From NCBI GenBank assembly GCA_036500765.1, contig DASYBM010000004.1:62001-126000 (forward strand): a DNA stretch of 64,000 bases, given 5' to 3'. The stretch is from Candidatus Sulfotelmatobacter sp. Lineage in GTDB: Bacteria; Acidobacteriota; Terriglobia; Terriglobales; Acidobacteriaceae. The stretch's first letter is position 1; each line of letters opens with the position of its first letter. Under the pieces are notes generated by a model. That model was given only the letters and a program-made list of their open reading frames with translations, made no database searches and was not told the DNA's origin. Positions 1 through 64,000 of this stretch are shown one piece after another. Made by a program: the position numbers and the translations under genes.

Positions 1-216
1 GTCGCGAGCCGAAATTTCGGATCCGCCATCGATCCAACTCCGACCTAGCCGCCATCCGATCAGCAATACATCGATCAGCAATAGATGTTCGGGAACCTAG
101 TCCGAGTTCGAGCGCTTCGATGTCTGCGGGTAGATGCGCTTCGACACGACCGGGAATTGCTTCGATCGTGGCTGGCGTACCAGTGCTGACGATAGGTTCG
201 AGCGGAATGATTCTCG
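1..216. other. Left edge, no gene assigned
   Basis: Downstream of the dehydrogenase gene on the minus strand. One minus-strand frame is open through to the edge but has no start codon, ribosome site or recognisable domain, so I assign nothing. Confidence 0.4.
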
Positions 217-1143
217 CTAGCGTTTGATCCCGTCCGGTCTGGATAATGCAGCCTGACCAGGTGTGCCGCTCTGGCCTGAATCTTCCGCTGCAATTTGCGA
301 AATCGCCGACCAGTCGAGGGAGTCGCCGCCCCGGGCGAGCAGGGCCAAAAAGCGGTCGCGAATGAGGCTGGCAAGCGGAAGTGGAACGCGAAGTTGCTCG
401 CCAGCCGCGAGAGTGAGGCGAACATCTTTGAGCCCGAGCGGTGCGGCGAAGCCCGCCGGCTGAAATCGTTTGTCAGCGATAAGTCCGCCATACGTTTTAT
501 AAACCGGCGCGACGAAAAGAGTCGAAGTGAGAAAATCCAGATACTGATGCTGATCGATTCCAGCTTTGGCGACGAGCGCCATGGCTTCGCTGAGGGACTC
601 AAGCACCGATGCGATGAGGAAATTCCCGCTGAGCTTAATCAGATTGGCGATCGAAGGCTGCTCTCCAAAGCGGAACGTGCGTTGACCGATGGCGTCGAAT
701 AGAGGGGTGCAACGCTCGACGGCATCGTTAAGACCGGCGACGACAACGAACAGCTTGCCAGCTTGGGCGGCGTCCGGACGTCCGAAGACAGGAGCGGAAA
801 TAAATTGCTGGTTCTGCTTTTCGTGAGCGGCTGTGAGTTTCTCGGAGAGAGCGACGCTGATTGTGCTGGAAGAAATATGGACCGATCGCGGGCGCAAATT
901 CGCCAGGATTCCCGATTCGCCGAAGACTACGCTTTCAACGGCATGATCGTCGGCGAGCATGGTGAATACGATGTCTGCACGGGAGGTTTCGGCCGGGTTG
1001 CCGGCGGCGCGGGCGCCTTGCTCGAGAAGGAGCCTGGCTTTTTCGGGCGTGCGATTATATACGGTAAGGTCGTGTCCGGCCTTGAGCAGGTTCATCGCCA
1101 TTGCCGAGCCCATGTTTCCAAGACCAATGAATCCGATTTTCAT
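217..1143 (-). CDS. 3-hydroxyisobutyrate dehydrogenase-family NAD(P)-dependent oxidoreductase
   Basis: A 308-residue beta-hydroxyacid dehydrogenase-family protein. The N-terminus carries the dinucleotide-binding fold with GLGNMG at residues 6-11. It is followed by the substrate-loop region SAPVFGRPDAAQAG and the helix with the conserved lysine in KLSGNFL, the position of the catalytic lysine in this family. Members reduce or oxidise small beta-hydroxy acids (3-hydroxyisobutyrate, glyoxylate or succinic semialdehyde, tartronate semialdehyde) in the cytosol. The exact substrate cannot be read from sequence. The frame is open 30 codons upstream, but the ATG at 1143 starts the nucleotide-binding strand and has a GGGAG site 8 nt before it. 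The gene diverges from the sigma-54 activator across a 343-bp gap. Confidence 0.85.
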   Translation of the reverse strand: MKIGFIGLGNMGSAMAMNLLKAGHDLTVYNRTPEKARLLLEQGARAAGNPAETSRADIVFTMLADDHAVESVVFGESGILANLRPRSVHISSSTISVALSEKLTAAHEKQNQQFISAPVFGRPDAAQAGKLFVVVAGLNDAVERCTPLFDAIGQRTFRFGEQPSIANLIKLSGNFLIASVLESLSEAMALVAKAGIDQHQYLDFLTSTLFVAPVYKTYGGLIADKRFQPAGFAAPLGLKDVRLTLAAGEQLRVPLPLASLIRDRFLALLARGGDSLDWSAISQIAAEDSGQSGTPGQAALSRPDGIKR

Positions 1144-1486
1144 AAATTCGCTCCCGTTATTCAGCTTGCGATTGTGGATGCAGATGAAATGATGAGTGAT
1201 TCGGAAAGTGTACCGAAAATCCGCGTTCACCACTTCTGGATGATTAGTGCTCCTCTCTCAGTTGCGACGTCGCTATTTGTCGCAGCGCGCCCTATGGACA
1301 CCTACAAATTGGATTCTTTGGATCTGTTACTGTAGGCTCGGTAAAACCGGCTCATGACGAGACTTGCAAAAGTGGATCGCATGGGAACCCCGCGACAAAC
1401 CTGCCGAATCCGTTCTGTTGCGCAGCCTCGGCGCGAACAAAACTGTAGCAATTCGGGGTACTAATACATCAAAGTATTCGCTCACT
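1144..1486. other. Divergent intergenic region
   Basis: 343 bp between two divergent genes, so it should hold both promoters. A short dyad, TTCGG-N8-CCGAA, lies at 1200-1217, about 57-74 bp upstream of the dehydrogenase start, and could be an operator. I see no strong -35/-10 pair, RNA gene or additional coding sequence. Confidence 0.4.
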
Positions 1487-4474
1487 ATGACGGCTCGTGA
1501 ATCGCAGAACGAAGTGGACGAAGCGGCACAATCCGGGGCAGACGCCGCTGCGGAACTCGATGCAAGTACGCTCCCGGAAAATGAGGTCCTTGATGCGCCC
1601 GAGCCGTACCGGAGCCGGGAGGAGCTGGAGAGGACTCTGAAAGAAGCGCAAAGCTCGGAGGCTTTGCTTCGCAAAATTATTGACACCATTCCGACGCAAG
1701 CCTACTGCAATTTGCCGGACGGCACGAACGAGTTCTCGAATAAACGATGGGAGGACTACACCGGTCTCTCCTCCGAGGAGTCCCGCGGTTACGGGTGGCA
1801 AGCTGCCTTTCATCCTGAAGACTTACCCCGAGCGATGGATAAATGGCTGGAATTGCTGGCCGCAGGTGAACCGGGTGAAGTTCAGGCGCGTCTTCGCCGT
1901 CATGATGGACGGTTTCGCTGGTTTCTGTTTCGTACGGAGCCGTTACGCGATGCGAAAGGCAAGATCGTCAGGTGGTACGCAACAGCTACTGACATCGAAG
2001 ATCTCAGGCAAACTGAAGAGAAGCTGCGGGAAAGTGAACGCGAGCTTCGGCGCACCATTGACGCGATCCCGCACGAAATCGTCGTGCAGGATCCCAGTGG
2101 TGTTCCGCTATGGGCGAACCAAGCGACGCTCGACTATACGGGCCTACCTGCCGACGATATCGTCAGGCCAGGATTTCGTGAACGAATCTTTCATCCGGAC
2201 GATATTGAGAGATTGCGAGAAGAACGTCGGGCTGCCCTTGCGCGCGGGGCTCCTTTTGAAATCGAGCAGCGGGCACTCGGCAGCGATGGCAGGTATCGGT
2301 GGTTCCTGATTCGTTACAACCCACTGCTAGACAGCGGGGGGAACGTCGTTCGCTGGTATGCAACGGGCACAGACATTGACGATCGCAAGCGGACCGAAAC
2401 CTTGCATGCCGCCGAAAAGCGGACGCTGGAGATGATCGCCGATGGCGCAAGCCTTAAAGAGGTTTTGGACCAATTGTGCAGTTCTATCGACGCACAGGTT
2501 GCTCCCTCTGTAACGACAGTTCTGCTGATGGACGCCGATGGTAAGCATCTTTTTCAGGGCGGTGGTCCTCGGGTTCCACGCGAGTGGATTGCAGCGATCA
2601 TGCCGGTGCCCGTTGCTTTCGAGGCAGGTTTATGTGGAACGGCCGCGTTCTTAAAGAAGCGCGTAGTCGTCCCCGACGTCGGCACAGAGCCAAACTGGCC
2701 GAATCAATATCGCGATCTGGCCATCCGCAATGGGATTCTGGCCGCATGGTCGGAGCCGATCCTTACCAAGGATAAGGAAGTGCTGGGGGCTTTTGCGCTT
2801 TACTCGCACGAGTCGCGAGTTCCCACTGAGAAAGATCTAGCACTCATCGAAGGGGCAGGTCACGTCGCGCGAATTGCAATTGAACGGCAACGATCCCAGG
2901 AAGCCCTTAGAAATGCGCTCGACCGCTTACGACTGCTTTTCGATGTGCAGCAGGCGCTGGTTGCGAACCTGGATCTTGCCAGCCTGTTTGGGTCATTGGC
3001 GGAGCGGTTGCGGGATGTAACCGGCTGCGACCTGATTGGCCTCTCGCTGCCCGACCGAACAAGTGGGCAACTCCGGCAACGATTGGTCAACTATCGCGAA
3101 GGTAGAGGTTCGATTACGGAAGGCCTCATTGTGCCACTGTACGGGACTGCCTCGGGAAAAGCATTTCGAACGCGAGAGCTTGTGTATATGGATGGCTCTC
3201 AAGGTGAGAGCCCGGATCCGGAAATCTACAATACGGCGGAAGGCAAGCGTTTCTACGATCTGCTGCTAAAAGAAGGGGTCCCGAGCGGCTATTTCTTGCC
3301 ATTAATCAACAAGGGTGAAGCGATCGCGGTCTTGCAACTGACAAAATACGCCGGCGGCAAATTCAGGACGCAGCAAGCCGATTTCCTGAAGGCATTGGCT
3401 AGCCAGTTGGCGATCGCTGTGGCTAACGCCTTAGAGCACGGTGCGGTCTCGGCTGCGCGCGACCAGTTGGTCCGGGAGCAAGTCTATCTAAGAGAAGAGA
3501 TTGAGCGCTCTTCGATGTTTGAGGAGATTGTGGGATCGTCCGACACATTGCGAAAGGTGTTAATGGAAGTGTCGAAAGTGGCTCCTGCCGACTCCACGGT
3601 TCTGATCCAGGGAGAGACTGGAACTGGCAAAGAGTTGATTGCCCGCGCTATTCACAATCGATCCAAACGGTCAAGTCGTGCCTTTATTCGGGTTAACTGT
3701 GCCGCGATTCCGCCGTCGCTGATCGCCTCCGAACTCTTTGGACATGAAAAAGGCGCTTTCACAGGAGCGACACAGCGGCGGGTGGGTCGCTTTGAATCGG
3801 CCGACGGGGGAACCATCTTTCTGGATGAGATTGGAGAATTACCTCACGAGGCTCAGGTCGCGTTGCTGCGAGTTCTCCAGGAGCGGGAATTTGAACGGGT
3901 CGGCGGAAATCAATCGATCTCCGTCGACGTGCGAGTACTTGCAGCGACAAATCGGGATCTGAGCGCGGCGGTGTCGGAAGGAGCATTCCGGGAAGACCTC
4001 TTTTATCGTCTCAACGTTTTCCCGATTCAGTTGCCACCGCTGCGCGATCGAGCCGGTGACATTCCTTTGCTGGTGGAATATCTGGTAGAGCGGTACGCGC
4101 AGAAAGCCGGCAAAAGGGTCCGTTACATCAGTAAAGAAACTCTGGATCTGTTCCAGAACTATGAATGGCCCGGCAACGTCCGCGAATTGCAGAATGTAGT
4201 GGAACGAGCTGTGATCCTCAGCGAGGGCGACATTTTTTCCGTGGACGCTCCCTGGCTTGCGCCGGCGCCTTCTAAATCTAAGGGATCGAACGTTCCCTTA
4301 CATGCCGATCTTGCAAAGCGGGAAAAAGCGGTTATAGAAGATGCCCTGCGCGAGGCCAAAGGACTGATTGGGGGACCTAAGGGTGCTGCCGCAAAACTGG
4401 GTGTCCCCCGACAAACGCTGGAGTCCAAGATCAGGAAATTAGGAATCGATCGATATCATTTCAAGGTCTCATAG
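1487..4474 (+). CDS. PAS-PAS-GAF-GAF sigma-54-dependent transcriptional activator
   Basis: A 995-residue bacterial enhancer-binding protein. Domains in order: two PAS domains (about 58-170 and 185-300), two GAF domains (about 310-460 and 480-640), a sigma-54 AAA+ ATPase (about 665-905) and a C-terminal Fis-type helix-turn-helix. Walker A GETGTGKE is near residue 709, the sigma-54-contacting GAFTGA loop near 756, and Walker B is TIFLDEIGE. It has no receiver domain, so activity is probably set by small-molecule or redox sensing through PAS/GAF, as in FhlA/NorR-type activators. The frame runs upstream to a TTG at 1364. I prefer the ATG at 1487 because the upstream residues resemble nothing, although neither start has a clear ribosome site. 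The likely target is the operon starting at 4714, which has a -24/-12 promoter and upstream palindromes. Confidence 0.93.
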   Translation: MTARESQNEVDEAAQSGADAAAELDASTLPENEVLDAPEPYRSREELERTLKEAQSSEALLRKIIDTIPTQAYCNLPDGTNEFSNKRWEDYTGLSSEESRGYGWQAAFHPEDLPRAMDKWLELLAAGEPGEVQARLRRHDGRFRWFLFRTEPLRDAKGKIVRWYATATDIEDLRQTEEKLRESERELRRTIDAIPHEIVVQDPSGVPLWANQATLDYTGLPADDIVRPGFRERIFHPDDIERLREERRAALARGAPFEIEQRALGSDGRYRWFLIRYNPLLDSGGNVVRWYATGTDIDDRKRTETLHAAEKRTLEMIADGASLKEVLDQLCSSIDAQVAPSVTTVLLMDADGKHLFQGGGPRVPREWIAAIMPVPVAFEAGLCGTAAFLKKRVVVPDVGTEPNWPNQYRDLAIRNGILAAWSEPILTKDKEVLGAFALYSHESRVPTEKDLALIEGAGHVARIAIERQRSQEALRNALDRLRLLFDVQQALVANLDLASLFGSLAERLRDVTGCDLIGLSLPDRTSGQLRQRLVNYREGRGSITEGLIVPLYGTASGKAFRTRELVYMDGSQGESPDPEIYNTAEGKRFYDLLLKEGVPSGYFLPLINKGEAIAVLQLTKYAGGKFRTQQADFLKALASQLAIAVANALEHGAVSAARDQLVREQVYLREEIERSSMFEEIVGSSDTLRKVLMEVSKVAPADSTVLIQGETGTGKELIARAIHNRSKRSSRAFIRVNCAAIPPSLIASELFGHEKGAFTGATQRRVGRFESADGGTIFLDEIGELPHEAQVALLRVLQEREFERVGGNQSISVDVRVLAATNRDLSAAVSEGAFREDLFYRLNVFPIQLPPLRDRAGDIPLLVEYLVERYAQKAGKRVRYISKETLDLFQNYEWPGNVRELQNVVERAVILSEGDIFSVDAPWLAPAPSKSKGSNVPLHADLAKREKAVIEDALREAKGLIGGPKGAAAKLGVPRQTLESKIRKLGIDRYHFKVS

Positions 4475-4551
4475 TCCTTCTTCTGCTCCTTCCAATTTCC
4501 GTGGTCAATGACACGGGCCCTATTTTTCCGGCGTGAATAACACCGCCAAGC

Positions 4552-4599
4552 GATCGGCACGAGCCGATCACCTGCTCGCCTCAAGGCCGAATCTTCGGC
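4552..4599. promoter_or_regulatory. Two palindromes, candidate enhancer sites for the sigma-54 activator
   Basis: Two perfect dyads: GATCGGC-acga-GCCGATC at 4552-4569 and GCCGAA-tc-TTCGGC at 4586-4599. They share a GCCGA half-site and lie about 95-110 and 65-77 bp upstream of the -24 element at 4663, a usual place for enhancer-binding protein sites. Neither is followed by a T tract, which argues against a terminator for the activator gene. Confidence 0.5.
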
Positions 4600-4662
4600 G
4601 AACGCCGAAACTTCAGCTCGATCCAAACGAAGTAAACATCCGCGATTCAAACAGATGCTGAA

Positions 4663-4678
4663 TGGCGCTGGAATTGCG
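4663..4678 (+). promoter_or_regulatory. Sigma-54 (-24/-12) promoter
   Basis: TGGCGC (4663-4668), a 5-bp spacer, then TTGCG (4674-4678). The invariant GG (4664-4665) and GC (4676-4677) are separated by exactly 10 bp as in the RpoN consensus TGGCAC-N5-TTGCW. A transcript would start near 4689, about 25 nt before the ATG at 4714. A sigma-54 activator gene lies immediately upstream. Confidence 0.65.
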
Positions 4679-4713
4679 ATCTGGTCACACGCGAGTCGTC
4701 AGAAACGTTAAGT

Positions 4714-4971
4714 ATGACCTTGAAGATTGAGAAGCATTCGGACGGATGCCGCACTACGATTCGACTCATAGGTCGAATGAAAGCGGAACATTTGGCGGAG
4801 TTGGAGGCGCAGATCAGCGAAAGCGGTTCTTACGTGTTGCTGGACTTAAGGGAACTGAACCTGGTTGACGTGCAGGTCGTCCGGTTCCTTGGAACTTGCG
4901 AAGGGCAAGGCATCACGCTCGCGAACTGCTCGGTATACATAAGAGATTGGATCGCGAAAGAAAAAAATTAA
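4714..4971 (+). CDS. Small STAS-like protein
   Basis: An 85-residue protein with an alternating beta/alpha pattern and the core YVLLDLRELNLVDVQVVRFL, resembling the STAS fold of anti-sigma factor antagonists. The usual phosphorylatable serine after the central Asp-containing strand is not present (VDVQ instead of a D-S-S/G pattern), so it may act as a binding module rather than a phosphoswitch. First gene of the set behind the sigma-54 promoter, 17 bp before the next gene. Its job in a metabolic operon is unclear. Confidence 0.6.
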   Translation: MTLKIEKHSDGCRTTIRLIGRMKAEHLAELEAQISESGSYVLLDLRELNLVDVQVVRFLGTCEGQGITLANCSVYIRDWIAKEKN

Positions 4972-4988
4972 GAAAGTGGAGAAAAACA

Positions 4989-5732
4989 ATGTCAACGAAA
5001 CTCGAAGGAAAGGTCGCACTCGTTACCGGCGGCTCGCGGGGCATCGGCGCCGCAATTGCTAAGCGCCTGGCCGCCGACGGAGCGGACATTGCGATTACAT
5101 ACACGCAAGGCAAGGACACGGCAGCGTCTGTGGTCAAAGAGATTGAACGTGCAGGGCGAAAGGCGATCGCGATCCAGGCTGACGCTACCAACGCGGATGC
5201 CGTCAAAGCGGCGGTCGAAAAGACGGTCGCGACCTTTGGTCGACTCGATGTGCTCATCAATAACGCAGGCACGGCCATTCCAAAGCCTTTCGAGGAGACC
5301 ACGCTCGAAGAACTGGACCGCGTGATTGACATCAATATCCGGGGGACGTTTATCACCACGCAGGCAGCTCTGAAGCACCTCAAGAACGACGGCCGGATCA
5401 TCACGATGGGGTCGTGCGTTGGCGAGCGTGTCATGACGCCGGGCTTAGTGCCGTACTCGGCGACCAAGGGGGCCATCAAGGTGTTTGCTCAAGCATTGTC
5501 GAGAGAAGTGGGAAGCCGGGGCATCACCGTGAATAACATCCAGCCTGGTCCAATTGACACAGATCTTAATCCTGCTGCCGGTGACTGGGCAGTGCCACAG
5601 AAGGCCAACACAGCATTGAACCGCTATGGACATGTCGAAAATGTCGCCGAACTAGTGGCTTTTGTTGCCAGCCCGGAAGCGGCGTACATCACGGGCGCGA
5701 GTTTGACGGTCGACGGCGGCACCAACGCCTGA
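4989..5732 (+). CDS. SDR-family NAD(P)-dependent oxidoreductase
   Basis: A 247-residue classical short-chain dehydrogenase/reductase. The cofactor motif TGGSRGIG lies near residues 13-20 (nucleotide loop), with NNAG in the middle and the catalytic set N-S-Y-K including YSATKGA and a serine in MGSCVG. It ends in the usual GxxxxVDGG tail. It oxidises or reduces a carbonyl/alcohol, substrate unknown. The ATG at 4989 sits 8 nt after GGAG. The upstream extension of the frame overlaps the STAS-like gene and is rejected. Second gene of the putative sigma-54 operon. Confidence 0.88.
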   Translation: MSTKLEGKVALVTGGSRGIGAAIAKRLAADGADIAITYTQGKDTAASVVKEIERAGRKAIAIQADATNADAVKAAVEKTVATFGRLDVLINNAGTAIPKPFEETTLEELDRVIDINIRGTFITTQAALKHLKNDGRIITMGSCVGERVMTPGLVPYSATKGAIKVFAQALSREVGSRGITVNNIQPGPIDTDLNPAAGDWAVPQKANTALNRYGHVENVAELVAFVASPEAAYITGASLTVDGGTNA

Positions 5733-5797
5733 CAAAACGGTTGAGACTTTTGATCGAACAAGAATGAGAATTGCCCACGGGCAAGGAGAACCACGTC

Positions 5798-6712
5798 ATG
5801 AACGCTATCGCGACTGCCGAATACACGGCCATTACTGTTCCTACCAAATTTGTTGAGGCGAACGGTATCCGTTTTGCGTACCGTCGCTGGGGTAAGAAGG
5901 GAAAGCTACCGCTCGTATTCAACCAGCACTACACGGGCAACCTCGACAACTGGGATCCAGCAGTTCTCGACGGTCTGGCTAAAGAGCGCGAGATCATCAT
6001 CTTCAACAACGCGGGCGTTGCCAGTTCCACGGGTGAAGTCGCGAATACGTTTGCAGGCATGGCGAAGAATGCGGAGGCGTTCATCGACGCACTGGGTCTC
6101 AAGCAGGTGGATCTTCTCGGCTTCTCCATCGGGGGCATGGTGGCGCAGCAGATTGTGGTGGACCGTCCTGAACTGGTACGAAAATTGATCCTGGTGGGAA
6201 CGGAGCCGCGAAACCAGGATGCCGGCAATGGGCAAGGCCACATCACTCCGGAGACCGCGTCGATCTTTGGCGCTAGTTACAATCCGCCCGAGAATCTTTG
6301 GCTGAAAGTATTCTTCACCGATTCGGAGAAGAGCCAGGCGGCAGGCCGCGAATTCCTCAAGCGTTATCTTTCGCGCACTGAAGACCCCGATGCCACCGTC
6401 AGCGAAAAGGCGGCTGGCGCACAAATTGCGGCGGTCAGTCAGTGGGGCGCGCACCCGGGAGAGCGCTTCGCCTATCTCAAGAACATTCAACAGCCCACGC
6501 TCGTCGTGAGCGGAACCCACGACGTAATTGTTTATACGGTAAACTCGCTTCATCTCGTTCAGAACATGCCAAACGCGAAGCTGATTTTGTATCCGGACTC
6601 CAACCACGGATCCTGGTACCAGAATTACGAGGACTTCGTCTTCGAAGCGAATCGTTTTCTAAACGCGAGCGATGGAATTGTTTCGAACTCTGGAACTGCC
6701 GCAGCGGATTAA
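5798..6712 (+). CDS. Alpha/beta hydrolase
   Basis: A 304-residue alpha/beta-hydrolase-fold enzyme. The nucleophile elbow GFSIGG supplies Ser. The acid is likely in VVSGTHDVIV and the histidine in DSNHGSW near the C-terminus. HYTGNLDNWDP holds the oxyanion-hole region, with HYTG replacing the common HGxP. It resembles esterases, haloperoxidase-type hydrolases and dienelactone-type enzymes; substrate unknown. The start is the ATG at 5798 with AAGGAG about 10 nt upstream. A TTG 27 nt earlier is less likely. It sits between two SDR genes. Confidence 0.87.
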   Translation: MNAIATAEYTAITVPTKFVEANGIRFAYRRWGKKGKLPLVFNQHYTGNLDNWDPAVLDGLAKEREIIIFNNAGVASSTGEVANTFAGMAKNAEAFIDALGLKQVDLLGFSIGGMVAQQIVVDRPELVRKLILVGTEPRNQDAGNGQGHITPETASIFGASYNPPENLWLKVFFTDSEKSQAAGREFLKRYLSRTEDPDATVSEKAAGAQIAAVSQWGAHPGERFAYLKNIQQPTLVVSGTHDVIVYTVNSLHLVQNMPNAKLILYPDSNHGSWYQNYEDFVFEANRFLNASDGIVSNSGTAAAD

Positions 6713-6784
6713 GGCCGGGCAATAGATTCGGAACAACGAAGGACAAGAAACTTTCTCTTCAAGTAACCTAAAGGAACAAAAGCA

Positions 6785-7555
6785 ATGGCTTCTTCTCTTG
6801 AAGGCAAGACTGCTCTTGTAACGGGTGCATCGCGTGGGATTGGGCGAGCGACCGCATTGGCTCTTGCCGAAGCTGGCGCCCGCGTTCTGGTTCACTACGG
6901 AAAATCCGCGTCGGATGCGGAATCTGTCATCACCGACATTCGGTCGAAACGAGGGCGGGCGGATCTCGTTCAAGCGGACTTGGGAACTCCGGAAGGCCCA
7001 GTCCTGCTGGCGAAGGCGGTGCGCTCTCTTATTGGAGAGCGATTGGATGTGCTGGTGTTGAATGCTGGAATTACAAAAGCAGCGACAATCAAGGACTATA
7101 CCGTAGAAGACTTTGACAATCTCTTCGCCACGAACGTGCGAGGTCCGTTCTTTCTCGTCCAACAGCTACTGCCCCTTCTCGGCGACGGCTCGAACATCGT
7201 TCTGACTTCATCGCTGGGAGCCCATTTCGTTGTCGGAACAACCGATTTAGAGAAACCTTCGATTCTCGCCTACGCCGCCACGAAGGGAGCGATCGAGACG
7301 CTCGTCAAGAATTGGGCAGCCATTCTCGGTCCGCGCGGCATTCGCGTCAATGCGGTCGCGCCGGGGGTGATCGACACGGACATGTCGAACTTCACGAAAA
7401 CGGAGGCGGGCCGCAACACCGCGCTTGGAATGCAGGCACTCAAGCGAATCGGGAAGGCGGAAGATGTCGCCGATGTCATCGCTTTCCTGGCCTCAGACGG
7501 AGCGCGCTGGATTACGGGAGCAAGCATTCCGGTTGATGGCGGATCGAAGCTCTAG
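6785..7555 (+). CDS. SDR-family oxidoreductase
   Basis: A 256-residue classical short-chain dehydrogenase with TGASRGIG at the N-terminus, NAG, a catalytic serine region (LTSSLGAHF), YAATKGA and a C-terminal ITGASIPVDGGSKL. Similar in length and architecture to the SDR at 4989 but clearly divergent, so not a recent tandem duplication. Probably co-transcribed with its neighbours (72-bp and 58-bp gaps). Confidence 0.88.
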   Translation: MASSLEGKTALVTGASRGIGRATALALAEAGARVLVHYGKSASDAESVITDIRSKRGRADLVQADLGTPEGPVLLAKAVRSLIGERLDVLVLNAGITKAATIKDYTVEDFDNLFATNVRGPFFLVQQLLPLLGDGSNIVLTSSLGAHFVVGTTDLEKPSILAYAATKGAIETLVKNWAAILGPRGIRVNAVAPGVIDTDMSNFTKTEAGRNTALGMQALKRIGKAEDVADVIAFLASDGARWITGASIPVDGGSKL

Positions 7556-7613
7556 GGAGCAAAAATAATGCTCGCGCGAGTTGGCGAATTATCGAGCACG
7601 AAAGGTATAGCAA

Positions 7614-8627
7614 ATGCCAAAAATGAAAGCGGTGCAAGTCCCCAAGCCGGGCGCTGAATTCGAAGTCGTTGAACGCGAAATCCCTGAGCCCTCCGCCGGA
7701 CACGTGAGGATTCGCGTTCAAGCCTGCGGAGTCTGCCACAGCGATGTGGTCACAAAAGATGGCCTGTTTCCGGGCATTTCGTATCCACGCGTTCCCGGGC
7801 ATGAGGTGGCGGGCGTGATCGACAAAATTGGAGCCGGAGTCAACGGCTGGGCACCGGGCGATCGTGTCGGCGTGGGGTGGCACGGGGGCCAGGATGGCAC
7901 ATGTCTCGCATGCAGGCGGGGCGACTTTGTGAACTGCGCGAATGGCAAGGTTTGCGGGCTCACCTATGACGGCGGCTATCAGGAATTTATGGTCGCGCCC
8001 ATCGAAGCTTTGGCACGCATCCCCGACGCTTTGGATGCTGCCGACGCCGCACCGCTGATGTGCGCGGGAATTACTACTTTCAATGCCCTGCGTCACAGCG
8101 GGGCACTGCCCAGCGATTTGGTCGCGATTCAGGGCATCGGCGGGCTGGGCCATTTGGGGATTCAGTTCGCGAACAAGTTCGGGTATCGCGTTGCCGCGAT
8201 CGGTCGAGGGCCTGAAAATGGCGTGCTGGCCAAAAAGCTTGGTGCGGATATCTACATTGACAGCGCCTCCACTGACGCCGCAGGGGAACTGCAAAAATTG
8301 GGCGGCGCGAAAGTCATCCTCGCCACCGCGCCGAGCGGAAAAGCGATGTCTTCAGTGATCGGCGGCTTAGGCATCAACGGCAGGTTGATGGTCGTGGGCG
8401 CGCCCGCGGATCCGATCGAAGTCGCCGCGCCTCAGTTGCTTTTCGGCAAGAAGCGCATTTACGGCTGGTCGGCGGGAATTCCTACCGACTCCGAAGACAC
8501 GCTTGGTTTCGCCGAAATGCGAGGCGTGCGGCCCATGATTGAGAAGTACCCGTTGGCTAAGGCCTCGGAAGGCTACGCGCGAATGATGAGCGGCAAGGCT
8601 GAATTCCGCGTTGTGCTGACCATGTGA
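7614..8627 (+). CDS. Zinc-dependent alcohol dehydrogenase
   Basis: A 337-residue MDR-family enzyme. The catalytic zinc ligands are the Cys in CGVCHSD and the His in PGHEVAG. The structural-zinc lobe is GTCLACRRGDFVNC, one cysteine short of the canonical four at its start, a variation also known in AdhA-like subfamilies that carry GWHGGxDGTC here. The NAD(P) loop is GIGGLGHLG. It interconverts an alcohol and an aldehyde in the cytosol. Fifth gene of the putative sigma-54 operon, where two SDRs, a hydrolase and this ADH suggest catabolism of an alcohol or ester. Confidence 0.88.
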   Translation: MPKMKAVQVPKPGAEFEVVEREIPEPSAGHVRIRVQACGVCHSDVVTKDGLFPGISYPRVPGHEVAGVIDKIGAGVNGWAPGDRVGVGWHGGQDGTCLACRRGDFVNCANGKVCGLTYDGGYQEFMVAPIEALARIPDALDAADAAPLMCAGITTFNALRHSGALPSDLVAIQGIGGLGHLGIQFANKFGYRVAAIGRGPENGVLAKKLGADIYIDSASTDAAGELQKLGGAKVILATAPSGKAMSSVIGGLGINGRLMVVGAPADPIEVAAPQLLFGKKRIYGWSAGIPTDSEDTLGFAEMRGVRPMIEKYPLAKASEGYARMMSGKAEFRVVLTM

Positions 8628-8709
8628 GGTCAGAGGTATTGGTAAACGAAGTTCGCGCCAAGGCTTCGCCAGTCGAAGCTCTTTCGCAGATTGGAGTTAA
8701 AGGTCAAAG

Positions 8710-9132
8710 ATGAGTAGCACCGCGGAATTAAAGAATAAGGCGCTTGTCCTCGAGGCCTTCGACACTTTGTTCAACAAGCGTGACTACGGAGCGGCCGAGC
8801 GCTTTTGGTCACGTCGCTACATTCAACATAGCGCCCATATTGAGCCCGGGCGTGAAGGGTTGTTCAATCTCATCAAAAGCATTCCGCCCACATTGAAATA
8901 TGAGCCAGGAACAATCGTCGCGGAGGGGGATTATGTGATCGTGCACGGCCGGTTCTCAGGGTTTGGGCAGGCGGTCAACTGGATCGCCGCCGATATTCTC
9001 CGAATCGAAAATGGCATCCTCGTCGAGCATTGGGATGTGATTCAAGACGAAGCCACGAAGGAGCAATCAAAGAGCGGGAATCCTATGTTTGGGGGTACTT
9101 TTCCGACCAACGGGATCGAGGAGAAGCGCTGA
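8710..9132 (+). CDS. SnoaL/NTF2-like protein
   Basis: A 140-residue cone-shaped alpha+beta barrel protein of the SnoaL-like polyketide cyclase family. It shows the characteristic N-terminal helix (ALVLEAFDTLFNKRDY), YIQHSAHIEPGREG and a C-terminal DILRIENGILVEHWDVIQ strand pair. These proteins bind small hydrophobic substrates; many are isomerases or cyclases, others have no known activity. Last gene of the co-directional set, convergent with the DoxX gene. Confidence 0.8.
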   Translation: MSSTAELKNKALVLEAFDTLFNKRDYGAAERFWSRRYIQHSAHIEPGREGLFNLIKSIPPTLKYEPGTIVAEGDYVIVHGRFSGFGQAVNWIAADILRIENGILVEHWDVIQDEATKEQSKSGNPMFGGTFPTNGIEEKR

Positions 9133-9230
9133 TCGCATCTGCCCATGCGCCGATTCGGAATCTCGGGAACATCGTCCCTCGTCGAGGAGGCGTGACGCTC
9201 TTTATGATTTTCCGGCATGATTTTTCCGAT

Positions 9231-9740
9231 TTATTTAGTAACGGTTGGCTGAACGGGCGCTTTGCGCCATTCAAGCAAGCCCGTACCGCCGCCCACCATG
9301 CCAGCCAGCAAAGCGGCTATGCCCCAGAACGGACCACTGCGCTGAAGCCCGGCAAACGCATCGATCGAGAGCGATCCTGGTCCAGTGAATGCGACCGTCA
9401 GCGCGGCGACTGCGAGCACGAACGGGTACTCATAGCCGCCATTTTGAATGAAAAACCCCTTGCCGCCGTGTGCGGTTACTGCGGCGACCAGCATTACGCT
9501 GACCACGGCAGCCGCCGCCGCAGGTGTTGCGAGTCCAACTGCGAGCAGTGCACCGCCGACGATTTCGCTCAACGCCGCCATGAGAGCATGTCGCCGGCCG
9601 GGAGGAAAACCGAGAACGGCAAAGAACTGTCCCGTCGTCGTTAGCCCAGGTCCCCCGAACCATCCAAATAGTTTTTGTGTGCCGTGTGCCGCCAGAGTGA
9701 ATCCCAGAGTCAATCGCAGAAGCAGAAGCCCGATATCCAT
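9231..9740 (-). CDS. DoxX family membrane protein
   Basis: A 169-residue integral membrane protein with about four hydrophobic segments. The N-terminus, with LRLTLGFTLAAHGTQKLFGWFGG, is typical of DoxX/YphA proteins. The family is linked to redox and thiol stress, but its biochemistry is poorly defined. The start at 9740 gives a complete first helix. It is divergent from the TetR regulator across an 81-bp gap that carries a palindrome, so it is probably repressed by it. Confidence 0.85.
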   Translation of the reverse strand: MDIGLLLLRLTLGFTLAAHGTQKLFGWFGGPGLTTTGQFFAVLGFPPGRRHALMAALSEIVGGALLAVGLATPAAAAAVVSVMLVAAVTAHGGKGFFIQNGGYEYPFVLAVAALTVAFTGPGSLSIDAFAGLQRSGPFWGIAALLAGMVGGGTGLLEWRKAPVQPTVTK

Positions 9741-9764
9741 AAGTCGTCTCCGATAAGCGTCATT

Positions 9765-9780
9765 TGTCGATTAGACGACA
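9765..9780. promoter_or_regulatory. Palindromic operator candidate for the TetR regulator
   Basis: Perfect inverted repeat TGTCG-attaga-CGACA in the gap between the divergent DoxX (start 9740) and TetR (start 9822) genes. TetR proteins commonly bind such dyads between themselves and a divergent target, blocking both promoters. Confidence 0.5.
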
Positions 9781-9821
9781 TATGTTGTTATAAGATTCAG
9801 CATTCTGATAAGCTTTTGTGA

Positions 9822-10502
9822 ATGGCCGTACCCGTGTCAGACTGCGACCTGCGAGATCCACGCCAGAAGCGGACGCGAAGACTCCTTCAGGACGCTCTGC
9901 GGAAGCTCTTGCAGGAAAAGGCTTTTGAAGAAATCCTGGTGCAGGGTATTGCGGACGCGGCGACCGTCAACCGAGCTACCTTTTACGACCATTACAACGA
10001 CAAGTTCAGGTTGTTCGAGGCAATGGTGGCGGGCGACTTTCACGAGCTATTGAAAGAGCGCAACATCCGCTTCGACGGTACCTGCGCGTCCGCAATTGAA
10101 GCCATCGTTCTTGCCGTCTGTGATTATCTGAGAGAGATTCACAGGAACGAAAAGCAGTGTGCCAGCAAGGGATCTTTTGGTCCGTTGCTGGACTCGGCGG
10201 TCACCAGAGCGATTCGAATCGTTGTGCTTGATGGACTCGCCAAACGTGGCACAAGGACGAGGGTGTCGCACGACGTGCTGGCTTCCACCGCCAGTTCAGC
10301 GATTTACGGCGCCACTCGCGAATGGTTCTACAGCAAGAAACCGCGCAGATGCGACGAGATCGCTTCCTTCGTTGCCACGGCCGTGGTTCCTATACTCGCC
10401 GCCGGCGTTGGCGGAGGCTACGGTATACGCTCCCAACCCGGAGCCCATAAAGGCGAGAAAACCGAGGCATCTCGAAACCGTCATCGCCGGGCAAAAAATT
10501 GA
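9822..10502 (+). CDS. TetR/AcrR family transcriptional regulator
   Basis: A 226-residue regulator. The N-terminal TetR helix-turn-helix spans about residues 15-65, with the recognition region ATVNRATFYDHYNDKFRLFEAM. The C-terminal two-thirds is an all-helical ligand and dimerisation domain. The last 25 residues are very basic (KGEKTEASRNRHRRAKN). Probably a repressor of the divergent DoxX gene and of itself. Confidence 0.88.
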   Translation: MAVPVSDCDLRDPRQKRTRRLLQDALRKLLQEKAFEEILVQGIADAATVNRATFYDHYNDKFRLFEAMVAGDFHELLKERNIRFDGTCASAIEAIVLAVCDYLREIHRNEKQCASKGSFGPLLDSAVTRAIRIVVLDGLAKRGTRTRVSHDVLASTASSAIYGATREWFYSKKPRRCDEIASFVATAVVPILAAGVGGGYGIRSQPGAHKGEKTEASRNRHRRAKN

Positions 10503-10681
10503 AAATTGCTGACCGTTCGCTCGGGTGTCATGCCTTGGCTTTTCCATTCACATTGCGCGATTTTCGATTTGCAGTCCAACATTGTGAAGTAGTTAGGCAT
10601 GTGGCCGCCCTCCGAAACGAGTCAGGACCGTAAACTTCGCGTAGGCTCCCGTCGTCTGCTCGAGCTTGAATGGCGGCTAGC

Positions 10682-10894
10682 TTAGGCGGCTTTTTTCCTG
10701 GGAACCTTAGCGCCCTTCTTGCGTGCCTCCGAAAGACCAATGGCAATCGCTTGTTTGCGGCTTTTTACTTTACCGCCCTTGCCCCCTCTGCCGGATTTGA
10801 GACTGCCATGTTTCTTCCGGCGCATGGCGCTTTCCACCGACTTTCCTGCTGCTTTGCCGTACCTGCGGCGGCTCCCCTTTTTTTTCGCTGGCAT
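10682..10894 (-). CDS. Small lysine/arginine-rich protein (DUF6496-like)
   Basis: 70 residues, over one third Lys/Arg, starting MPAKKKGSRRRYGKAAGKSVE. It matches the pattern of short basic proteins annotated as DUF6496, found singly in many soil bacteria. It probably binds nucleic acid, which is inferred from composition only. An excellent ribosome site GGAGG lies 8 nt before the ATG, supporting real expression. Confidence 0.75.
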   Translation of the reverse strand: MPAKKKGSRRRYGKAAGKSVESAMRRKKHGSLKSGRGGKGGKVKSRKQAIAIGLSEARKKGAKVPRKKAA

Positions 10895-11233
10895 GTCATT
10901 TCCTCCCGATTGTGGCTCCCAAAATATTCAACTCTCTCGCGATTCGCGGAACACTGTTCAGTGTCGGATGACACGCCAAAGGAGAAGGTTGCAGCATCCG
11001 GGGCAGAGAGCGTGACATGACAACGATCCCAGGGTCGCAGCAGAAAGTTTCTCGCGTTGTCCTCTCGGGCGGCTTAGCAGTGTGGCGGGACCCCCTAAGG
11101 TTAGAACAGTCCGTAGGCAACCTGAATGATTGATTGTTCATAGTTACAGTCGAAACCCGATAGACCCGTCGGTCCAGGACAATTAGTTTGGCAGATGTGG
11201 TTTTAGGTTCGCACAGGGAGGAGTCTGGCTCAA
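10895..11233. other. Divergent intergenic region with a palindrome
   Basis: 339 bp between the small basic protein gene and the SYLF gene. A perfect palindrome, ACACTG-tt-CAGTGT at 10951-10964, lies 57 bp upstream of the basic-protein start and could be an operator. No other gene, RNA or repeat was recognised. Confidence 0.4.
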
Positions 11234-11941
11234 GTGAGAAAAACCAATCGACGGTTTCGCCGACATACTCTGATGGTGTCGGGTGCGATTTTGCTGTTAG
11301 CCGGCATGTGCTGGCCTGCGGAGGAACAGAATCTCTCCGACATTGCCAAACGAATTGACGCGTCCGCCAAGGTGCTCGATGAAGTGATGGCCGATCCTTC
11401 CAAGGGCGTGCCCGATCAACTTATCAAACGAGCGCAATGCGTCGCGGTTTTTCCGTCTATGGTGGAAGTGGCTGCGCTCGTCGGAGGTAAACACGGCAAG
11501 GGATTCATTTCCTGCCGCACGAGCAGCGGGTGGAGCGCGCCCGCTCCACTCACGGTCACGGGCGGCAATTGGGGGGCGCAATTCGGCGGGGAACAAGTTG
11601 ACCTCGTGGTTCTCGTAATGAATGACAAGGGCAGGCAGCAACTGGAATCAGGAAAGTTCGACATGGGAGTGGAAACTTCTGCCGTTGCCGGGCCGGTTGG
11701 AACTCATCATTGGACGATGAATGCCGAGGTTGTGACCTATGCTCGATCACGCGGGCTTTTCGCAGGCACGAATCTCGACGGCTCTTCGATTGCACAGGAT
11801 GCAGATGAGACTCGCAGTCTGTATGGGAAATCGGTTTCCTTGGCTGACATTTTGAGCGGCAAGACGAAAGATCCCAGTATCGGGCAGGCTTTTGTATCAA
11901 AAGTAGCCGCCTATGCCGGCAACAGTCGAGCGCAAGACTGA
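11234..11941 (+). CDS. SYLF (YSC84-like) lipid-binding domain protein
   Basis: 235 residues with an N-terminal signal or membrane segment (VSGAILLLAGMCWPA) followed by a SYLF domain containing QLIKRAQCVAVFPSM, GGKHGKGFISCR and WSAPAPLTVTGGNWGAQFGGEQVDLVVLVMN. SYLF domains bind phosphoinositide-like lipids in eukaryotes; bacterial members are exported or membrane-attached with unknown role. The start is the GTG at 11234 with GGGAGG about 11 nt upstream. The stop overlaps the start of the cytochrome gene (TGATG), implying translational coupling. Confidence 0.85.
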   Translation: MRKTNRRFRRHTLMVSGAILLLAGMCWPAEEQNLSDIAKRIDASAKVLDEVMADPSKGVPDQLIKRAQCVAVFPSMVEVAALVGGKHGKGFISCRTSSGWSAPAPLTVTGGNWGAQFGGEQVDLVVLVMNDKGRQQLESGKFDMGVETSAVAGPVGTHHWTMNAEVVTYARSRGLFAGTNLDGSSIAQDADETRSLYGKSVSLADILSGKTKDPSIGQAFVSKVAAYAGNSRAQD

Positions 11942-12402
11942 TGTGTTTGCGGGCAATCAGTTTCGATGGCGCATTGGTGGCGATCATTTGCGTGCTGTGC
12001 CTTCCTGGCTTTGCGCAAAGCGAACATGCCGATGCAAAAAAATCCGCCGCACGCAGCAGTCAGCCCATGGTCGACCGTGGCCGATACATCGCAGAGGATC
12101 TGGCGGTCTGCGGTCAATGCCACACGCCACGCGATGACCAAGGCAACCTCGACCGCAGCAAGTGGTTGGAAGGTGCACCACTGTGGCTCAATCCGGCCCG
12201 CCCGACCCAAGGATGGCCGCTTCAGGCTCCACGAATTGCGGGCGATCCACCCGGAACAGACGCAGAGATGATCAAGCTACTGACAACGGGTATCTGGCGC
12301 GATGGCAAGCCGTTGCGAGCGCCTATGCCCCAGTTCCACATGTCAGTGAGCGATGCCCAAGCAGTCCTGGCCTATCTGAAGTCGCTCACCCCGCAACACT
12401 GA
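11941..12402 (+). CDS. Exported c-type cytochrome, single heme
   Basis: 153 residues: a signal peptide (hydrophobic run around residues 10-25, ending near GFAQS) and a class I cytochrome c domain with one heme-binding motif CGQCH. MPQFHMS near the C-terminus probably supplies the axial methionine. Predicted to be periplasmic and to carry electrons. Its start overlaps the SYLF stop by 1 nt. A terminator hairpin follows at 12438, so the two genes form a closed bicistron. Confidence 0.88.
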   Translation: MCLRAISFDGALVAIICVLCLPGFAQSEHADAKKSAARSSQPMVDRGRYIAEDLAVCGQCHTPRDDQGNLDRSKWLEGAPLWLNPARPTQGWPLQAPRIAGDPPGTDAEMIKLLTTGIWRDGKPLRAPMPQFHMSVSDAQAVLAYLKSLTPQH

Positions 12403-12437
12403 CCGGGATTACGAGGCTCTCTGTGCATCTACCCATT

Positions 12438-12457
12438 GCAGCATTGTGCTGCTTTTT
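12438..12457 (+). terminator. Rho-independent terminator after the SYLF-cytochrome pair
   Basis: GCAGCA-ttg-TGCTGC followed directly by TTTTT. The stem is short but perfect, 35 nt after the cytochrome stop codon and before the convergent amine oxidase gene. Confidence 0.7.
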
Positions 12458-12471
12458 GTTCGATGGGATCT

Positions 12472-13827
12472 TTACCCCAAGCGCCGCGCTTCGACGATTT
12501 CCCGCGCCGCCCGATATCCGCTGGCAATGGCCCCATGAACCGTCCCGTTGTTTCCGGAGGTATCGCTTGCTTCACCGGCAAAGAACAGCGTGTTTTCTAC
12601 TGGAGTTGCAAGCCGCGCGTGTGCTCCGTCCGCTCCAACCCTGGCATAGCTATAGGCCCCTCTGGAAAACGGGTCGGTTTGCCAGTCATGAACATAAGCA
12701 GCCTCAAGTCTGCTTTCCGCGTCCCGCACTCCGAGCAGTCGGCATAGCGTCTGGAGAGCTTGCTGAACTACAACCACCTTATCCTTACCGGCTAGCCTTT
12801 CACCCGAGCGAAACGGAGACCATCCGGTAATGAATGGTTGTTTCTTTGGCATGGTCGTCCACCAGGTCGGGAATGAATCATCGTCGGAGAACAGAAAACT
12901 CATCTCAGATAAGGTGGCTGCTTTGCCGCCCTCCACCGAAATGGTGCTCCAAAATCGATCCCGAAATCGAAGCACAACGCGCATCACCGTACCCATCTCC
13001 AATTTATCGAGCGCCGCGATCTTTTCTCGCGGTAGCGGAGGAACAAAGTCGACGGCTCCGGTTTCTTCCGTAGCCTTCAATAGCGAGAGAGGAAGCGTAA
13101 TCAGAACCTGTGGCGTTTGGAATGTTGTAGCGCCTTGTTCGCCGTAAGCCTTGACCTGCGCGGCGCCAGGCTGCCAAACAATGCTGCGTACGATGGTGCC
13201 GGGTTGAATCGAAATCCTGGAGCGCGCCAGCTTTCGGCCAAAGACATCGACCAAATCTGCGTATCCATTGCTGGAGCGAAACGCGCGATGTCCCTGAATC
13301 TTCTCCTCTGAGCGCATGCCTGCAACCAGCCAGTGCACGCTCACCAGGGCGGGGTCGGCAGCGTTAAAGCCGCTGACGTAGCCGATCGCCCGCCGTTTGG
13401 CTTCGTCAAGCCCGGCATCATGAGATGGATTCGGAAACCTACGTTCCAGAAAATTGAGGAACGACTCGTCTGGCAGGGAATCATCCATGGCCTCAAGAAT
13501 GGAATCGACTTGCGAGAAGAATTGGCACGGCGATAGCCGCCGATCGGACACGCACCAGCTTTGACCTTCGACTTCCTCGATCTTGGACTTGTCGAGCAGG
13601 TTCCATATTTCAGAAGGCAAACCGTGGATGAATTCAGCTCCTAACTCGATCGGAGCATCGCAAACTGCGTCCCTCTGTGTGAAGACGCGCCCACCAATGC
13701 GATCACGTGCTTCAAGCATAACGCATGGTAAGCCGGCCTCTTCCAACTTGACGGCCGCAGCCAGGCCTGCAACGCCTGCGCCAATGATCACGATGGGTTG
13801 GTCTTGATCGACTGTGTCGGCTGTCAT
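12472..13827 (-). CDS. FAD-dependent amine oxidase family protein
   Basis: A 451-residue flavin monoamine oxidase/phytoene desaturase-superfamily enzyme. The N-terminal FAD motif is VIIGAGVAGLAAAVKLEEAG, followed by LEARDRIGGRVFT. The C-terminal FAD contact is FFAGEASDTSGNNGTVHGAIASGYRAA. It oxidises an amine or a related C-N/C-C bond and passes electrons to O2 or quinone; substrate unknown. No signal peptide. Convergent with the cytochrome gene and apparently monocistronic. Confidence 0.87.
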   Translation of the reverse strand: MTADTVDQDQPIVIIGAGVAGLAAAVKLEEAGLPCVMLEARDRIGGRVFTQRDAVCDAPIELGAEFIHGLPSEIWNLLDKSKIEEVEGQSWCVSDRRLSPCQFFSQVDSILEAMDDSLPDESFLNFLERRFPNPSHDAGLDEAKRRAIGYVSGFNAADPALVSVHWLVAGMRSEEKIQGHRAFRSSNGYADLVDVFGRKLARSRISIQPGTIVRSIVWQPGAAQVKAYGEQGATTFQTPQVLITLPLSLLKATEETGAVDFVPPLPREKIAALDKLEMGTVMRVVLRFRDRFWSTISVEGGKAATLSEMSFLFSDDDSFPTWWTTMPKKQPFITGWSPFRSGERLAGKDKVVVVQQALQTLCRLLGVRDAESRLEAAYVHDWQTDPFSRGAYSYARVGADGAHARLATPVENTLFFAGEASDTSGNNGTVHGAIASGYRAAREIVEARRLG

Positions 13828-13942
13828 GGAGCTCTCATTTTATGCATAAGCATCGAATCGCCCGGTAGGCCTTTCGATCACGCATCTTCTTTAGTCGGTG
13901 CGCTCCGAATGTAAGCGAGGATTTGGATGATGAGTAGAACGC

Positions 13943-15082
13943 TTACCGTAACGATTCTCCCAGCCATTGTCCGACGCCGCGCAGAGGTTCAACATAATCA
14001 CACACGATCTTGGTTGCGCCCAGGATCGGCATGGCCAGTATCAGTCCAATCGGTCCCCAGATCCAGGCCCAAAACAAAAGCGAGAGGCTCACTCCGAGAG
14101 GATTCAGTTGCAAGCGTTTTCCAACAACTTTGGGATAGAGCACGTTCATGGTGATTACGTGAATCCCGACCAGCGCAATGATCACCACCAGGACTCCAGT
14201 CCGGTCGAGGGTTTCGAGACCCGCAGCAAGTGGCGGCAACAACGACACGAACACTCCGAGGTAAGGGACGAGGCTGATGAACCCGCTCAACGCGCCAATA
14301 AAGTAAAAATATTTGATTCCGAGAGACCAGAAGATCAAGGTGCAGAGCAGACCGTTCAACAGGCCGATGAGCACGTTGGCGACGATGTAAGTGCGAACCA
14401 TCGCAGAAATCGTGCCGATTGTGCGGTGAGCAAGCAACCGATGTTCCTTGGGGAACAGTCGAACGGTGGCCGCATGAGTGTGATCTTTGAGTACGAGCAT
14501 GAAATAAACGAGAAATGGGACGAAACCCACCGCCAGGGAGAGGTCCAGAATGGTTTCGCTGTTCCTCGAGATGACTCCGGCGACACCCGGGAGTTGCTCG
14601 ATTTTGACCGGTACCACGTGTTTTTCGTCCTTGGGGGATTCCACGATGGATCGAGCCTGCTCGGCCACGCGGTCAGCGCGGTATCGAATGCTGCCGATCG
14701 TATTCCGGATTCGCGCGGAATAAGCAGGAAGTTGGTCGGCGAACTGGACCGCACTATTGTAAGAATAGACCGCAAGGCTGCCGAATAAAGCAAGAGCCGA
14801 CAGAACCACAACGAGGGCGCCGAACCCACGGGGAATGCGAAAGCGCACGAGCCATTTCACCGGCGGTTCGAAGACATAGGCCAACAAGACCGAGACCAGG
14901 GTCGTTACTAAAACAAACTTCAGCAGATAGATCAAACCGATGATCGCGATTGCTGCAACTACGATTTGCGCGATGGAGCCGGCCTTAATCGAGGCCTGCA
15001 AAACCTGAACTTCTTCGACGGTTTCCTCAGGTAGGACGGGCGCGACCGGCTCGATCACGGGATTTGGCTGGGATTGGATCAC
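13943..15082 (-). CDS. AI-2E family transporter
   Basis: A 379-residue polytopic membrane protein (about seven or eight hydrophobic segments) of the PF01594 permease family. It has the typical central region GFVPFLVYFMLVLKDH and C-terminal GPIGLILAMPILGATKIVCDY. Members export autoinducer-2, small organic molecules or ions (TqsA, Na+/H+ exchangers); the substrate cannot be assigned. It lies 292 bp downstream of the NrfD gene on the same strand but probably has its own promoter. Confidence 0.87.
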   Translation of the reverse strand: MIQSQPNPVIEPVAPVLPEETVEEVQVLQASIKAGSIAQIVVAAIAIIGLIYLLKFVLVTTLVSVLLAYVFEPPVKWLVRFRIPRGFGALVVVLSALALFGSLAVYSYNSAVQFADQLPAYSARIRNTIGSIRYRADRVAEQARSIVESPKDEKHVVPVKIEQLPGVAGVISRNSETILDLSLAVGFVPFLVYFMLVLKDHTHAATVRLFPKEHRLLAHRTIGTISAMVRTYIVANVLIGLLNGLLCTLIFWSLGIKYFYFIGALSGFISLVPYLGVFVSLLPPLAAGLETLDRTGVLVVIIALVGIHVITMNVLYPKVVGKRLQLNPLGVSLSLLFWAWIWGPIGLILAMPILGATKIVCDYVEPLRGVGQWLGESLR

Positions 15083-15284
15083 GTATCTGCGGATGCAAAC
15101 GGTCTTCTATCCGTTTCGAGTTTGCAAGTTGCCGAGCGGGTCGGTCCATACCGCGCTTCCGTTAGCTTGGTTCGGAACGAACCTCATCTAACGGGGAGGC
15201 TGAGTACCGCAGAACCGGTGAACCGACCAGATGTCGCCACCGGAAACCTTCGATGGGTCTCATCGGCCAACGGAGTGGAGGGCC

Positions 15285-15419
15285 ATGGACAGATATTTTG
15301 TTGCGCGAATTGTGCGCGTCAGGCGGGGGTGGCAGTGGCCGATCGAGCAGAATGGAAAGCTCTTGGCCCGGTTTCTAAACAAGCTTCCTTTGCAGCGGAA
15401 GTTTCCAATCTCGCGCTGA
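15285..15419 (+). CDS. Possible 44-residue basic protein (uncertain)
   Basis: A short frame starting MDRYFVARIVRVRRGW, preceded by GGAGG at a good distance (5 nt). It overlaps the antisense 3' end of the NrfD gene by 45 bp. I recognise no family. It is listed only because of the strong ribosome site; composition alone would not justify it. Confidence 0.22.
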   Translation: MDRYFVARIVRVRRGWQWPIEQNGKLLARFLNKLPLQRKFPISR

Positions 15420-16418
15420 AGCTCGTCCCGCCGAGAGCCACCCGATCCGAGTAACGAGCGATCCGATCACGGAAGACCAGGCCGCCCATTTTCTTAGAGA
15501 CTGCGACCGTTGCTCTGTGCTGAATAAGCTAGCCGCTCGCAGCAAAGTGGGAACAGGGCCGGCGAGTGCACCGCCTGTGCGCGCGACCCAACCGCTCGCC
15601 CCACGTTTAAGGGGGTCGAGATACGCGTCGCCTCGCGACTCGATGCGGATTCCTTCCCAGGTTTCAAAGATCGCCGCGCCGAGACCGAGAGCTTGCAGGG
15701 CGGGGCTCTTGCGATGTCCGAGCAACTCGAGAAGTCCGACCGCTGCGCCCAGGCCAGAGGCGCCGAAGTGGAGCGGCAGGTTACCAACGTTACGATTCCA
15801 GAGCGGGACTGTTGTTGCGCCGATCAAAACTCCGGTGTAGTTCGAAAACGGCAAGCCAAAAGCAAGCGATGCAGCCTGGCCGGCATTTTCGAGAACACGC
15901 AGCGGCAGGGACGGCCCATACCGATCGCGCAAGTGTGCGGCAAACACAGTCGCGATGGAACTCGTGGAAAACCCGAGCAGCGTCCAGACTCCGACGGACA
16001 TCGGGCTCTGGGGTTTGAAGACGCGCAGCATCGACAAGAACCGCTCGGGCCGGCCAAGATCGGAGATGAGCAACGCCGGTGAGATGACGGAACCGGCGGC
16101 TGCAATCCAGCGAGAATCGCGCACCAGTTCGCGATTTGCGCCGGTGTAGTCGGCGATTGCGCCAATCACAGCAGCGGCGCCCGCAGCGCCACCGACGAAG
16201 AAGTACAAGGGAATTTCCCAGGTCCAGGGAGGTTGCTTCAGCAAAGGAATCTGGTAATAGCCGTTTTCAGGCGATGCCTGGGGAAACGGCGCCCCGACGG
16301 GAGGGTCACCGACGACCAGTAAGTGCCGCTGTTGCTCGGCTTGATCGCGAATTGCTTCGAGACGCTGCTCCCGACTGAGATCGCCACTTAGATGTCGTGC
16401 CGGTAATGGATTGCTCAT
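15375..16418 (-). CDS. NrfD/PsrC-type membrane subunit of formate dehydrogenase
   Basis: A 347-residue polytopic protein of the NrfD family, the quinone-interacting membrane anchor of molybdopterin and ferredoxin oxidoreductases. The first helix region (PPWTWEIPLYFFVGGAAGAAA) is typical. The start at 16418 (MSNPLPARH) is chosen over an upstream start because the extension overlaps the FdhB gene. Last gene of the formaldehyde/formate operon. It probably passes electrons from FdhA/FdhB to the quinone pool. Confidence 0.85.
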   Translation of the reverse strand: MSNPLPARHLSGDLSREQRLEAIRDQAEQQRHLLVVGDPPVGAPFPQASPENGYYQIPLLKQPPWTWEIPLYFFVGGAAGAAAVIGAIADYTGANRELVRDSRWIAAAGSVISPALLISDLGRPERFLSMLRVFKPQSPMSVGVWTLLGFSTSSIATVFAAHLRDRYGPSLPLRVLENAGQAASLAFGLPFSNYTGVLIGATTVPLWNRNVGNLPLHFGASGLGAAVGLLELLGHRKSPALQALGLGAAIFETWEGIRIESRGDAYLDPLKRGASGWVARTGGALAGPVPTLLRAASLFSTEQRSQSLRKWAAWSSVIGSLVTRIGWLSAGRASARDWKLPLQRKLV

Positions 16419-16452
16419 GTTATTTCGGTGTCGCTTCTTCTCTGAACTCTCT

Positions 16453-17238
16453 CTATTTGCTCTTGCTATCCGACAAAAACGCAAGCAGCGTTCCGCCGAG
16501 AAGAAGCGCGCCCGCGATCGCAGATGACGTCCATGCTCTCTTCAGATATGCGGTGGGCACCTCGGGAGCGGGCGGCAGATTGTAGCTTCGCGGGTCGCCC
16601 CGGACGATGAACATTGCGTGAGTGCCGCCAACACTGGTATCGCGCGGATCATAGATGGTTGCGTCGTCGATACCCTTCCGATGTAATTCTTCCAGACGCT
16701 TCTCGGCTTTCTTTCGCAAATCCTCGATCTCACCGAACTTGATCGACTCGGTCGGGCACACTTTGGCGCAGGCCGGGACCAAGTCAGCCTTCTGGCGGTC
16801 GTAGCAAAACGTGCACTTGAATGCGCGACCGTCTTCTTGATTTCGCTCCACCACCCCAAAAGGACACGCTGTCACACAGTATCCGCAGCCATTGCAAACA
16901 TCCGGCTGGATGAAAACTCCGCCAAATTCTGTTCTCACGATCGAACCGGTTGGACAAGCCTCCAGACATCCCGCTTCCTCGCAGTGCTTGCAGACATCGG
17001 AAGAAAACGTCCACGAGGTTTGCTCTCCTGCATTTCCGCCTAAACCAGGCACGGGAGGTTGTTCCACAAATTTCACATGGCGCCAGGTGGAAGCGCCAAC
17101 GGCACCAGTATTGTCGTAAGAAAATCCGTTCCAGTGCAGGCCGTCGTCGGCGATGCCGTTCCATTCCTTGCAAGCGACCTCGCAAGCTTTGCACCCGATG
17201 CATAAAGTCGAATCCGTCAGGAATGCAGTCACGCTCAT
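16453..17238 (-). CDS. fdhB: Formate dehydrogenase iron-sulfur (beta) subunit
   Basis: 261 residues with four cysteine clusters for 4Fe-4S centres: CIGCKACEVACKEW, CKHCEEAGCLEACP, CNGCGYCVTACP and CTFCYDRQ...CAKVCP. A C-terminal transmembrane helix (around AGALLLGGTLLAFL) anchors it. It relays electrons from the FdhA molybdenum/tungsten site to the NrfD subunit. The ATG at 17238 overlaps the FdhA stop (ATGA), so translation is coupled. The frame is open 26 codons further upstream but that part lies inside fdhA. Confidence 0.92.
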   Translation of the reverse strand: MSVTAFLTDSTLCIGCKACEVACKEWNGIADDGLHWNGFSYDNTGAVGASTWRHVKFVEQPPVPGLGGNAGEQTSWTFSSDVCKHCEEAGCLEACPTGSIVRTEFGGVFIQPDVCNGCGYCVTACPFGVVERNQEDGRAFKCTFCYDRQKADLVPACAKVCPTESIKFGEIEDLRKKAEKRLEELHRKGIDDATIYDPRDTSVGGTHAMFIVRGDPRSYNLPPAPEVPTAYLKRAWTSSAIAGALLLGGTLLAFLSDSKSK

Positions 17239-20200
17239 GCCGTTAATCCTACTTTCGCCCCGAGTTCCTCCAGGGCCTGTCGTCCGTGCGCCCGGCGGCC
17301 CGGAACTATGTTGCAAGTGAGCGCCTTGGTTTCCATAATGCGGACATTGGGTTCTTCGCTGATGACGAGCAGGTCGTTTACGATGTCACCGGTCACGTGA
17401 CCCTGATATCCCCAGTGATAAGGAAGGCCGACTTGATGAACGTCGTGTCCATCGATGCGCAGCGGCCGCATGCGCGGTGTCACCAGCACGCGCGCCTCGA
17501 TCAAGGCACGGGCGGTAATGATAGTCGCCCATTCAGCATGCTGTAAATTGAGCTCGGCAGCCAATTCCGGAGAAACTTCAGTGAACAGCTCCGGCTGCAA
17601 TTCGTTGAGATGAGAAAGATAGCGCGTCATCCCGCCTGCCGTGTGGTGCTCCGTGAGGCGGTAAGTTGTGAGGATGTAAGGAAACCGCGCGTCATCTGTG
17701 GCGGCGTAGGGATTGTCCGGCCGCTTTTTTCGATCGGCAGCGGGATTGGTCTGCTGATCGTAGAGCGGATTTTCAAGGAGAGACTCCAGCGGCTCATAGT
17801 GCGCCGGGAGTGGGCCGTCTTTGAGTCCGCTTGCGACATATAGCCAACCCACACCGTCCGGATGCAGCATAAACGGCTTCGCGCCGCCCAGAGCCTTCGT
17901 ACCGTGGCCGTTGTGAATGTCGGCGGGAGCGTCGGGAGGCGTTTTCTTTTCGTAGTCCGGATTATCCAGTCCCGTCCACTCCTGTTTTGCTTCGTCCCAC
18001 CAGATTAATTTCTTGCGTTCACTCCACGGTCTGCCGTCGGGACTCGCGGATGCGCGGTTGTAAATGATGCGGCAGTCGTTGGGCCAGGCAAATCCCCAGC
18101 CATGTCCAAGAAGATCCCTGGAGTGACGTTCATTGGCGCGGTTGCGATGTTCTTCCGGGAAGACGCCGCAGTAAATCCAGGCTCCGCATGCAGTGGAACC
18201 ATCGTTTTTCAAATCTTTGATATGGGTGAGTTGTTTGCGATCGGGCAGGGACCATCCATTGATTTCTCGCAGTATGTCTTCCGCTTGCGGTTCGGCTAGC
18301 GGGCCTTCGGTTGGATAGTCCCAGGTCAGCGCTCGTAATGCAGCATTTTTGTGGGTTGAATCTTGCTGCGCTTTTGCTTTCAGGCGGCGGCCCAGGTGAA
18401 CCATGAACCAGGTTTCGCTGCGCGCATCTCCCGGAGGATCGACAGCCTTTTCCCGATGCTGAAGAAGGCGCTGAGTATTCGTGAAAGTCCCCGATTTCTC
18501 AGCAGTCCCAGCGGCCGGAAACAGAAACACTTCGGTGCCGATTGAATCTGGAGAAAGTTCACCACGTTCAACTTCCGGCGAAGCATACCAAAAGGATGCG
18601 GTTTCGGTTTCCACCATGTCGCGTACGACAAGCCATTTCAGTTTCGCCAGTGCCTTGCGCTGGAGACGCCCGTTTGAAGCGCCTACGGCCGGGTTCTGGC
18701 CCATTACGAACAAGCCGTCGAGCTTGCCATCGGCCATGTCGAGCCAATAGCCAAAGTGTGAATGGTCGCCGGTCACGCGCGGCAGCCAGTGAAAGCCCCA
18801 CTCATTTTCTTGAGTTGCCTGAGCCCCGTAATAGGCCTTCATCAGGCTGATGAAGTATTTGTCGAAGCTCGACCAGAGCCCGGTTCGAGAGCTGTGTTTC
18901 TTTAGGTAGACATCGAGCGTGCGGGATTCTTCTCCGAAGAAGGGCATTGGCAGATAGCCGGGCAGGATATCGTAAAGGGTAGGGATGTCGGTCGAACCTT
19001 GAATGGAGGCATGACCGCGGAGTGCGAGAATTCCGCCGCCGGGGCGCCCGATGTTTCCCAGAAGCAACTGAAGAATGGAAGCAGTGCGGATAATCTGCAC
19101 GCCCTTAGAATGCTGCGTCCATCCAACGGCGTAACAGATCGCGGCGGTTTTTTCCGGTCCTGAGGCAGATGAGAAGATGTCGGCGACCTTGAGAAATACA
19201 TCTTTCGGAACACCGCAGAATCGTTCCACCATCTCCGGCGTATAGCGAGAAAAATGGCGTTTCAGGACCTGAAACACGCAGCGCGGATGTTGCAGCGTCG
19301 GATCAGATCCATACTCGCCGGCATCCTGAGCTTCTCCGCCGCGGTCCTTTCCGTGTCCGCCACCGACTTCCGAATGTCCGGCTATGCCGCCGACTTCTTC
19401 CTTCGGGGGGGCGCCGGCGTAGAGCCATGACTCCGGATCGTATTTCTTTTTCTCTTCGTCCCATCCAGAAAATAATCCGTCGAGATCTTCCGTATCGCGA
19501 AAGTCCTGTCGGAGGATGGTCGACGCGTTGGTGTAGGGAACGACGTACTCGCGAAACTCTTTCTTGTTTTCCAGCACGTAGTGAACCAGCGCGCCCAGGA
19601 AAATGATGTCGCTTCCCGCGCGCAGAGGAACCCAAACATCGGCCATCGCCGAAGTTCGAGTAAAACGAGGATCGACATGGATGATCTTGGCGCCTTTTTC
19701 GCGAGCCTCAATGACCCACTGAAAGCCGACCGGATGGTTCTCTGCCATCGACGAGCCCATAATAAGAATGGCGTCGGAGTTACTGAGATCCTGTTGCGCA
19801 GTAGTCGCGCCGCCGCGCCCGAAGGATGTGCCCAGACCGGGCACAGTGGAGCTGTGTCATATCCGTGCCTGATTGCTCAGGCACACCATTCCGAGTCCTG
19901 CGGTGAACAGTTTCTTGATCAGATAATTTTCTTCGCAGTCGAGAGTTGCACCGCCAAGATGAGCCAACGCCGTTGTCTGCATCAGCGATTTGCCGTCGCG
20001 TGATTCTGCGAAGCTTCTTTCGCGCGTATCCCAAACACGTTCGGCCACCATGTCCATGGCATTGGCCAGGGGAATTTCGCGCCATTCGCGGGAATAGGGC
20101 GCCCGATACTTGACTGTTTTCAGTCGGCCGGGATGCGTATGCAACTCATAGGTATCTGCGCCCTTGGGGCAAAGATGCCCTCGCGAGATCGGCGATTCCG

Positions 20201-20417
20201 GGTCGCCTTCGATGGAGACCAGCTTGCCCGCTTTGTGAAACACGAGCTGCCCGCAGCCCACACCGCAGTAAGGACAGATCGAACGCGCTACCTCTGCGCC
20301 GCTGATTTTGGGTTGGAGATTGCGCGTGCGATCCGTCATCGCCTCAATCCCGGTTCCATCGGAGCCGGTCCGAAGCTGCTGAATCAAAGGCCAGCGAGAG
20401 AGCAATTCTCGGATCAT
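17235..20417 (-). CDS. fdhA: Selenocysteine-containing formate dehydrogenase catalytic subunit
   Basis: A 1,060-residue molybdopterin oxidoreductase read through an in-frame TGA (19859-19857) at residue 187. The N-terminal 4Fe-4S motif is CPYCGVGC...C with CPKG after it. The residues around the TGA, NQARI-U-HSSTVPGLG, match the selenocysteine site of FdnG/FdhF-type formate dehydrogenases (NQARV-U-HGPTV in E. coli FdnG). Both halves continue the same family without missing residues. A SECIS-like hairpin follows the codon. Downstream are the molybdopterin-binding domains and a Gly/His-rich insert near residue 340. No twin-arginine signal is seen and a stop directly precedes the ATG, so the active site should face the cytoplasm. 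Ribosome site GAAGG. It oxidises formate to CO2. Confidence 0.93.
19828..19859 (-). promoter_or_regulatory. UGA selenocysteine codon with bacterial SECIS hairpin
   Basis: On the minus strand the TGA (19859-19857) is followed by a perfect stem-loop, GTGCCC-GGTCT-GGGCAC (19844-19828). The GGUCU apical loop is the SelB-recognised element of E. coli fdhF/fdnG SECIS, and it begins 18 nt after the UGA, the same distance as in E. coli fdhF. SelA, SelB, SelC and SelD are not in this window. Confidence 0.88.
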
Positions 20418-20456
20418 TCAATTACCTTCAGAGTGCAAACAGAGTGCAAACGCATA

Positions 20457-20483
20457 GAGGCCGACGAACCCATCGCCGGCCTC
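20457..20483 (-). other. Intergenic hairpin between formaldehyde dehydrogenase and fdhA
   Basis: GAGGCCG and CGGCCTC form a 7-bp perfect stem with a 13-nt loop just after the dehydrogenase stop. No U tract follows, so it is more likely an mRNA-processing or stability element than a terminator. An 11-bp direct repeat containing GAGTGCAAAC lies next to it. Confidence 0.4.
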
Positions 20484-20490
20484 GCTCAAT

Positions 20491-21705
20491 TCAGGCGGCC
20501 TTCTTCTCTGCGCCGAACTTGATCAGAATCTTCGTGTAGCCATCCGCCCTCCGATCGAATTTCTCGTAAGCTTCCGGTGCCTCTTCGATGCCGATGTGAT
20601 GGCTTACAATCTTGCTGGGCTTGGCGCGGCCATTCACGATCAGGTCCCGCAGATATTCGTTGTAGCGCTTGACTGGAGCCTGCCCGCTCCCCAGGCTAAG
20701 CGCTTTGTCGAAGAGATCTGCAAGCGGCACCGGGAAGATTCCTTTCTTAGCGTCTTTATTCTCGGCGCCGGGGTCGGGCGCAAGATAGACGCCGATCAGT
20801 CCAACCGCGCCCGTGGGATTCACGACACGAATCACATTTTCGAGAACCTGCGTCTGTTTCTCCTTGCCCGGATTCTTGTCGTCGCGAGCCTGGTAGCCGA
20901 CCGCGTCAATCGCGCAGTCGACGCCTTCCAGTTTTTCTTCCCCCGGGCGATGACTTTGCTGGATGCCTTTATTTTTCTTCCGCAATTTGAAGATCTGTTC
21001 GACCGGATCTCCTTCGCTGAAGTTTATGGGGATGGCGCCCAATTCCTTGGCCTTGTCCAGCCGCTCCGGAACGTTATCGACGACGTAGACTTCGGAAGCG
21101 CCTTTCAGAATGGAACTGTACGCGGCCAGCAATCCGACCGGGCCTGCTCCAAAGATGGCGACGGTTTTGCCGGGGCTCACGCACGCCAGTTCGGTGGCAT
21201 GGTAGCCGGTTGGGAAGACGTCGGCGAGAAGCAGAAAATCGTCTTCCCACTCATCTCCCGGAGTTCCTGGCAGCTTCAAACAATTGAAATCGGCGTGCGG
21301 CACGAGTACGAATTCCGCCTGGCCTCCGGCATACGGGCCCATTCCGGCGTAACCATAGGCGGCGCTTGCGCCCTCCGGATTCATCGTCAGGCAGGAATGA
21401 GTGTCGCCACGGTGACAGTTGTAACAAAATCCACAGGCAATATTGAACGGCAAAACGACGCGGTCGCCTTTCTTGATACTGGAAACCGCATCGCCCACTT
21501 CTTCGATCACTCCCATGATTTCATGGCCGACCACAGTCCCTTTCTCAAGGGAGGTGCGTCCGTCGTACATATGAAGATCGCTTCCGCAAATGCCGCTGGT
21601 GGTAACTCTTAAGAGTGCGTCGGTTGGAGACTTCAATTTCGGCTTCGGGTGATCCGAAACCGCCATCTTGCGGGTTTCTTCGTAACTTACAGCTTTCACA
21701 ATCAA
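20491..21705 (-). CDS. Glutathione-independent formaldehyde dehydrogenase-like zinc enzyme
   Basis: A 404-residue MDR-family enzyme. Catalytic zinc: CGSDLHMYDG and GHEIMG. The structural zinc lobe has four cysteines, CGFCYNCHRGDTHSC. The NAD loop is GAGPVGLLAA. The long insert GAENKDAKKGIFPVPLADLFDKALSLGSGQAPVKRYNEYLRDLI is typical of formaldehyde dehydrogenase/dismutase (FdhA of Pseudomonas putida) and its relatives. It probably oxidises formaldehyde to formate with NAD, although related enzymes use other aldehydes or alcohols. First gene of an operon continuing into Sec-formate dehydrogenase 73 bp downstream, which supports the assignment. Confidence 0.85.
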   Translation of the reverse strand: MIVKAVSYEETRKMAVSDHPKPKLKSPTDALLRVTTSGICGSDLHMYDGRTSLEKGTVVGHEIMGVIEEVGDAVSSIKKGDRVVLPFNIACGFCYNCHRGDTHSCLTMNPEGASAAYGYAGMGPYAGGQAEFVLVPHADFNCLKLPGTPGDEWEDDFLLLADVFPTGYHATELACVSPGKTVAIFGAGPVGLLAAYSSILKGASEVYVVDNVPERLDKAKELGAIPINFSEGDPVEQIFKLRKKNKGIQQSHRPGEEKLEGVDCAIDAVGYQARDDKNPGKEKQTQVLENVIRVVNPTGAVGLIGVYLAPDPGAENKDAKKGIFPVPLADLFDKALSLGSGQAPVKRYNEYLRDLIVNGRAKPSKIVSHHIGIEEAPEAYEKFDRRADGYTKILIKFGAEKKAA

Positions 21706-21763
21706 CCTCCATAAAAGAATCGATATGCTTTAATTTTCGGCAATCGTTGCGGCATCGTCCATA

Positions 21764-21796
21764 CACCAATTCCAGTAATGCTTGTAAGAATTGGTG
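21764..21796. promoter_or_regulatory. 9-bp inverted repeat upstream of the formaldehyde/formate operon
   Basis: CACCAATTC (21764-21772) and GAATTGGTG (21788-21796) are perfect arms around a 15-bp spacer, 59-91 bp upstream of the dehydrogenase start. Likely an operator for an unidentified regulator. The other side faces the small basic protein gene at 21944. Confidence 0.45.
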
Positions 21797-21943
21797 GATT
21801 TTATGCCCCTCCTAGAAAGCGTGCGACTTTGGACTGTCGATGGTGAGTCGTAACACCGAATCTCGCCTTACTGAAGTTTGGACTACCCCCTCAGTCCAAT
21901 ACTGCATCGAAGAATGATGTGAGCGGACTTCAAGGGGAAAGCT

Positions 21944-22108
21944 ATGGCATCTACGAAACAGAAGAGCGCAGCACGAAAGAACATTAAGAAAGCCGCCGCG
22001 GCAGCGAAAAGAAAACGTACGATTTCGCATCTGCCAAAATCGGTGCGCACTGCGTTAGGCAAGCAGGCATCCTCGGTGGCCAAGAAAAAACGGCGTTCGG
22101 CACGATAG
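21944..22108 (+). CDS. 54-residue lysine/arginine-rich protein
   Basis: Starts MASTKQKSAARKNIKKAAAAAKRKR and continues with TISHLPKSVRTALGKQ, a pattern I recognise from short conserved hypothetical proteins in proteobacteria and acidobacteria. About 40 percent of residues are basic, suggesting nucleic-acid binding. An AGGGG-containing site lies 6-10 nt upstream of the ATG. Too short for many gene finders. A second unrelated small basic gene is at 10682. Confidence 0.72.
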   Translation: MASTKQKSAARKNIKKAAAAAKRKRTISHLPKSVRTALGKQASSVAKKKRRSAR

Positions 22109-22210
22109 AAAGAAACATAGAAAGAAAACATTGGCCCGGGAATGACTTCTGATATGCGCGTCGGAACGTCTGAATATCGCCGGCTAGCGGGGGTGTAGCG
22201 GCGTAGGCAG

Positions 22211-24514
22211 TTAAGACGCGCGACGGGCGTTGTCAGATTCCGCCAACAATTGCAGTGTGCTGCGCAAGGCTTGGAAGTCCGGCACCACAAATGAGGCGCG
22301 AGTCGGTCCAGCACCGACATGCACGGTCCAGGCATCATCATTGGACACGCGCTCGAAAAGGTCCTCGTCGGTACGATCGTCGCCAGCGGCAAAGATAAAA
22401 TCAGGATTGGGGGAGTCTCGCAGCAATCGCTCGAGCGCCTCGCCCTTGTTGGCCCAAACCGGCTTGATCTCGATAATCTTCTCTCCTCGAAATGCCCTGA
22501 GCTCTGTCTGCGCAAGCATGGCCTCTAACATGGATACGAGTTCATTCGCCAGCCATTCTCCAAACTCCGGCTCTGCCATGCGGTAGTGCCACACGAGCGA
22601 GTATTCCTTTTGTTCGATAAAACTGCCCGGTGTGCGATCGACGAAGTGCTCGAGAATGGGCATAACGGTCGGCTTCCAATCCGCGGCCACTTGCGCACGT
22701 AGAGGTTCCCATGAGGATGCCGATCGGGGTTTTATCTCGGCTCCATGTTCGGCGATCAACCACAATCCTGGAACCTTCCCGAACCAACGATCCAGGTTTT
22801 CTGCCGCTCTGCCTGACATGAGTGCGACGAGATTCTTGGGATCGGAAGCCAACCTCTCCAGAAGTTCGAGTACTGTGGCAGGCGGCGCCGCTTGCTGTGG
22901 CCGCCTCGCGAACGGCACGAGGGTTCCGTCGTAATCGAAAATGAGCAAGCGCCGAGTTGCACGCAAGTAGGCCTGCCGGATTTCACCAGCTCGCAAGCGC
23001 TGCGGTTGCGTATCGATATAGCGTCCGCGTTCCAATACTGCGTCCTGCAGGGCGGCGACAAACCGGTCTCCCCAATGGAAGACATTGTTTCGAAGAACCC
23101 GATTGTGAAGCGCCGTCATGCGTAAGCGACGCTCCTGGTCATCGAGATCTAAGGCTCGTTTGATGGTGGCAACCGTACGCTCCTCGTCGTAGGGATTAAT
23201 CAGAAGCGCCTCTCCCATCTCGGCAGCGGCGCCGGCGAATTCACTCAAAACCAGGACGCCGTCGCCTTCGGCTTTGCACGCGACATATTCCTTTGCAACC
23301 AGGTTCATTCCATCGCGAAGCGACCCGACCCAGCAGACATCCGCCAACTTGTACAGGCCTACGAGTTCGCTGCGCTCAATCGAGCGGTTGATGTAGACCA
23401 GAGGGGTCCACTCGGGCGTCCCGATTTTGCCGTTGATTTCCCCGACGAGGCGGTTCACCTCGGTTCGCAAGTCCTTGTAACTGTCGATACCTTCCCTGGT
23501 AGGTACAGCGATCTGAATCAGGATGACCTTCTCTTTAAGCTCCGGCGATGCTTGGAGCAGGTAGGCGTAGGAATGTAAGCGCTCCGGGACGCCTTTGGTG
23601 TAATCCAGTCGATCGACGGCGAGCAGCACCTTTCGTCCACGGTAACGCTCAACCCATTCCGCGTATTGCCGGACTGTCTTCTCATCGTCGGTCAACAGGC
23701 GCGTGTATTCCTCAGGAGCGATTCCGATCGGAAGCGCCTCCAGACGAACGGGCCGGCTTCCCACTGCGACCTGCATGATCTTACTTTCCATCCCGAGCAC
23801 TCGAAGCAGCGTCGCGCGGAACTGCTGCAAATGCCCGTGGGTCTGAAAGGCAAGCAGGTCGGCTCCGAGAAGGCCTTCCAGAAGCTCCTCGCGTTTGGGC
23901 AATACCGGAAAGATTTCAGAAGATGGAAAGGGGATATGCAGGAAGAAGCCGATGGCAGCCTCCGGCAGTTTGTCACGCAACATCCCCGGCAAGAGCATCA
24001 AATGGTAGTCATGCACCCAAATCAAATCGTTGGGGCGATAACGTTTGACTACCGCATCACAGAAGATTCTGTTCGCCTCGACATACGCGTCCCAGTCTTT
24101 CGCATTGAACTTCAACTGAGATGGGAAATCATGAAAGACTGGCCAGAGAGTTTGATTCGCATAGCCCTCATAGAATCCCGCGGCCACAGGTTCGGGAAGA
24201 TCCACTGCGAAGCAGTGTTCTTTTTCCTCCCACTCGGCAAGAATGGCACGGCGCTGTTCGTTGGCTTCATCCCCTCCCCCATCGCCAGCCCACCCGATCC
24301 ACTCCCCACCAGTTTTTCCCAGGAGCGGGTTCATCGCGCTCGCCAGACCGCCCGAGCTTCGCACCGTGTTCCAGCCGTCTTCTGTTTTCTGCAACGTGAG
24401 AGGAAGGCGGTTCGAGACCACAATCAGACGGGCGGCCGCGTCAGGTTTCATGACTGCCACGTTTGCAAACCCAACTCTTTCCGTCATCTGAGGTTCAGAT
24501 CGCAACGAATGCAT
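22211..24514 (-). CDS. Bifunctional trehalose-6-phosphate synthase/phosphatase
   Basis: A 767-residue fusion. Residues about 25-490 form a GT20 synthase (OtsA) with VVSNRLPL, GGLASAMNPL, WVHDYHLMLLPGMLR, LDYTKGVPERL and SLRDGMNLVAKEYV. Residues about 510-767 form a HAD phosphatase (OtsB) with the nucleophile motif FDYDGTL, SGR, AEHGAE and GDDRTDEDLF. It makes trehalose-6-phosphate from UDP-glucose and glucose-6-phosphate and then dephosphorylates it, for osmotic and desiccation protection. The fused order OtsA-OtsB occurs in eukaryotes and several bacterial phyla. Monocistronic. Confidence 0.93.
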   Translation of the reverse strand: MHSLRSEPQMTERVGFANVAVMKPDAAARLIVVSNRLPLTLQKTEDGWNTVRSSGGLASAMNPLLGKTGGEWIGWAGDGGGDEANEQRRAILAEWEEKEHCFAVDLPEPVAAGFYEGYANQTLWPVFHDFPSQLKFNAKDWDAYVEANRIFCDAVVKRYRPNDLIWVHDYHLMLLPGMLRDKLPEAAIGFFLHIPFPSSEIFPVLPKREELLEGLLGADLLAFQTHGHLQQFRATLLRVLGMESKIMQVAVGSRPVRLEALPIGIAPEEYTRLLTDDEKTVRQYAEWVERYRGRKVLLAVDRLDYTKGVPERLHSYAYLLQASPELKEKVILIQIAVPTREGIDSYKDLRTEVNRLVGEINGKIGTPEWTPLVYINRSIERSELVGLYKLADVCWVGSLRDGMNLVAKEYVACKAEGDGVLVLSEFAGAAAEMGEALLINPYDEERTVATIKRALDLDDQERRLRMTALHNRVLRNNVFHWGDRFVAALQDAVLERGRYIDTQPQRLRAGEIRQAYLRATRRLLIFDYDGTLVPFARRPQQAAPPATVLELLERLASDPKNLVALMSGRAAENLDRWFGKVPGLWLIAEHGAEIKPRSASSWEPLRAQVAADWKPTVMPILEHFVDRTPGSFIEQKEYSLVWHYRMAEPEFGEWLANELVSMLEAMLAQTELRAFRGEKIIEIKPVWANKGEALERLLRDSPNPDFIFAAGDDRTDEDLFERVSNDDAWTVHVGAGPTRASFVVPDFQALRSTLQLLAESDNARRAS

Positions 24515-24625
24515 GAGACTTCGATGCGGAATTATTGATAATCGTTTGACAGTTTTGCTGGACGCAAGGCCGCATTCCCGGAAATAGACGGAAGATTTGG
24601 TTCGGCCGGATCAGTTCGTCGCGCT

Positions 24626-25747
24626 CTACGCCGCCACTTCCGAAGTGGCCAGCACTGAGGACGGGGTCGGCAGCCAAGCCTCAACCGAGGTACCGCTTGC
24701 GTTCGACCGTAGCTCCAAGCTGCCGCCTAATTGCCTCATTCGTTCGCGCATGCCTCTGACGCCAACTCCGGGAGTGGCGGCCGACATTACTTCCTGTAAC
24801 TTGTCGCTCGGGATTCCGGTTCCCCGATCCTCAACATTCAAGCGAATTTCGTCCGCCGAGCGGGTGATTCGAATAGCGGCGACAGCGCTTCCAGAGTGAT
24901 GGTGAATGTTCGTGAGACACTCTTGCACAGTGCGAAAAATAGCCGTTTCCATTTCTTGTGGCAATCGGCCGAACTCGTCTGGAATCTCCAACTGGACCTT
25001 AATTTTGCTGCGTTCAGAGAAGCCTTCGACGTACCAGCGGAGAGCCGACGCGAGTCCCGACTCATCCAGAAGTGGCGGATGAAGCAAATAGGAGACGGTG
25101 CGGACTTCTTTATGCATTTCCTGGGCCAGCGCCAGGCTATCGCTCACAATCTTTCCAGTTTGGACGAGCTTTTCAATGTCGGCACTCACCGTCGTGAGAT
25201 TCATAGTCAGAGCAGCCAATATCTGCCCCACACTATCGTGCAATTCACGGGCAATGCGTCGCCTCTCTTCATCCTGTAATTGCATGAGGCGAGCGGTAAG
25301 CTCACGCAAGCTCTGATTCGCCTTTTCGAGTTCGGCAGTCCGGTGTTGGACTCGATCTTCCAGATTTCCTTGTTTGCGGCGGAGTGCTTCGTATTCTCGA
25401 TGGCGTATCTCTCCCATCGCTATGACACCTGCCGAGACGAGCAGGACGGTCGCCATTTCAAGAGCCGACTTCAGCGTCAACAATTGAAATGTGTGGGTGG
25501 GCGCGATGAACCAAAATTTGAGGCCAGACAAGTCAAGAATCGTTGCCGCCACCGATGGGCCGACGCCACAGTACAAACTGGAAAGCACGAGCGCCATAAA
25601 CGATAGGGCATAAGGGGCAAGGTTACCGCAGAAGGGGCTCAACACGCGCCCGAGGCCGAGCGCAATCGCAAGTGAAGACAAAGCCACTGTGTAGCGAGCT
25701 ACCCAACCAGTGACGGTTCGTGCAAAAAGGGAATTACTGGGCGGCAT
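24626..25747 (-). CDS. NarL-type sensor histidine kinase with DUF4118-like membrane domain
   Basis: 373 residues: an N-terminal block of about four transmembrane helices resembling DUF4118 (YALSFMALVLSSLYCGVGPS), a coiled coil near residues 125-160, a HisKA_3 dimerisation domain with the phospho-accepting histidine in RRRIARELHDSVGQ, and a HATPase with NIHHHSGS, EDRGTGIP and GVGVRGMRERMRQLGGSLEL. The ATG at 25747 has GAAGGGA 7 nt upstream; another ATG is 15 nt earlier. No response regulator is adjacent, so its partner is elsewhere. Confidence 0.87.
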   Translation of the reverse strand: MPPSNSLFARTVTGWVARYTVALSSLAIALGLGRVLSPFCGNLAPYALSFMALVLSSLYCGVGPSVAATILDLSGLKFWFIAPTHTFQLLTLKSALEMATVLLVSAGVIAMGEIRHREYEALRRKQGNLEDRVQHRTAELEKANQSLRELTARLMQLQDEERRRIARELHDSVGQILAALTMNLTTVSADIEKLVQTGKIVSDSLALAQEMHKEVRTVSYLLHPPLLDESGLASALRWYVEGFSERSKIKVQLEIPDEFGRLPQEMETAIFRTVQECLTNIHHHSGSAVAAIRITRSADEIRLNVEDRGTGIPSDKLQEVMSAATPGVGVRGMRERMRQLGGSLELRSNASGTSVEAWLPTPSSVLATSEVAA

Positions 25748-26025
25748 GGGAGTTCCCTTCATTGACCTTGGATGTTTGGCCAGCGAGAGACGAACGTAGC
25801 GAACTACGCTCTTAGAATTGTAAACCTAACATGTCGATGAAACACGCAATAAAGAAAATCGCCGGCCGGCGCCCGCAACTTCTCAGATCCAACTGACTTG
25901 CGCAACGGATTGCGCACGGCTCAGGCTCGGCTATCTGGTCCTGGGAGAATCCTTTAATATGAACGAACAGCCGATAACGATTGCGCCGGCGTCGCTTGCT
26001 GCCGAGGCAAGGGTTCCAGGTTCTT

Positions 26026-27891
26026 ATGGACAGAAGAACATTTTTGAAACGATCTGCGATGGCTGCACTGAGTCCGGTGTTGCCGCGTTCTTTATCGGCG
26101 ACCGAGAAGAATATTGCGCGCGCTGCCCCAACCGAGCCCAAATCGAACGTGGCGGGTCTTCGTACTGCGTTTCGGCGACGCCGGCCGTCGGATGCCAATT
26201 GGCCTTCCCATCCGGCCTGGAAACGCTTGAACGATGCGGTCGAGGGGAATTTGATTTCGGTGAAATTTCCAATCGAGGCTTGCCTCAAGGATGCGGGAAG
26301 TGCGGACTGCCAGAACCTGCTAAACAATATTCGCAATCCCTATTACATCGGGGATCAGGCCGGCCTGACGCAAACTTTGGGCTGGGTTGACGCCTGGGTG
26401 AGCAAACCGAGCGTTTACGCAATTGCGGCAAAGAATCCGGAGCACATTGCAGCAGCGGTGAACTTCGCACGGGAAAATGATTTGCGCCTGGTGGTGAAGG
26501 GCGGGGGGCACAGTTATCAGGGCACGTCGAATGCGGCGGATTCGCTGCTCGTTTGGACGCGGGAGATGCACGATATCACCATGCATGAGGCATTTGTTCC
26601 GCAAGGATGCAGGGCCGGGCACAGCCCACAGCGCGCAGTCGCGATAGGATCTGGTGCCATTTGGATGCAAGCGTACGATGCGGTGACGACCAAAGGCGGC
26701 GGATATGTGCAAGGGGGCGGCTGCACTACCGTTGGCGTGGGGGGACTGGTGCAGAGCGGCGGCTTTGGAAGTTTTTCGAAGCACTATGGAACCGCGGCGG
26801 CGGGATTGTTGGAGGCGGAAGTTGTGACTGCGGATGGCAAAGTGCGGATCGCCAATGCCTGTCAGAATTCAGATTTGTTTTGGGCGCTAAAGGGCGGTGG
26901 AGGAGGAACGTTCGGCGCGGTGAGCAAGGTAACGCTGCGCGTGCGAGAACTGCCGGAATTTTGGGGTGCGGCAATTCTTACGGTGAAGGCCGCGTCGGAC
27001 GACGCGTTTCGGCGTTTGCTGCGCTACTTCGTCGGTTTCTATCGGGAACATCTCTTCAACGATCACTGGGGCGAACACGCCCGCATCACGAGTGGGAATG
27101 TCCTCGATCTGTTGATGGTGTGCCACGACTTGAGCACGGAGGAAGTGAAAAAGCTATGGCAGCCCTTTCTGAACTGGGTAGCGCTCTCGCCGGGCGCTTA
27201 CACCATCGAGGGACAACCGATTTTCGGAAGTATGCCGGCTCGGCATTGGTGGGACGTAGAGTGGGCGAAGCAGAATCATTTGCCAGTTTTTAGTTTGGAC
27301 CAGCGTCCTGGAGTGAGTTCGAACAACGCGTGGTGGACGGGAGACGGGGGCCAGGTGGCTTGGTTCCTATACGGATACGAATCGTTGTGGATGCCAGCAT
27401 CGCTCCTCGAAGATAATTCGCAAGAACGGCTTGCCCGAGCGCTGTTTGCCGGTTCCCGCCATAAGAACATCGAACTGCATTTCAACAAAGGGTTGGCGGG
27501 AGCGCCGCGCGAGGCGATCGAAGTTACACGCGATACGGCGACGAATCCCGCCGTGCTGAGCGCGTTTGCGCTGGCAATCGTGGGAGATGCGGGCGGCGGA
27601 TATCCGGGCGTGCGCGGCCATGAGCCAGATGTAGCACAGGGCCGGAAAGCCCGGCAGGAGATCCATCGGTGCGTCAATGAATTGCGCGCGCTGGCGCCGA
27701 ATGGCGGAGCCTACGTATCCGAAAGCAATTTCTTCGAGGAGAACTGGCAGCAGGCCTACTGGGGAAGCAACTATGCGGGTCTGGCGTCGGTGAAAAAGAA
27801 ATACGATCCGACGGGGTTGTTTTTCGCACACAACGGCGTGGGCTCGGAGGAGTGGAGTGACGACGGGTTTGTGAGGAAAGTTGAGCATTGA
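26026..27891 (+). CDS. Tat-exported FAD-linked oxidase (berberine bridge enzyme-like)
   Basis: 621 residues. The Tat signal MDRRTFLKRSAMAALSPVL sets the start at 26026. A PCMH-type FAD domain carries VVKGGGHSYQG, whose histidine is the usual covalent FAD ligand, and GGGCTTVGVGG, whose cysteine fits the second ligand of bicovalently bound FAD. The C-terminus ends in the BBE motif YWGSNYAGLASVKKKYDPTGLFFAHNGVGSEEW. Likely an exported oxidase of carbohydrates or other hydroxylated compounds. Monocistronic, convergent with the LigD remnant. Confidence 0.9.
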   Translation: MDRRTFLKRSAMAALSPVLPRSLSATEKNIARAAPTEPKSNVAGLRTAFRRRRPSDANWPSHPAWKRLNDAVEGNLISVKFPIEACLKDAGSADCQNLLNNIRNPYYIGDQAGLTQTLGWVDAWVSKPSVYAIAAKNPEHIAAAVNFARENDLRLVVKGGGHSYQGTSNAADSLLVWTREMHDITMHEAFVPQGCRAGHSPQRAVAIGSGAIWMQAYDAVTTKGGGYVQGGGCTTVGVGGLVQSGGFGSFSKHYGTAAAGLLEAEVVTADGKVRIANACQNSDLFWALKGGGGGTFGAVSKVTLRVRELPEFWGAAILTVKAASDDAFRRLLRYFVGFYREHLFNDHWGEHARITSGNVLDLLMVCHDLSTEEVKKLWQPFLNWVALSPGAYTIEGQPIFGSMPARHWWDVEWAKQNHLPVFSLDQRPGVSSNNAWWTGDGGQVAWFLYGYESLWMPASLLEDNSQERLARALFAGSRHKNIELHFNKGLAGAPREAIEVTRDTATNPAVLSAFALAIVGDAGGGYPGVRGHEPDVAQGRKARQEIHRCVNELRALAPNGGAYVSESNFFEENWQQAYWGSNYAGLASVKKKYDPTGLFFAHNGVGSEEWSDDGFVRKVEH

Positions 27892-27894
27892 CGG

Positions 27895-28077
27895 TCGAGT
27901 CGCCCCATCGATGCCATCCGGATATCGTTCGAGCATCAATGGGCGCGCTTCGAGATGGGGCAGAATCCAGGACGCGGTCCGGCGGTAGTAGTCGATCAAG
28001 TCCTGCTTGGTGATACCATCGTGCGGAAACAACACCTTCGCATACGATATGAGCAGATCTTCTGCGTCGTTATTTCA
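27895..28077 (-). pseudogene. ligD: Remnant of a LigD polymerase domain
   Basis: One minus-strand frame encodes YAKVLFPHDGITKQDLIDYY followed by RRTASWILPHLEARPLMLER and YPDGIDG. This matches the start of the primase-polymerase domain of NHEJ ligase LigD (family pattern KVLFPEDGITKGDLIDYY...RCPDGIDG). It begins at an in-frame stop and similarity ends after about 45 residues, next to the FAD oxidase stop; the rest of the roughly 300-residue domain is missing. Probably the leftover of a deletion. Confidence 0.7.
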
Positions 28078-28080
28078 GTG

Positions 28081-28587
28081 TTACCGGACTCCGACCTCGC
28101 GCTCCTCCCATTGCGGCTTCTCGGCGTACTTCACCAGATCCGGGCTGGCGACTTGTTTCGTGGTCACGTTCAGCCTATTCCACAGGTTAATGGCCGCGAT
28201 GGCCAAGACAAGTCCGGCCAGCGCGTGCTCGTCGTAGTGACGAGCAGCTTCTGCCCAGATTGCCTCCGGCACGGGATCGGGGCGATCACTGAGCCGGGTC
28301 ACCGCTTCGGTCAGGGCCAGTGCGGCGCGCTCGGCGTCGGTGAAGTATGGGGTGTCGCGCCACACGGCTACAGCAAAAAGGCGCTCGTCGCTTTCGCCCG
28401 CGTCCTTCATCAACCGCCAATGCATGTCCGTGCATACGCCGCATCCATTGATCTGGCTCGCGCGCAGCTCAACCAGTCCTACCGTGCGCTCCGATACACC
28501 GCTGTGTTTGACGGCCTTGCTCAGAGTCTGCATGCCCTGCATTACCTCGGGAAGAATCATGGCTGGGTTCTTCATTCGTGCTTGCAT
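28081..28587 (-). CDS. Carboxymuconolactone decarboxylase/AhpD-like protein
   Basis: 168 residues of the CMD superfamily. The redox-type motif CGVC occurs in INGCGVCTDMHWR, with the following histidine at the AhpD-like position, so a peroxidase-associated thiol function is more likely than lactone decarboxylation. The start at 28587 is chosen for a GGAGA ribosome site; the frame is open further upstream. Its stop is only 3 nt from the LigD remnant. Confidence 0.83.
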   Translation of the reverse strand: MQARMKNPAMILPEVMQGMQTLSKAVKHSGVSERTVGLVELRASQINGCGVCTDMHWRLMKDAGESDERLFAVAVWRDTPYFTDAERAALALTEAVTRLSDRPDPVPEAIWAEAARHYDEHALAGLVLAIAAINLWNRLNVTTKQVASPDLVKYAEKPQWEEREVGVR

Positions 28588-28786
28588 AATATTCACTCTC
28601 CTTCTCACAGAAATGGATTCGTTCGTCATTCCTCTGACGAAACGCAACGGAGAAAGCGCGGAAGGCGCGTCGGGATCGGGCTTACGTGATCCGTTCGCGC
28701 CTTGTTGTAAAGCTATCTCGATCCTCTTCCAGCGTTCCCTACAGGTCAATGGGCAGATTCCTGTAGTCGTGTCGGTTTAGGGCCGC

Positions 28787-29158
28787 TCAGGCCCGGACAT
28801 TTTGTTGCTTGCCGACTATGATGGTTCTACCCCCAATCTCCTGTTTCTCCTCCGCGGTCAGCCCCACAAACTCGAATCCGCAACGCGCGCCGCTGGCGTG
28901 GCGCACGATGGCAACCGTACTCACGGAGCGCTCGTTTAATGAGAAATCCAGCGCGACCGTGTCTCCTACCACTATCTGTTCCAGTAACGCTCCCAGGCCG
29001 CCTTCCCCCAGATCGAGGCTGATTCCCCGCGTCGTCCGCACCCCATCCCAGCACAAATGCCGCACCGTGATAGGGACGCTATACAAGGTTCGGGGATAGC
29101 GTCGCAAGGGTAGGCTCACAACGGGAATGCCAATGGCCGAATGAAAGTTGTCTCGCAT
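28787..29158 (-). CDS. PilZ domain protein
   Basis: A 123-residue protein consisting of one PilZ domain: RRYPR near residue 19 and ISLDLGEGGLGALL at the second c-di-GMP contact (canonical RxxxR and [DN]xSxxG; here the second motif is degenerate, DLGEGG). It has a perfect AGGAGG site. It probably responds to c-di-GMP or acts as an adaptor. It sits at the end of a receiver/kinase cluster on the same strand. Confidence 0.78.
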   Translation of the reverse strand: MRDNFHSAIGIPVVSLPLRRYPRTLYSVPITVRHLCWDGVRTTRGISLDLGEGGLGALLEQIVVGDTVALDFSLNERSVSTVAIVRHASGARCGFEFVGLTAEEKQEIGGRTIIVGKQQNVRA

Positions 29159-29349
29159 AACGGTCGCCTCCTGAGGCCATGTGATTACTCGCTACGACGT
29201 GAATTGCGACGACGCCTTGGAGAATCCGGGGACCGGCCGGAGCCTCCCAGGGGCGAGTTCTTTGCTCTTCTGGCGTATTCTTAATCCATCCAGCCGCCGC
29301 AAGATGCTCTCCGTGCCAGGGCACGCAGACGTCGCGCCCCCTGGACACT

Positions 29350-29805
29350 TCATGATGGCAGGGCTGTTCCGGCCTCTGCCTCCAGCAAAGTCGCGCGAAT
29401 CACTTCGAGCAATTCCGCATTGTCGGCCGGCTTCTGAAAAAAAGCCGCAGCCCCCGCGCGCAGCACCCGCCGCTCGTTGGCCTGCGGGTCGCGCGCGGTT
29501 AATACGATCACCGGAATCTCCGACAGTTTGTCGTCCTTTTGCAGACGGTCCAGCACCACAAAGCCGTCTCCCGCCGGCAGCCCCAGATCGAGAATGATCA
29601 GGTCGGGCCGCTCCTTGTAAGCCATGGCGATGGCGGAGTACCCGTCCACCGCGTTCACGGTCTCGTATTTGTTGGCGCGCAAACGCAGCCGGAGCGCCTG
29701 TCGCAAATCCGGATCGTCGTCCACAATCATGATTTTCGAAGCTGCCATTTTGTTCATCTCCATTTCTTCTTCTCCCAGAGTGTTTTGCATAAGTTCGTAT
29801 TTCAT
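29350..29805 (-). CDS. Response regulator (receiver domain)
   Basis: 151 residues: a short N-terminal extension, then a CheY-like receiver with IMIVDDDPDLR, the phosphorylated Asp in DLIILDLGLPAGDG, VLTAR and the lysine in FFQKP. No output domain. A start at 29805 has AGGAG 9 nt upstream; a GTG at 29847 overlapping the kinase stop is also possible. Downstream gene of the hybrid kinase. Confidence 0.85.
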   Translation of the reverse strand: MKYELMQNTLGEEEMEMNKMAASKIMIVDDDPDLRQALRLRLRANKYETVNAVDGYSAIAMAYKERPDLIILDLGLPAGDGFVVLDRLQKDDKLSEIPVIVLTARDPQANERRVLRAGAAAFFQKPADNAELLEVIRATLLEAEAGTALPS

Positions 29806-29843
29806 CTCACTGTCGCTCCTTTTCTTCGGATCTTTCCGTTGGA

Positions 29844-31391
29844 TCACAGAACCGCGCGCACCATTTCCGTTACCACGTTCGCGACTTCCTGTACCCGCTC
29901 GGGCAGGGAGCGGTTGCCGTTCTTATCGGGAAGTCGTACCGGCGAAGCCGATATCTCCAACACGCCCGTACCGCCCAGGCCCGGCACTTTACCGAGTTGC
30001 TGGCGGATTCGTTCGATCATGATGCTGGCTCGTTCCATGTCCGTGGACGCAACCACCAGATAAGTCTCCTGCGCACCGCTTGACGTCATTGCCGGCAACA
30101 CCAGATCCTTGTCGAGGTAAACGCAGCGTTGCAGAATCTCCAGGCAGCGCTGGCAGGTTTCTCTCCATGTGGCCCGCGGCGAAGTGGAGAGCGGCCGCAA
30201 CTGAACTTTCACCAGAACCAGATCATCGCGCAGGCTATCCTCGTGAGTAATGACCGGCATCAGCAGCTTGGCCAGCGAGTACTGCGGCAGAGTAAAAGTA
30301 AAGGTGCTGCCGTCGCCCTGCTCGCTGGCCACCCAGATTCGTCCGCCATGCAGACTGACCAGTTCTTTCGCGATGAATAAGCCCAGTCCCAGTCCCTTGC
30401 GGCCGTTATCGACTGCGTTCGGATCCTGATAGAGCCTTTCAAAGACCAGGGCTCGCGCCTCGGGATCGATACCGCATCCCGTGTCTGCCACCGACAGATA
30501 TACGAAATCCGAATCGGTAGGCACTACGCTGGCCTGCACTTTCACCGAGCCGTCCGAGGGAGTGAACTTGATGGCGTTCTCGATCAGATTGATCAGTACT
30601 TCGAGAATGCGCCCCGGGTCTCCGTGCACGAGCGGGATTGTTGCGTCCACACTCACTTCGAGTGCGACCTTCTTTTCCTGTGCCACCAGTTGCATCATCG
30701 TGGACGCCTGCGCCATCAGATCGCCAATCGCTACGCAGCGCGGCTCAATGCGGATTTTTCCGGACTCTGCGCGGCTCGCCTCCAATAGGTCCCGCACCAT
30801 CGCTCCCAACTGATTCACGCTCTTCAGAATCGTCTTGAGATGATCTTTCTGGTCCGCGCTCACCTCGCCCGCAATTCCGTCGAAGAGAATCGACGCATAC
30901 TGATGAATGCAGGTCAGCGGCGTGCGCAACTCATGCGACACATGCGACAGGAACTGATTCTTGAACTCGAGTTGCTGCTTCCGGCTCATCTCCAGGGAAC
31001 GCAGCAACGCCTGCCGCTCCACCGCGTAACGCATAGCCCGATCCAGACTCCCGCTGGAGATCGATCCTTTCACCAGGTAATCCTGCACGCCCTGGTTCAG
31101 AGCCTTCATGGCCAACGCTTCGTCATCGTGCCCCGACAGGATCACGACCGGCACATGTGGAGCTTTCTCCAGAACGCGGCGAAAAGTTTCCGCCCCCTGA
31201 CAGTCCGGAAGATTCAGGTCCAGCAAAATCACCGATGGAGTGCTTTCTTTAATCGACTCCAGTCCTTCCGATAAGCGATGCACGCAGTTCACGTCTTGAC
31301 CCGACGTGCCCTGTACCAGCCGCAGGCGCACCAGGTCTGCGTCGCCCGGGTTGTCTTCGATCAGCAATACATGAGGGGTGTGCCCGTTCAT
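29844..31391 (-). CDS. Hybrid receiver-histidine kinase with unusual C-terminal domain
   Basis: 515 residues: receiver (about 1-125, LLIEDNPGDADLVRLRL, LLDLNLPDCQG), HisKA (phospho-accepting His about residue 153 in SHVSHELRTP), HATPase (about 250-370: NLIENAIKF, DTGCGIDP, GLGLGLFIAKELV), then about 140 residues of unassigned sequence. That tail has a beta-alpha-beta pattern (YLVVASTDMERASIMIERIRQQL) resembling a degenerate GGDEF domain without the signature. The receiver-first order suggests it is controlled by an upstream kinase. The start has AGGAAGGAG and overlaps the preceding receiver gene (ATGA). Confidence 0.88.
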   Translation of the reverse strand: MNGHTPHVLLIEDNPGDADLVRLRLVQGTSGQDVNCVHRLSEGLESIKESTPSVILLDLNLPDCQGAETFRRVLEKAPHVPVVILSGHDDEALAMKALNQGVQDYLVKGSISSGSLDRAMRYAVERQALLRSLEMSRKQQLEFKNQFLSHVSHELRTPLTCIHQYASILFDGIAGEVSADQKDHLKTILKSVNQLGAMVRDLLEASRAESGKIRIEPRCVAIGDLMAQASTMMQLVAQEKKVALEVSVDATIPLVHGDPGRILEVLINLIENAIKFTPSDGSVKVQASVVPTDSDFVYLSVADTGCGIDPEARALVFERLYQDPNAVDNGRKGLGLGLFIAKELVSLHGGRIWVASEQGDGSTFTFTLPQYSLAKLLMPVITHEDSLRDDLVLVKVQLRPLSTSPRATWRETCQRCLEILQRCVYLDKDLVLPAMTSSGAQETYLVVASTDMERASIMIERIRQQLGKVPGLGGTGVLEISASPVRLPDKNGNRSLPERVQEVANVVTEMVRAVL

Positions 31392-31837
31392 CGATTCTCC
31401 TTCCTGGGCAGGCTGGCGAAGCCAAGCCAAAATTGCGCCATCGACTGGACTGCGGCCACAAATTCGGCCAGGTTTCCGGGCTTCCGCAGATAACAATTTG
31501 CTCCCAGTTCGTAGCTGCGGGAGATGTCGCTGTGCGCCTGCGAGGTAGTGAAAATCACGACCGGAATCCGCGCCAGTGCGGGATCAGCCTTGATTTCCCC
31601 CAGCACCTGACGCCCATCTCGGCGCGGCAGGTTGAGATCGAGCATCACCAGGTCGGGGGCGGGCGCCGACGCATACCTGCCTTGGTGGCGCAAGAAAGAA
31701 ATTGCCTCCGCTCCGTCATTGACCGAATTCACGTGGAAACGTTGTTGACTCTGGGCCAGCACTTCGCTGGTCAGATCGATGTCCGCCGGATTGTCGTCTA
31801 CCAACAGGATTTCAGGCGCTTTCATTTTTTTCTCCAT
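31388..31837 (-). CDS. Rcp1-like single-domain response regulator
   Basis: 149 residues, one CheY-like receiver with ILLVDDNPADIDLTSEVL, the Asp in LVMLDLNLPRRDG, a Thr in VIFTTS and LRKPG. NPAD and NLPRRDG are typical of receivers paired with phytochrome-like or hybrid kinases. The start at 31837 has GGGAAGG. It overlaps the upstream kinase by 26 nt and the downstream hybrid kinase by 4 nt, so the genes are translationally linked. Confidence 0.87.
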   Translation of the reverse strand: MEKKMKAPEILLVDDNPADIDLTSEVLAQSQQRFHVNSVNDGAEAISFLRHQGRYASAPAPDLVMLDLNLPRRDGRQVLGEIKADPALARIPVVIFTTSQAHSDISRSYELGANCYLRKPGNLAEFVAAVQSMAQFWLGFASLPRKENR

Positions 31838-33077
31838 AACCTTCCCTCGATACTGCTTTGACGGGCAATGTGAACTTGAACGTCGACCCCTGCCCAGGTT
31901 CGGATTCCACCCAGATTCTTCCCCCGAGTTGTTCGATAATCTTTTTGCAGATCGAAAGTCCAATTCCGTTTCCGGCATATTCGGTGCGCGTGTGAAGCCG
32001 CCGGAATATGATGAAAACTCCGTCGCGGTGCTCGGGCGCGATCCCGATGCCGTTATCTTTCACCGAGAAGATCCATTCCTTCGCCGTCGCTTCCGCGCTC
32101 ACCTCAATCACCGGAACTTCCGCACCGCGAAATTTGATGGCATTTCCGATCAGGTTCTGAAATACCTGTGTCAACTGCGCCCCGTCGGTGATCACTACGG
32201 GAAGCTGCTCGTGCTTCACCACCGCTCCGCTCTCCTGTAGCGTTGCCTCCAGATTCAGTAACGCGGCCCGCACGATGAGGCCGCAATCGGTGCTTCCGAG
32301 CGTTGTCCCCTGCCGCCCGACCCGCGAAAAAGCCAGCAGATCCTGCACCAGCTTCTGCATCCGCACGGCGCCATCGACCGCGTAATTGATGTATTTGTTG
32401 GCATCATCGTCCAGCTTGCCGCGGTAGCGTGTCGCCAGCAGTTCGGTGTACAGCGCCACCATACGCAAGGGTTCCTGCAAGTCATGCGAGGCGACGTAGG
32501 CGAATTGCTCGAGATCGCGGTTCGATCGGGCCAACTCTTCCTGCGCTCGCTTGTGATCTTCCCGTAACTTGCGCTCGCGCATGGCTCGCCGGACCGACTC
32601 CGGCAGGCGCGTGAGATCATCTTTCAAGATGTAATCCGCAGCCCCCTGCTTGATGCACTCAACCGCCGTTCGTTCGCCCAGCGCGCCCGAAACCATGATG
32701 ACTGGAATATCCAGGCCCTCCTGACGCAGCACTTCCACCGCTTCCATGCCATTCCAGTTCGGCAACTTGTAGTCCGCGAGAATCACGTCGTATGAGTTCT
32801 TTCTAACCAGATCGGTGAATTCCTCAGGGGTTTGCGTCACCTCTGCCGTTGCTTGCAGACCGGCCTGCCGCAAGGCGCGGAGGGCCAGTTCGACATCTGC
32901 CGGCTCGTCCTCAACCAATAGCGCCCGCAACAACTTCTTATCCTGGTTTGAGTTGTGCACCGGTCCAGCCTGCGAGCTGTTGTCAATGATCGCCAGGGTC
33001 GTCGTCGTGGTGAGCCTCCTGTTGGGCAGAGTATTAATGCGGTCTATTCCCCGAGCAGGGACAGCCTCGTGAACCAT
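31812..33077 (-). CDS. Hybrid receiver-histidine kinase
   Basis: About 421 residues from the ATG at 33077: receiver (about 51-170, ALLVEDEPADVELALRAL, DVILADYKLPNWNG, LKDD), coiled coil, HisKA (His about residue 198 in ASHDLQEPLRM) and HATPase (NLIGNAIKF, DNGIGIAP, GIGLSICKKIIEQLGG). ASHDLQEPL is typical of kinases related to phytochromes. The start is uncertain. ATGs at 33164 and 33077 lack ribosome sites, while a perfect AGGAGG (33020-33015) is followed 6 nt later by an in-frame ACG. First gene of a four-gene phosphorelay set, divergent from the SpoIIE phosphatase. Confidence 0.82.
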   Translation of the reverse strand: MVHEAVPARGIDRINTLPNRRLTTTTTLAIIDNSSQAGPVHNSNQDKKLLRALLVEDEPADVELALRALRQAGLQATAEVTQTPEEFTDLVRKNSYDVILADYKLPNWNGMEAVEVLRQEGLDIPVIMVSGALGERTAVECIKQGAADYILKDDLTRLPESVRRAMRERKLREDHKRAQEELARSNRDLEQFAYVASHDLQEPLRMVALYTELLATRYRGKLDDDANKYINYAVDGAVRMQKLVQDLLAFSRVGRQGTTLGSTDCGLIVRAALLNLEATLQESGAVVKHEQLPVVITDGAQLTQVFQNLIGNAIKFRGAEVPVIEVSAEATAKEWIFSVKDNGIGIAPEHRDGVFIIFRRLHTRTEYAGNGIGLSICKKIIEQLGGRIWVESEPGQGSTFKFTLPVKAVSREGYGEKNESA

Positions 33078-33377
33078 CAAACGCGTACCGGTGTCATCGG
33101 TCTGCCTTGGTGAAACTTGAGGCAAAACCGCCGGCCTGTTTACCCAGACGACATACTCGCCCATGAAATTTGTCTCGCCGGGATGTGTTTCTCGGCCATG
33201 TCCTTTCGCGCTCGCGACTCCCGCGAATGACCAAGGTTGGTGTACCTCTGTCCTCTCCAGCCTCCTCGCAAACTGCCGATGCTTTTTCTGATCCGCCGAA
33301 CGTGTGCCCTGATCACCATCGTGTTCGCCTTCCCCCATTCCACTCGCGGCCAACCGCCACTGCTGAGAAAGGACTGC

Positions 33378-34964
33378 ATGCAACTCGCAACTGCTCGTGC
33401 CCCGCAAGACCGGAGTTTGCAAGAGCCGGGTGCGCAAAAGCTGGGTGCGCAAGACTCGGGCCCGCAAGATCTTGAAGGGCTTTTCGAAGCGCTTCCCATG
33501 GGTGTTCTGCTGATGGATGCGGAAGGGAACTTGCGATTTCATAACCGGGCTTCGCGCGAGATACTAGGACTATCCGAAGGGTCGGGCCGCGGAAGCTCAG
33601 AATCGTTGCCGACCGCAGCCTGGCATCTTCCCGACAAAGCGACTCTTCTATCGCAGGAACAGCGTCCGATGGCCAGGGCGCTCCGCGGCGAAGAAGTTTG
33701 CGATGAGCTGTTCTTCGTGCAGAGCTTTGAACCTCCGCGAGGAAGATGGGTCCGGGTTACGGCCAGCGCGATTCGCGATACTCAGGGTTTCATCACATCC
33801 GCGTTGGTATTGTTTCGCGATGTCACCGAAGGCCGCCTTTCGCGGCAAACCAGCGCATTGCTTTCTCAGGTGGTGGAACAGATTGCGGACGCCGTTCTCC
33901 TCACCGACCGCCACGGTTTCATTCAGTACGTCAATCCCGCATTCGAGACTATTACTGGCTTCAGCGCCGACGACGTCCGCGGCCGTACTCCTCGCATTCT
34001 GAAGGCAGGCCAGCAGGATTCATCCTTCTACCAGCGCCTTTGGAGCGAAGCGCTTGCCGGGCGCAGGTTCCAGGCCACGTTCGCCAATCGCAAGAAAACC
34101 GGCGAGATCTATCAGGTGGAAGAGACGATTAGTCCAATCACCGACGAAGCGGGCAACACTTCGCATTTCGTCACCGTGATTCGCGATATTACTCAGGCAT
34201 TGAATCGTCAGGAGCAGGAAGTTCAACTCCGTCTGGCTCGCCAGATTCAGCAGAAGTTCTATCGTGCAGCGCCCAGCGTGCCGGGCTTCGATGTGGCCGC
34301 TGCGGCCTATCCTGCCTATGAAACCAGCGGTGACTATTTCGACTTCATTCCTCTACCCAGCCATCGCCTCTGTATCGCCGTCGGCGATGTCGAGGGCCAT
34401 GGTTTTGGGTCTGCCCTGGTTATGGCTCTTACGCGCGCGTATGTGCACTCGTTCGCCGCCATGGGTTTGGAAGTGGACCAGATATTGACCCAGGTCAATC
34501 GCATGTTGCTCGACGACCTGGGCACCGGTTGCTTCGTGACGCTGATGCTCGCTTCGCTCGATCTGAGTTCACGGTCGTTGGTCTTTGCGGGGGCCGGCCA
34601 CATTCCTGGATATGTCCTCGACCCAGCCGGTTCGACGGAACACACGTTAGAGAGCGGTGGCCCGCCCCTGGGACTGTTTCCCGACGTTGCTTACTCAGCA
34701 AATCCGTCGATCACGCTTACTTCCGGCCAGCTTCTGGTGCTGTTCACCGACGGCATCACCGAATCGGCTACGCCCGACGGCGCGGAATGGGGAGCCAGCG
34801 GCGCGCTCGATTATCTCGTTACTCATCGCCATCGCCCGGCGCATCATCTCGTCGACGGACTCTATCAGGAGGCGGTCCGCTTTGCCTGCCACGAGCCGCA
34901 AAAAGACGACATCGCCTCGGTGATCATCAAGGTGAATCATGCGGATGCAACTATGCTCGGTTAG
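33378..34964 (+). CDS. PAS-PAS-SpoIIE (PP2C) serine phosphatase
   Basis: 529 residues: two PAS domains (about 35-150 and 165-285) and a SpoIIE/RsbU phosphatase (about 300-525) with metal-binding DYFDF and VGDVEGHGFGSAL, FAGAGH and DGITES. It would dephosphorylate an anti-sigma factor antagonist; a STAS antagonist is encoded at 37020. AAAGGA 6 nt before the ATG at 33378 supports this start over upstream ones. Residues 9-33 consist of five pentapeptide repeats (PQDRS, LQEPG, AQKLG, AQDSG, PQDLE) encoded by a 15-bp tandem repeat. Divergent from the kinase cluster. Confidence 0.9.
   Translation: MQLATARAPQDRSLQEPGAQKLGAQDSGPQDLEGLFEALPMGVLLMDAEGNLRFHNRASREILGLSEGSGRGSSESLPTAAWHLPDKATLLSQEQRPMARALRGEEVCDELFFVQSFEPPRGRWVRVTASAIRDTQGFITSALVLFRDVTEGRLSRQTSALLSQVVEQIADAVLLTDRHGFIQYVNPAFETITGFSADDVRGRTPRILKAGQQDSSFYQRLWSEALAGRRFQATFANRKKTGEIYQVEETISPITDEAGNTSHFVTVIRDITQALNRQEQEVQLRLARQIQQKFYRAAPSVPGFDVAAAAYPAYETSGDYFDFIPLPSHRLCIAVGDVEGHGFGSALVMALTRAYVHSFAAMGLEVDQILTQVNRMLLDDLGTGCFVTLMLASLDLSSRSLVFAGAGHIPGYVLDPAGSTEHTLESGGPPLGLFPDVAYSANPSITLTSGQLLVLFTDGITESATPDGAEWGASGALDYLVTHRHRPAHHLVDGLYQEAVRFACHEPQKDDIASVIIKVNHADATMLG
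33404..33478 (+). repeat. 15-bp coding tandem repeat in the SpoIIE phosphatase gene
   Basis: Five degenerate 15-bp units starting GCAAGA, which encode five pentapeptides with a central Gln near the N-terminus of the phosphatase. It probably forms a flexible linker before the first PAS domain. Confidence 0.7.
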
Positions 34965-35048
34965 TCGCGAACTGGCTCTCGGGTTTTGGCGGTCCTGCAT
35001 CACCGCGTACAATATCCTTTTCCCCGGAAGAACCGGAAAGAGGCGCGC

Positions 35049-35918
35049 ATGTCCACAACCCACCCACCCCGTCCCCAAACCGCTGCGGAAATCCCGGCTG
35101 TCCCGCTCACCACGGAGGGCTACAGCGTTCTCCATCAGATGATGCGGCTGCGCTGGCCCGCCTGGCGCGCCTTGCCCACCGCGGAAAAATCGGCCATCGC
35201 GAAAGAGGCCTCGAACGCCCTTGCCGCGATGGAGAAAAATGACAAAGGTCAATCCGCGCTGTTTTCTCTCATCGGCCACAAGGGCGACCTGATGATCATC
35301 CACTTTCGCGAATCTTTTTCCGATCTCAATCAGGCCGAACTCCAACTCGCCCATCTTCGTCTCAGCGATTATCTCGAGCCCACTTCTTCCTATCTCTCCA
35401 TCATCGAACTCGGACTCTACGACTCCACGGTCAAAATCTACAAAGAGCTTACCGATCAAGGCATCGAGCCGCATTCCGATCAGTGGAAAGCCGAAATCGC
35501 CTGTAAGCTGAACCGCCACGCCGAAGCCATGCGTCCGCGCTTGTTTCCTGAAATTCCGCCGCACCGTTATGCCTGTTTTTATCCAATGGATCGCCGCCGG
35601 GGCGAAGAAAAGAACTGGTACAAGCTTCCCATTGAAGAGCGCGCGCGCCAGATGAGCGACCATGGCATGATCGGCCGCCGCTACGCCGGAGAAGTCAGAC
35701 AAATCATCAGCGGTTCGATCGGCTTCGACGACTGGGAGTGGGGCGTCGACCTTTTCGCTGAAGAACCTCTGGTCTTTAAGAAGCTGATTTATGAAATGCG
35801 TTTCGACGAAGTCAGCGCCGTTTACGCGCTCTTCGGCCACTTCTACGTAGGAGTAAGAGTCCCGGCTGCCAACCTGGAGAAATTACTTGGCGGCGAACTG
35901 CTGCCCGTGCAGGCATGA
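35049..35918 (+). CDS. hemQ: HemQ-like coproheme decarboxylase (chlorite dismutase family)
   Basis: 289 residues. The C-terminal half has family hallmarks: YACFYPMDRRRGEEKNWYKL with the catalytic tyrosine region, ARQMSDHG with the proximal histidine, and DDWEWGVDLFAEEPLVFKKLIYEMRFDEVSAVYALFGHFYVG. HemQ converts coproheme to heme b in the coproporphyrin-dependent pathway of monoderms and some diderms including acidobacteria. The start at 35049 follows AAAGAGG. No other heme genes are adjacent. Confidence 0.87.
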   Translation: MSTTHPPRPQTAAEIPAVPLTTEGYSVLHQMMRLRWPAWRALPTAEKSAIAKEASNALAAMEKNDKGQSALFSLIGHKGDLMIIHFRESFSDLNQAELQLAHLRLSDYLEPTSSYLSIIELGLYDSTVKIYKELTDQGIEPHSDQWKAEIACKLNRHAEAMRPRLFPEIPPHRYACFYPMDRRRGEEKNWYKLPIEERARQMSDHGMIGRRYAGEVRQIISGSIGFDDWEWGVDLFAEEPLVFKKLIYEMRFDEVSAVYALFGHFYVGVRVPAANLEKLLGGELLPVQA

Positions 35919-35930
35919 GAAAATTGCATT

Positions 35931-35982
35931 GTCATCCCGAGGCGGGCGTACTTTGCCCGACGCGGGATCTGGGTTGTCGGGC
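35931..35982. repeat. GTCATCCCGAGG-type dispersed repeat
   Basis: Begins GTCATCCCGAGGCGGGC. CCCG/CGGG segments on both sides can pair, giving an imperfect hairpin. It lies 12 bp after the hemQ stop. Confidence 0.5.
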
Positions 35983-36063
35983 CTCTTCGCGATCTTTGCG
36001 GCCTTTCTTAGCGCCTTTGCGGTAAGCTTTTGATTTTGACGTTAATCGCACCCAGGAGCTCGC

Positions 36064-36474
36064 ATGTCCACCCTAGGCCTAATCGAATATAAAGATGCCA
36101 CCCCGGAGGTCCGCGCCGTTTATGACGACATCATGGCGACCCGCAAGACCGACTGGATCAACAATTTCTGGAAGGCCATTGCGCACGATCCCGCGACGCT
36201 GAAGCGCACCTGGGAGGACATCAAGCAGATCATGGCGCCCGGCGCTCTCGACCCGCTCACCAAAGAAATGGTCTACGTCGCGGTGAGCGTGACCAACCAG
36301 TGCCATTACTGTATCGCGTCGCACACGGTGTCGGCGCAAAAGAAAGGCATGACCGACGCCATGTTCCAGGAACTGATGGCGGTCGTCGGCATGGCCAACG
36401 AAACCAACAAGGTGGTGACGGGATATCAGGTGGAAATCGACGAACAGTTCAAGACGAGAAATGCACGTAGCTGA
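36064..36474 (+). CDS. AhpD-like carboxymuconolactone decarboxylase family protein
   Basis: 136 residues. A CMD domain with the CxxC motif in NQCHYCIASHTV and the following histidine, as in AhpD-type alkylhydroperoxidases. AGGAG lies 6 nt upstream of the ATG. It is a second, distinct CMD protein besides the one at 28081. The upstream gap holds repeats only, so it is separately transcribed or distantly linked to hemQ. Confidence 0.83.
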   Translation: MSTLGLIEYKDATPEVRAVYDDIMATRKTDWINNFWKAIAHDPATLKRTWEDIKQIMAPGALDPLTKEMVYVAVSVTNQCHYCIASHTVSAQKKGMTDAMFQELMAVVGMANETNKVVTGYQVEIDEQFKTRNARS

Positions 36475-36494
36475 GAACGATTGGGTAGCCCACT

Positions 36495-36878
36495 CTAACG
36501 TCGCGCCTTTTGCGAGGTTAGAGTGGGTGTTGTACCGGATCTAACGATTCTCTGCTTCGCCGCCTTCCACTCATACGCCTTCATATCCACCTTGCGCCCG
36601 CGAAAACGCACCCCTTCGGCCTCCAGCCGCAACCGCTGCTCGATCGCCGAGTCTCCCGTTAGCTTGATCGCGCCGCCCGCGCCCAGGACGCGCTGCCAGG
36701 GCAGTCCAAATCCTCGCCGCAATACTGCCGCCACTTGCCGCGCCGCTCCTGGAAATCCCGCTGCGCGCGCAACGCCTCCGTAGGTCGAGACTTTTCCCCG
36801 CGGGATCGCACGAATCGCCTGCTCAATGCGCAGCCGCATCTTGCCGGCCGCCTCAGAATGTTTCTTGGATTTTGTCAT
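36495..36878 (-). CDS. Alkyltransferase-like protein (MGMT family, no active-site cysteine)
   Basis: 127 residues of the MGMT DNA-binding domain: IPRGKVSTYGGVARAAGFPGAARQVAAVLRR includes the arginine finger and recognition helix. The active-site PCHR motif is PWQR, with tryptophan replacing cysteine. Such ATL proteins bind O6-alkylguanine and recruit nucleotide excision repair instead of removing the alkyl group. The ATG at 36878 lies in a GTCATCC-type repeat; an internal ATG at 36839 is an alternative start. Confidence 0.85.
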   Translation of the reverse strand: MTKSKKHSEAAGKMRLRIEQAIRAIPRGKVSTYGGVARAAGFPGAARQVAAVLRRGFGLPWQRVLGAGGAIKLTGDSAIEQRLRLEAEGVRFRGRKVDMKAYEWKAAKQRIVRSGTTPTLTSQKARR

Positions 36879-37012
36879 CCTCAGCGAGGCGAAGCCGACT
36901 CGCCCAGCGACGGCTTGCGCAATCGAAGAATCCCTACCCCACCTCGGAGCGCGCGTTCTGAAGTCACGCCGGATGCCCCATTTCTCGTCCGTCCTCTGCG
37001 CGAGAAGTGGGG
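36874..37012. repeat. GTCATCC repeat with adjoining hairpin
   Basis: Begins GTCATCCTCAGCGAGGCGAAG and includes AATCCCTACC. It continues to an inverted repeat, CCCCATTTCTCG (36976-36987) with CGAGAAGTGGGG (37001-37012), one mismatch. It fills the gap between the alkyltransferase-like gene, whose start codon lies inside the repeat, and the STAS gene. Confidence 0.55.
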
Positions 37013-37019
37013 GGCTTGA

Positions 37020-37373
37020 TCACGCCGCCGTCCGAAACGCCTCCAGCGCGTCATACTCCGAATCATGCACTTCAAATACCGTCAACAGCTTGGTGATCTG
37101 CATCAAATCAACCACGCGCCGGGTCAGGTTGGCCAGCTTGATCGTGGCTCCGGCCCTTTGCGCGGTTGTATGCAGCGCCACCAGCGTCCCCAGCCCGCCT
37201 GAATCGATGTAGTTCACTTCTCCCAAATTCAAAACGATCCTTTTGGCACCCCCCTCAATCGCCTTTTTCACTTCCTCCCGCAACAGCGCCGCCTCGTCCC
37301 CAAACACAATCCGCCCATTGCATTCGATTGCCACAATCCCGTCCACTGTCCTCTTCGTCAGTTTCAATTGCAT
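37020..37373 (-). CDS. STAS anti-sigma factor antagonist
   Basis: A 117-residue SpoIIAA/RsbV-type STAS protein. The conserved phosphorylation loop is NYIDSGGLGTLVALH, with serine after Asp. It binds an anti-sigma kinase when unphosphorylated. Candidate substrate of the SpoIIE phosphatase at 33378. The cognate anti-sigma factor is not seen nearby. Monocistronic. Confidence 0.9.
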   Translation of the reverse strand: MQLKLTKRTVDGIVAIECNGRIVFGDEAALLREEVKKAIEGGAKRIVLNLGEVNYIDSGGLGTLVALHTTAQRAGATIKLANLTRRVVDLMQITKLLTVFEVHDSEYDALEAFRTAA

Positions 37374-37536
37374 CGAACCGCTCCTTTGGACTCCAACTGC
37401 ACCATATTTGTGATCTCAAGCGTACCGCGTGCCCAGTCTCATAGCAAGCCGCCACGCTTCTCATTGTCGGGTTAGTCCGCATCTTCGGTGGTGAAGGCTC
37501 TTGATTTGGCATCCGCCACCTCGGCCACACATCACG

Positions 37537-37542
37537 TATAAT
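37537..37542 (+). promoter_or_regulatory. -10 box of dnaX with near-leaderless start
   Basis: Perfect TATAAT ending 12 nt before the dnaX ATG. The expected start site is about 6 nt before the ATG and no ribosome site is visible. No good -35 lies 17 bp upstream; TTGGCA at 37506 is too far. Confidence 0.4.
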
Positions 37543-37554
37543 CGTCTCTTCCGC

Positions 37555-39504
37555 ATGAGTTACACGGTCCTGGCCCGCAAATACCGTCCCCAGAGATTCT
37601 CCGAGGTCATCGGCCAGGAGCATGTCACCCGGACCCTGCAAAATGCCCTCGAGCAGGGACGCACCGCGCACGGCTACATCTTCAGCGGCCATCGGGGCAT
37701 CGGTAAAACTACGGTGGCCCGCATCCTGGCCGCGGCCCTGAACTGCCGCTCGAAAGATCGACCTTCCGCCGAGCCCTGCGGCGTCTGCGAATCGTGCTTA
37801 GAAATTCGTGCCGGCAACGCCGTGGACGTCATCGAAATCGACGCCGCTACCAACCGCGGCATCGACGAAATCCGCGAGCTTCGCGAAGCCGCGCGCTACA
37901 AACCCGCCCGCGACCGCTTTAAAATCTACATTCTGGATGAAGCCCACCAGATTACCGACGCAGCTTTCAACGCGCTGTTGAAGACGCTGGAAGAGCCGCC
38001 CGACCACATTGTCTTCATGCTGGCCACGACGCAGCCCGAAGATATTCCGCAGACGATCCGGTCTCGTTGTCAACACTTCAGTTTCCGCGCCGTAAAATTC
38101 GACGCCATCGTCGCCCAGCTCCGCGACCTGGTCACTCGCGAAAACATTGAAGCCGACGACGACGCTCTTGCCCTGCTTGCCGAAGCTGGCGACGGGTCTA
38201 TGCGAGACGCGCTCTCGATTCTCGATCAAGCCATCGCCTCCGCCAGCGGACGCGTTACCGCCGACTCCGTCCGCAATCTCGTCGGCGCCGCCCCCGCCCA
38301 CATTCTCGAACGGGTGATGCAGGCCGTCGCGGAAGGGAAGAGCGAAGAGCTCCTCCGCCAGGTCGATCAACTCATCAGCGAAGGCCACAGCCCGACGCAC
38401 TTCGCCCGACAGATGGTTCGTTTCCTGCGCAACGCGACGGTCGCAAAAGTCGCCGGAAAAGATTCGGCGCTGTTGCAGGTTTCGAGCGAAGAGCGCGAGC
38501 GTGTCGCCCGCGTCGCTGAACGATTCGGCGAAGACGATCTCACGCGGCACCTTCAGATCATGCTCCGCACCCACGGCGAACTGGGATACAAGCAGGAACA
38601 ACGCTTCCATCTCGAACTCGGCCTATTAAAGATGTCGCACGCGCAAAAGCTCATCCCGATCGAGCAATTGCTGAGCGACGTGGCCGCCGCGCCCGCAACG
38701 CAGAAGCCTCCGGCGCGGCCGTCGATTATAGGGAGCATTCCGAATGCGGAAACGCGCCGCCCAGAGCCGCAATCACGCGCAAATGTCGTGAGCCCGTTCG
38801 CCGCCGACTCCGCCCGCAAAGGCACACCGAGACAGGAATCGAAGTTCGAGTCCACGGCCCCAGGTCCGCGCATCGTAGCCGCCGCCAGCCAGGCCGAGCC
38901 GATAATCATGGGCTCCGCCGCACCGGCAACTGAGCGGGAGCCGGTTTCGCGCCCTGTCATCGACCCGGAGGCGAACGGTAGAGAAGTGGCGAGCCACATC
39001 TCCGCCGATGCCAGCACGCCATCGGTACGAGAAGCGCCAGCGAACCAGTCGGCGCCGCAACCCCAGCCCACTCTCGCATCCGCCGCAGCATCTTTTGCGC
39101 AACCCGATCTCGATCGCTTGCAAGCCGCGGTTCTACAGGCGCTCATGGATGGCAACCAGCGCATCCTCGTTTCCATGCTCTCCTCGGGAGAATGGAGCGT
39201 GCAGGGCAACGAACTCGTCATTAAGGTCGCCGAGTCGCAAACCGTGGTCGAGATGTCACTCGGCGCTGACGGCAAACGCCTGGCCATCGCCTCCGCCAGC
39301 GGAATTCTCGGCCGGCCCGCGAAGTTAAGAGTAGTTCCCGGCGCCAGGGTGACTCCGCAAGAAAATAAACGCAATGGCGCCGCGATGCCGGGAGGCGGCC
39401 CCGGCGGCCGCGGCCGCGCCGAGCAAGATCCCGTTGTCCGCCGTATGCAAGAAAAATTCAACGCCGAAATTCGGACGGTGATTGATTACAGGGACAAGCG
39501 ATAA
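37555..39504 (+). CDS. dnaX: DNA polymerase III gamma/tau subunit
   Basis: 649 residues. N-terminal AAA+ clamp-loader module: YRPQRFSEVIGQEHVTRTLQNAL, Walker A GHRGIGKTT, the zinc site CGVCESC with an upstream Cys, DEAHQITDAAFNALLKTLEEPP and SRCQHF. Domain III follows, then a long Ala/Pro-rich tau tail (about 390-530) and a C-terminal domain. It loads the beta clamp and ties the polymerase to the helicase. TATAAT at 37537-37542 lies 12 nt before the ATG, implying an extremely short leader. Heads the dnaX-ybaB-recR set. Confidence 0.95.
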   Translation: MSYTVLARKYRPQRFSEVIGQEHVTRTLQNALEQGRTAHGYIFSGHRGIGKTTVARILAAALNCRSKDRPSAEPCGVCESCLEIRAGNAVDVIEIDAATNRGIDEIRELREAARYKPARDRFKIYILDEAHQITDAAFNALLKTLEEPPDHIVFMLATTQPEDIPQTIRSRCQHFSFRAVKFDAIVAQLRDLVTRENIEADDDALALLAEAGDGSMRDALSILDQAIASASGRVTADSVRNLVGAAPAHILERVMQAVAEGKSEELLRQVDQLISEGHSPTHFARQMVRFLRNATVAKVAGKDSALLQVSSEERERVARVAERFGEDDLTRHLQIMLRTHGELGYKQEQRFHLELGLLKMSHAQKLIPIEQLLSDVAAAPATQKPPARPSIIGSIPNAETRRPEPQSRANVVSPFAADSARKGTPRQESKFESTAPGPRIVAAASQAEPIIMGSAAPATEREPVSRPVIDPEANGREVASHISADASTPSVREAPANQSAPQPQPTLASAAASFAQPDLDRLQAAVLQALMDGNQRILVSMLSSGEWSVQGNELVIKVAESQTVVEMSLGADGKRLAIASASGILGRPAKLRVVPGARVTPQENKRNGAAMPGGGPGGRGRAEQDPVVRRMQEKFNAEIRTVIDYRDKR

Positions 39505-39509
39505 ATATG

Positions 39510-39586
39510 GGCTTCCGGCTGTCGGCTTGTGGCTTCCGGAAAATACGGCCGAGAGCGAATACCGGAAGCCGAGAGGCGGAGGCCGA
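39510..39586. repeat. Heptad repeat array between dnaX and ybaB
   Basis: GGCTTCC, GGCTGTC, GGCTTGT, GGCTTCC on the left and GGAAGCC/GGAGGCC-type units on the right that are roughly complementary, so it can fold. Same 7-bp period as the nuo-locus arrays. Confidence 0.7.
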
Positions 39587-39597
39587 AAGAGGTATCC

Positions 39598-39903
39598 ATG
39601 GGTGGATTCAGCCTGCAAGAACTGATGTCGAAAGCCAAATCGCAGTACGATTCTTTGCAGAAAAAAATGCAGGAGACCGTGGTCGAGGCTACGTCCGGCG
39701 GCGGCACCGTTACCGCAAAAATGGACGGGCGCAAGCAACTTCTCAGCCTGCGTATTGATCCGGAAGCCGTAAAATCCGGCGACGTCGAAATGCTTCAGGA
39801 TCTGGTGCTCGCCGCCGTCAATGAGGCCGCCCGCAAAGTCGACGCCCAGATGCAATCGACCGTCGGCGGCATGCTCGGCGGCCTCGGCATCCCCGGCTTG
39901 TAG
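39598..39903 (+). CDS. ybaB: YbaB/EbfC family nucleoid-associated protein
   Basis: 101 residues. A DNA-binding dimeric protein of the YbaB family, with the amphipathic N-terminal helix (FSLQELMSKAKSQYDSLQKKMQE) and the SGGGTVTAKMDGRKQLLSLRIDPEAV core. The start at 39598 has AAAGAGG 6 nt upstream; the open frame upstream is a repeat region. It lies between dnaX and recR, the usual position. Confidence 0.92.
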   Translation: MGGFSLQELMSKAKSQYDSLQKKMQETVVEATSGGGTVTAKMDGRKQLLSLRIDPEAVKSGDVEMLQDLVLAAVNEAARKVDAQMQSTVGGMLGGLGIPGL

Positions 39904-40092
39904 AGCATTGTGTAATCAAAGGAATTCGGTAATTAGAAAGCGAGCATCGTCCGCTTCCGAAAGGCGAGGACTCGATGCTCCAGCCGCGTTGCAGCAGAAT
40001 GTAAAAGCCTAGCGCGCAAGTGCCGCGTAGATTGGCAAGATGAGGAACAAATCCCAGGGAGAGCACGACTTTCGTCAGCAAGAAAACGCTCA

Positions 40093-40587
40093 ATGAAAAT
40101 TCTCAGCCCGCTTTTTCTCATCAATGTCGTTCTCGCGTGTCTTACCTGCGCTGCATCAGCGCAAACCCAATCCCCGAATGAGGCCCCTCCCATGCCCATC
40201 CGCGCCACCGGATCCTTCGATGTAAAAATGATTCCCCAGGACGACAAATCCACCGAGGGTCTCAGCCGCATTCTGCTCGACAAGCAATACCACGGTGATC
40301 TCGAAGGCGCTGCCCAGGGCCAGATGCTGACCAACGGCGTGAGTTCCAACGGTTCCGGCGTCTACGTCGCCGTGGAAAAATTCACCGGCAGTCTGAACGG
40401 CCGGAAAGGCACATTCTTCCTCCATCACACCGGAGTCATGAACCGCGGCACGCCGCAACTCACTATCAGCGTCGTCCCCGATTCCGGCACCGGCCAACTC
40501 GCCGGAATCGCTGGGACCATGACGATCAAAATCGTCGACAAAAAACACTCCTACGACTTCGAATATACAATCGCAGCAGCGGAATAG
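40093..40587 (+). CDS. Exported DUF3224 family protein
   Basis: 164 residues with a signal peptide ([24 protein letters not shown]) and a DUF3224 domain: [13 protein letters not shown], a strand with [28 protein letters not shown] and [14 protein letters not shown]. The fold is a small beta-barrel of unknown function, often cytosolic in other phyla; here it appears to be exported. It interrupts ybaB and recR. Confidence 0.8.
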
Positions 40588-40693
40588 AAGCCGCAACGTA
40601 GAGAAGTCGATGCCGGCGCGGGCAAGAGGTTGCAAGGAACGTCGCTACGACAAGGCTGTCCGTTCTGGAATTACAAAACGATCCAATTCTCCC

Positions 40694-41293
40694 ATGTCCA
40701 AATTTGCCGAACCCATGTCCCGTCTGATCGACGAACTGAAAAAGCTTCCCGGCGTCGGCGCCAAGAGCGCGCAGCGTCTGGCCTTTTACATTCTTCGCTC
40801 CAGCGACGAAGATGCCGAGGCCCTCGCAGCCGCAGTACGCGACGTCAAGGCCAATCTCCGGCTGTGCTCGGTTTGCAACAACATCACCGACATTGATCCC
40901 TGCGTCTACTGCATCAGTCCGACTCGCAACCAACGCCTGGTGTGCGTCGTCGAAGAGCCTACCAACATCGCCGCCATTGAAAAGACCAAGCACTTCAACG
41001 GAGTCTTCCACGTGCTGCACGGCGCCATCTCGCCGCTGCATGGCATCGGCCCCGAGCAACTCCGTATCTCGAACCTGATTACCCGCGTCGACACTGGCGA
41101 TGTCGATGAAGTGATTGTCGCCACCAACCCCACCGTTGAAGGCGAAGCCACAGCGACTTATCTCTCGCAGCAGCTCAAGCGCGCCGGCGTGAAAGTCACG
41201 AGAATCGCCATGGGCATCCCGGTCGGCAGCGACATCGAATACACGGATGAAATCACGATGTTAAAGGCGATGGAAGGCCGACGGGACATGTAG
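40694..41293 (+). CDS. recR: Recombination mediator RecR
   Basis: 199 residues, the usual RecR length. A helix-hairpin-helix near the N-terminus ([19 protein letters not shown]), the zinc finger [16 protein letters not shown] and a Toprim domain ([30 protein letters not shown]). It acts with RecF/RecO to load RecA at gaps. The ATG at 40694 begins the conserved region; no strong ribosome site is visible. Confidence 0.95.
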
Positions 41294-41308
41294 GAAGAAA
41301 TCCGACGT

Positions 41309-41333
41309 AGAGACGTGGCTCCGCTACGTCTCT
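41309..41333. terminator. Hairpin between convergent recR and PD-(D/E)XK-like gene
   Basis: AGAGACGT (41309-41316) and ACGTCTCT (41326-41333) form a perfect 8-bp stem with a 9-nt loop; an alternative GACGTAG/CTACGTC stem overlaps it. It lies 15 nt after the recR stop and covers the stop of the opposite gene. No T tract, so termination is a guess. Confidence 0.4.
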
Positions 41334-41878
41334 GCTGGCATCTGCTCCAGGAACACATTCAGCTCTTCTTCCGATGTTGCCAGTCCCTCCGGCAGGTTTC
41401 CGCGATTGTACTCCGCCATGCGATTCTTCCATTTCAGAAAGTCGGTAATGCTCTGCGGCTCAATCCGCACCTCGACTCGCCGCAAACTCGCGAGCAAAAG
41501 ATTCATCTCATACTCAAAGCCGGCCGCAGTCCGCAGGCTCTTCGCCGACGCCATCACCATCTCGATCCGCCCGCGCCGCAGTTCCAGTAGTCCCCATCCG
41601 GCGGGTAACTCCTCCACCTTCACCAACGCCGGTGGTGTCAGATAGAACCGCTCGCACCCCACTCCCCGCTGCGGCTTCACGCGAAACGGCTTCGCGCGAT
41701 CCGCCAGAAAATCCGGGCGCGTCACCTTGCACTCGACCAGTACGGAATGGCTCGCCCGCTTCCATCCAATCGCGTCCGGCATTTCGCCGCTGACGCAAGC
41801 CTGCTCCGACAGCACCACCCCGCAGCGATACTTTCGCAGCCAGCGCACCGCCTTGTCCACCAATTGCGCGTGAGTCAT
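41324..41878 (-). CDS. PD-(D/E)XK nuclease-like protein (MmcB-like)
   Basis: 184 residues. EMPDAIGW...HSVLVECKVTRPDFLADRAKPF fits the PD...ExK arrangement of restriction-endonuclease-fold proteins and resembles the DNA-repair protein MmcB. The C-terminal 90 residues are unassigned. Nuclease activity is inferred from the motif only. Convergent with recR. Confidence 0.6.
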   Translation of the reverse strand: MTHAQLVDKAVRWLRKYRCGVVLSEQACVSGEMPDAIGWKRASHSVLVECKVTRPDFLADRAKPFRVKPQRGVGCERFYLTPPALVKVEELPAGWGLLELRRGRIEMVMASAKSLRTAAGFEYEMNLLLASLRRVEVRIEPQSITDFLKWKNRMAEYNRGNLPEGLATSEEELNVFLEQMPAET

Positions 41879-41902
41879 AAACGTATGTATTTGTAACGCG
41901 AG

Positions 41903-41952
41903 ATGGCGGTCTCAGAAAGTGACTGCAAGGCTTCCTTGTTGAAGACCGCCAT
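41903..41952. repeat. Perfect 10-bp inverted repeat with nested hairpin
   Basis: ATGGCGGTCT (41903-41912) and AGACCGCCAT (41943-41952) enclose 30 nt that contain a second small stem (CAAGG-ctt-CCTTG). It lies just upstream of the PD-(D/E)XK-like gene start. Could be a cruciform-type repeat, a 5' leader structure or a small RNA. Confidence 0.45.
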
Positions 41953-42022
41953 TGTGGATTGGCTGGTGTGGACCGCACAATCCCTTTCGACAAGCTCGGG
42001 GTGGCTCTGCTGCCGCTTTTGA

Positions 42023-42042
42023 CCTTGCCTTTGTTGGCAAGG
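42023..42042 (-). terminator. Hairpin after the CHAD-HD gene
   Basis: CCTTGCC-tttgtt-GGCAAGG, a 7-bp perfect stem 11 nt downstream of the CHAD-HD stop. No T tract follows, so it could be a stability element instead. Confidence 0.4.
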
Positions 42043-42052
42043 CTGGTCCGTA

Positions 42053-43720
42053 TCAAGACGCGATTTTCCTTGGCTCAATCACAACACGCCGCGGCATGGC
42101 AGCCTTCATCGCCCTCACCGACACCGGCCGCCGCAGCACGGTCTCGAGCAAATACCTCTCGGCCGCGACCGCCTGCGCGGTGCTGCTTCCGGCGATGAAG
42201 CCTTCCGCGCCTATCACTACCGCCTCGTTCGGCGCTAACTTGGTGGGCTTGCGCAGGAATCCGTTCGCGCGACGCTTCGGTATATTCACATTTTCGATCC
42301 GTACTCGCCCGATGTGCCCATCATGCGCGTCATCGAACGCATTCGCCAGGCGGAGAATCGCCGCCAGCTGAATTGTGATCCGCTGTTCTTCCGGCAGCAG
42401 ATCGCGCAGGGCCTTGTGGCTGCGGGTCGGCAATGCTCCCGCATGAAAGCGCGCCACTGCCGCCGCGCGCTGCAAATACTCCGGCTTCCATCCCAGCGGA
42501 CTGCCGTGATTGCGAATCAATTCGTACGATTCCTTGTGATGTCCTTTGTTGGCGGCAGACTTGCCCACATCGTGCAGCAGGGCCGCAATCTGAACGCTGA
42601 AACGGGCGTCTTCGTCGTTCTCCGATCCCGGCGCGCCACTCTGCAACAATCCCGCGGCGACCAGTCCATCGTAAAGCTCCACCGCCAGGGTAGCCACGCG
42701 TTCCGAGTGTGCGAAATCAGGGTCGAGAGCCTTCGCCCATAGCCTCATACGCTGCTTTGCGATTGCTGAAACCTGTTTGCCTTGCGGGAGTCCGGCGCGC
42801 CACACATTCCACAATGAATGCTCGCCCACGGTTTTCTGGCGGTATTCGTCGATCCTCCTGGTTCGTTCTTCCACAATCCGAGCATGCCAGCGCTTGCGCG
42901 ATTCTTCATCGGGAAAAACGCGGCACGCCAATGCGGTCGCCCACAGCACGTCGAGATCGTGCACTTCGCCCAGCAGATCCTGAAGATGCTTCAGGTCGTC
43001 GCTCCAGGCCTTGTGTTCGGTGGGAAGAAAATTCTCGACGATGTAGCGAAAGCGTTTAATGCCGATGCGAAGCGTGTGAAACGCAACTTGGGAGCGGTTA
43101 CGCAAGGCCCGGGTGTGCAATTCTCGGGCGTCGGTCCAGCGCTCGAGCGCCAGGTGCTTGAAAACCGCGCTGCCGGGACGTACGCGCGCAGCCCGCAGGG
43201 GCAGCGTCTTGCACCATTGCTTCCACTGTTTGCGGTCAAACTCTTCAAGTGCGGCACGGGCTTCGCGCTTTTGCTCGATTTCGCGCCCGCGCAGAATCGC
43301 CAGCAGAGCTTGCGCGGGATCGTGCTGTTGGGGTTCAGCAGGCTCCATAGTCTCCACTTCTGCGAACTCACGGGAGGCATATGTTTCCTCCGGCACCGCG
43401 GAGGTGGGGTCAGCGACTCCATCAGCACTGGCAGTTTCGCGGTGCGCGGGATGCAGTTTGTCGATCCATTCCATCATGATCTGAACGTCGCGCAATGCCC
43501 CCAGGCGCTGGAACAGCTTCTTCCCGGCCTTCTTCATGGCTTTCCAGTCGCGGCCAGGATCAATGGCTATCATGCCGTCGGCCAGGGAGCGGCATCGGCG
43601 CAGGGCCACCCGCAAATCGTGCACCGGGTCGGGGCTGAAGTCGGCGGCGACGTGTTCGCACTCTGCCAGCACCTGTCCCATCCAGTGGCGCAATCCCGTG
43701 GTTTTACCGAGGGTTTTCAC
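42053..43720 (-). CDS. CHAD domain - HD domain fusion protein
   Basis: 555 residues. The N-terminal half is a CHAD domain (PVHDLRVALRRCRSLADGM, ALRDVQIMMEWIDKL, TLRIGIKRFRYIVENFLP), an all-helical polyphosphate-binding module rich in basic residues. The C-terminal 200 residues form an HD-type domain (HSERVATLAVELYDGL, IAALLHDVGKSAANKGHHKESYELI, LAAILRLANAFDDAHDG) like the C-terminal part of Ppx/GppA exopolyphosphatases. The combination points to polyphosphate or (p)ppGpp metabolism. The catalytic Ppx N-terminal domain is absent. Confidence 0.82.
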   Translation of the reverse strand: MKTLGKTTGLRHWMGQVLAECEHVAADFSPDPVHDLRVALRRCRSLADGMIAIDPGRDWKAMKKAGKKLFQRLGALRDVQIMMEWIDKLHPAHRETASADGVADPTSAVPEETYASREFAEVETMEPAEPQQHDPAQALLAILRGREIEQKREARAALEEFDRKQWKQWCKTLPLRAARVRPGSAVFKHLALERWTDARELHTRALRNRSQVAFHTLRIGIKRFRYIVENFLPTEHKAWSDDLKHLQDLLGEVHDLDVLWATALACRVFPDEESRKRWHARIVEERTRRIDEYRQKTVGEHSLWNVWRAGLPQGKQVSAIAKQRMRLWAKALDPDFAHSERVATLAVELYDGLVAAGLLQSGAPGSENDEDARFSVQIAALLHDVGKSAANKGHHKESYELIRNHGSPLGWKPEYLQRAAAVARFHAGALPTRSHKALRDLLPEEQRITIQLAAILRLANAFDDAHDGHIGRVRIENVNIPKRRANGFLRKPTKLAPNEAVVIGAEGFIAGSSTAQAVAAERYLLETVLRRPVSVRAMKAAMPRRVVIEPRKIAS

Positions 43721-44039
43721 ACTATTCTCCTGCTGAAATGAGCAGCCAGGCCATCCCGCCGGCGCTCCGCGAGTATTCTACTGAAACTGACGCTATTCTG
43801 GCTGTCATCTCCTGTCGTTGCTGGTCTTCCCGGCCAATCGGATTATCCTGTCCGCGGTCCGGCCCGGGCCCGGTCATGTCCCATCGGTCGACACTTGGCT
43901 CCCGCTCATTACCTCCGTAACGTTTTAGCGCTTACTGTTTCGCTTTACCCTTAAGCTTCAAACTTGGGTTTCCGAGGAGCGCTCTATTTCCGTCCCAAAC
44001 ACATCGCAAGGTTCTCGGGCCGCCTCGGCGCGCGCTTTT

Positions 44040-46724
44040 GTGCACAGCCTGAACATCCTCATCAAATATGCCCGGATGTATGGCTACGAGCACAAGCGTA
44101 CCGAGGCGCAATTTGAAACCACCTGGAAAGAGTTGCAGCAGGGGCTTCCGTCCACCGGCGATCAGGGGTTTCTGTTAGGAGTGTCCGACAATAAGCTCCT
44201 GCTGGATGGAATTCCGCTGGAAGCGGGAAACGCCGAGAAAAGCTTCGCCACGCTATTAAGCACCGCCGGGTTGGCCAGCCTGCACTTTTCTAAAGATGTG
44301 ACCGAAGAGGATTTCGTCCGCCTGGTGCGCGCCTTTACCGTTGCAGGCTCCAAAGCGCAGGACGTGTCGAAGCAGATCAAAGAAGCCTTGGCGGGAAGCA
44401 AGCAGGGCAGCACCATCAAGATTAACGAAGTGAAGTTTGTAGCGGCGGATCCGCTCACCGGCGATGTAAGCATTGCGGCACAGATCGCGGCGCAGACCCT
44501 GGGGCCGGAGTTCCGCCAGTGGCTGAACGATCCCCAGAAATTGTTGCAGCTGATTGCCGCCGCCGAGGGTGCGAACTCGGGCGGTGGCGGAAGCGGCGGC
44601 GGAGGCAAAGGACCGTCCGACGGAGTTCCCATGGTGCCGCTCGGCCACGCTCCGAATCCGGTGCCCGGACCGCCAATGGCGGGCGGCGCTGCCGTCGGGG
44701 CGGCCCCGGCGTGGACCGGCGGAATCGTTCCTCTCCAGGAAGCGGAAGTGATTCAAGCCATCCGACTCCTGACCCGCTTCGGGCAAGTGCAGCAGGACCC
44801 CAATGTCAAGGAAGCAGATATACAGAAGGAAGTGAGTGAGGCCGACCCCAACACGCGGCTGAACTTGCAGGAGCTGCTCGGAAGTCTCGCGGCCAAGGCA
44901 AGCACGCAGGAGGAAGATACACCTCTACTGATGAAGGCCGCGGAGCATATGGCGATCCGCTTCGCGCTTGAGCGCTATCAGAAAGGTGAAGTCAAAGTCA
45001 ACGCAGTCCACCAGATGATGGAGCACATGAGCCGGCAAATGGACTCACTGCGCTCGATTCTGAAACTGCAGGAAGAAAAGATGAGCAAGGCCGGGATTCT
45101 GGTGGAGTCGCACGCCGACATCCTGGACCGCATGTTCTGGGCGGAAGTGCCGGAATCGGGCAAAAAAAGCGTGCTCATGTCGAACGAGGCGCCGTGCGTG
45201 CCTCCGCGCAACCTGCGGCAATTTGTGGAGATGCTGCTGGATCGCGACGAGCAACAGAGCGCAACGGAAATCTTGAACAACTATTCAAGCTGCCTGAGCG
45301 CGAAAGAGACTGAGCCACGCCGCCGTACGGCCATTGGCCTGAGCCAATTGGCCGACCTCTACGCCCGCCTCGGAGGCCAGCCGATGGGGCAGGCCATCAA
45401 GAAGCTGGGCGATCAACTGATCGCCGAGAAAGATCCCGAGTTGCAAAGCCTGCTCAGTGCCGCGTTCGTGCGCCTGAGCCAGGAGGCGAGTTCGTCGAAG
45501 AATTACGCCGCGGTGAATGAAGTCTGCGCCGGGATGGAGAAGATCAATGTGGAGCGGCCGGTGCTGTTGAGCGACCTGCGTCCGCGGGTAGGGGTGGAGA
45601 ACCGGCTGCCGGAGTTTATTGAGGAAGCGCTTCAGTTAGAGCCGATTCCGGCCGACCTGCTATCAGTGCTGCGGCGGACCAGCCAGGCCGGCGCGGAGCA
45701 TCTGGCCGACCGCTTCTTCCGCTGTATGCGCCGCGACGAATGCGACCGGATGATTGAAATGGTGCAGCAAATCGGATCGCCGGTGCTCGGACAGTTGCGC
45801 GAGATTCTGCGGACAGGGCAGCCGCGGCAGGCTGCCGGCGCGGTCGGACTGGTAAGCCGTCTCGACGTAGGAACCCTGCTCGAATTGCTGCCCGTGCGCA
45901 TGCCCGAGTGGAATCGTTTTTATCACGACATCGTGGTGCGGCAGATTGCCTACGGAGCGGCGCCGGATCGTGGGCGCACTCTGCTCGAATTGGCGGAAAT
46001 TCTGGATCCCCTGGTGCTGCCCGAGGCCGTGGACGAAATCGGAATGAGCGGCGATATCACGGCGACGCCTCCACTGATCGCGATGGCGCGGCCCGGAGAA
46101 ACCGCTTCGCGATCGCCCTACGTGCAGTTGAAGGCGATCGAATCGCTGGGACGATTAAAAGATACCGAGGCAGTGGCGACGCTGCGGGAAATCCTGGAAT
46201 CGAAAAAGACATTCAGCTGGGTGCACCACCGCGAACTGCGGATCGCGGCCGCGCAAGCCCTCTCGAAAACCGATCCGCGCTACAGCTCGCAAGTCCTTTC
46301 GGACAGCGGCCTCGAGCCCGCGGAATTGGCGATTGCTCCGCTGGATATGGCTCCGGCCTGCCCCTGGGTGCGGCAGCGGCGCTACGAGCGGATGGTTTTG
46401 TCAAGAACCGTCACGGCGACCATCGGCAGTTCGTGGGGAAAATCGAGAATCATGATCCGCGAACTGAGCCTGGGCGGCGGCATGGGAACAAAAGAAGATA
46501 ACCTGCGCATTGGCAGCGAGGCGGATCTGGAAATCTCTTTGGGTATGCGCGCCAAAATCCGTGCCCACGTCTTGTTGCGCCGCGCCCGCGTCAATGAAGT
46601 GGGATTTGAAATTGTGAGTACCGATCTCGAGAGCCGCTACCGGCTGCGCCGCTTGCTGGTCGATGCACTGAACAGCGCGCCGCAAGCCAAGGGCCAGGAG
46701 TGGGGCGGGGAGCGGAAGATATAG
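44040..46724 (+). CDS. Large HEAT-repeat-like protein with C-terminal PilZ domain
   Basis: 894 residues from the GTG at 44040, possibly 912 from an ATT at 43986. The N-terminal 150 residues are helical (LNILIKYARMYGYEHKRT). A Gly/Pro-rich linker lies around 180-225, then helical HEAT-like repeats (about 380-790, ALEHIAD-type PLVLPEAVDEIG...AIESLGRLKDTEAVATLREIL). A C-terminal PilZ domain has RQRRYER and RELSLGGGMG. Probably a c-di-GMP-responsive scaffold; function unknown. No ribosome site precedes the GTG, whereas GAGGAG lies 6 nt before the ATT, and the intervening codons read like natural protein. Followed by a strong terminator. Confidence 0.75.
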   Translation: MHSLNILIKYARMYGYEHKRTEAQFETTWKELQQGLPSTGDQGFLLGVSDNKLLLDGIPLEAGNAEKSFATLLSTAGLASLHFSKDVTEEDFVRLVRAFTVAGSKAQDVSKQIKEALAGSKQGSTIKINEVKFVAADPLTGDVSIAAQIAAQTLGPEFRQWLNDPQKLLQLIAAAEGANSGGGGSGGGGKGPSDGVPMVPLGHAPNPVPGPPMAGGAAVGAAPAWTGGIVPLQEAEVIQAIRLLTRFGQVQQDPNVKEADIQKEVSEADPNTRLNLQELLGSLAAKASTQEEDTPLLMKAAEHMAIRFALERYQKGEVKVNAVHQMMEHMSRQMDSLRSILKLQEEKMSKAGILVESHADILDRMFWAEVPESGKKSVLMSNEAPCVPPRNLRQFVEMLLDRDEQQSATEILNNYSSCLSAKETEPRRRTAIGLSQLADLYARLGGQPMGQAIKKLGDQLIAEKDPELQSLLSAAFVRLSQEASSSKNYAAVNEVCAGMEKINVERPVLLSDLRPRVGVENRLPEFIEEALQLEPIPADLLSVLRRTSQAGAEHLADRFFRCMRRDECDRMIEMVQQIGSPVLGQLREILRTGQPRQAAGAVGLVSRLDVGTLLELLPVRMPEWNRFYHDIVVRQIAYGAAPDRGRTLLELAEILDPLVLPEAVDEIGMSGDITATPPLIAMARPGETASRSPYVQLKAIESLGRLKDTEAVATLREILESKKTFSWVHHRELRIAAAQALSKTDPRYSSQVLSDSGLEPAELAIAPLDMAPACPWVRQRRYERMVLSRTVTATIGSSWGKSRIMIRELSLGGGMGTKEDNLRIGSEADLEISLGMRAKIRAHVLLRRARVNEVGFEIVSTDLESRYRLRRLLVDALNSAPQAKGQEWGGERKI

Positions 46725-46728
46725 AATC

Positions 46729-46763
46729 AGCTTCTAGGTTTTAGCCGTTAGCTCTTAGCTTCA
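46729..46763. repeat. Heptad repeat array (AGNNNNN x5)
   Basis: Five consecutive 7-bp units beginning AG (AGCTTCT, AGGTTTT, AGCCGTT, AGCTCTT, AGCTTCA) just after the PilZ protein stop. Partly complementary to the array at 46822-46877 on the other side of the terminator. Confidence 0.75.
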
Positions 46764-46774
46764 AAACAAAAAAA

Positions 46775-46807
46775 GCCTCTGCACGAACGCAGAGGCTTTG
46801 GTTTTTT
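46775..46807. terminator. Bidirectional terminator between the PilZ protein gene and atpE
   Basis: GCCTCTGC-acgaac-GCAGAGGC, an 8-bp GC-rich stem, flanked by seven A on the left and TTTGGTTTTTT on the right, so it can end transcription from both converging units. Heptad repeats flank it on each side. Confidence 0.88.
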
Positions 46808-46821
46808 GGGTCGAAATCTAA

Positions 46822-46877
46822 GAGCTAAGAGCTGAACGCTGAAAGCTGAACGCTGAAAGCTGAAAGCTGAAAGCTGC
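46822..46877. repeat. Heptad repeat array (AAGCTGA-type x8)
   Basis: Eight 7-bp units (GAGCTAA, GAGCTGA, ACGCTGA, AAGCTGA, ACGCTGA, AAGCTGA twice, AAGCTGC). It ends at the base next to the atpE stop codon. Confidence 0.85.
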
Positions 46878-47180
46878 CTACTTCACCTTCAGAAAGATAA
46901 TCGCCAACGTGTAGAGCGCCAGCGATTCAATGAGCACGAGGCCCAGAATCAGTGCAAACTGAATGCCAGGGCGCGCGGCTGGGTTGCGGGCCAGGGATTC
47001 GGTGGCAGATGCCACGGCCTTGCCTTGGGCCAAGCCGCAGACGGCTGAGGCAATAGCCATTGAAAATCCGGCGGTAATGGCGATCCAGTTGGTTTCGCCA
47101 CCCCCGCCGCCCTGCGCGAAGGCAGGCATGGCGAAGCAGAGTGCGGACAGATACATGAACAAACGGCTTAAGCTACGCAT
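46878..47180 (-). CDS. atpE: ATP synthase F0 subunit c
   Basis: 100 residues: an N-terminal signal-like segment ending in PAFAQ, then the two-helix hairpin of the proton-carrying ring, with AQGKAVASATESLARNPAA as the polar loop and the essential carboxylate as Glu in LVLIESLALYTLAII. A cleavable leader on subunit c is uncommon but known in several phyla. The start at 47180 follows GAGG. Last gene of the nuo-atp locus. Confidence 0.93.
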   Translation of the reverse strand: MRSLSRLFMYLSALCFAMPAFAQGGGGGETNWIAITAGFSMAIASAVCGLAQGKAVASATESLARNPAARPGIQFALILGLVLIESLALYTLAIIFLKVK

Positions 47181-47258
47181 GGAGTTTTTTCCTCGTATTA
47201 AATTTCCGCCAGTGGGTGGTTGACGCCGTACCTTGCAGACGCCCTCACGCTTGCGGGT

Positions 47259-47290
47259 CAGTTCCCAGTTCTCAGTTCTCGGTTCCCAGC
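47259..47290. repeat. Heptad repeat array (CAGTTCN x4)
   Basis: CAGTTCC, CAGTTCT, CAGTTCT, CGGTTCC and a partial fifth unit, in the 197-bp gap between atpB and atpE. Confidence 0.75.
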
Positions 47291-47377
47291 AAGAACCTGC
47301 CGAGTGACCGAGACCAGACAACTGCGCCCTGACTAATTCGCTATTCCTTCTACCTTCCCCGACAGCCGACAACTTTT

Positions 47378-48136
47378 CTAATGTTCCTCCGCCACTGCCC
47401 CCGAAACGTAAATAATCGCCAGCAGCATGAACACGTAAGCTTGCAAAACCGCAACCACGATATGGAGCCCGATGAAGATGATTGGAACGCCGATCGGAAT
47501 CATGGACAAGAAAACGAGGGTGATCAGATCGCCGGCGAAAATATTGGCCCACAGACGAACGGTCAGCGACAGCAAGCGCGCGAAGTGGCTCACTAATTCG
47601 ATGGGCAGCATTAGGATCGCCATGGGGATACGGGCCCAGATCGGCATGCCTTCCATGGGGGGGCCGAAAAAGTGCAAAAGATACTTCAGGCCGGAATGCT
47701 TGAATCCCTGGGCATGGTAATACACGAATGCGCAAATAGCGCAGCCCAGCGGAACGATCGAAACCCCGGTTGGCGACTCCAGGCCCGGAATTATGCCGAT
47801 GAGATTGCAGACCAGAATAAAGATAAAAACGATAGCGAAAAACGCCGTGTAAGGCTCGCTGTGGTGGCCGATGATTTCGCGACTCTGGCCTAGCACGAAA
47901 TCTTCGAGGGCTTCGAAGGAGTGCTGTAGACCTCCGGGGGAATCGACCGAAAGCCGCGAGCGCAGCAGCAGGAACGACGTCAGCAGGAATGCAAACACCA
48001 GCAGCTCCATCGCGAAGGAATTGGAGATGGGCTGCAGCGGATGTTTGGGCTCAATATGCAGCTGCCGCAGAAAAGACGTGACCTGACTATGAAACAGGCG
48101 ATTCAGAATTTCGGTAAACCAGAGTTGTTCAGGCAT
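47378..48136 (-). CDS. atpB: ATP synthase F0 subunit a
   Basis: 252 residues, polytopic. The conserved half-channel helix appears as LPIELVSHFARLLSLTVRLWANIFAGDLI, with the essential arginine in LTVRLWAN. The C-terminal helices contain VVAVLQAYVFMLLAIIYV. It forms the proton path together with AtpE. A heptad array ends 3 nt upstream of its ATG and no ribosome site is visible. Confidence 0.95.
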   Translation of the reverse strand: MPEQLWFTEILNRLFHSQVTSFLRQLHIEPKHPLQPISNSFAMELLVFAFLLTSFLLLRSRLSVDSPGGLQHSFEALEDFVLGQSREIIGHHSEPYTAFFAIVFIFILVCNLIGIIPGLESPTGVSIVPLGCAICAFVYYHAQGFKHSGLKYLLHFFGPPMEGMPIWARIPMAILMLPIELVSHFARLLSLTVRLWANIFAGDLITLVFLSMIPIGVPIIFIGLHIVVAVLQAYVFMLLAIIYVSGAVAEEH

Positions 48137-48139
48137 GAA

Positions 48140-48201
48140 GGCTTTTGGCTCTTAGCTCTAGGCTTTTAGCTTTGTCGCGCCGCTTCCGGCTGTCTGCTTT
48201 A
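48140..48201. repeat. Heptad repeat array upstream of atpB
   Basis: GGCTTTT, GGCTCTT, AGCTCTA, GGCTTTT, AGCTTTG, then CGCTTCC, GGCTGTC, TGCTTTA. It fills the gap between the atpI stop (48199) and the atpB start (48136), ending 3 nt from the ATG. Confidence 0.75.
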
Positions 48202-48654
48202 AATTCCGCGCACTACCGCTAGGTACAATTCGTACGCTGCTTCGCAGGCGATCGCGCCTACGGGCAGGAACAAGCCCGCCAACAGTCCCCTGAGGCTTGC
48301 GGGAAAACTGGTTAGTATACCGTACGCGACGGCCGCTAACAACACATAGCGGAGCAAGAACCTGGCGACGGTCCCAGCGCCTGACTGCCGTTCGCTGGTA
48401 TCGGTAACCCTGTCGGCCAGGTGCGCGACGCCATTCTTGAGCCAATGGAAGTTGAGATAGGCAATGACGCATCCGAGAAAGAATCCGAGAGCCGCCGGGC
48501 GCCCGAATTTCCACCATGCCGTGGCAGAGAAGATCACGGCAAGAGCGATCATCGAATTGCGAATGCGGTCGAGCGCGCCCGCGTAGATGTCGTCACACGG
48601 GGAGTGGCCTTCGGTTTGCGCCTGCCCAAGCATCGCTGATGTGTCGCCAGACAT
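48199..48654 (-). CDS. atpI: ATP synthase subunit I-like membrane protein
   Basis: 151 residues with about four hydrophobic segments (MIALAVIFSATAWWKFG, ALGFFLGCVIAYLNF, LLAAVAYGILTSFP, LAGLFLPVGAIACEAAYELY). Size, topology and position directly before atpB fit AtpI/UncI, an assembly factor for the c-ring. Sequence similarity in this family is low. Confidence 0.72.
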   Translation of the reverse strand: MSGDTSAMLGQAQTEGHSPCDDIYAGALDRIRNSMIALAVIFSATAWWKFGRPAALGFFLGCVIAYLNFHWLKNGVAHLADRVTDTSERQSGAGTVARFLLRYVLLAAVAYGILTSFPASLRGLLAGLFLPVGAIACEAAYELYLAVVRGI

Positions 48655-48781
48655 CCTATGCTTCCTTTGTCATTCCGACTAAACCCTTGGATTGGCGGCT
48701 GCCAATCCAAGCTGCGTGGAGGGACCTGCTGTTAGCTCGCGGCTTTCGTAAACTGCGCTCGCGTTGCACGCCGGGTGGATC

Positions 48782-49018
48782 TTACTTCGTATCCCGCAGC
48801 ACGGTTCGGATCAGTTCGATCATCCCGGCGGCAATACCCAGCAACAAACCAACGACGCTGATCCACGAGGTATGCAGCCAGCGGTCCACGCCCGAGCCCA
48901 GCAGCCAGCCAACAACGGTTCCCGCAGGCAGCATCAATGCTAGTTGGCTGTAGCGCCCCACCTGCACCCAGGGATTTTTCTTGTTGTCGGGATTCGGCTG
49001 ATCGGAAGTCGGTGCCAT
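48782..49018 (-). CDS. AtpZ/AtpI-like small membrane protein
   Basis: 78 residues with two transmembrane helices (LALMLPAGTVVGWLLGSGVDRWLHTSW and ISVVGLLLGIAAGMIELI). It matches the F0F1-ATPase gene 1 (AtpZ) family, which assists Mg2+ uptake or c-ring assembly. The ATG at 49018 is preceded by GAAGG; a GTG lies 9 nt earlier. Confidence 0.8.
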   Translation of the reverse strand: MAPTSDQPNPDNKKNPWVQVGRYSQLALMLPAGTVVGWLLGSGVDRWLHTSWISVVGLLLGIAAGMIELIRTVLRDTK

Positions 49019-49174
49019 TGCCTTCACGTTCGAACGTGACGCAAGAAACTTTTACTCCTGCAATCTCATGTAGCGACAGCCGCCTCGGGTGTCCGGCCTG
49101 GGCGGAGCCCGGCCGACCTATCACAGTTCCCACTGCATGTTACAGAGGCGACGCGACGACCTCGTCTCAGCGCG

Positions 49175-50680
49175 CTAGTGCCCCAGCCTGGCAACGCTCG
49201 GATTTTGCGCAATCCCCAGCGCCCAATTCACCAGTTCGATGGAACTATTCGGCAACAGCCCGATATAGAGCGTTGCGATCCCGGCTACGGCGATCCCCAC
49301 GCGCATGGCGAGACTGATGGGAAGCGTCTCCTCGCCCTTCTCGGCCTTGCCCATGAACATCGCGTTAGCGATCTTCAGATAGTAGTAAAGCCCGAAAACG
49401 GAGTAGAGAACGCCCAGCGAGGCCAGTGCGTAGTGGCCGCTTTCCATCAGGCTGAGAAAGATAAAATACTTGCCCCAAAATCCGGCCAGCGGCGGAATGC
49501 CGGCCAGCGAGAGCATGAAGATCAGCATCAGCACGGCTTCGACTGGCGCGCGCGAATACAGTCCGTTAAGGTCGTCAAGTTCGTCACCAATCACGTTGCG
49601 ATGGCGGAGGGCCGTGATCACCCCGAAGGCTCCAATGTTCATGAACGTGTAGACCAGCAGATAGATCAGGATGCCCTTGATGCCGTCAGGATTGAGTTGC
49701 GTCGCGGTGCCGGCGATGAGGCCGAGCAGCATGTAGCCGACGTGCGCAATCGACGAGTAAGCGAGCAGGCGCTTGGTGTTGGTCTGGGTGAGGGCGGCGA
49801 GGTTGGCGCCGGTCATGGTGGCGATGGCGACGAACACCAGCAGCGGCACCCAGATCGGCCGCATGGGCATGAGGCCGACCACGAGGATGCGCAGCAGCAT
49901 GGCCCATCCCGCCGCCTTGACTGCGACCGACATGAAACCCGTGATGCTGGTGGGAGCGCCTTCATACGCGTCGGGAGCCCATTGATGAAACGGGATGGCG
50001 GCAATTTTGAAAAGCAGTCCGGTAATCGTAGTTACGAGCGCCACGATGGCGACCGGCTTGTATTGCGGGTCGTTCATGGTGTGCGCGAGTTGCTGGTTGA
50101 TGACGGCCAGACTGGTGCTGCCGGATAATCCGTAGAGCAACGAAAGTCCGTAGGCAAAAATGCCGGAAGAGAATGCGCCAAGCAATAAGTATTTCAGCGC
50201 GGCTTCGTTCGATCGCCGGTCGCGGCGCAGAAAGCCGACGAGCACATAAGTGGAAATGGCCATCAACTCGAGGCCAATAAAGATAAGGACGATGTCGAAG
50301 CCCGCGGCCATGCACATCATTCCAGCCACCGAGAGCAGCATCAACGCATAATATTCGCCGTGATTTTCGTGTTCTTTTTCCAGATAAGTGGCCGACAGAA
50401 GAATGGCAATGGCGGTAGCAGCGAGAAAAAGATAAAAGAAAAAAAGGGCGAACCGGTCGACCAGCATGGTGCGCATCATGCCCAGGCTGCCGGGCGACGC
50501 GGCCATCCACAGCTGAATTTTATAAACTCCGGCCGCAGAAAACAGCACGCCCACGAATGCGGTTACCGCGTTCGCCCATTTCATCTCTTTGGGCATCATC
50601 AAATCGATCAACAGAATGCCCAGCGCGAACAGCACCAGCAGCGTGATCGGCAGCGCCAGAAGATAGTCAGTCCACTGCAC
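49175..50680 (-). CDS. nuoN: NADH-quinone oxidoreductase subunit N
   Basis: 501 residues, about 14 transmembrane helices, Mrp-antiporter-like. The family pattern includes FIGLELMAISTYVLVGF (conserved Glu), KYLLLGAFSSGIFAYGLSLLYG, PFHQWAPDAYEGAPT and LLAYSSIAHVGYMLLG. A proton-pumping module of complex I. It begins with GTG directly after the nuoM TAA, so translation is coupled. Confidence 0.95.
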   Translation of the reverse strand: MQWTDYLLALPITLLVLFALGILLIDLMMPKEMKWANAVTAFVGVLFSAAGVYKIQLWMAASPGSLGMMRTMLVDRFALFFFYLFLAATAIAILLSATYLEKEHENHGEYYALMLLSVAGMMCMAAGFDIVLIFIGLELMAISTYVLVGFLRRDRRSNEAALKYLLLGAFSSGIFAYGLSLLYGLSGSTSLAVINQQLAHTMNDPQYKPVAIVALVTTITGLLFKIAAIPFHQWAPDAYEGAPTSITGFMSVAVKAAGWAMLLRILVVGLMPMRPIWVPLLVFVAIATMTGANLAALTQTNTKRLLAYSSIAHVGYMLLGLIAGTATQLNPDGIKGILIYLLVYTFMNIGAFGVITALRHRNVIGDELDDLNGLYSRAPVEAVLMLIFMLSLAGIPPLAGFWGKYFIFLSLMESGHYALASLGVLYSVFGLYYYLKIANAMFMGKAEKGEETLPISLAMRVGIAVAGIATLYIGLLPNSSIELVNWALGIAQNPSVARLGH

Positions 50681-52360
<1,680 letters not shown>

Positions 52361-52363
52361 AAA

Positions 52364-52450
52364 AGCTTCTAGCTTCTAGCTCCTGGCTTCTAGCTATTAC
52401 GCCTTGGCTTTTAGTTTTGGCTAGAAGCCAGGAGCTAGCAGCTAGAAGCT
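52364..52450. repeat. Heptad-built hairpin between nuoL and nuoM
   Basis: Left arm 52364-52394 made of AGCTTCT, AGCTTCT, AGCTCCT, GGCTTCT, AGC. Right arm 52420-52450 is its reverse complement with one mismatch over 31 bp; loop 25 nt. It begins 4 nt after the nuoL stop and ends 3 nt before the nuoM ATG (minus-strand sense). Nearly identical to the copy at 55011. Confidence 0.92.
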
Positions 52451-52454
52451 GCTT

Positions 52455-54587
52455 TCAGTGATACACGTAATAAAACGCAAAACCTACCAACCCCGCGGTC
52501 ATGACCAGCGCATACCATTGCACCAGTCCCCACTCGAATAGCCGAGCGGGATAACTTAACATGCGCGCCAGAATCGCAGGGCCGTTTACGCCAATGCCGT
52601 CAATGATCCACTTATCCCACCAACTGGAAATTGTGGCCGTTAGGCGGGTCATCCATCCCGCGGCGTTGACGGCGCCGTCGATCACATTCGTGTCGAACCA
52701 AGCACTGGCCTCTCCTAAGCCCAATACACCGAGTCGCAGGTCTCCCATTTTGCGCCGGCCAGTGAAGAGGTAATCATAGCCTTGGTCCACGTAATATTTG
52801 TTGAGCAGCGTGTTGTACAAAGGCGGAGCGGCGGCCGCTATCGGCTCGGAATAACCTTTGTCGGCATTCCGATAGCTGCGCCACGCCATGGCCCATCCCG
52901 CTCCTGCCGCGGCGAGCGATAGTCCCATCAGGAGCCATTCCGTGCTGGTGTTTTTCTCTTCCTCTTTTTCGCCGGCTGCGAGTTGCCCGGCCTTGCCTTC
53001 TTCCGTCAGAGTCTGCGCTTCTCCGGCGAATACCGGCTCCAGAAATTTCGTGAACCGGTCGGACCCGCCCAGGCTGTGCGGCCAGCCCAGCCATCCGGCG
53101 CCGAGCGCGCAAACTGCCAGCACGACTAACGGCACGATCATCGACTTCGGCGACTCGTGAATATGATGTTCGACCTCATGGCTCATGCGCCCGTGGCCGT
53201 GAAAGGTCAGATACATCAGCCGGAACATATAAAACGACGTCATCAACGCGGTCGCATAGCCCACATACCACAAAACGCGGAATGCGCCCGCTTCGCGCGA
53301 CCATGTTTCCCACAGAATCGCATCTTTCGAGAAAAATCCGGCAAAGGGAAAAATTCCCGCTATCGCCAGTGTCGCGATGAACATAGTCGCATGCGTGATG
53401 GGGATGCGCTGGTGCAGGCCGCCCATGTTGCGCATATCCTGCTCGCCGCTCATGGCGTGAATCACCGAGCCCGCGCCGAGGAAGAGCAGCGCTTTAAAGA
53501 ATGCATGCGTGAAGACGTGAAAAACGCCGGCCGCAAACGCGCCCACGCCCAGCGCCAGAAACATGTAACCGAGTTGCGAAACGGTGGAGTAGGCGAGCAC
53601 CCGCTTGATATCGTTTTGTACCAGCCCGATTGATGCGGCAAAGATGGCCGTCAGCGCCCCGACGATGGCGACGACCAGCATCGACTTCGGGGCAAGCACG
53701 AACAGCGCGTTCGATCGCGCGACCATGTAAACGCCCGCCGTGACCATGGTCGCCGCATGGATCAGCGCGGAAACCGGCGTAGGCCCTTCCATCGCATCAG
53801 GCAGCCAGACATAAAGCGGAAGCTGCGCCGACTTCCCGCATGCGCCCACAAACAGCAGAAGCGTGGCCGCGGTAATGATTGGGTCGCCGATTGCGAAGTG
53901 CCCGCTGCGCGCGGCGGCCGTCACATCGATGAAGCGCAATGATCCCATCAACCAGGCGATGAAGAACATGCCGAGAATAAATCCCGCATCGCCGATGCGA
54001 TTGACGATGAAAGCCTTGGCGGCGGCGTCGCTGGCTGACTTGCGATGAAAATAAAATCCGATCAGCAGATACGAGCACAGCCCGACGCCTTCCCAGCCAA
54101 CGAACATGAGCACATAGTTATTGGCCAGAATCAGCGTCAGCATCGAGAACATGAAGAGGTTGAGGTATCCGAAGAAGCGGTAGTACCCCTCCTCATGCGC
54201 CATGTATCCGGTGGAATAAATATGGATCAGCATCCCCACACCGGTCACGAATAGCAGCCAGATGCTGGAGAGCGGGTCGAGGAGAAATCCGGCGTCGGCC
54301 TGGAAAGGCGCCGAAGATCCGTCGGATTTTTGGAAGTTGAGATGTCCGATGTCAGTGCCGAGCCAGGTGTAGAGAATCTTTTCGTAGGGCTGATGATTGT
54401 GGGCCGGAGCCCAGTTGTTGACGTATTGCAGCACCGCGCCGCATGCCATCAGAAAGGCCAGCACGATCGTGCCCACGCAAACCGCGCTCACCGTCGACTT
54501 CTGTAGCCGGCGCCCGAAAAAAAACATCAGCGCCGCGCCGATGGCGGGGAAGAGCGGGATGAGATAAATGTGATCGAGAAATAGCAT
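52455..54587 (-). CDS. nuoL: NADH-quinone oxidoreductase subunit L
   Basis: 710 residues, about 16 transmembrane helices. FVGWEGVGLCSYLLIGFYFHRKSA carries the conserved glutamate; PLYVWLPDAMEGPTPVSALIHAATMVTAGVY and RVLAYSTVSQLGYMFLALG are antiporter signatures. The long amphipathic lateral-helix region lies near the C-terminus. The ATG is 3 nt from a heptad hairpin. Confidence 0.95.
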   Translation of the reverse strand: MLFLDHIYLIPLFPAIGAALMFFFGRRLQKSTVSAVCVGTIVLAFLMACGAVLQYVNNWAPAHNHQPYEKILYTWLGTDIGHLNFQKSDGSSAPFQADAGFLLDPLSSIWLLFVTGVGMLIHIYSTGYMAHEEGYYRFFGYLNLFMFSMLTLILANNYVLMFVGWEGVGLCSYLLIGFYFHRKSASDAAAKAFIVNRIGDAGFILGMFFIAWLMGSLRFIDVTAAARSGHFAIGDPIITAATLLLFVGACGKSAQLPLYVWLPDAMEGPTPVSALIHAATMVTAGVYMVARSNALFVLAPKSMLVVAIVGALTAIFAASIGLVQNDIKRVLAYSTVSQLGYMFLALGVGAFAAGVFHVFTHAFFKALLFLGAGSVIHAMSGEQDMRNMGGLHQRIPITHATMFIATLAIAGIFPFAGFFSKDAILWETWSREAGAFRVLWYVGYATALMTSFYMFRLMYLTFHGHGRMSHEVEHHIHESPKSMIVPLVVLAVCALGAGWLGWPHSLGGSDRFTKFLEPVFAGEAQTLTEEGKAGQLAAGEKEEEKNTSTEWLLMGLSLAAAGAGWAMAWRSYRNADKGYSEPIAAAAPPLYNTLLNKYYVDQGYDYLFTGRRKMGDLRLGVLGLGEASAWFDTNVIDGAVNAAGWMTRLTATISSWWDKWIIDGIGVNGPAILARMLSYPARLFEWGLVQWYALVMTAGLVGFAFYYVYH

Positions 54588-54590
54588 TTG

Positions 54591-54665
54591 AGCTTCTAGC
54601 TTCTAGCTTCTAGCTTCTAGCTCAAACCACTCGCGCGGTTCGCTAGGAGCTAGCAGCTAGAAGCT
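54591..54665. repeat. Heptad-built hairpin between nuoK and nuoL
   Basis: Left arm is four AGCTTCT units plus AGCTC (54591-54623). Right arm GCTAGGAGCTAGC AGCTAGAAGCT at 54642-54665 pairs with it over 24 bp with two mismatches. It starts 6 nt after the nuoK stop and ends 3 nt before the nuoL ATG. Confidence 0.9.
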
Positions 54666-54671
54666 GTCTTT

Positions 54672-55007
54672 CTACCACTTCAATAAATTCACTTCGTCCA
54701 CGTTCACCGTCTCCTTGTTACGGAAGAAGGCGATTAGGATGCCCAGTCCTACCGCAGCTTCGGCAGCGGCATCGGTAATTACGAAAATCGCGAATACCTG
54801 CCCGTGCAGCGCAGACGGCCCATGGATGCCCTGCCAGTAACGCGAAAACGCAACCAGATTCAAATTCACGGCATTCAAAATCAGCTCAATCGACATCAAC
54901 ACAATAACCACGTTGCGTCGCGTGAGCACACCGATCACCCCCAGCAGAAACAGGGCCGCGCCGAGCACCAGATAGTGCAGCGTCGTGATGTGGAGCATGG
55001 ATTCCAT
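54672..55007 (-). CDS. nuoK: NADH-quinone oxidoreductase subunit K
   Basis: 111 residues with three transmembrane helices. It contains the family motif [21 protein letters not shown], whose glutamate is in the proton path, and [17 protein letters not shown] with the second conserved Glu. The start at 55007 keeps the 3-nt distance to the hairpin seen at nuoL and nuoM; an ATG 9 nt later is possible. Confidence 0.95.
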
Positions 55008-55010
55008 AAA

Positions 55011-55098
55011 AGCTTCTAGCTTCTAGCTCCTGGCTTCTAGCTACTGCGCCTCGACTTCTAGTGTTTGGCTAGAAGCCAGGAGCTAGCAGCTAGAAGCT
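55011..55098. repeat. Heptad-built hairpin between nuoJ and nuoK
   Basis: Left arm 55011-55041 and right arm 55068-55098, identical in both arms to the element at 52364 (31-bp stem, one mismatch); only the 26-nt loop differs. It starts 5 nt after the nuoJ stop and ends 3 nt before the nuoK ATG. Confidence 0.92.
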
Positions 55099-55103
55099 GT
55101 TTT

Positions 55104-55652
55104 TCAAATCCTCTTCTTCGCCATTACCACCGCCCCGATAATCGCCACCAGCAGCAGCAGGGAAGCGATTTCGAAGGCGAACATGTATTGCCCTCGATTC
55201 ACATCGAACAGCAGGGTCGCGACTTGTTGCGTATTTTGCGTTTCCCCGTAAGTCAGGCGGCCTTCCGGGAAGAGCGCTTTGCCTTTCGTCGAGGCGGTAT
55301 AAACGCCGATGAAAAGCCCGCCCAGAGCTGCCGCCGCAGCGATTCCGACCAGCCACTGTTTGTTGAACTGCCGCTCTTTCACCGAGCGCTCCATGTTGAT
55401 CAGCATGATCACAAACAGGAACAGCACCATGATTCCGCCGGCATAAAGAATGATTTGCACGCCGGCGACGAACGGCGCATAGAGCATCAGGTAAAGTCCG
55501 GCCTGCGCCAGCAGCGCCGTGATCAACGCCATCGCCGAATGAATGGCGCTCTTCCGCGTGATCACCAGGATGCCGCCGATGATCATCGTCGCAGCCAGCA
55601 GATAAAAGAAGAATGGAGTCGCGACCGGAGGATTTGTCCCAACGGGATTCAT
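55104..55652 (-). CDS. nuoJ: NADH-quinone oxidoreductase subunit J
   Basis: 182 residues with about five transmembrane helices. FFYLLAATMIIGGILVITRKSAIHSAMALI and VAGVQIILYAGGIMVLFLFVIMLIN are NuoJ/ND6 signatures. The ATG at 55652 overlaps the nuoH stop (ATGA). The same frame is open far upstream within nuoH and that part is rejected. nuoI, which normally sits between H and J, is missing. Confidence 0.94.
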   Translation of the reverse strand: MNPVGTNPPVATPFFFYLLAATMIIGGILVITRKSAIHSAMALITALLAQAGLYLMLYAPFVAGVQIILYAGGIMVLFLFVIMLINMERSVKERQFNKQWLVGIAAAAALGGLFIGVYTASTKGKALFPEGRLTYGETQNTQQVATLLFDVNRGQYMFAFEIASLLLLVAIIGAVVMAKKRI

Positions 55653-56989
55653 GGGCGCACTCCTGTCAGTTGGGCCCAGAGTTCGGCCCGCATGGCGACA
55701 ACCGCGGTCAGGATCAATAGCGCCAATCCGGTCGGCAGCAGAACTTTCCATCCTACTTTCATGAGTTGGTCGAAGCGATATCGCGGGAACGTGCCACGAT
55801 ACCAGATATACAGGTACATGAACGCGGCAACTTTGGCGCAGAACCAGAAAATGTCGCCGACCCGGTCGCGCACCGGCGGAATGAACATCGCCATCCCGAT
55901 AAATCCGAGCACAACTCCAAACCCGGCCAAGCCAATGGTTTGAACCTTGAAGAGCGGATGCTTTGGCATTCGCGCGGTGTTGTAGAAGCAGATCGCGGCG
56001 AAAAGCAGGAATGTGATTCCGGGGAAGAGGGAGAAGACTAAGTCCCATGTGGGGCCGCTGAGCGCGTTGGGAAACGGCCGCAGCCATCCGCCCAGCCACA
56101 GCGTGACCGCGATGGACGAGACGGCGATCATTGCGGAATATTCTGCCAGGAAAAATAATGACCACCGGAAGCCCGAGTACTCGGTGTGGAACCCTGCGGT
56201 CAACTCGGACTCGGCCTCCGGCAGATCGAAAGGCGCGCGGTTGGTCTCGGCCACCATCGCGATCGCGAAGATAAAAAATCCGATCAGGCCGAGGGGGAAG
56301 AATTTGAAAATGTACCATTCGCCCGCCGCCTGCTGCGCCTGCACAATGCCGATCATGCTGAGAGTGCCGGTGCCCGTTTCCAGGCTCGTCATGATAATGA
56401 CCGAGACCACTGCCAGTCCCATCGCGACTTCATACGAAACCATCTGCGCGCTCGAACGCAGCGCACCGATCAGCGGATAGTGAGAGTTTGAGGCCCATCC
56501 TGCGGTGACGATTCCAAGCACGCTCAACGATGAAACGCCGAGCATGAAGAGGATGCCGATGTTCATGTCGGTAATGGCGTGCTGCGGCCCGAACGGCACA
56601 ACGACGAACACAGTAAACGCCGCCAGCACGACGATGAATGGCGCGATCCAGAACACCAGTTTGTCGGCTTCGGCCGGGATGATGTCTTCTTTCAGCAACA
56701 ATTTGAGAGCGTCGGCAATCGGTTGCAGCAGTCCGTGCGGGCCTACGCGCATCGGCCCCAGCCGCACCTGCATGTGCGCCAGAATCTTGCGCTCCAGCCA
56801 GTTCATCGCGATCACAGCGACCGAGAGTCCGCCGAACACGAGCAGGATGTAAACCGTGGCCCAGAAGATATTGCCCGCGGCCCCAGGAGTTTTGTCGCTT
56901 GCGAGGTAGGACTGGATGTACTCGATCACGTCATGGATCGTCGGGACGTATGCAGCCAATCCGCTCGTGGTCAAGATGAATCCGGCCAT
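55649..56989 (-). CDS. nuoH: NADH-quinone oxidoreductase subunit H
   Basis: 446 residues, eight or nine transmembrane helices. The quinone-site region is present: ERKILAHMQVRLGPMRVGPHGLLQPIADALKLLLKED and FAIAMVAETNRAPFDLPEAESELTAGFHTEYSG. Longer than the typical 320-350 residues, mainly through an N-terminal extension and insertions. The start overlaps the nuoD stop (TAATG). Confidence 0.96.
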   Translation of the reverse strand: MAGFILTTSGLAAYVPTIHDVIEYIQSYLASDKTPGAAGNIFWATVYILLVFGGLSVAVIAMNWLERKILAHMQVRLGPMRVGPHGLLQPIADALKLLLKEDIIPAEADKLVFWIAPFIVVLAAFTVFVVVPFGPQHAITDMNIGILFMLGVSSLSVLGIVTAGWASNSHYPLIGALRSSAQMVSYEVAMGLAVVSVIIMTSLETGTGTLSMIGIVQAQQAAGEWYIFKFFPLGLIGFFIFAIAMVAETNRAPFDLPEAESELTAGFHTEYSGFRWSLFFLAEYSAMIAVSSIAVTLWLGGWLRPFPNALSGPTWDLVFSLFPGITFLLFAAICFYNTARMPKHPLFKVQTIGLAGFGVVLGFIGMAMFIPPVRDRVGDIFWFCAKVAAFMYLYIWYRGTFPRYRFDQLMKVGWKVLLPTGLALLILTAVVAMRAELWAQLTGVRP

Positions 56990-58140
56990 TAGCGGTCTAC
57001 CTCGCCCAGAACAATGTCGAGCGTGCCGATCACCGCGATCACATCAGCGACAAGTTGCCCGCGGCACATCATGTCAAGCGCCTGCAAATTTACAAAGCTC
57101 GGCGGCCGCACTCGCACGCGGTAGGGTTGAGTCGAGCCGTCGCTTACGACGAAATATCCCAGCTCGCCCTTCGGCGCTTCGATCGAGTGATAGATCTCGC
57201 CCACCGGCGGCTTCATCACCTTCGGCACCTTCGCCATGATCGGCCCCTCGGGAATGTTCTCGACTGCCTGCTCGATAATCCGCAGCGACTGCCGGAACTC
57301 CGCCATGCGCACGATGTACCGGTCGTATGTGTCGCCGTGCTCGCCCGTCGGAATATCGAATTCGAAATTCTTGTAGTTAGCGTAGGGCTGCGCTTTGCGA
57401 ATGTCCCACTTCACGCCGCTCGCGCGCAGCACCGGCCCGGTTACGCCCAGCGCGATCGCGTCTTTAGCAGAAATTGTTCCCACGCCCTTGGTGCGTTCCA
57501 GCCAGATGCGGTTCGTGGTGAGCAGTTCCTCGTACTCGTCGATCTTCGGCCGCACGAACTTGACGAAGTTTCTTACTTCCTGCTCGAAGCCTTCGTAAGT
57601 TTCATATTGCAATCCGCCAATGCGAAACGCATGTGTGGTAAGCCGCGCACCGCAATACTTCTCGAAAATTTTGAGAATCTCTTCGCGGTCGCGAAATGTA
57701 TAAAAGAGTGGCGTAATCGCGCCAATGTCTAGCGCGTGAGTTCCCAGCCAAAGCTGATGGCTGGCCATGCGATTCAATTCGGTCAGAATCACGCGGACGT
57801 ATTGCGCCCGCGGCGGCGCTTCCACATTAAGCAGCTTTTCGACCGCCTCGCAATATCCCAGCCCGTTCGAGACCGCCGCGACGTAATCCATGCGGTCGAC
57901 ATAGGGATTGAACATCGTGTAGGTGCGGTTCTCGGCAATTTTCTCGACGCCGCGATGCAGATATCCGATCACGCACTCCAGCCCAAGAACCTTTTCGCCA
58001 TCCAGCCGCAGAATCACACGCAACACGCCGTGCGTCGCGGGATGCTGCGGGCCCATATTGATGACCAGTTCGTTCGCATCCAGAAACGTCTTGTCCGGCG
58101 TGTCCAGGTCGAGCGGCGAGAGTGTGTTGGGGTCGGTCAT
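56989..58140 (-). CDS. nuoD: NADH-quinone oxidoreductase subunit D
   Basis: A 383-residue 49-kDa subunit. [22 protein letters not shown] holds the quinone-binding histidines, with [16 protein letters not shown], and [26 protein letters not shown] at the C-terminus. It is a separate gene from nuoC. A ten-unit heptad array lies 6 nt upstream of its ATG. Confidence 0.96.
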
Positions 58141-58146
58141 TGAATC

Positions 58147-58216
58147 GGTCGTTGGTCGTTGGTCGTTAGTCGTTAGTCTTCGGTCGTCGGTCGTTAGTCG
58201 TCAGTTGTCGGCTCGT
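58147..58216. repeat. Heptad repeat array upstream of nuoD (GGTCGTT-type x10)
   Basis: Ten 7-bp units: GGTCGTT three times, AGTCGTT, AGTCTTC, GGTCGTC, GGTCGTT, AGTCGTC, AGTTGTC, GGCTCGT. It starts 6 nt from the nuoD ATG. Same period as the other arrays but a different core sequence. Confidence 0.9.
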
Positions 58217-58239
58217 CCTCAATTTTCCCTCTCGCCGGC

Positions 58240-58286
58240 GTCATCCCGATGCCTCGCGCTTTCTCCAGCGAGGCAAGGGATCTCGT
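58240..58286. repeat. GTCATCC-type dispersed repeat
   Basis: Begins GTCATCCCGA and ends near AAGGGATCTCG. It matches the layout of other copies in the window (GTCATCC, then GAGCGA or AGCGAGG, then GGATCT). In the nuoC-nuoD gap. Confidence 0.5.
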
Positions 58287-58323
58287 GAGCGCTATGCTGA
58301 ACCGATGAGGCCATGCCGCGCGC

Positions 58324-59133
58324 TCATTGCCCGCTCTCAATCCCCAGGTTGATCTGCACCCATTCATTATCCTGCTGCAGAATCCCGTAATCCTTGCGCA
58401 GCGGATATCCCCTCCAGCCCTCTGGCAGCAAAATGCGTTTCAAATCCGGATGGCCGTCGAACCTGATGCCAAACATGTCGAACACTTCCCGCTCGAGCCA
58501 ATTCGCCGTCGCCCAAATGGGCACGGAACTCGGCAGCGACTCGCCATCGGCAATCATCGTCTTTACGCGGATGCGCTCGTTGCGCGCGAACGAATACAGA
58601 ATCCAGAGAACGTCAAACTGCCTCTCCCGCTTCGGATAATGCACCGCAGTAATATCCACGCAATAATCGAACTCTTCCTGGTTGCGCAGGATGAGCAGAA
58701 TCTCAGGAATCGTCGAGCGATCGACAATCATGTAATTCTGCCCGAGATAAGTCAGAGCCTCGACACCAGAGCCATACTGTCCCTTGAGCTTCGCGACCAG
58801 CGGCGAATCCCACGGCGTGGGAACCGGAACCGCAGCTTTCGCCGCGGGAGCGGCGGGCTTCGCAGCGGAAGGGGCGCTAGGTGCGGCAGCGTTAGGTGAG
58901 GCGGTGGCTGCAGAGGTGGGCGACGAAGCGGGAATTGCGGGGGCCGCAGAAGCGGAAACCGCAGGTTTCGCAGGCGCAGCCGCCGCGGGCTTTTCGGGTG
59001 TGGATTTGGTTCCCGATTGCACCGACCCCGATGAAGCAGCTTTCACCCCGCCCGGAGTTGCGGGCTGATCCGCCGTTGGCTTCGGTTCGCCCTCCGGCGG
59101 CGGGGTCGAGGGGGATTTTGTTTCGTCCGGCAT
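58324..59133 (-). CDS. nuoC: NADH-quinone oxidoreductase subunit C with Ala/Pro-rich N-terminal extension
   Basis: 269 residues. The C-terminal 160 residues are the 30-kDa subunit (FDYCVDITAVHYPKRERQFDVLWILYSF, WATANWLEREVFDMFGIRFDGHPDLKRILLPEGWRGYPLRKDY). The first 108 residues are low-complexity Ala/Pro/Ser/Lys, probably a disordered tether not present in typical NuoC. No strong ribosome site was seen. Confidence 0.93.
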   Translation of the reverse strand: MPDETKSPSTPPPEGEPKPTADQPATPGGVKAASSGSVQSGTKSTPEKPAAAAPAKPAVSASAAPAIPASSPTSAATASPNAAAPSAPSAAKPAAPAAKAAVPVPTPWDSPLVAKLKGQYGSGVEALTYLGQNYMIVDRSTIPEILLILRNQEEFDYCVDITAVHYPKRERQFDVLWILYSFARNERIRVKTMIADGESLPSSVPIWATANWLEREVFDMFGIRFDGHPDLKRILLPEGWRGYPLRKDYGILQQDNEWVQINLGIESGQ

Positions 59134-59250
59134 AGTCGCGAAGGCACAGACCTCCGGCGCAGCGTGCGTCGAAAAGAACGTTAACTTTTATCAGCTTGAG
59201 GGAATGAAGTCAACGACGGTGGTGGCGCCAGGAATCTCATTTACATTCCT

Positions 59251-59308
59251 GTCACCCTGAGCGAACTTATCGTCCGCGAAGCCAACCACAACGGAGTCGA
59301 AGGATCTC
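59251..59308. repeat. GTCACCCTGAGCGAA-type dispersed repeat
   Basis: Another copy of the intergenic repeat, beginning GTCACCCTGAGCGAA and ending GGAGTCGAAGGATCT, in the 221-bp gap between nuoC and the PH-like gene. Nothing else was seen in that gap. Confidence 0.5.
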
Positions 59309-59354
59309 TATCGCCGCCACATTTCCTGAGTTCAAATCCCGACGGAAGACGCGT

Positions 59355-59690
59355 CTATCCGCGCCCCCGCACCTGGTAGGTCTCGATCAAATCGCGGATG
59401 CGTTGCGCATCCGCCTTGCGATGCCCGTGGCTGGTGATGGGATCGGTTCCCCCTGTCGATTCGATGACAATCTCCGACCAGAACACGCCCGTCTTAATAT
59501 GCACCGAGGCAACTTTCGAGATCGGAATGCTTTCCTCGTTGCTTCCGAACCATCGCGACTTAGTGCGGATGACCCGCTGCGGGCTGACTACCAGCCGCGT
59601 AGGAAAGAAGAAGTTGCCCTGAGTCCAGCGCGATGCGGTAAAAGTTTCGGCGGGCGACGAATCCATCGGGTTATCGAGTGAGCTGGACAT
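59355..59690 (-). CDS. Bacterial PH-like domain protein
   Basis: 111 residues, mostly beta strand. FFFPTRLVVSPQRVIRTKSRWFGSNEESIPISKVASVHIKTGVFWSEIVIESTGG resembles the bacterial PH (YdbS/YdbT-like) fold without the transmembrane helices; a C-terminal helix follows. Function unknown. It lies between nuoA and nuoC, where nuoB is usually found. Confidence 0.65.
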   Translation of the reverse strand: MSSSLDNPMDSSPAETFTASRWTQGNFFFPTRLVVSPQRVIRTKSRWFGSNEESIPISKVASVHIKTGVFWSEIVIESTGGTDPITSHGHRKADAQRIRDLIETYQVRGRG

Positions 59691-59768
59691 GTTCTACGCA
59701 GCGCCGATCTTAAGTAGCGCCGGCGTCCCGCCGGCTCTCGCTGGGCCGTCCCGGCCGCGCACTCCGGA

Positions 59769-60125
59769 CTACACCCACTCCAGCGCGCCTTTCTTCCATA
59801 CCCAGATGTAGCCCACGATCAGAATCGCCAGGAAGATCAGCATCTCGAGCAGGCCGAACAGACCAAACGCCTTAAACTTCACCGCCCAGGGAAACAGAAA
59901 AATTGTTTCCACATCGAACACTACAAAAAGTATGGCGATGATGTAGTAGCGGACGGTGTAGCGTCCGCGCGCGCTGTCGATGGGATCGATGCCGCATTCG
60001 TACGGCATCAGCTTGGTCTTGCTCGGATTCGACGGCCGCACCAGCTTGGCCACCAGTAACGTAATGGGCAACAGGGAGCCTACTAGGGCGATGAAGATAA
60101 AAATGGGAACGTAGTTTTGCGGCAT
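59769..60125 (-). CDS. nuoA: NADH-quinone oxidoreductase subunit A
   Basis: 118 residues, three transmembrane helices. The family motif MPYECGIDP contains the conserved Glu-Cys of the quinone-site loop, followed by RYTVRYYIIAILFVVFDVETIFLFPWAV. The start at 60125 (MPQNYVPIF) is chosen over an upstream start that adds a non-homologous segment. First gene of the nuo locus. Confidence 0.95.
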   Translation of the reverse strand: MPQNYVPIFIFIALVGSLLPITLLVAKLVRPSNPSKTKLMPYECGIDPIDSARGRYTVRYYIIAILFVVFDVETIFLFPWAVKFKAFGLFGLLEMLIFLAILIVGYIWVWKKGALEWV

Positions 60126-60248
60126 AAATAGTTTTGCCTCTTCGACCGGCTCAACACAAATCCGTGCAGCACGCCATAGTAGCGCCGACAGCGTCACGGT
60201 TCAAGGCTGTTGCTGCACGCGACACTGCGAGAAGCTATCGTAAGCCTT

Positions 60249-60290
60249 GTCATCCCGAGGGACCCGCTGTTCGCTCGCCGCCGCCCCGAA
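60249..60290. repeat. GTCATCCCGAGG-type dispersed repeat
   Basis: Begins GTCATCCCGAGGGACCCGC in the gap between the molybdoenzyme stop and nuoA. A partial copy of the family at 35931, 36874, 58240 and 59251. Confidence 0.4.
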
Positions 60291-60295
60291 GAGTC

Positions 60296-62608
60296 TTACG
60301 CGAATCCGTTCCGCGTCAGCGGCAACTCGCGCACCCGCTTGCCGGTCGCGGCAAAGACAGCGTTGCAGAGCGCCGGCACAAACGGTGGCACACCCGGTTC
60401 TCCCACTCCCGCCGGAGGGGCGCTGCTGTCAACAATGTGAACGTCGACTTGCCGCGGCGCGTCGTTCATGCGAGCAACCTGGTAGTCGAAGAAATTCGAC
60501 TGATCGACCGCGCCGTTCGTGACCGTGATTTCTCCTGTGCGCGCGACGCTGGTGCCGAACACCGCCGCCCCTACAAACTGCGAGCGAACCATATCCGGGT
60601 TAACGACCATTCCTGCATCCACCACAGTAGTGACATGCGGAATGCGAATCGTGCCTTGATCGTCCGCTTCGACTTCGACCACGGTGGCGACGTAACTGAA
60701 GAAGCTGCGGTGCACGGCAATCCCCATGCCCGAGCCTTTGCCGAATTTCTTTTTGCCCCAGTTGGCTTTTTCGGCAGCAACTTCGGCCACATGACGCAGT
60801 CGGCCGATGTCGTATGGATATTTTTCGTTGACGGCCGGAGACCCTTTCGGTCCCGGGTCAACGTTGCGCGCCGAGCCGAGCAACATCATCAGGTAATCGT
60901 ATGAATCGCGGTTGGCCGCAACCGCCAGTTCATTCGCGAACGACTGCACCGCGAAGGCGTGATAAATATTTGCGACCGAGCGCAACCAGCCAATGCGAAT
61001 GTGGGCCGTGGCCGCGCCGTTTTCGGATCGGAAGTTGGGCACGTCAAAAGGAGTCAGATCCCAACCCAGTGACATTTCGCCGGCGCTGCCATAGACGTCG
61101 CTCGTGTCGAAGGTCGATCCAATCGGCGGGAAGGCCGAGCGCTGCAGCCACGCCTTCGGCTTCCCCGACTCATCGACAGCGGCCTTCAAATACATCGCCG
61201 CGACCGAGTGGTAATAGTCGAATTTGATGTCGTCTTCGCGGCTCCAGATCACTTTGACCGGCTTGCCAGTTTTCTGCGAGAGCACTGCGGCTTCGGCGGC
61301 GAAGTCAGGCTTCGATTTGCGGCCGAAACCTCCACCGAGAAAAGTCACGTGACACGTTACGTTTTCTTTCTTCAGCCCCAGCGATTTCGCAACCTGCTCC
61401 TGAAGGCCTTGCGGATCTTGCGTTGGCGCCCACACCGTGACTTTTTCCCCCTGCACATCCGCCACTGCTACTGGAGGCTCCATTGAAGCGTGCGCCAGAT
61501 GCGGAGCGAAATATTCCGCCTCGATAAATTTCCCGCCCTTGGCGAATACGGCGTCGGGATCGCCAACGGTATGCACGACTTTGCCCGGCTGGCGGGCAGT
61601 TGCCTGCAATTCTTTCTTATCGTCGGCGGAATTGTAACCCGCGTTGGCGCCGTTGTCCCATTCGATCTTCAGATTCTTGCGCCCTTTAAACGCCGCAAAG
61701 GTGTTGTCAGCGATCACCGCGACGCCGCCCAGCGGCTGAAACGCATGCGGGGCTTTGAAGGGATCGATCGCAATCGTCTTCTTCACGCCGATCACTTTCA
61801 TTGCGGCCGAGTCGTCGACCGACTTCACTTTTCCGCCCAGCACCGGCGGATGCGCAATCGCGGCATAAAGCATGCCATCCACGCGCACGTCCATGCCAAA
61901 CAGAGGCTTGCCCGCGCAAACATCCGCGACATCGTAGCCCGGCGCCGGCTTGCCAATGTAGCGCCAGTCTTGCGGCGACTTGAACTTCAACTCCTCTTTC
62001 TTGGGCACGGGCAGCGTCGCAGCAAGAGCGGCGAGTTCGCCATATCCCAGCTTGCGCTTAGCGCTCAAGTCGGTCACGCTGTGAACGGGGTCGGCCACGC
62101 ACTGCGACTCCGGAATTCCCCACTTCTGTGCCGCGGCGCGCACCAGCATCAGCCGCGCAGTCGCGCCGGCTTCTCGCAGCACATCGAAAAATTCTCGCAC
62201 CGAATGCGACCCATCCGTATCCTGCGATCCGTAAGCGGCATTGCCATCGCCCTGTACGACGGTCACTCGGTTCCAGTCCGCATCGAGTTCATCGGCCAGA
62301 ATTCTCGGCAGGCTGGTGCGCACGCCATTCCCCATCTCCGACCGGTGCGCGACGATGTACACCGCGCCGTCGGTATGAATCCCAACGAAAACGCTGGGAT
62401 GGAACGGGGATGCTCCGATGGTGTCCGCGGCGCCTGGCAACAAAGATGTTGCCCCACTTCTTGCCGCCTTTGCGAGAAGCGGGAATTTTCCCACGCACAG
62501 TACAAACGCGCTCGCCCCCAGCACACCCTGCAAAAATCCCCGGCGGCTGACGTTCTCAATCGTAACTTCGGTGGCGATTGTTTCCACCGCGATCGTCTGC
62601 GTAATCAT
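60296..62608 (-). CDS. Molybdopterin-binding subunit, isoquinoline 1-oxidoreductase/xanthine dehydrogenase family
   Basis: 770 residues. A Tat signal ([17 protein letters not shown]) near residue 20 and the large-subunit architecture of IorB/aldehyde oxidases: [60 protein letters not shown], and the catalytic-glutamate motif [13 protein letters not shown] near the C-terminus. It hydroxylates an aldehyde or N-heterocycle in the periplasm; substrate unknown. The start overlaps the stop of the 2Fe-2S subunit gene (ATGA). Confidence 0.9.
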
Positions 62609-63060
62609 GCCATCTCCTTCGCCGCGGCATGAATCGCCGCCCGGATGCGCTGGTACGTTCCGCAGCGGCAGATGTTGCCCGCCATCCCGTCATCGATATC
62701 ATCGTCCGTTGGCTTCGGTTTCGACGACAGCAGCGACACCGCCTGCATGATTTGTCCCGGCTGGCAATATCCGCATTGCGGCACGTTCACCTCGGCCCAG
62801 GCTTTTTGCACCGCGTGCGGTCCGTTCGCCGAGATCGCTTCGATCGTCGTGATCTCCAGGCCCGCCGCTGTTCCCATCTGCTTTTGGCACGAACGAATCG
62901 CCTTGCCGTTTTGCAGAACCGTGCACGCGCCGCAGAGGCCCATGCCGCATCCAAATTTTGTTCCGGTGAGTCCGAGCACGTCGCGCAGGTACCACAGCAG
63001 CGGCATTTCCGGATCGCCGTCAAAAGTCTGCTCGCGTCCGTTCACCTTGAAGTGAACCAT
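62605..63060 (-). CDS. 2Fe-2S subunit of isoquinoline 1-oxidoreductase/xanthine dehydrogenase family
   Basis: 151 residues. Two 2Fe-2S clusters: the plant-type site [11 protein letters not shown]...C, and the helical site [10 protein letters not shown]...CRCGTYQR. It passes electrons from the partner molybdopterin subunit. No signal peptide, so it is probably co-exported with the Tat-bearing large subunit. Confidence 0.93.
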
Positions 63061-63121
63061 AGGAAACTCCCTTGTGGTGCATCTCGAAATGTATGCCGAT
63101 ATTTTACCGCCGATGAGGCAT

Positions 63122-63517
63122 TCAGCAACACTTGTCGGGGAGGATGAATACGGCGCGTGCCAGGTCCGATTTCAGGGTGGCTTCGTTGTAGTAGCGGCTC
63201 AAGATTCCGTCTTTCCACACCAGCAAGTCGGAGTTGCTCGCAATGAAGTCCTCCCACTCGTTGGCGCCGCAACGTACGATACGCTCGCGGATCAGAAAGA
63301 AATACGCATGCGTGATCGTCTCGTGGTAGAGCTGCGCCTTGCCCAGAGCCGCAGCGTACCGCTTCAATGCAGCCGTGAATCTCTCCAGCGCTTCCAGCGG
63401 CGCATATCGACTAAGATACGCGAAAGCCAGACGCACGTGATCTGAGTGATGAAACAAATCTTCCGGAACGCTGTCAGCTTCGAACCGCTGAATAAGTTCC
63501 TCATTGGTCATGGACAT
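63122..63517 (-). CDS. Conserved hypothetical protein
   Basis: 131 residues, largely helical, containing [30 protein letters not shown] and [17 protein letters not shown] recognise it only as a conserved acidobacterial hypothetical. The histidine-rich pattern ([18 protein letters not shown]) could bind metal, but no family is assigned. Follows the DoxX-like gene by 10 nt. Confidence 0.6.
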
Positions 63518-63527
63518 TAACCAGTTT

Positions 63528-63848
63528 TTACTTGCCCACGGCAATCGCGAAAGCCGCCGCCGCATAGATGACCAGGTTCCCGATGTTGTACATCCCGTGC
63601 AGCAGATGAATCAGAATCGCGAACACAAATACGGCCAGCAACAGCCACGCGCCCCGCACAGTCGTTTTCGGAATCAGCAGCAGGATGCATCCCGCGATCT
63701 CGCCGAATCCCAGCACCATCCGGATGAACCCAGGCATGTGGGTTGCGGCGAATGCATGCGCCGCGCCAGGCATTACGAACAGCACTGCTTCAATCAGGAT
63801 CACGATGCCAAGCGACCATTGCAGAACCGTCAGACCGCACTTTTTCAC
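63528..63848 (-). CDS. DoxX-like membrane protein
   Basis: 106 residues, four hydrophobic helices (LGIVILIEAVLFVMPGAA, IRMVLGFGEIAGCILLLIP, GAWLLLAVFVFAILIHLLH, NLVIYAAAAFAIAVG). Layout and the LGFGEIAGCILLL motif fit the DoxX-like superfamily. Function undefined. Likely co-transcribed with the following unknown gene. Confidence 0.7.
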   Translation of the reverse strand: MKKCGLTVLQWSLGIVILIEAVLFVMPGAAHAFAATHMPGFIRMVLGFGEIAGCILLLIPKTTVRGAWLLLAVFVFAILIHLLHGMYNIGNLVIYAAAAFAIAVGK

Positions 63849-63878
63849 GATGTCTCCCTTATTGCTTAGTGCGCTTGC

Positions 63879-64000
63879 TTACTTACTGCGCTTGCGCGGC
63901 GATTTGGCCTTGATCTCTTTCAGTCGGTGGCTGGCGCTGGAATCCAGATCCAGACCGTAGAACTTCTTCAGATCGCGAATCTTCTCCAAAGACGCGGCAC
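63879..64000 (-). CDS. C-terminal end of an unidentified protein (cut by window edge)
   Basis: The last 40 codons are visible, reading AASLEKIRDLKKFYGLDLDS and ending in a basic tail (AKSPRKRSK) with a TAA stop at 63881-63879. The basic tail suggests nucleic-acid association. Too little remains to assign a family. Confidence 0.55.
   Translation of the reverse strand, partial: AASLEKIRDLKKFYGLDLDSSASHRLKEIKAKSPRKRSK

What the first reader, a model, noticed from the sequence alone, without database searches (positions are those of the whole stretch)
52364..55098. Heptad-built hairpins sit exactly 3 nt before the start codons of nuoK, nuoL and nuoM
Seen directly: three long inverted repeats made of degenerate AGCTTCT-type 7-mers occupy the whole gaps nuoJ-nuoK, nuoK-nuoL and nuoL-nuoM. 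Each starts 4-6 nt after a stop and ends 3 nt before an ATG. Two have identical 31-bp arms. No ribosome site is visible upstream of these three genes, because the hairpin occupies that space. Inference: the elements either inserted precisely or expanded between ORFs, and they may set translation or mRNA stability of individual complex I subunits.
Basis: partly seen in the sequence, partly recalled or inferred. Interest (0 to 1): 0.8.

Follow-up and report, generated by a model that had tools for sequence, protein, structure and literature searches.

The report
Interchangeable seven-base hairpins between complex-I genes
In soil bacteria of the genus Candidatus Sulfotelmatobacter the gaps between respiratory complex-I genes are often filled by hairpins built of imperfect seven-base repeats; different species use different repeat "words" in the same gap, yet the two halves of each hairpin still tend to match, which suggests a known class of bacterial repeat kept as a structure rather than as a sequence.

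Summary
Three heptad hairpins fill the nuoJ-K, K-L and L-M gaps, starting 4-6 nt after a stop and ending 3 nt before an ATG. The J-K element is a copy of L-M or the reverse: 0 of 63 stem positions differ, against 6 of 25 loop positions.

They are not unique. In about 1.66 Mb from six genomes of the genus, 79 arrays of period 7 lie in gaps, against 2-13 for the other periods from 4 to 13. The window and near relatives hold heptads in 29 of 34 K-L, 25 of 30 L-M and 14 of 32 J-K gaps, often with another word. The two arms change together (0 of 20,000 permutations in each gap).

Genome-wide the anchor is the stop codon; enrichment at starts is weak. "3 nt before the start" is mostly what filling a short gap looks like. 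Genes right after arrays do lack Shine-Dalgarno cores (2 of 16 have one, against 402 of 1156).

Inverted heptameric repeats near stops are published for Xanthomonas, heptads at SD-less starts for Beggiatoaceae. This is a new variant of that kind. I favour an RNA stem-loop that separates cistrons; neutral, structurally maintained DNA is the main rival.

The parts
55008..55103 (-). nuoJ-nuoK gap: heptad hairpin, arms about 55011-55041 and 55068-55098
54588..54671 (-). nuoK-nuoL gap: heptad hairpin, less perfect arms, about 54591-54624 and 54642-54665
52361..52454 (-). nuoL-nuoM gap: heptad hairpin, arms 52364-52394 and 52420-52450; 93% identical to the J-K element
55104..55652 (-). nuoJ (stop 5 nt before the first AGCTTCT heptad)
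54672..55007 (-). nuoK
52455..54587 (-). nuoL
50681..52360 (-). nuoM; follows the L-M hairpin and abuts nuoN without a gap
58141..58323 (-). nuoC-nuoD gap: one-sided heptad array of another word (ACGACYN) ending next to the nuoD start
48137..48198 (-). gap before atpB: one-sided degenerate heptads (GCTAAGA-like) ending a few nt before the start
   Evidence: read by eye
46725..46877 (.). convergent gap: heptad arms (TTAGC and GCTGAAA words) around a nested terminator-like stem-loop

Best explanation
The three elements belong to a genus-wide class of intergenic heptad hairpins. SHOWN: 7-nt units; in most paired cases a 5' arm starting within a few nt of a stop codon; a 3' arm complementary to it; words that differ between species at the same gap while the arms stay matched; stems more conserved than loops; a heptad-unit indel; and one whole-element copy inside the operon. 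INFERRED: arrays grow and shrink by 7-nt slippage and are sometimes replaced whole by an element of another word; what is kept is the ability to pair. INFERRED MECHANISM: in the mRNA the stem-loop stands directly behind the stop codon and separates neighbouring cistrons, blocking 3'-to-5' decay of the upstream cistron and drift of terminating ribosomes into the next gene. Where the gap is short, as in nuo, the 3' arm also occupies the next start region, whose SD is missing, so initiation there has to be SD-independent or depend on stem opening.
For: Period 7 stands alone: 79 arrays in gaps of six genomes against 2-13 for other periods from 4 to 13; 46 non-coding against 4 coding in 864 kb of the own genome. 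Orthologous gaps (distinct, 40-260 nt): lag 7 is the best lag in 28 of 30 K-L, 24 of 26 L-M and 16 of 27 J-K gaps of the window and near relatives, against 2 of 13, 5 of 16 and 0 of 1 in outgroups. Arm coupling with arms defined by position only: matched duplexes -26.4/-28.7/-39.8 kcal/mol (J-K, K-L, L-M; 26, 30 and 26 gaps) against -19.5/-21.3/-28.3 mismatched, 0 of 20,000 permutations each. Opposite units match better than non-opposite ones in 41 hairpins, worse in 7, tied in 13 of 61; 0 of 3000 permutations. Covariation: 10 of 20 pairs change on both sides, 38 cells against 13.2 shuffled; score 0.354 against 0.201 shuffled and at most 0.156 when slid. Stop anchoring. Stems 11% and loops 32% divergent over 28 non-independent orthologous pairs; J-K against L-M 0 of 63 and 6 of 25. 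Fewer between divergent genes: 0.10 arrays/kb against 0.40 co-directional and 0.39 convergent.
Against: No expression, ribosome or RNA-structure data. Arrays also stand unpaired, and some lie in mid-gap. J-K is short in 4 and holds other sequence in 14 of 32 gaps, so the element is dispensable there; in the C-D gap lag 7 is best in only 4 of 11 near-relative gaps. The number of extra pair types does not exceed shuffles (19 against 17.4, 92 of 500). The placement statistics lean on the own genome: 44 of 59 co-directional arrays and 13 of 16 sampled co-directional hairpins. Convergent gaps carry arrays too, where no translational role is needed. Stem conservation is inflated because repeats align easily and pairs under 70% identity were dropped. 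A review (PMC12548453, passages) reports that structure right after a stop lowers coupling; this fits separation but is indirect.
Confidence: 0.47

Rival explanations
1. Neutral or weakly selfish repeats. Heptads grow by polymerase slippage, inverted arms are made and kept complementary by template switching during replication (quasipalindrome correction), and the elements survive wherever they do not break genes or promoters, hence behind stop codons. No function in nuo.
For: Low density between divergent genes, short or different J-K gaps, a 14-nt heptad indel, fast word turnover. Rehm et al. (PMC4692102, sections 10 and 16 read) could not identify a regulatory role for similar Xanthomonas repeats and quote a slippage hypothesis.
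Against: The stem mismatch shared by J-K and L-M was not corrected after copying while the loops diverged. Stop anchoring also in gaps of 100 nt and more (14 of 48 arrays within 15 nt, expected 6.2, p 0.0005) is tighter than tolerance alone predicts.
Confidence: 0.36
2. Start-site control: the 3' arm carries the ribosome landing site of nuoK, L and M and the hairpin hides it until a ribosome finishing the upstream gene opens the stem (translational coupling).
For: The arm reaches 3 nt from the ATG in the window; SD cores are rare at these starts (window and near relatives 10 of 92 gaps of 20 nt or more, outgroups 33 of 65). In the Beggiatoaceae genome studied, most TAACTGA repeats overlap the expected ribosome site and canonical sites are rare (PMC4679880, abstract and passages).
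Against: Right arms end 0-37 nt from the start in 36 nuo hairpins and 4-393 nt in 16 sampled co-directional hairpins; weak start enrichment; the commonest words hold no SD core, although some units do (GCCAGGA); structure after a stop tends to reduce coupling (PMC12548453, passages).
Confidence: 0.11
3. REP or MITE-like mobile hairpins spread by a tyrosine (Y1) transposase.
For: Seven Y1_Tnp matches in the genome; J-K and L-M are whole copies.
Against: No shared sequence or GTAG/CGTC end (read directly); apart from L-M no other place matches most of the element above 79%; words differ between orthologues.
Confidence: 0.04
4. Intrinsic transcription terminators or attenuators inside the operon.
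For: Strong stems directly behind stops.
Against: No T-run of terminator kind after the 3' arm (four T in J-K and L-M, none in K-L); separate terminator-like stem-loops with T-runs lie beside or inside heptad gaps (46725-46877, L164, L185, read by eye).
Confidence: 0.02

Closest known systems
GGGAATC heptameric repeats of Xanthomonas and GGGGA(C/T)T of Nostoc (Rehm et al. 2015, PMC4692102; sections 10 and 16 and passages read)
   Same: In Xanthomonas: degenerate 7-nt units, 89-93% intergenic, inverted pairs in 70 (Xcc) and 75 (Xac) cases, closer to the upstream gene (28 nt on average) than to the downstream one (160 nt), few between divergent genes, extensive length and sequence variation between two related species
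   Different: One G-rich, quadruplex-forming word per lineage there; here many words without G-tracts, and the word of both arms differs between species at the same gap
TAACTGA direct repeats of Beggiatoaceae (MacGregor 2015, PMC4679880; abstract and passages seen)
   Same: Heptads just upstream of start codons in place of an SD; indels mostly in steps of 7 nt noted for two Cyanothece strains
   Different: One word, direct arrays with a single indirect case, mostly near starts; here inverted and mainly stop-anchored
STRR heptanucleotide repeats of Calothrix (three tandem heptanucleotides are mentioned in a passage of PMC4692102; the name and details are recalled)
   Same: Tandem 7-mers
   Different: Hairpin architecture was not checked here
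REP / GTAG- and CGTC-tagged palindromes (PMC3733652, passages seen)
   Same: Short palindromes outside genes
   Different: No tag, no conserved sequence, 7-nt modular arms

Membership tests
Intergenic heptameric SSR arrays with inverted pairs (Xanthomonas type) | Tandem unit of exactly 7 nt | tested here: met
Intergenic heptameric SSR arrays with inverted pairs (Xanthomonas type) | Mostly intergenic | tested here: met
   46 non-coding against 4 coding in 864 kb
Intergenic heptameric SSR arrays with inverted pairs (Xanthomonas type) | Close to the upstream stop, few between divergent genes | tested here: met
   driven largely by the own genome
Intergenic heptameric SSR arrays with inverted pairs (Xanthomonas type) | G-rich unit able to form quadruplexes | tested here: not met
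   The three window elements show no run of three G or three C (read directly); the common words GCTAGAA, GCTAAGA, ACGACYN lack G-tracts
TAACTGA-type start-codon heptads | Majority within a few nt of a start codon | tested here: not met
   13 of 54 arrays within 15 nt of a start, expected 8.6, p 0.065; true of the window's three nuo gaps
TAACTGA-type start-codon heptads | No SD at the adjacent gene | tested here: met
   2 of 16 have a core against 402 of 1156; anti-SD assumed canonical, as the typed 16S-end pattern was not found
REP elements | GTAG or CGTC tag and conserved palindrome | tested here: not met
   sequence; only L-M matches the full J-K element
Known RNA families (Rfam 15) | Score at or above a family's gathering cut-off | tested here: not met
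   Window 50000-57000: 11 matches, all to microRNA models and all below gathering
Intercistronic mRNA stabilisers or insulators | Changes decay or translation of neighbouring cistrons | not testable with these tools
   no expression data

The most novel reading that the evidence does not exclude
A cell-encoded process writes or rewrites both arms of intergenic hairpins together, so that a gap can change its 7-mer word while keeping pairing and position; the hairpin is inherited as a shape, not as a sequence.
Probability: 0.1. Interest if true: 0.85.

Novelty: new variant of a known kind. Interest (0 to 1): 0.52.

Why it matters
A paper from 2015 states that no detailed literature on heptameric repeats in bacteria was available and that the role of those in Xanthomonas and Nostoc remained to be elucidated (PMC4692102, passages and section 16). 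Here a single orthologous site in many species offers a natural experiment: the sequence of the hairpin changes wholesale while pairing persists. That makes it possible to ask whether the structure is selected (RNA) or mechanically copied (DNA), and how genes cope with a stem of about 90 nt in the place of their ribosome site.

Tried and rejected
Rfam gave only sub-threshold microRNA models, dismissed as generic long hairpins. My first unit-shuffle test (52 of 61 above shuffles) had a biased null, because arms had been chosen for pairing; replaced by the internal-unit test. The idea that the heptad phase is locked to the start codon (RCT-NNN-ATG) was tested: 3 nt is the commonest distance in L-M (12 counts in 26 gaps) but the peaks differ between gaps and homologous flanks are shared, so it is not claimed. 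A rule that 5' arms are T-rich holds for 42 of 61 hairpins and fails for 17, 2 tied; not claimed as universal. Word sharing between gaps of one species as a sign of intragenomic copying is weak without the window (p 0.26, 0.67 and 0.034 for J-K/L-M, J-K/K-L, K-L/L-M). My first nuoJ query was in the wrong frame; J-K gaps were redone. Three K-L hairpins (L131, L132, L136) have starts that my rule set too far downstream; they were in the 39 and are dropped. Outgroup loci include paralogous nuo operons and a locus held twice (L040 and L139). In print: full listings show no paper on heptad hairpins in Acidobacteria; two searches listed only 20 of 427 and 10 of 11,210 papers and prove little; the library is open-access only.

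Full report
OBSERVATION. The nuo operon lies on the minus strand. The gaps nuoJ-K (55008-55103), nuoK-L (54588-54671) and nuoL-M (52361-52454) are wholly taken up by inverted repeats of degenerate AGCTTCT heptads, starting 5, 6 and 4 nt after a stop and ending 3 nt before ATG. They fold far better than dinucleotide shuffles (z -9.5, -5.2, -9.1). The heptad core is about 7-fold over expectation in the window (21 against 2.9).

ORGANISM AND SPREAD. Two same-genus contigs equal in length to named records (G032:C703 with L031, 3216 bases; G009:C41 with L038, 5920 bases) identify the genus as Candidatus Sulfotelmatobacter (order Terriglobales recalled). AGCTTCTAGCTTCTAGC with up to 2 mismatches occurs 152 times in the own genome against 1 for the reversed control. 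It occurs at least once in 34 of 37 genomes of the genus searched (the own one included) and in 5 of 24 others, where the largest count is 7; control counts reach 8 in one genome. In 864 kb of the own genome, 46 arrays of period 7 are non-coding and 4 coding; periods 4-13 other than 7 give 0-8 non-coding. In 70 other named loci, from Acidobacteriota and other phyla, period 7 gives 24 arrays against 0-14 for other periods; the 24 come from 7 loci, with paired arms by eye in L040, L089 (itself a Sulfotelmatobacter record), L103 and L109. So the phenomenon is wider than the genus but patchy.

THE SAME GAPS IN RELATIVES. Of 34 K-L gaps measured in the window and near relatives 29 are heptad by my rule (lag 7 best of 4-13 and at least 0.34; a few calls are weak), 4 hold other sequence and 1 is short. 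For L-M the numbers are 25, 4 and 1 of 30; for J-K 14, 14 and 4 of 32. Some long "other" gaps may be mis-set starts. Outgroup gaps are short (medians 3, 13 and 12 nt in 68, 70 and 73 loci; 6, 13.5 and 16 over distinct gap sequences). The words differ: GCTAGAA, GCTAAGA, GCTAATT, ACTGAGA, GCTCGAA, ACGACCG and others. Some non-heptad J-K gaps carry different palindromes.

ARMS CHANGE TOGETHER. With arms defined only by position (first and last 40 nt of the gap), arms of one species pair better than arms mixed between species; none of 20,000 permutations reached the observed mean in any of the three gaps. This alone would follow if both arms simply share a word. Within 61 hairpins (39 nuo, 22 from genome samples), however, opposite heptads also match better than non-opposite ones: 41 better, 7 worse, 13 tied; 976 matches against 924 permuted, 0 of 3000 as high. 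On an alignment of 17 of the 25 heptad L-M gaps, chosen for alignable words, 10 of 20 pairs change on both sides and every slid control is far lower; the count of extra pair types does not exceed shuffles.

TURNOVER. The J-K and L-M elements are 93% identical; the next best long match in the genome is 79%. Inside the element all differences lie in the loop (6 of 25), none in the stem (0 of 63), Fisher p 0.0003; 2 of 8 columns outside differ. L123 and L138, with 89-93% identical flanking coding DNA, have unrelated words in K-L (39 of 87 aligned) and a two-heptad (14-nt) indel in J-K. L129 and L134 differ in J-K by 19 nt against 80 nt of non-heptad sequence, with 90-92% flanks. Loci are mostly metagenome-assembled, so local assembly errors in repeats cannot be excluded; both flanks sit on one contig in these cases.

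PLACEMENT. Genes were called by my own hexamer-based caller, so starts are approximate. In six genomes arrays occur at 0.40/kb in co-directional, 0.39/kb in convergent and 0.10/kb in divergent gaps (59, 13 and 7 arrays); the own genome supplies 44 of the 59, and in G012 and G014 the co-directional density (0.13, 0.14) is near the divergent one (0.10, 0.09). Without the three nuo gaps, 18 of 54 arrays in co-directional gaps of 60 nt or more lie within 15 nt of the stop (expected 8.5, p 0.0008) and 13 of 54 within 15 nt of the start (expected 8.6, p 0.065); in convergent gaps 12 of 13 lie within 15 nt of a stop (expected 6.6). For hairpins the 5' arm is closer to the stop than the 3' arm to the start in 23 of 36 nuo cases with a usable start (11 the other way, 2 ties, p 0.0015) and in 12 of 16 sampled ones (p 0.056), where 10 of 16 begin within 4 nt of the stop. 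The anchor is therefore mainly the stop; in nuo the gap is so short that the other end meets the start.

RIBOSOME SITES. Genes with an array ending within 12 nt of the start have an SD core in 2 of 16 cases, others with gaps of 28 nt or more in 402 of 1156 and with shorter gaps in 105 of 227. For nuoK, L and M, gaps of 20 nt or more in the window and near relatives have cores in 4 of 28, 2 of 34 and 4 of 30, outgroups in 8 of 11, 6 of 25 and 19 of 29. The anti-SD was assumed canonical; the 16S end was not found by the typed pattern.

READING. The elements behave as interchangeable hairpins: heptads make them easy to lengthen and shorten, and pairing is what lasts. I commit to an mRNA stem-loop that separates cistrons directly behind the stop (confidence about 0.47 for the whole statement). 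The DNA-level neutral account, with pairing maintained by replication errors that copy one arm onto the other, is close behind. A pure start-site switch is unlikely as a general role but remains possible for nuo.

KNOWN OR NEW. Rehm et al. 2015 (PMC4692102, sections 10 and 16 and passages read) describe inverted heptameric repeats in Xanthomonas with the same placement biases; MacGregor 2015 (PMC4679880, abstract and passages) describes heptads where SD sites would be. What I did not find in print (full listings; partial listings; open-access library only) is heptad hairpins in Acidobacteria and the switching of words at orthologous sites with both arms following.

Noticed in passing
window 46725-46877: Convergent gap in which heptad arms of two words surround a terminator-like stem-loop with a T-run.
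   Followed up: partly
window 58141-58323: nuoC-D gap holds a different palindromic repeat (CGAGATCCCT..CTCGCTGG..GGGATGACG type) beside the heptads; a similar sequence lies in the C-D gap of L134.
   Followed up: no
J-K gaps of L118, L122, L130, L132, L136: Other palindromes (GCGGCCCTTCAGGGCCGC, GGCACGACTTTAGTCGTGCC types) occupy the gap that holds heptads in the window.
   Followed up: partly
K-L of L118, L119, L137; J-K of L124: An inverted TGTCATCCTGAGCG...CGCTCAGGATGACA-like repeat sits inside or in place of the heptad gap.
   Followed up: no
34 stop-anchored arrays in six genomes: Because 7 is not a multiple of 3 and many words contain TAG, TAA or TGA, arrays put stops in all three frames within 45 nt in 8 of 34 cases, against 6% of 950 other genes (Fisher p about 0.001).
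   Followed up: partly
genome G000: Seven Y1 tyrosine-transposase matches, one with a stop inside; no link to the heptad elements was tested beyond sequence.
   Followed up: no
L103, L109, L040, L045: Heptad arrays of quite different words, several of them paired, in other Acidobacteriota.
   Followed up: partly
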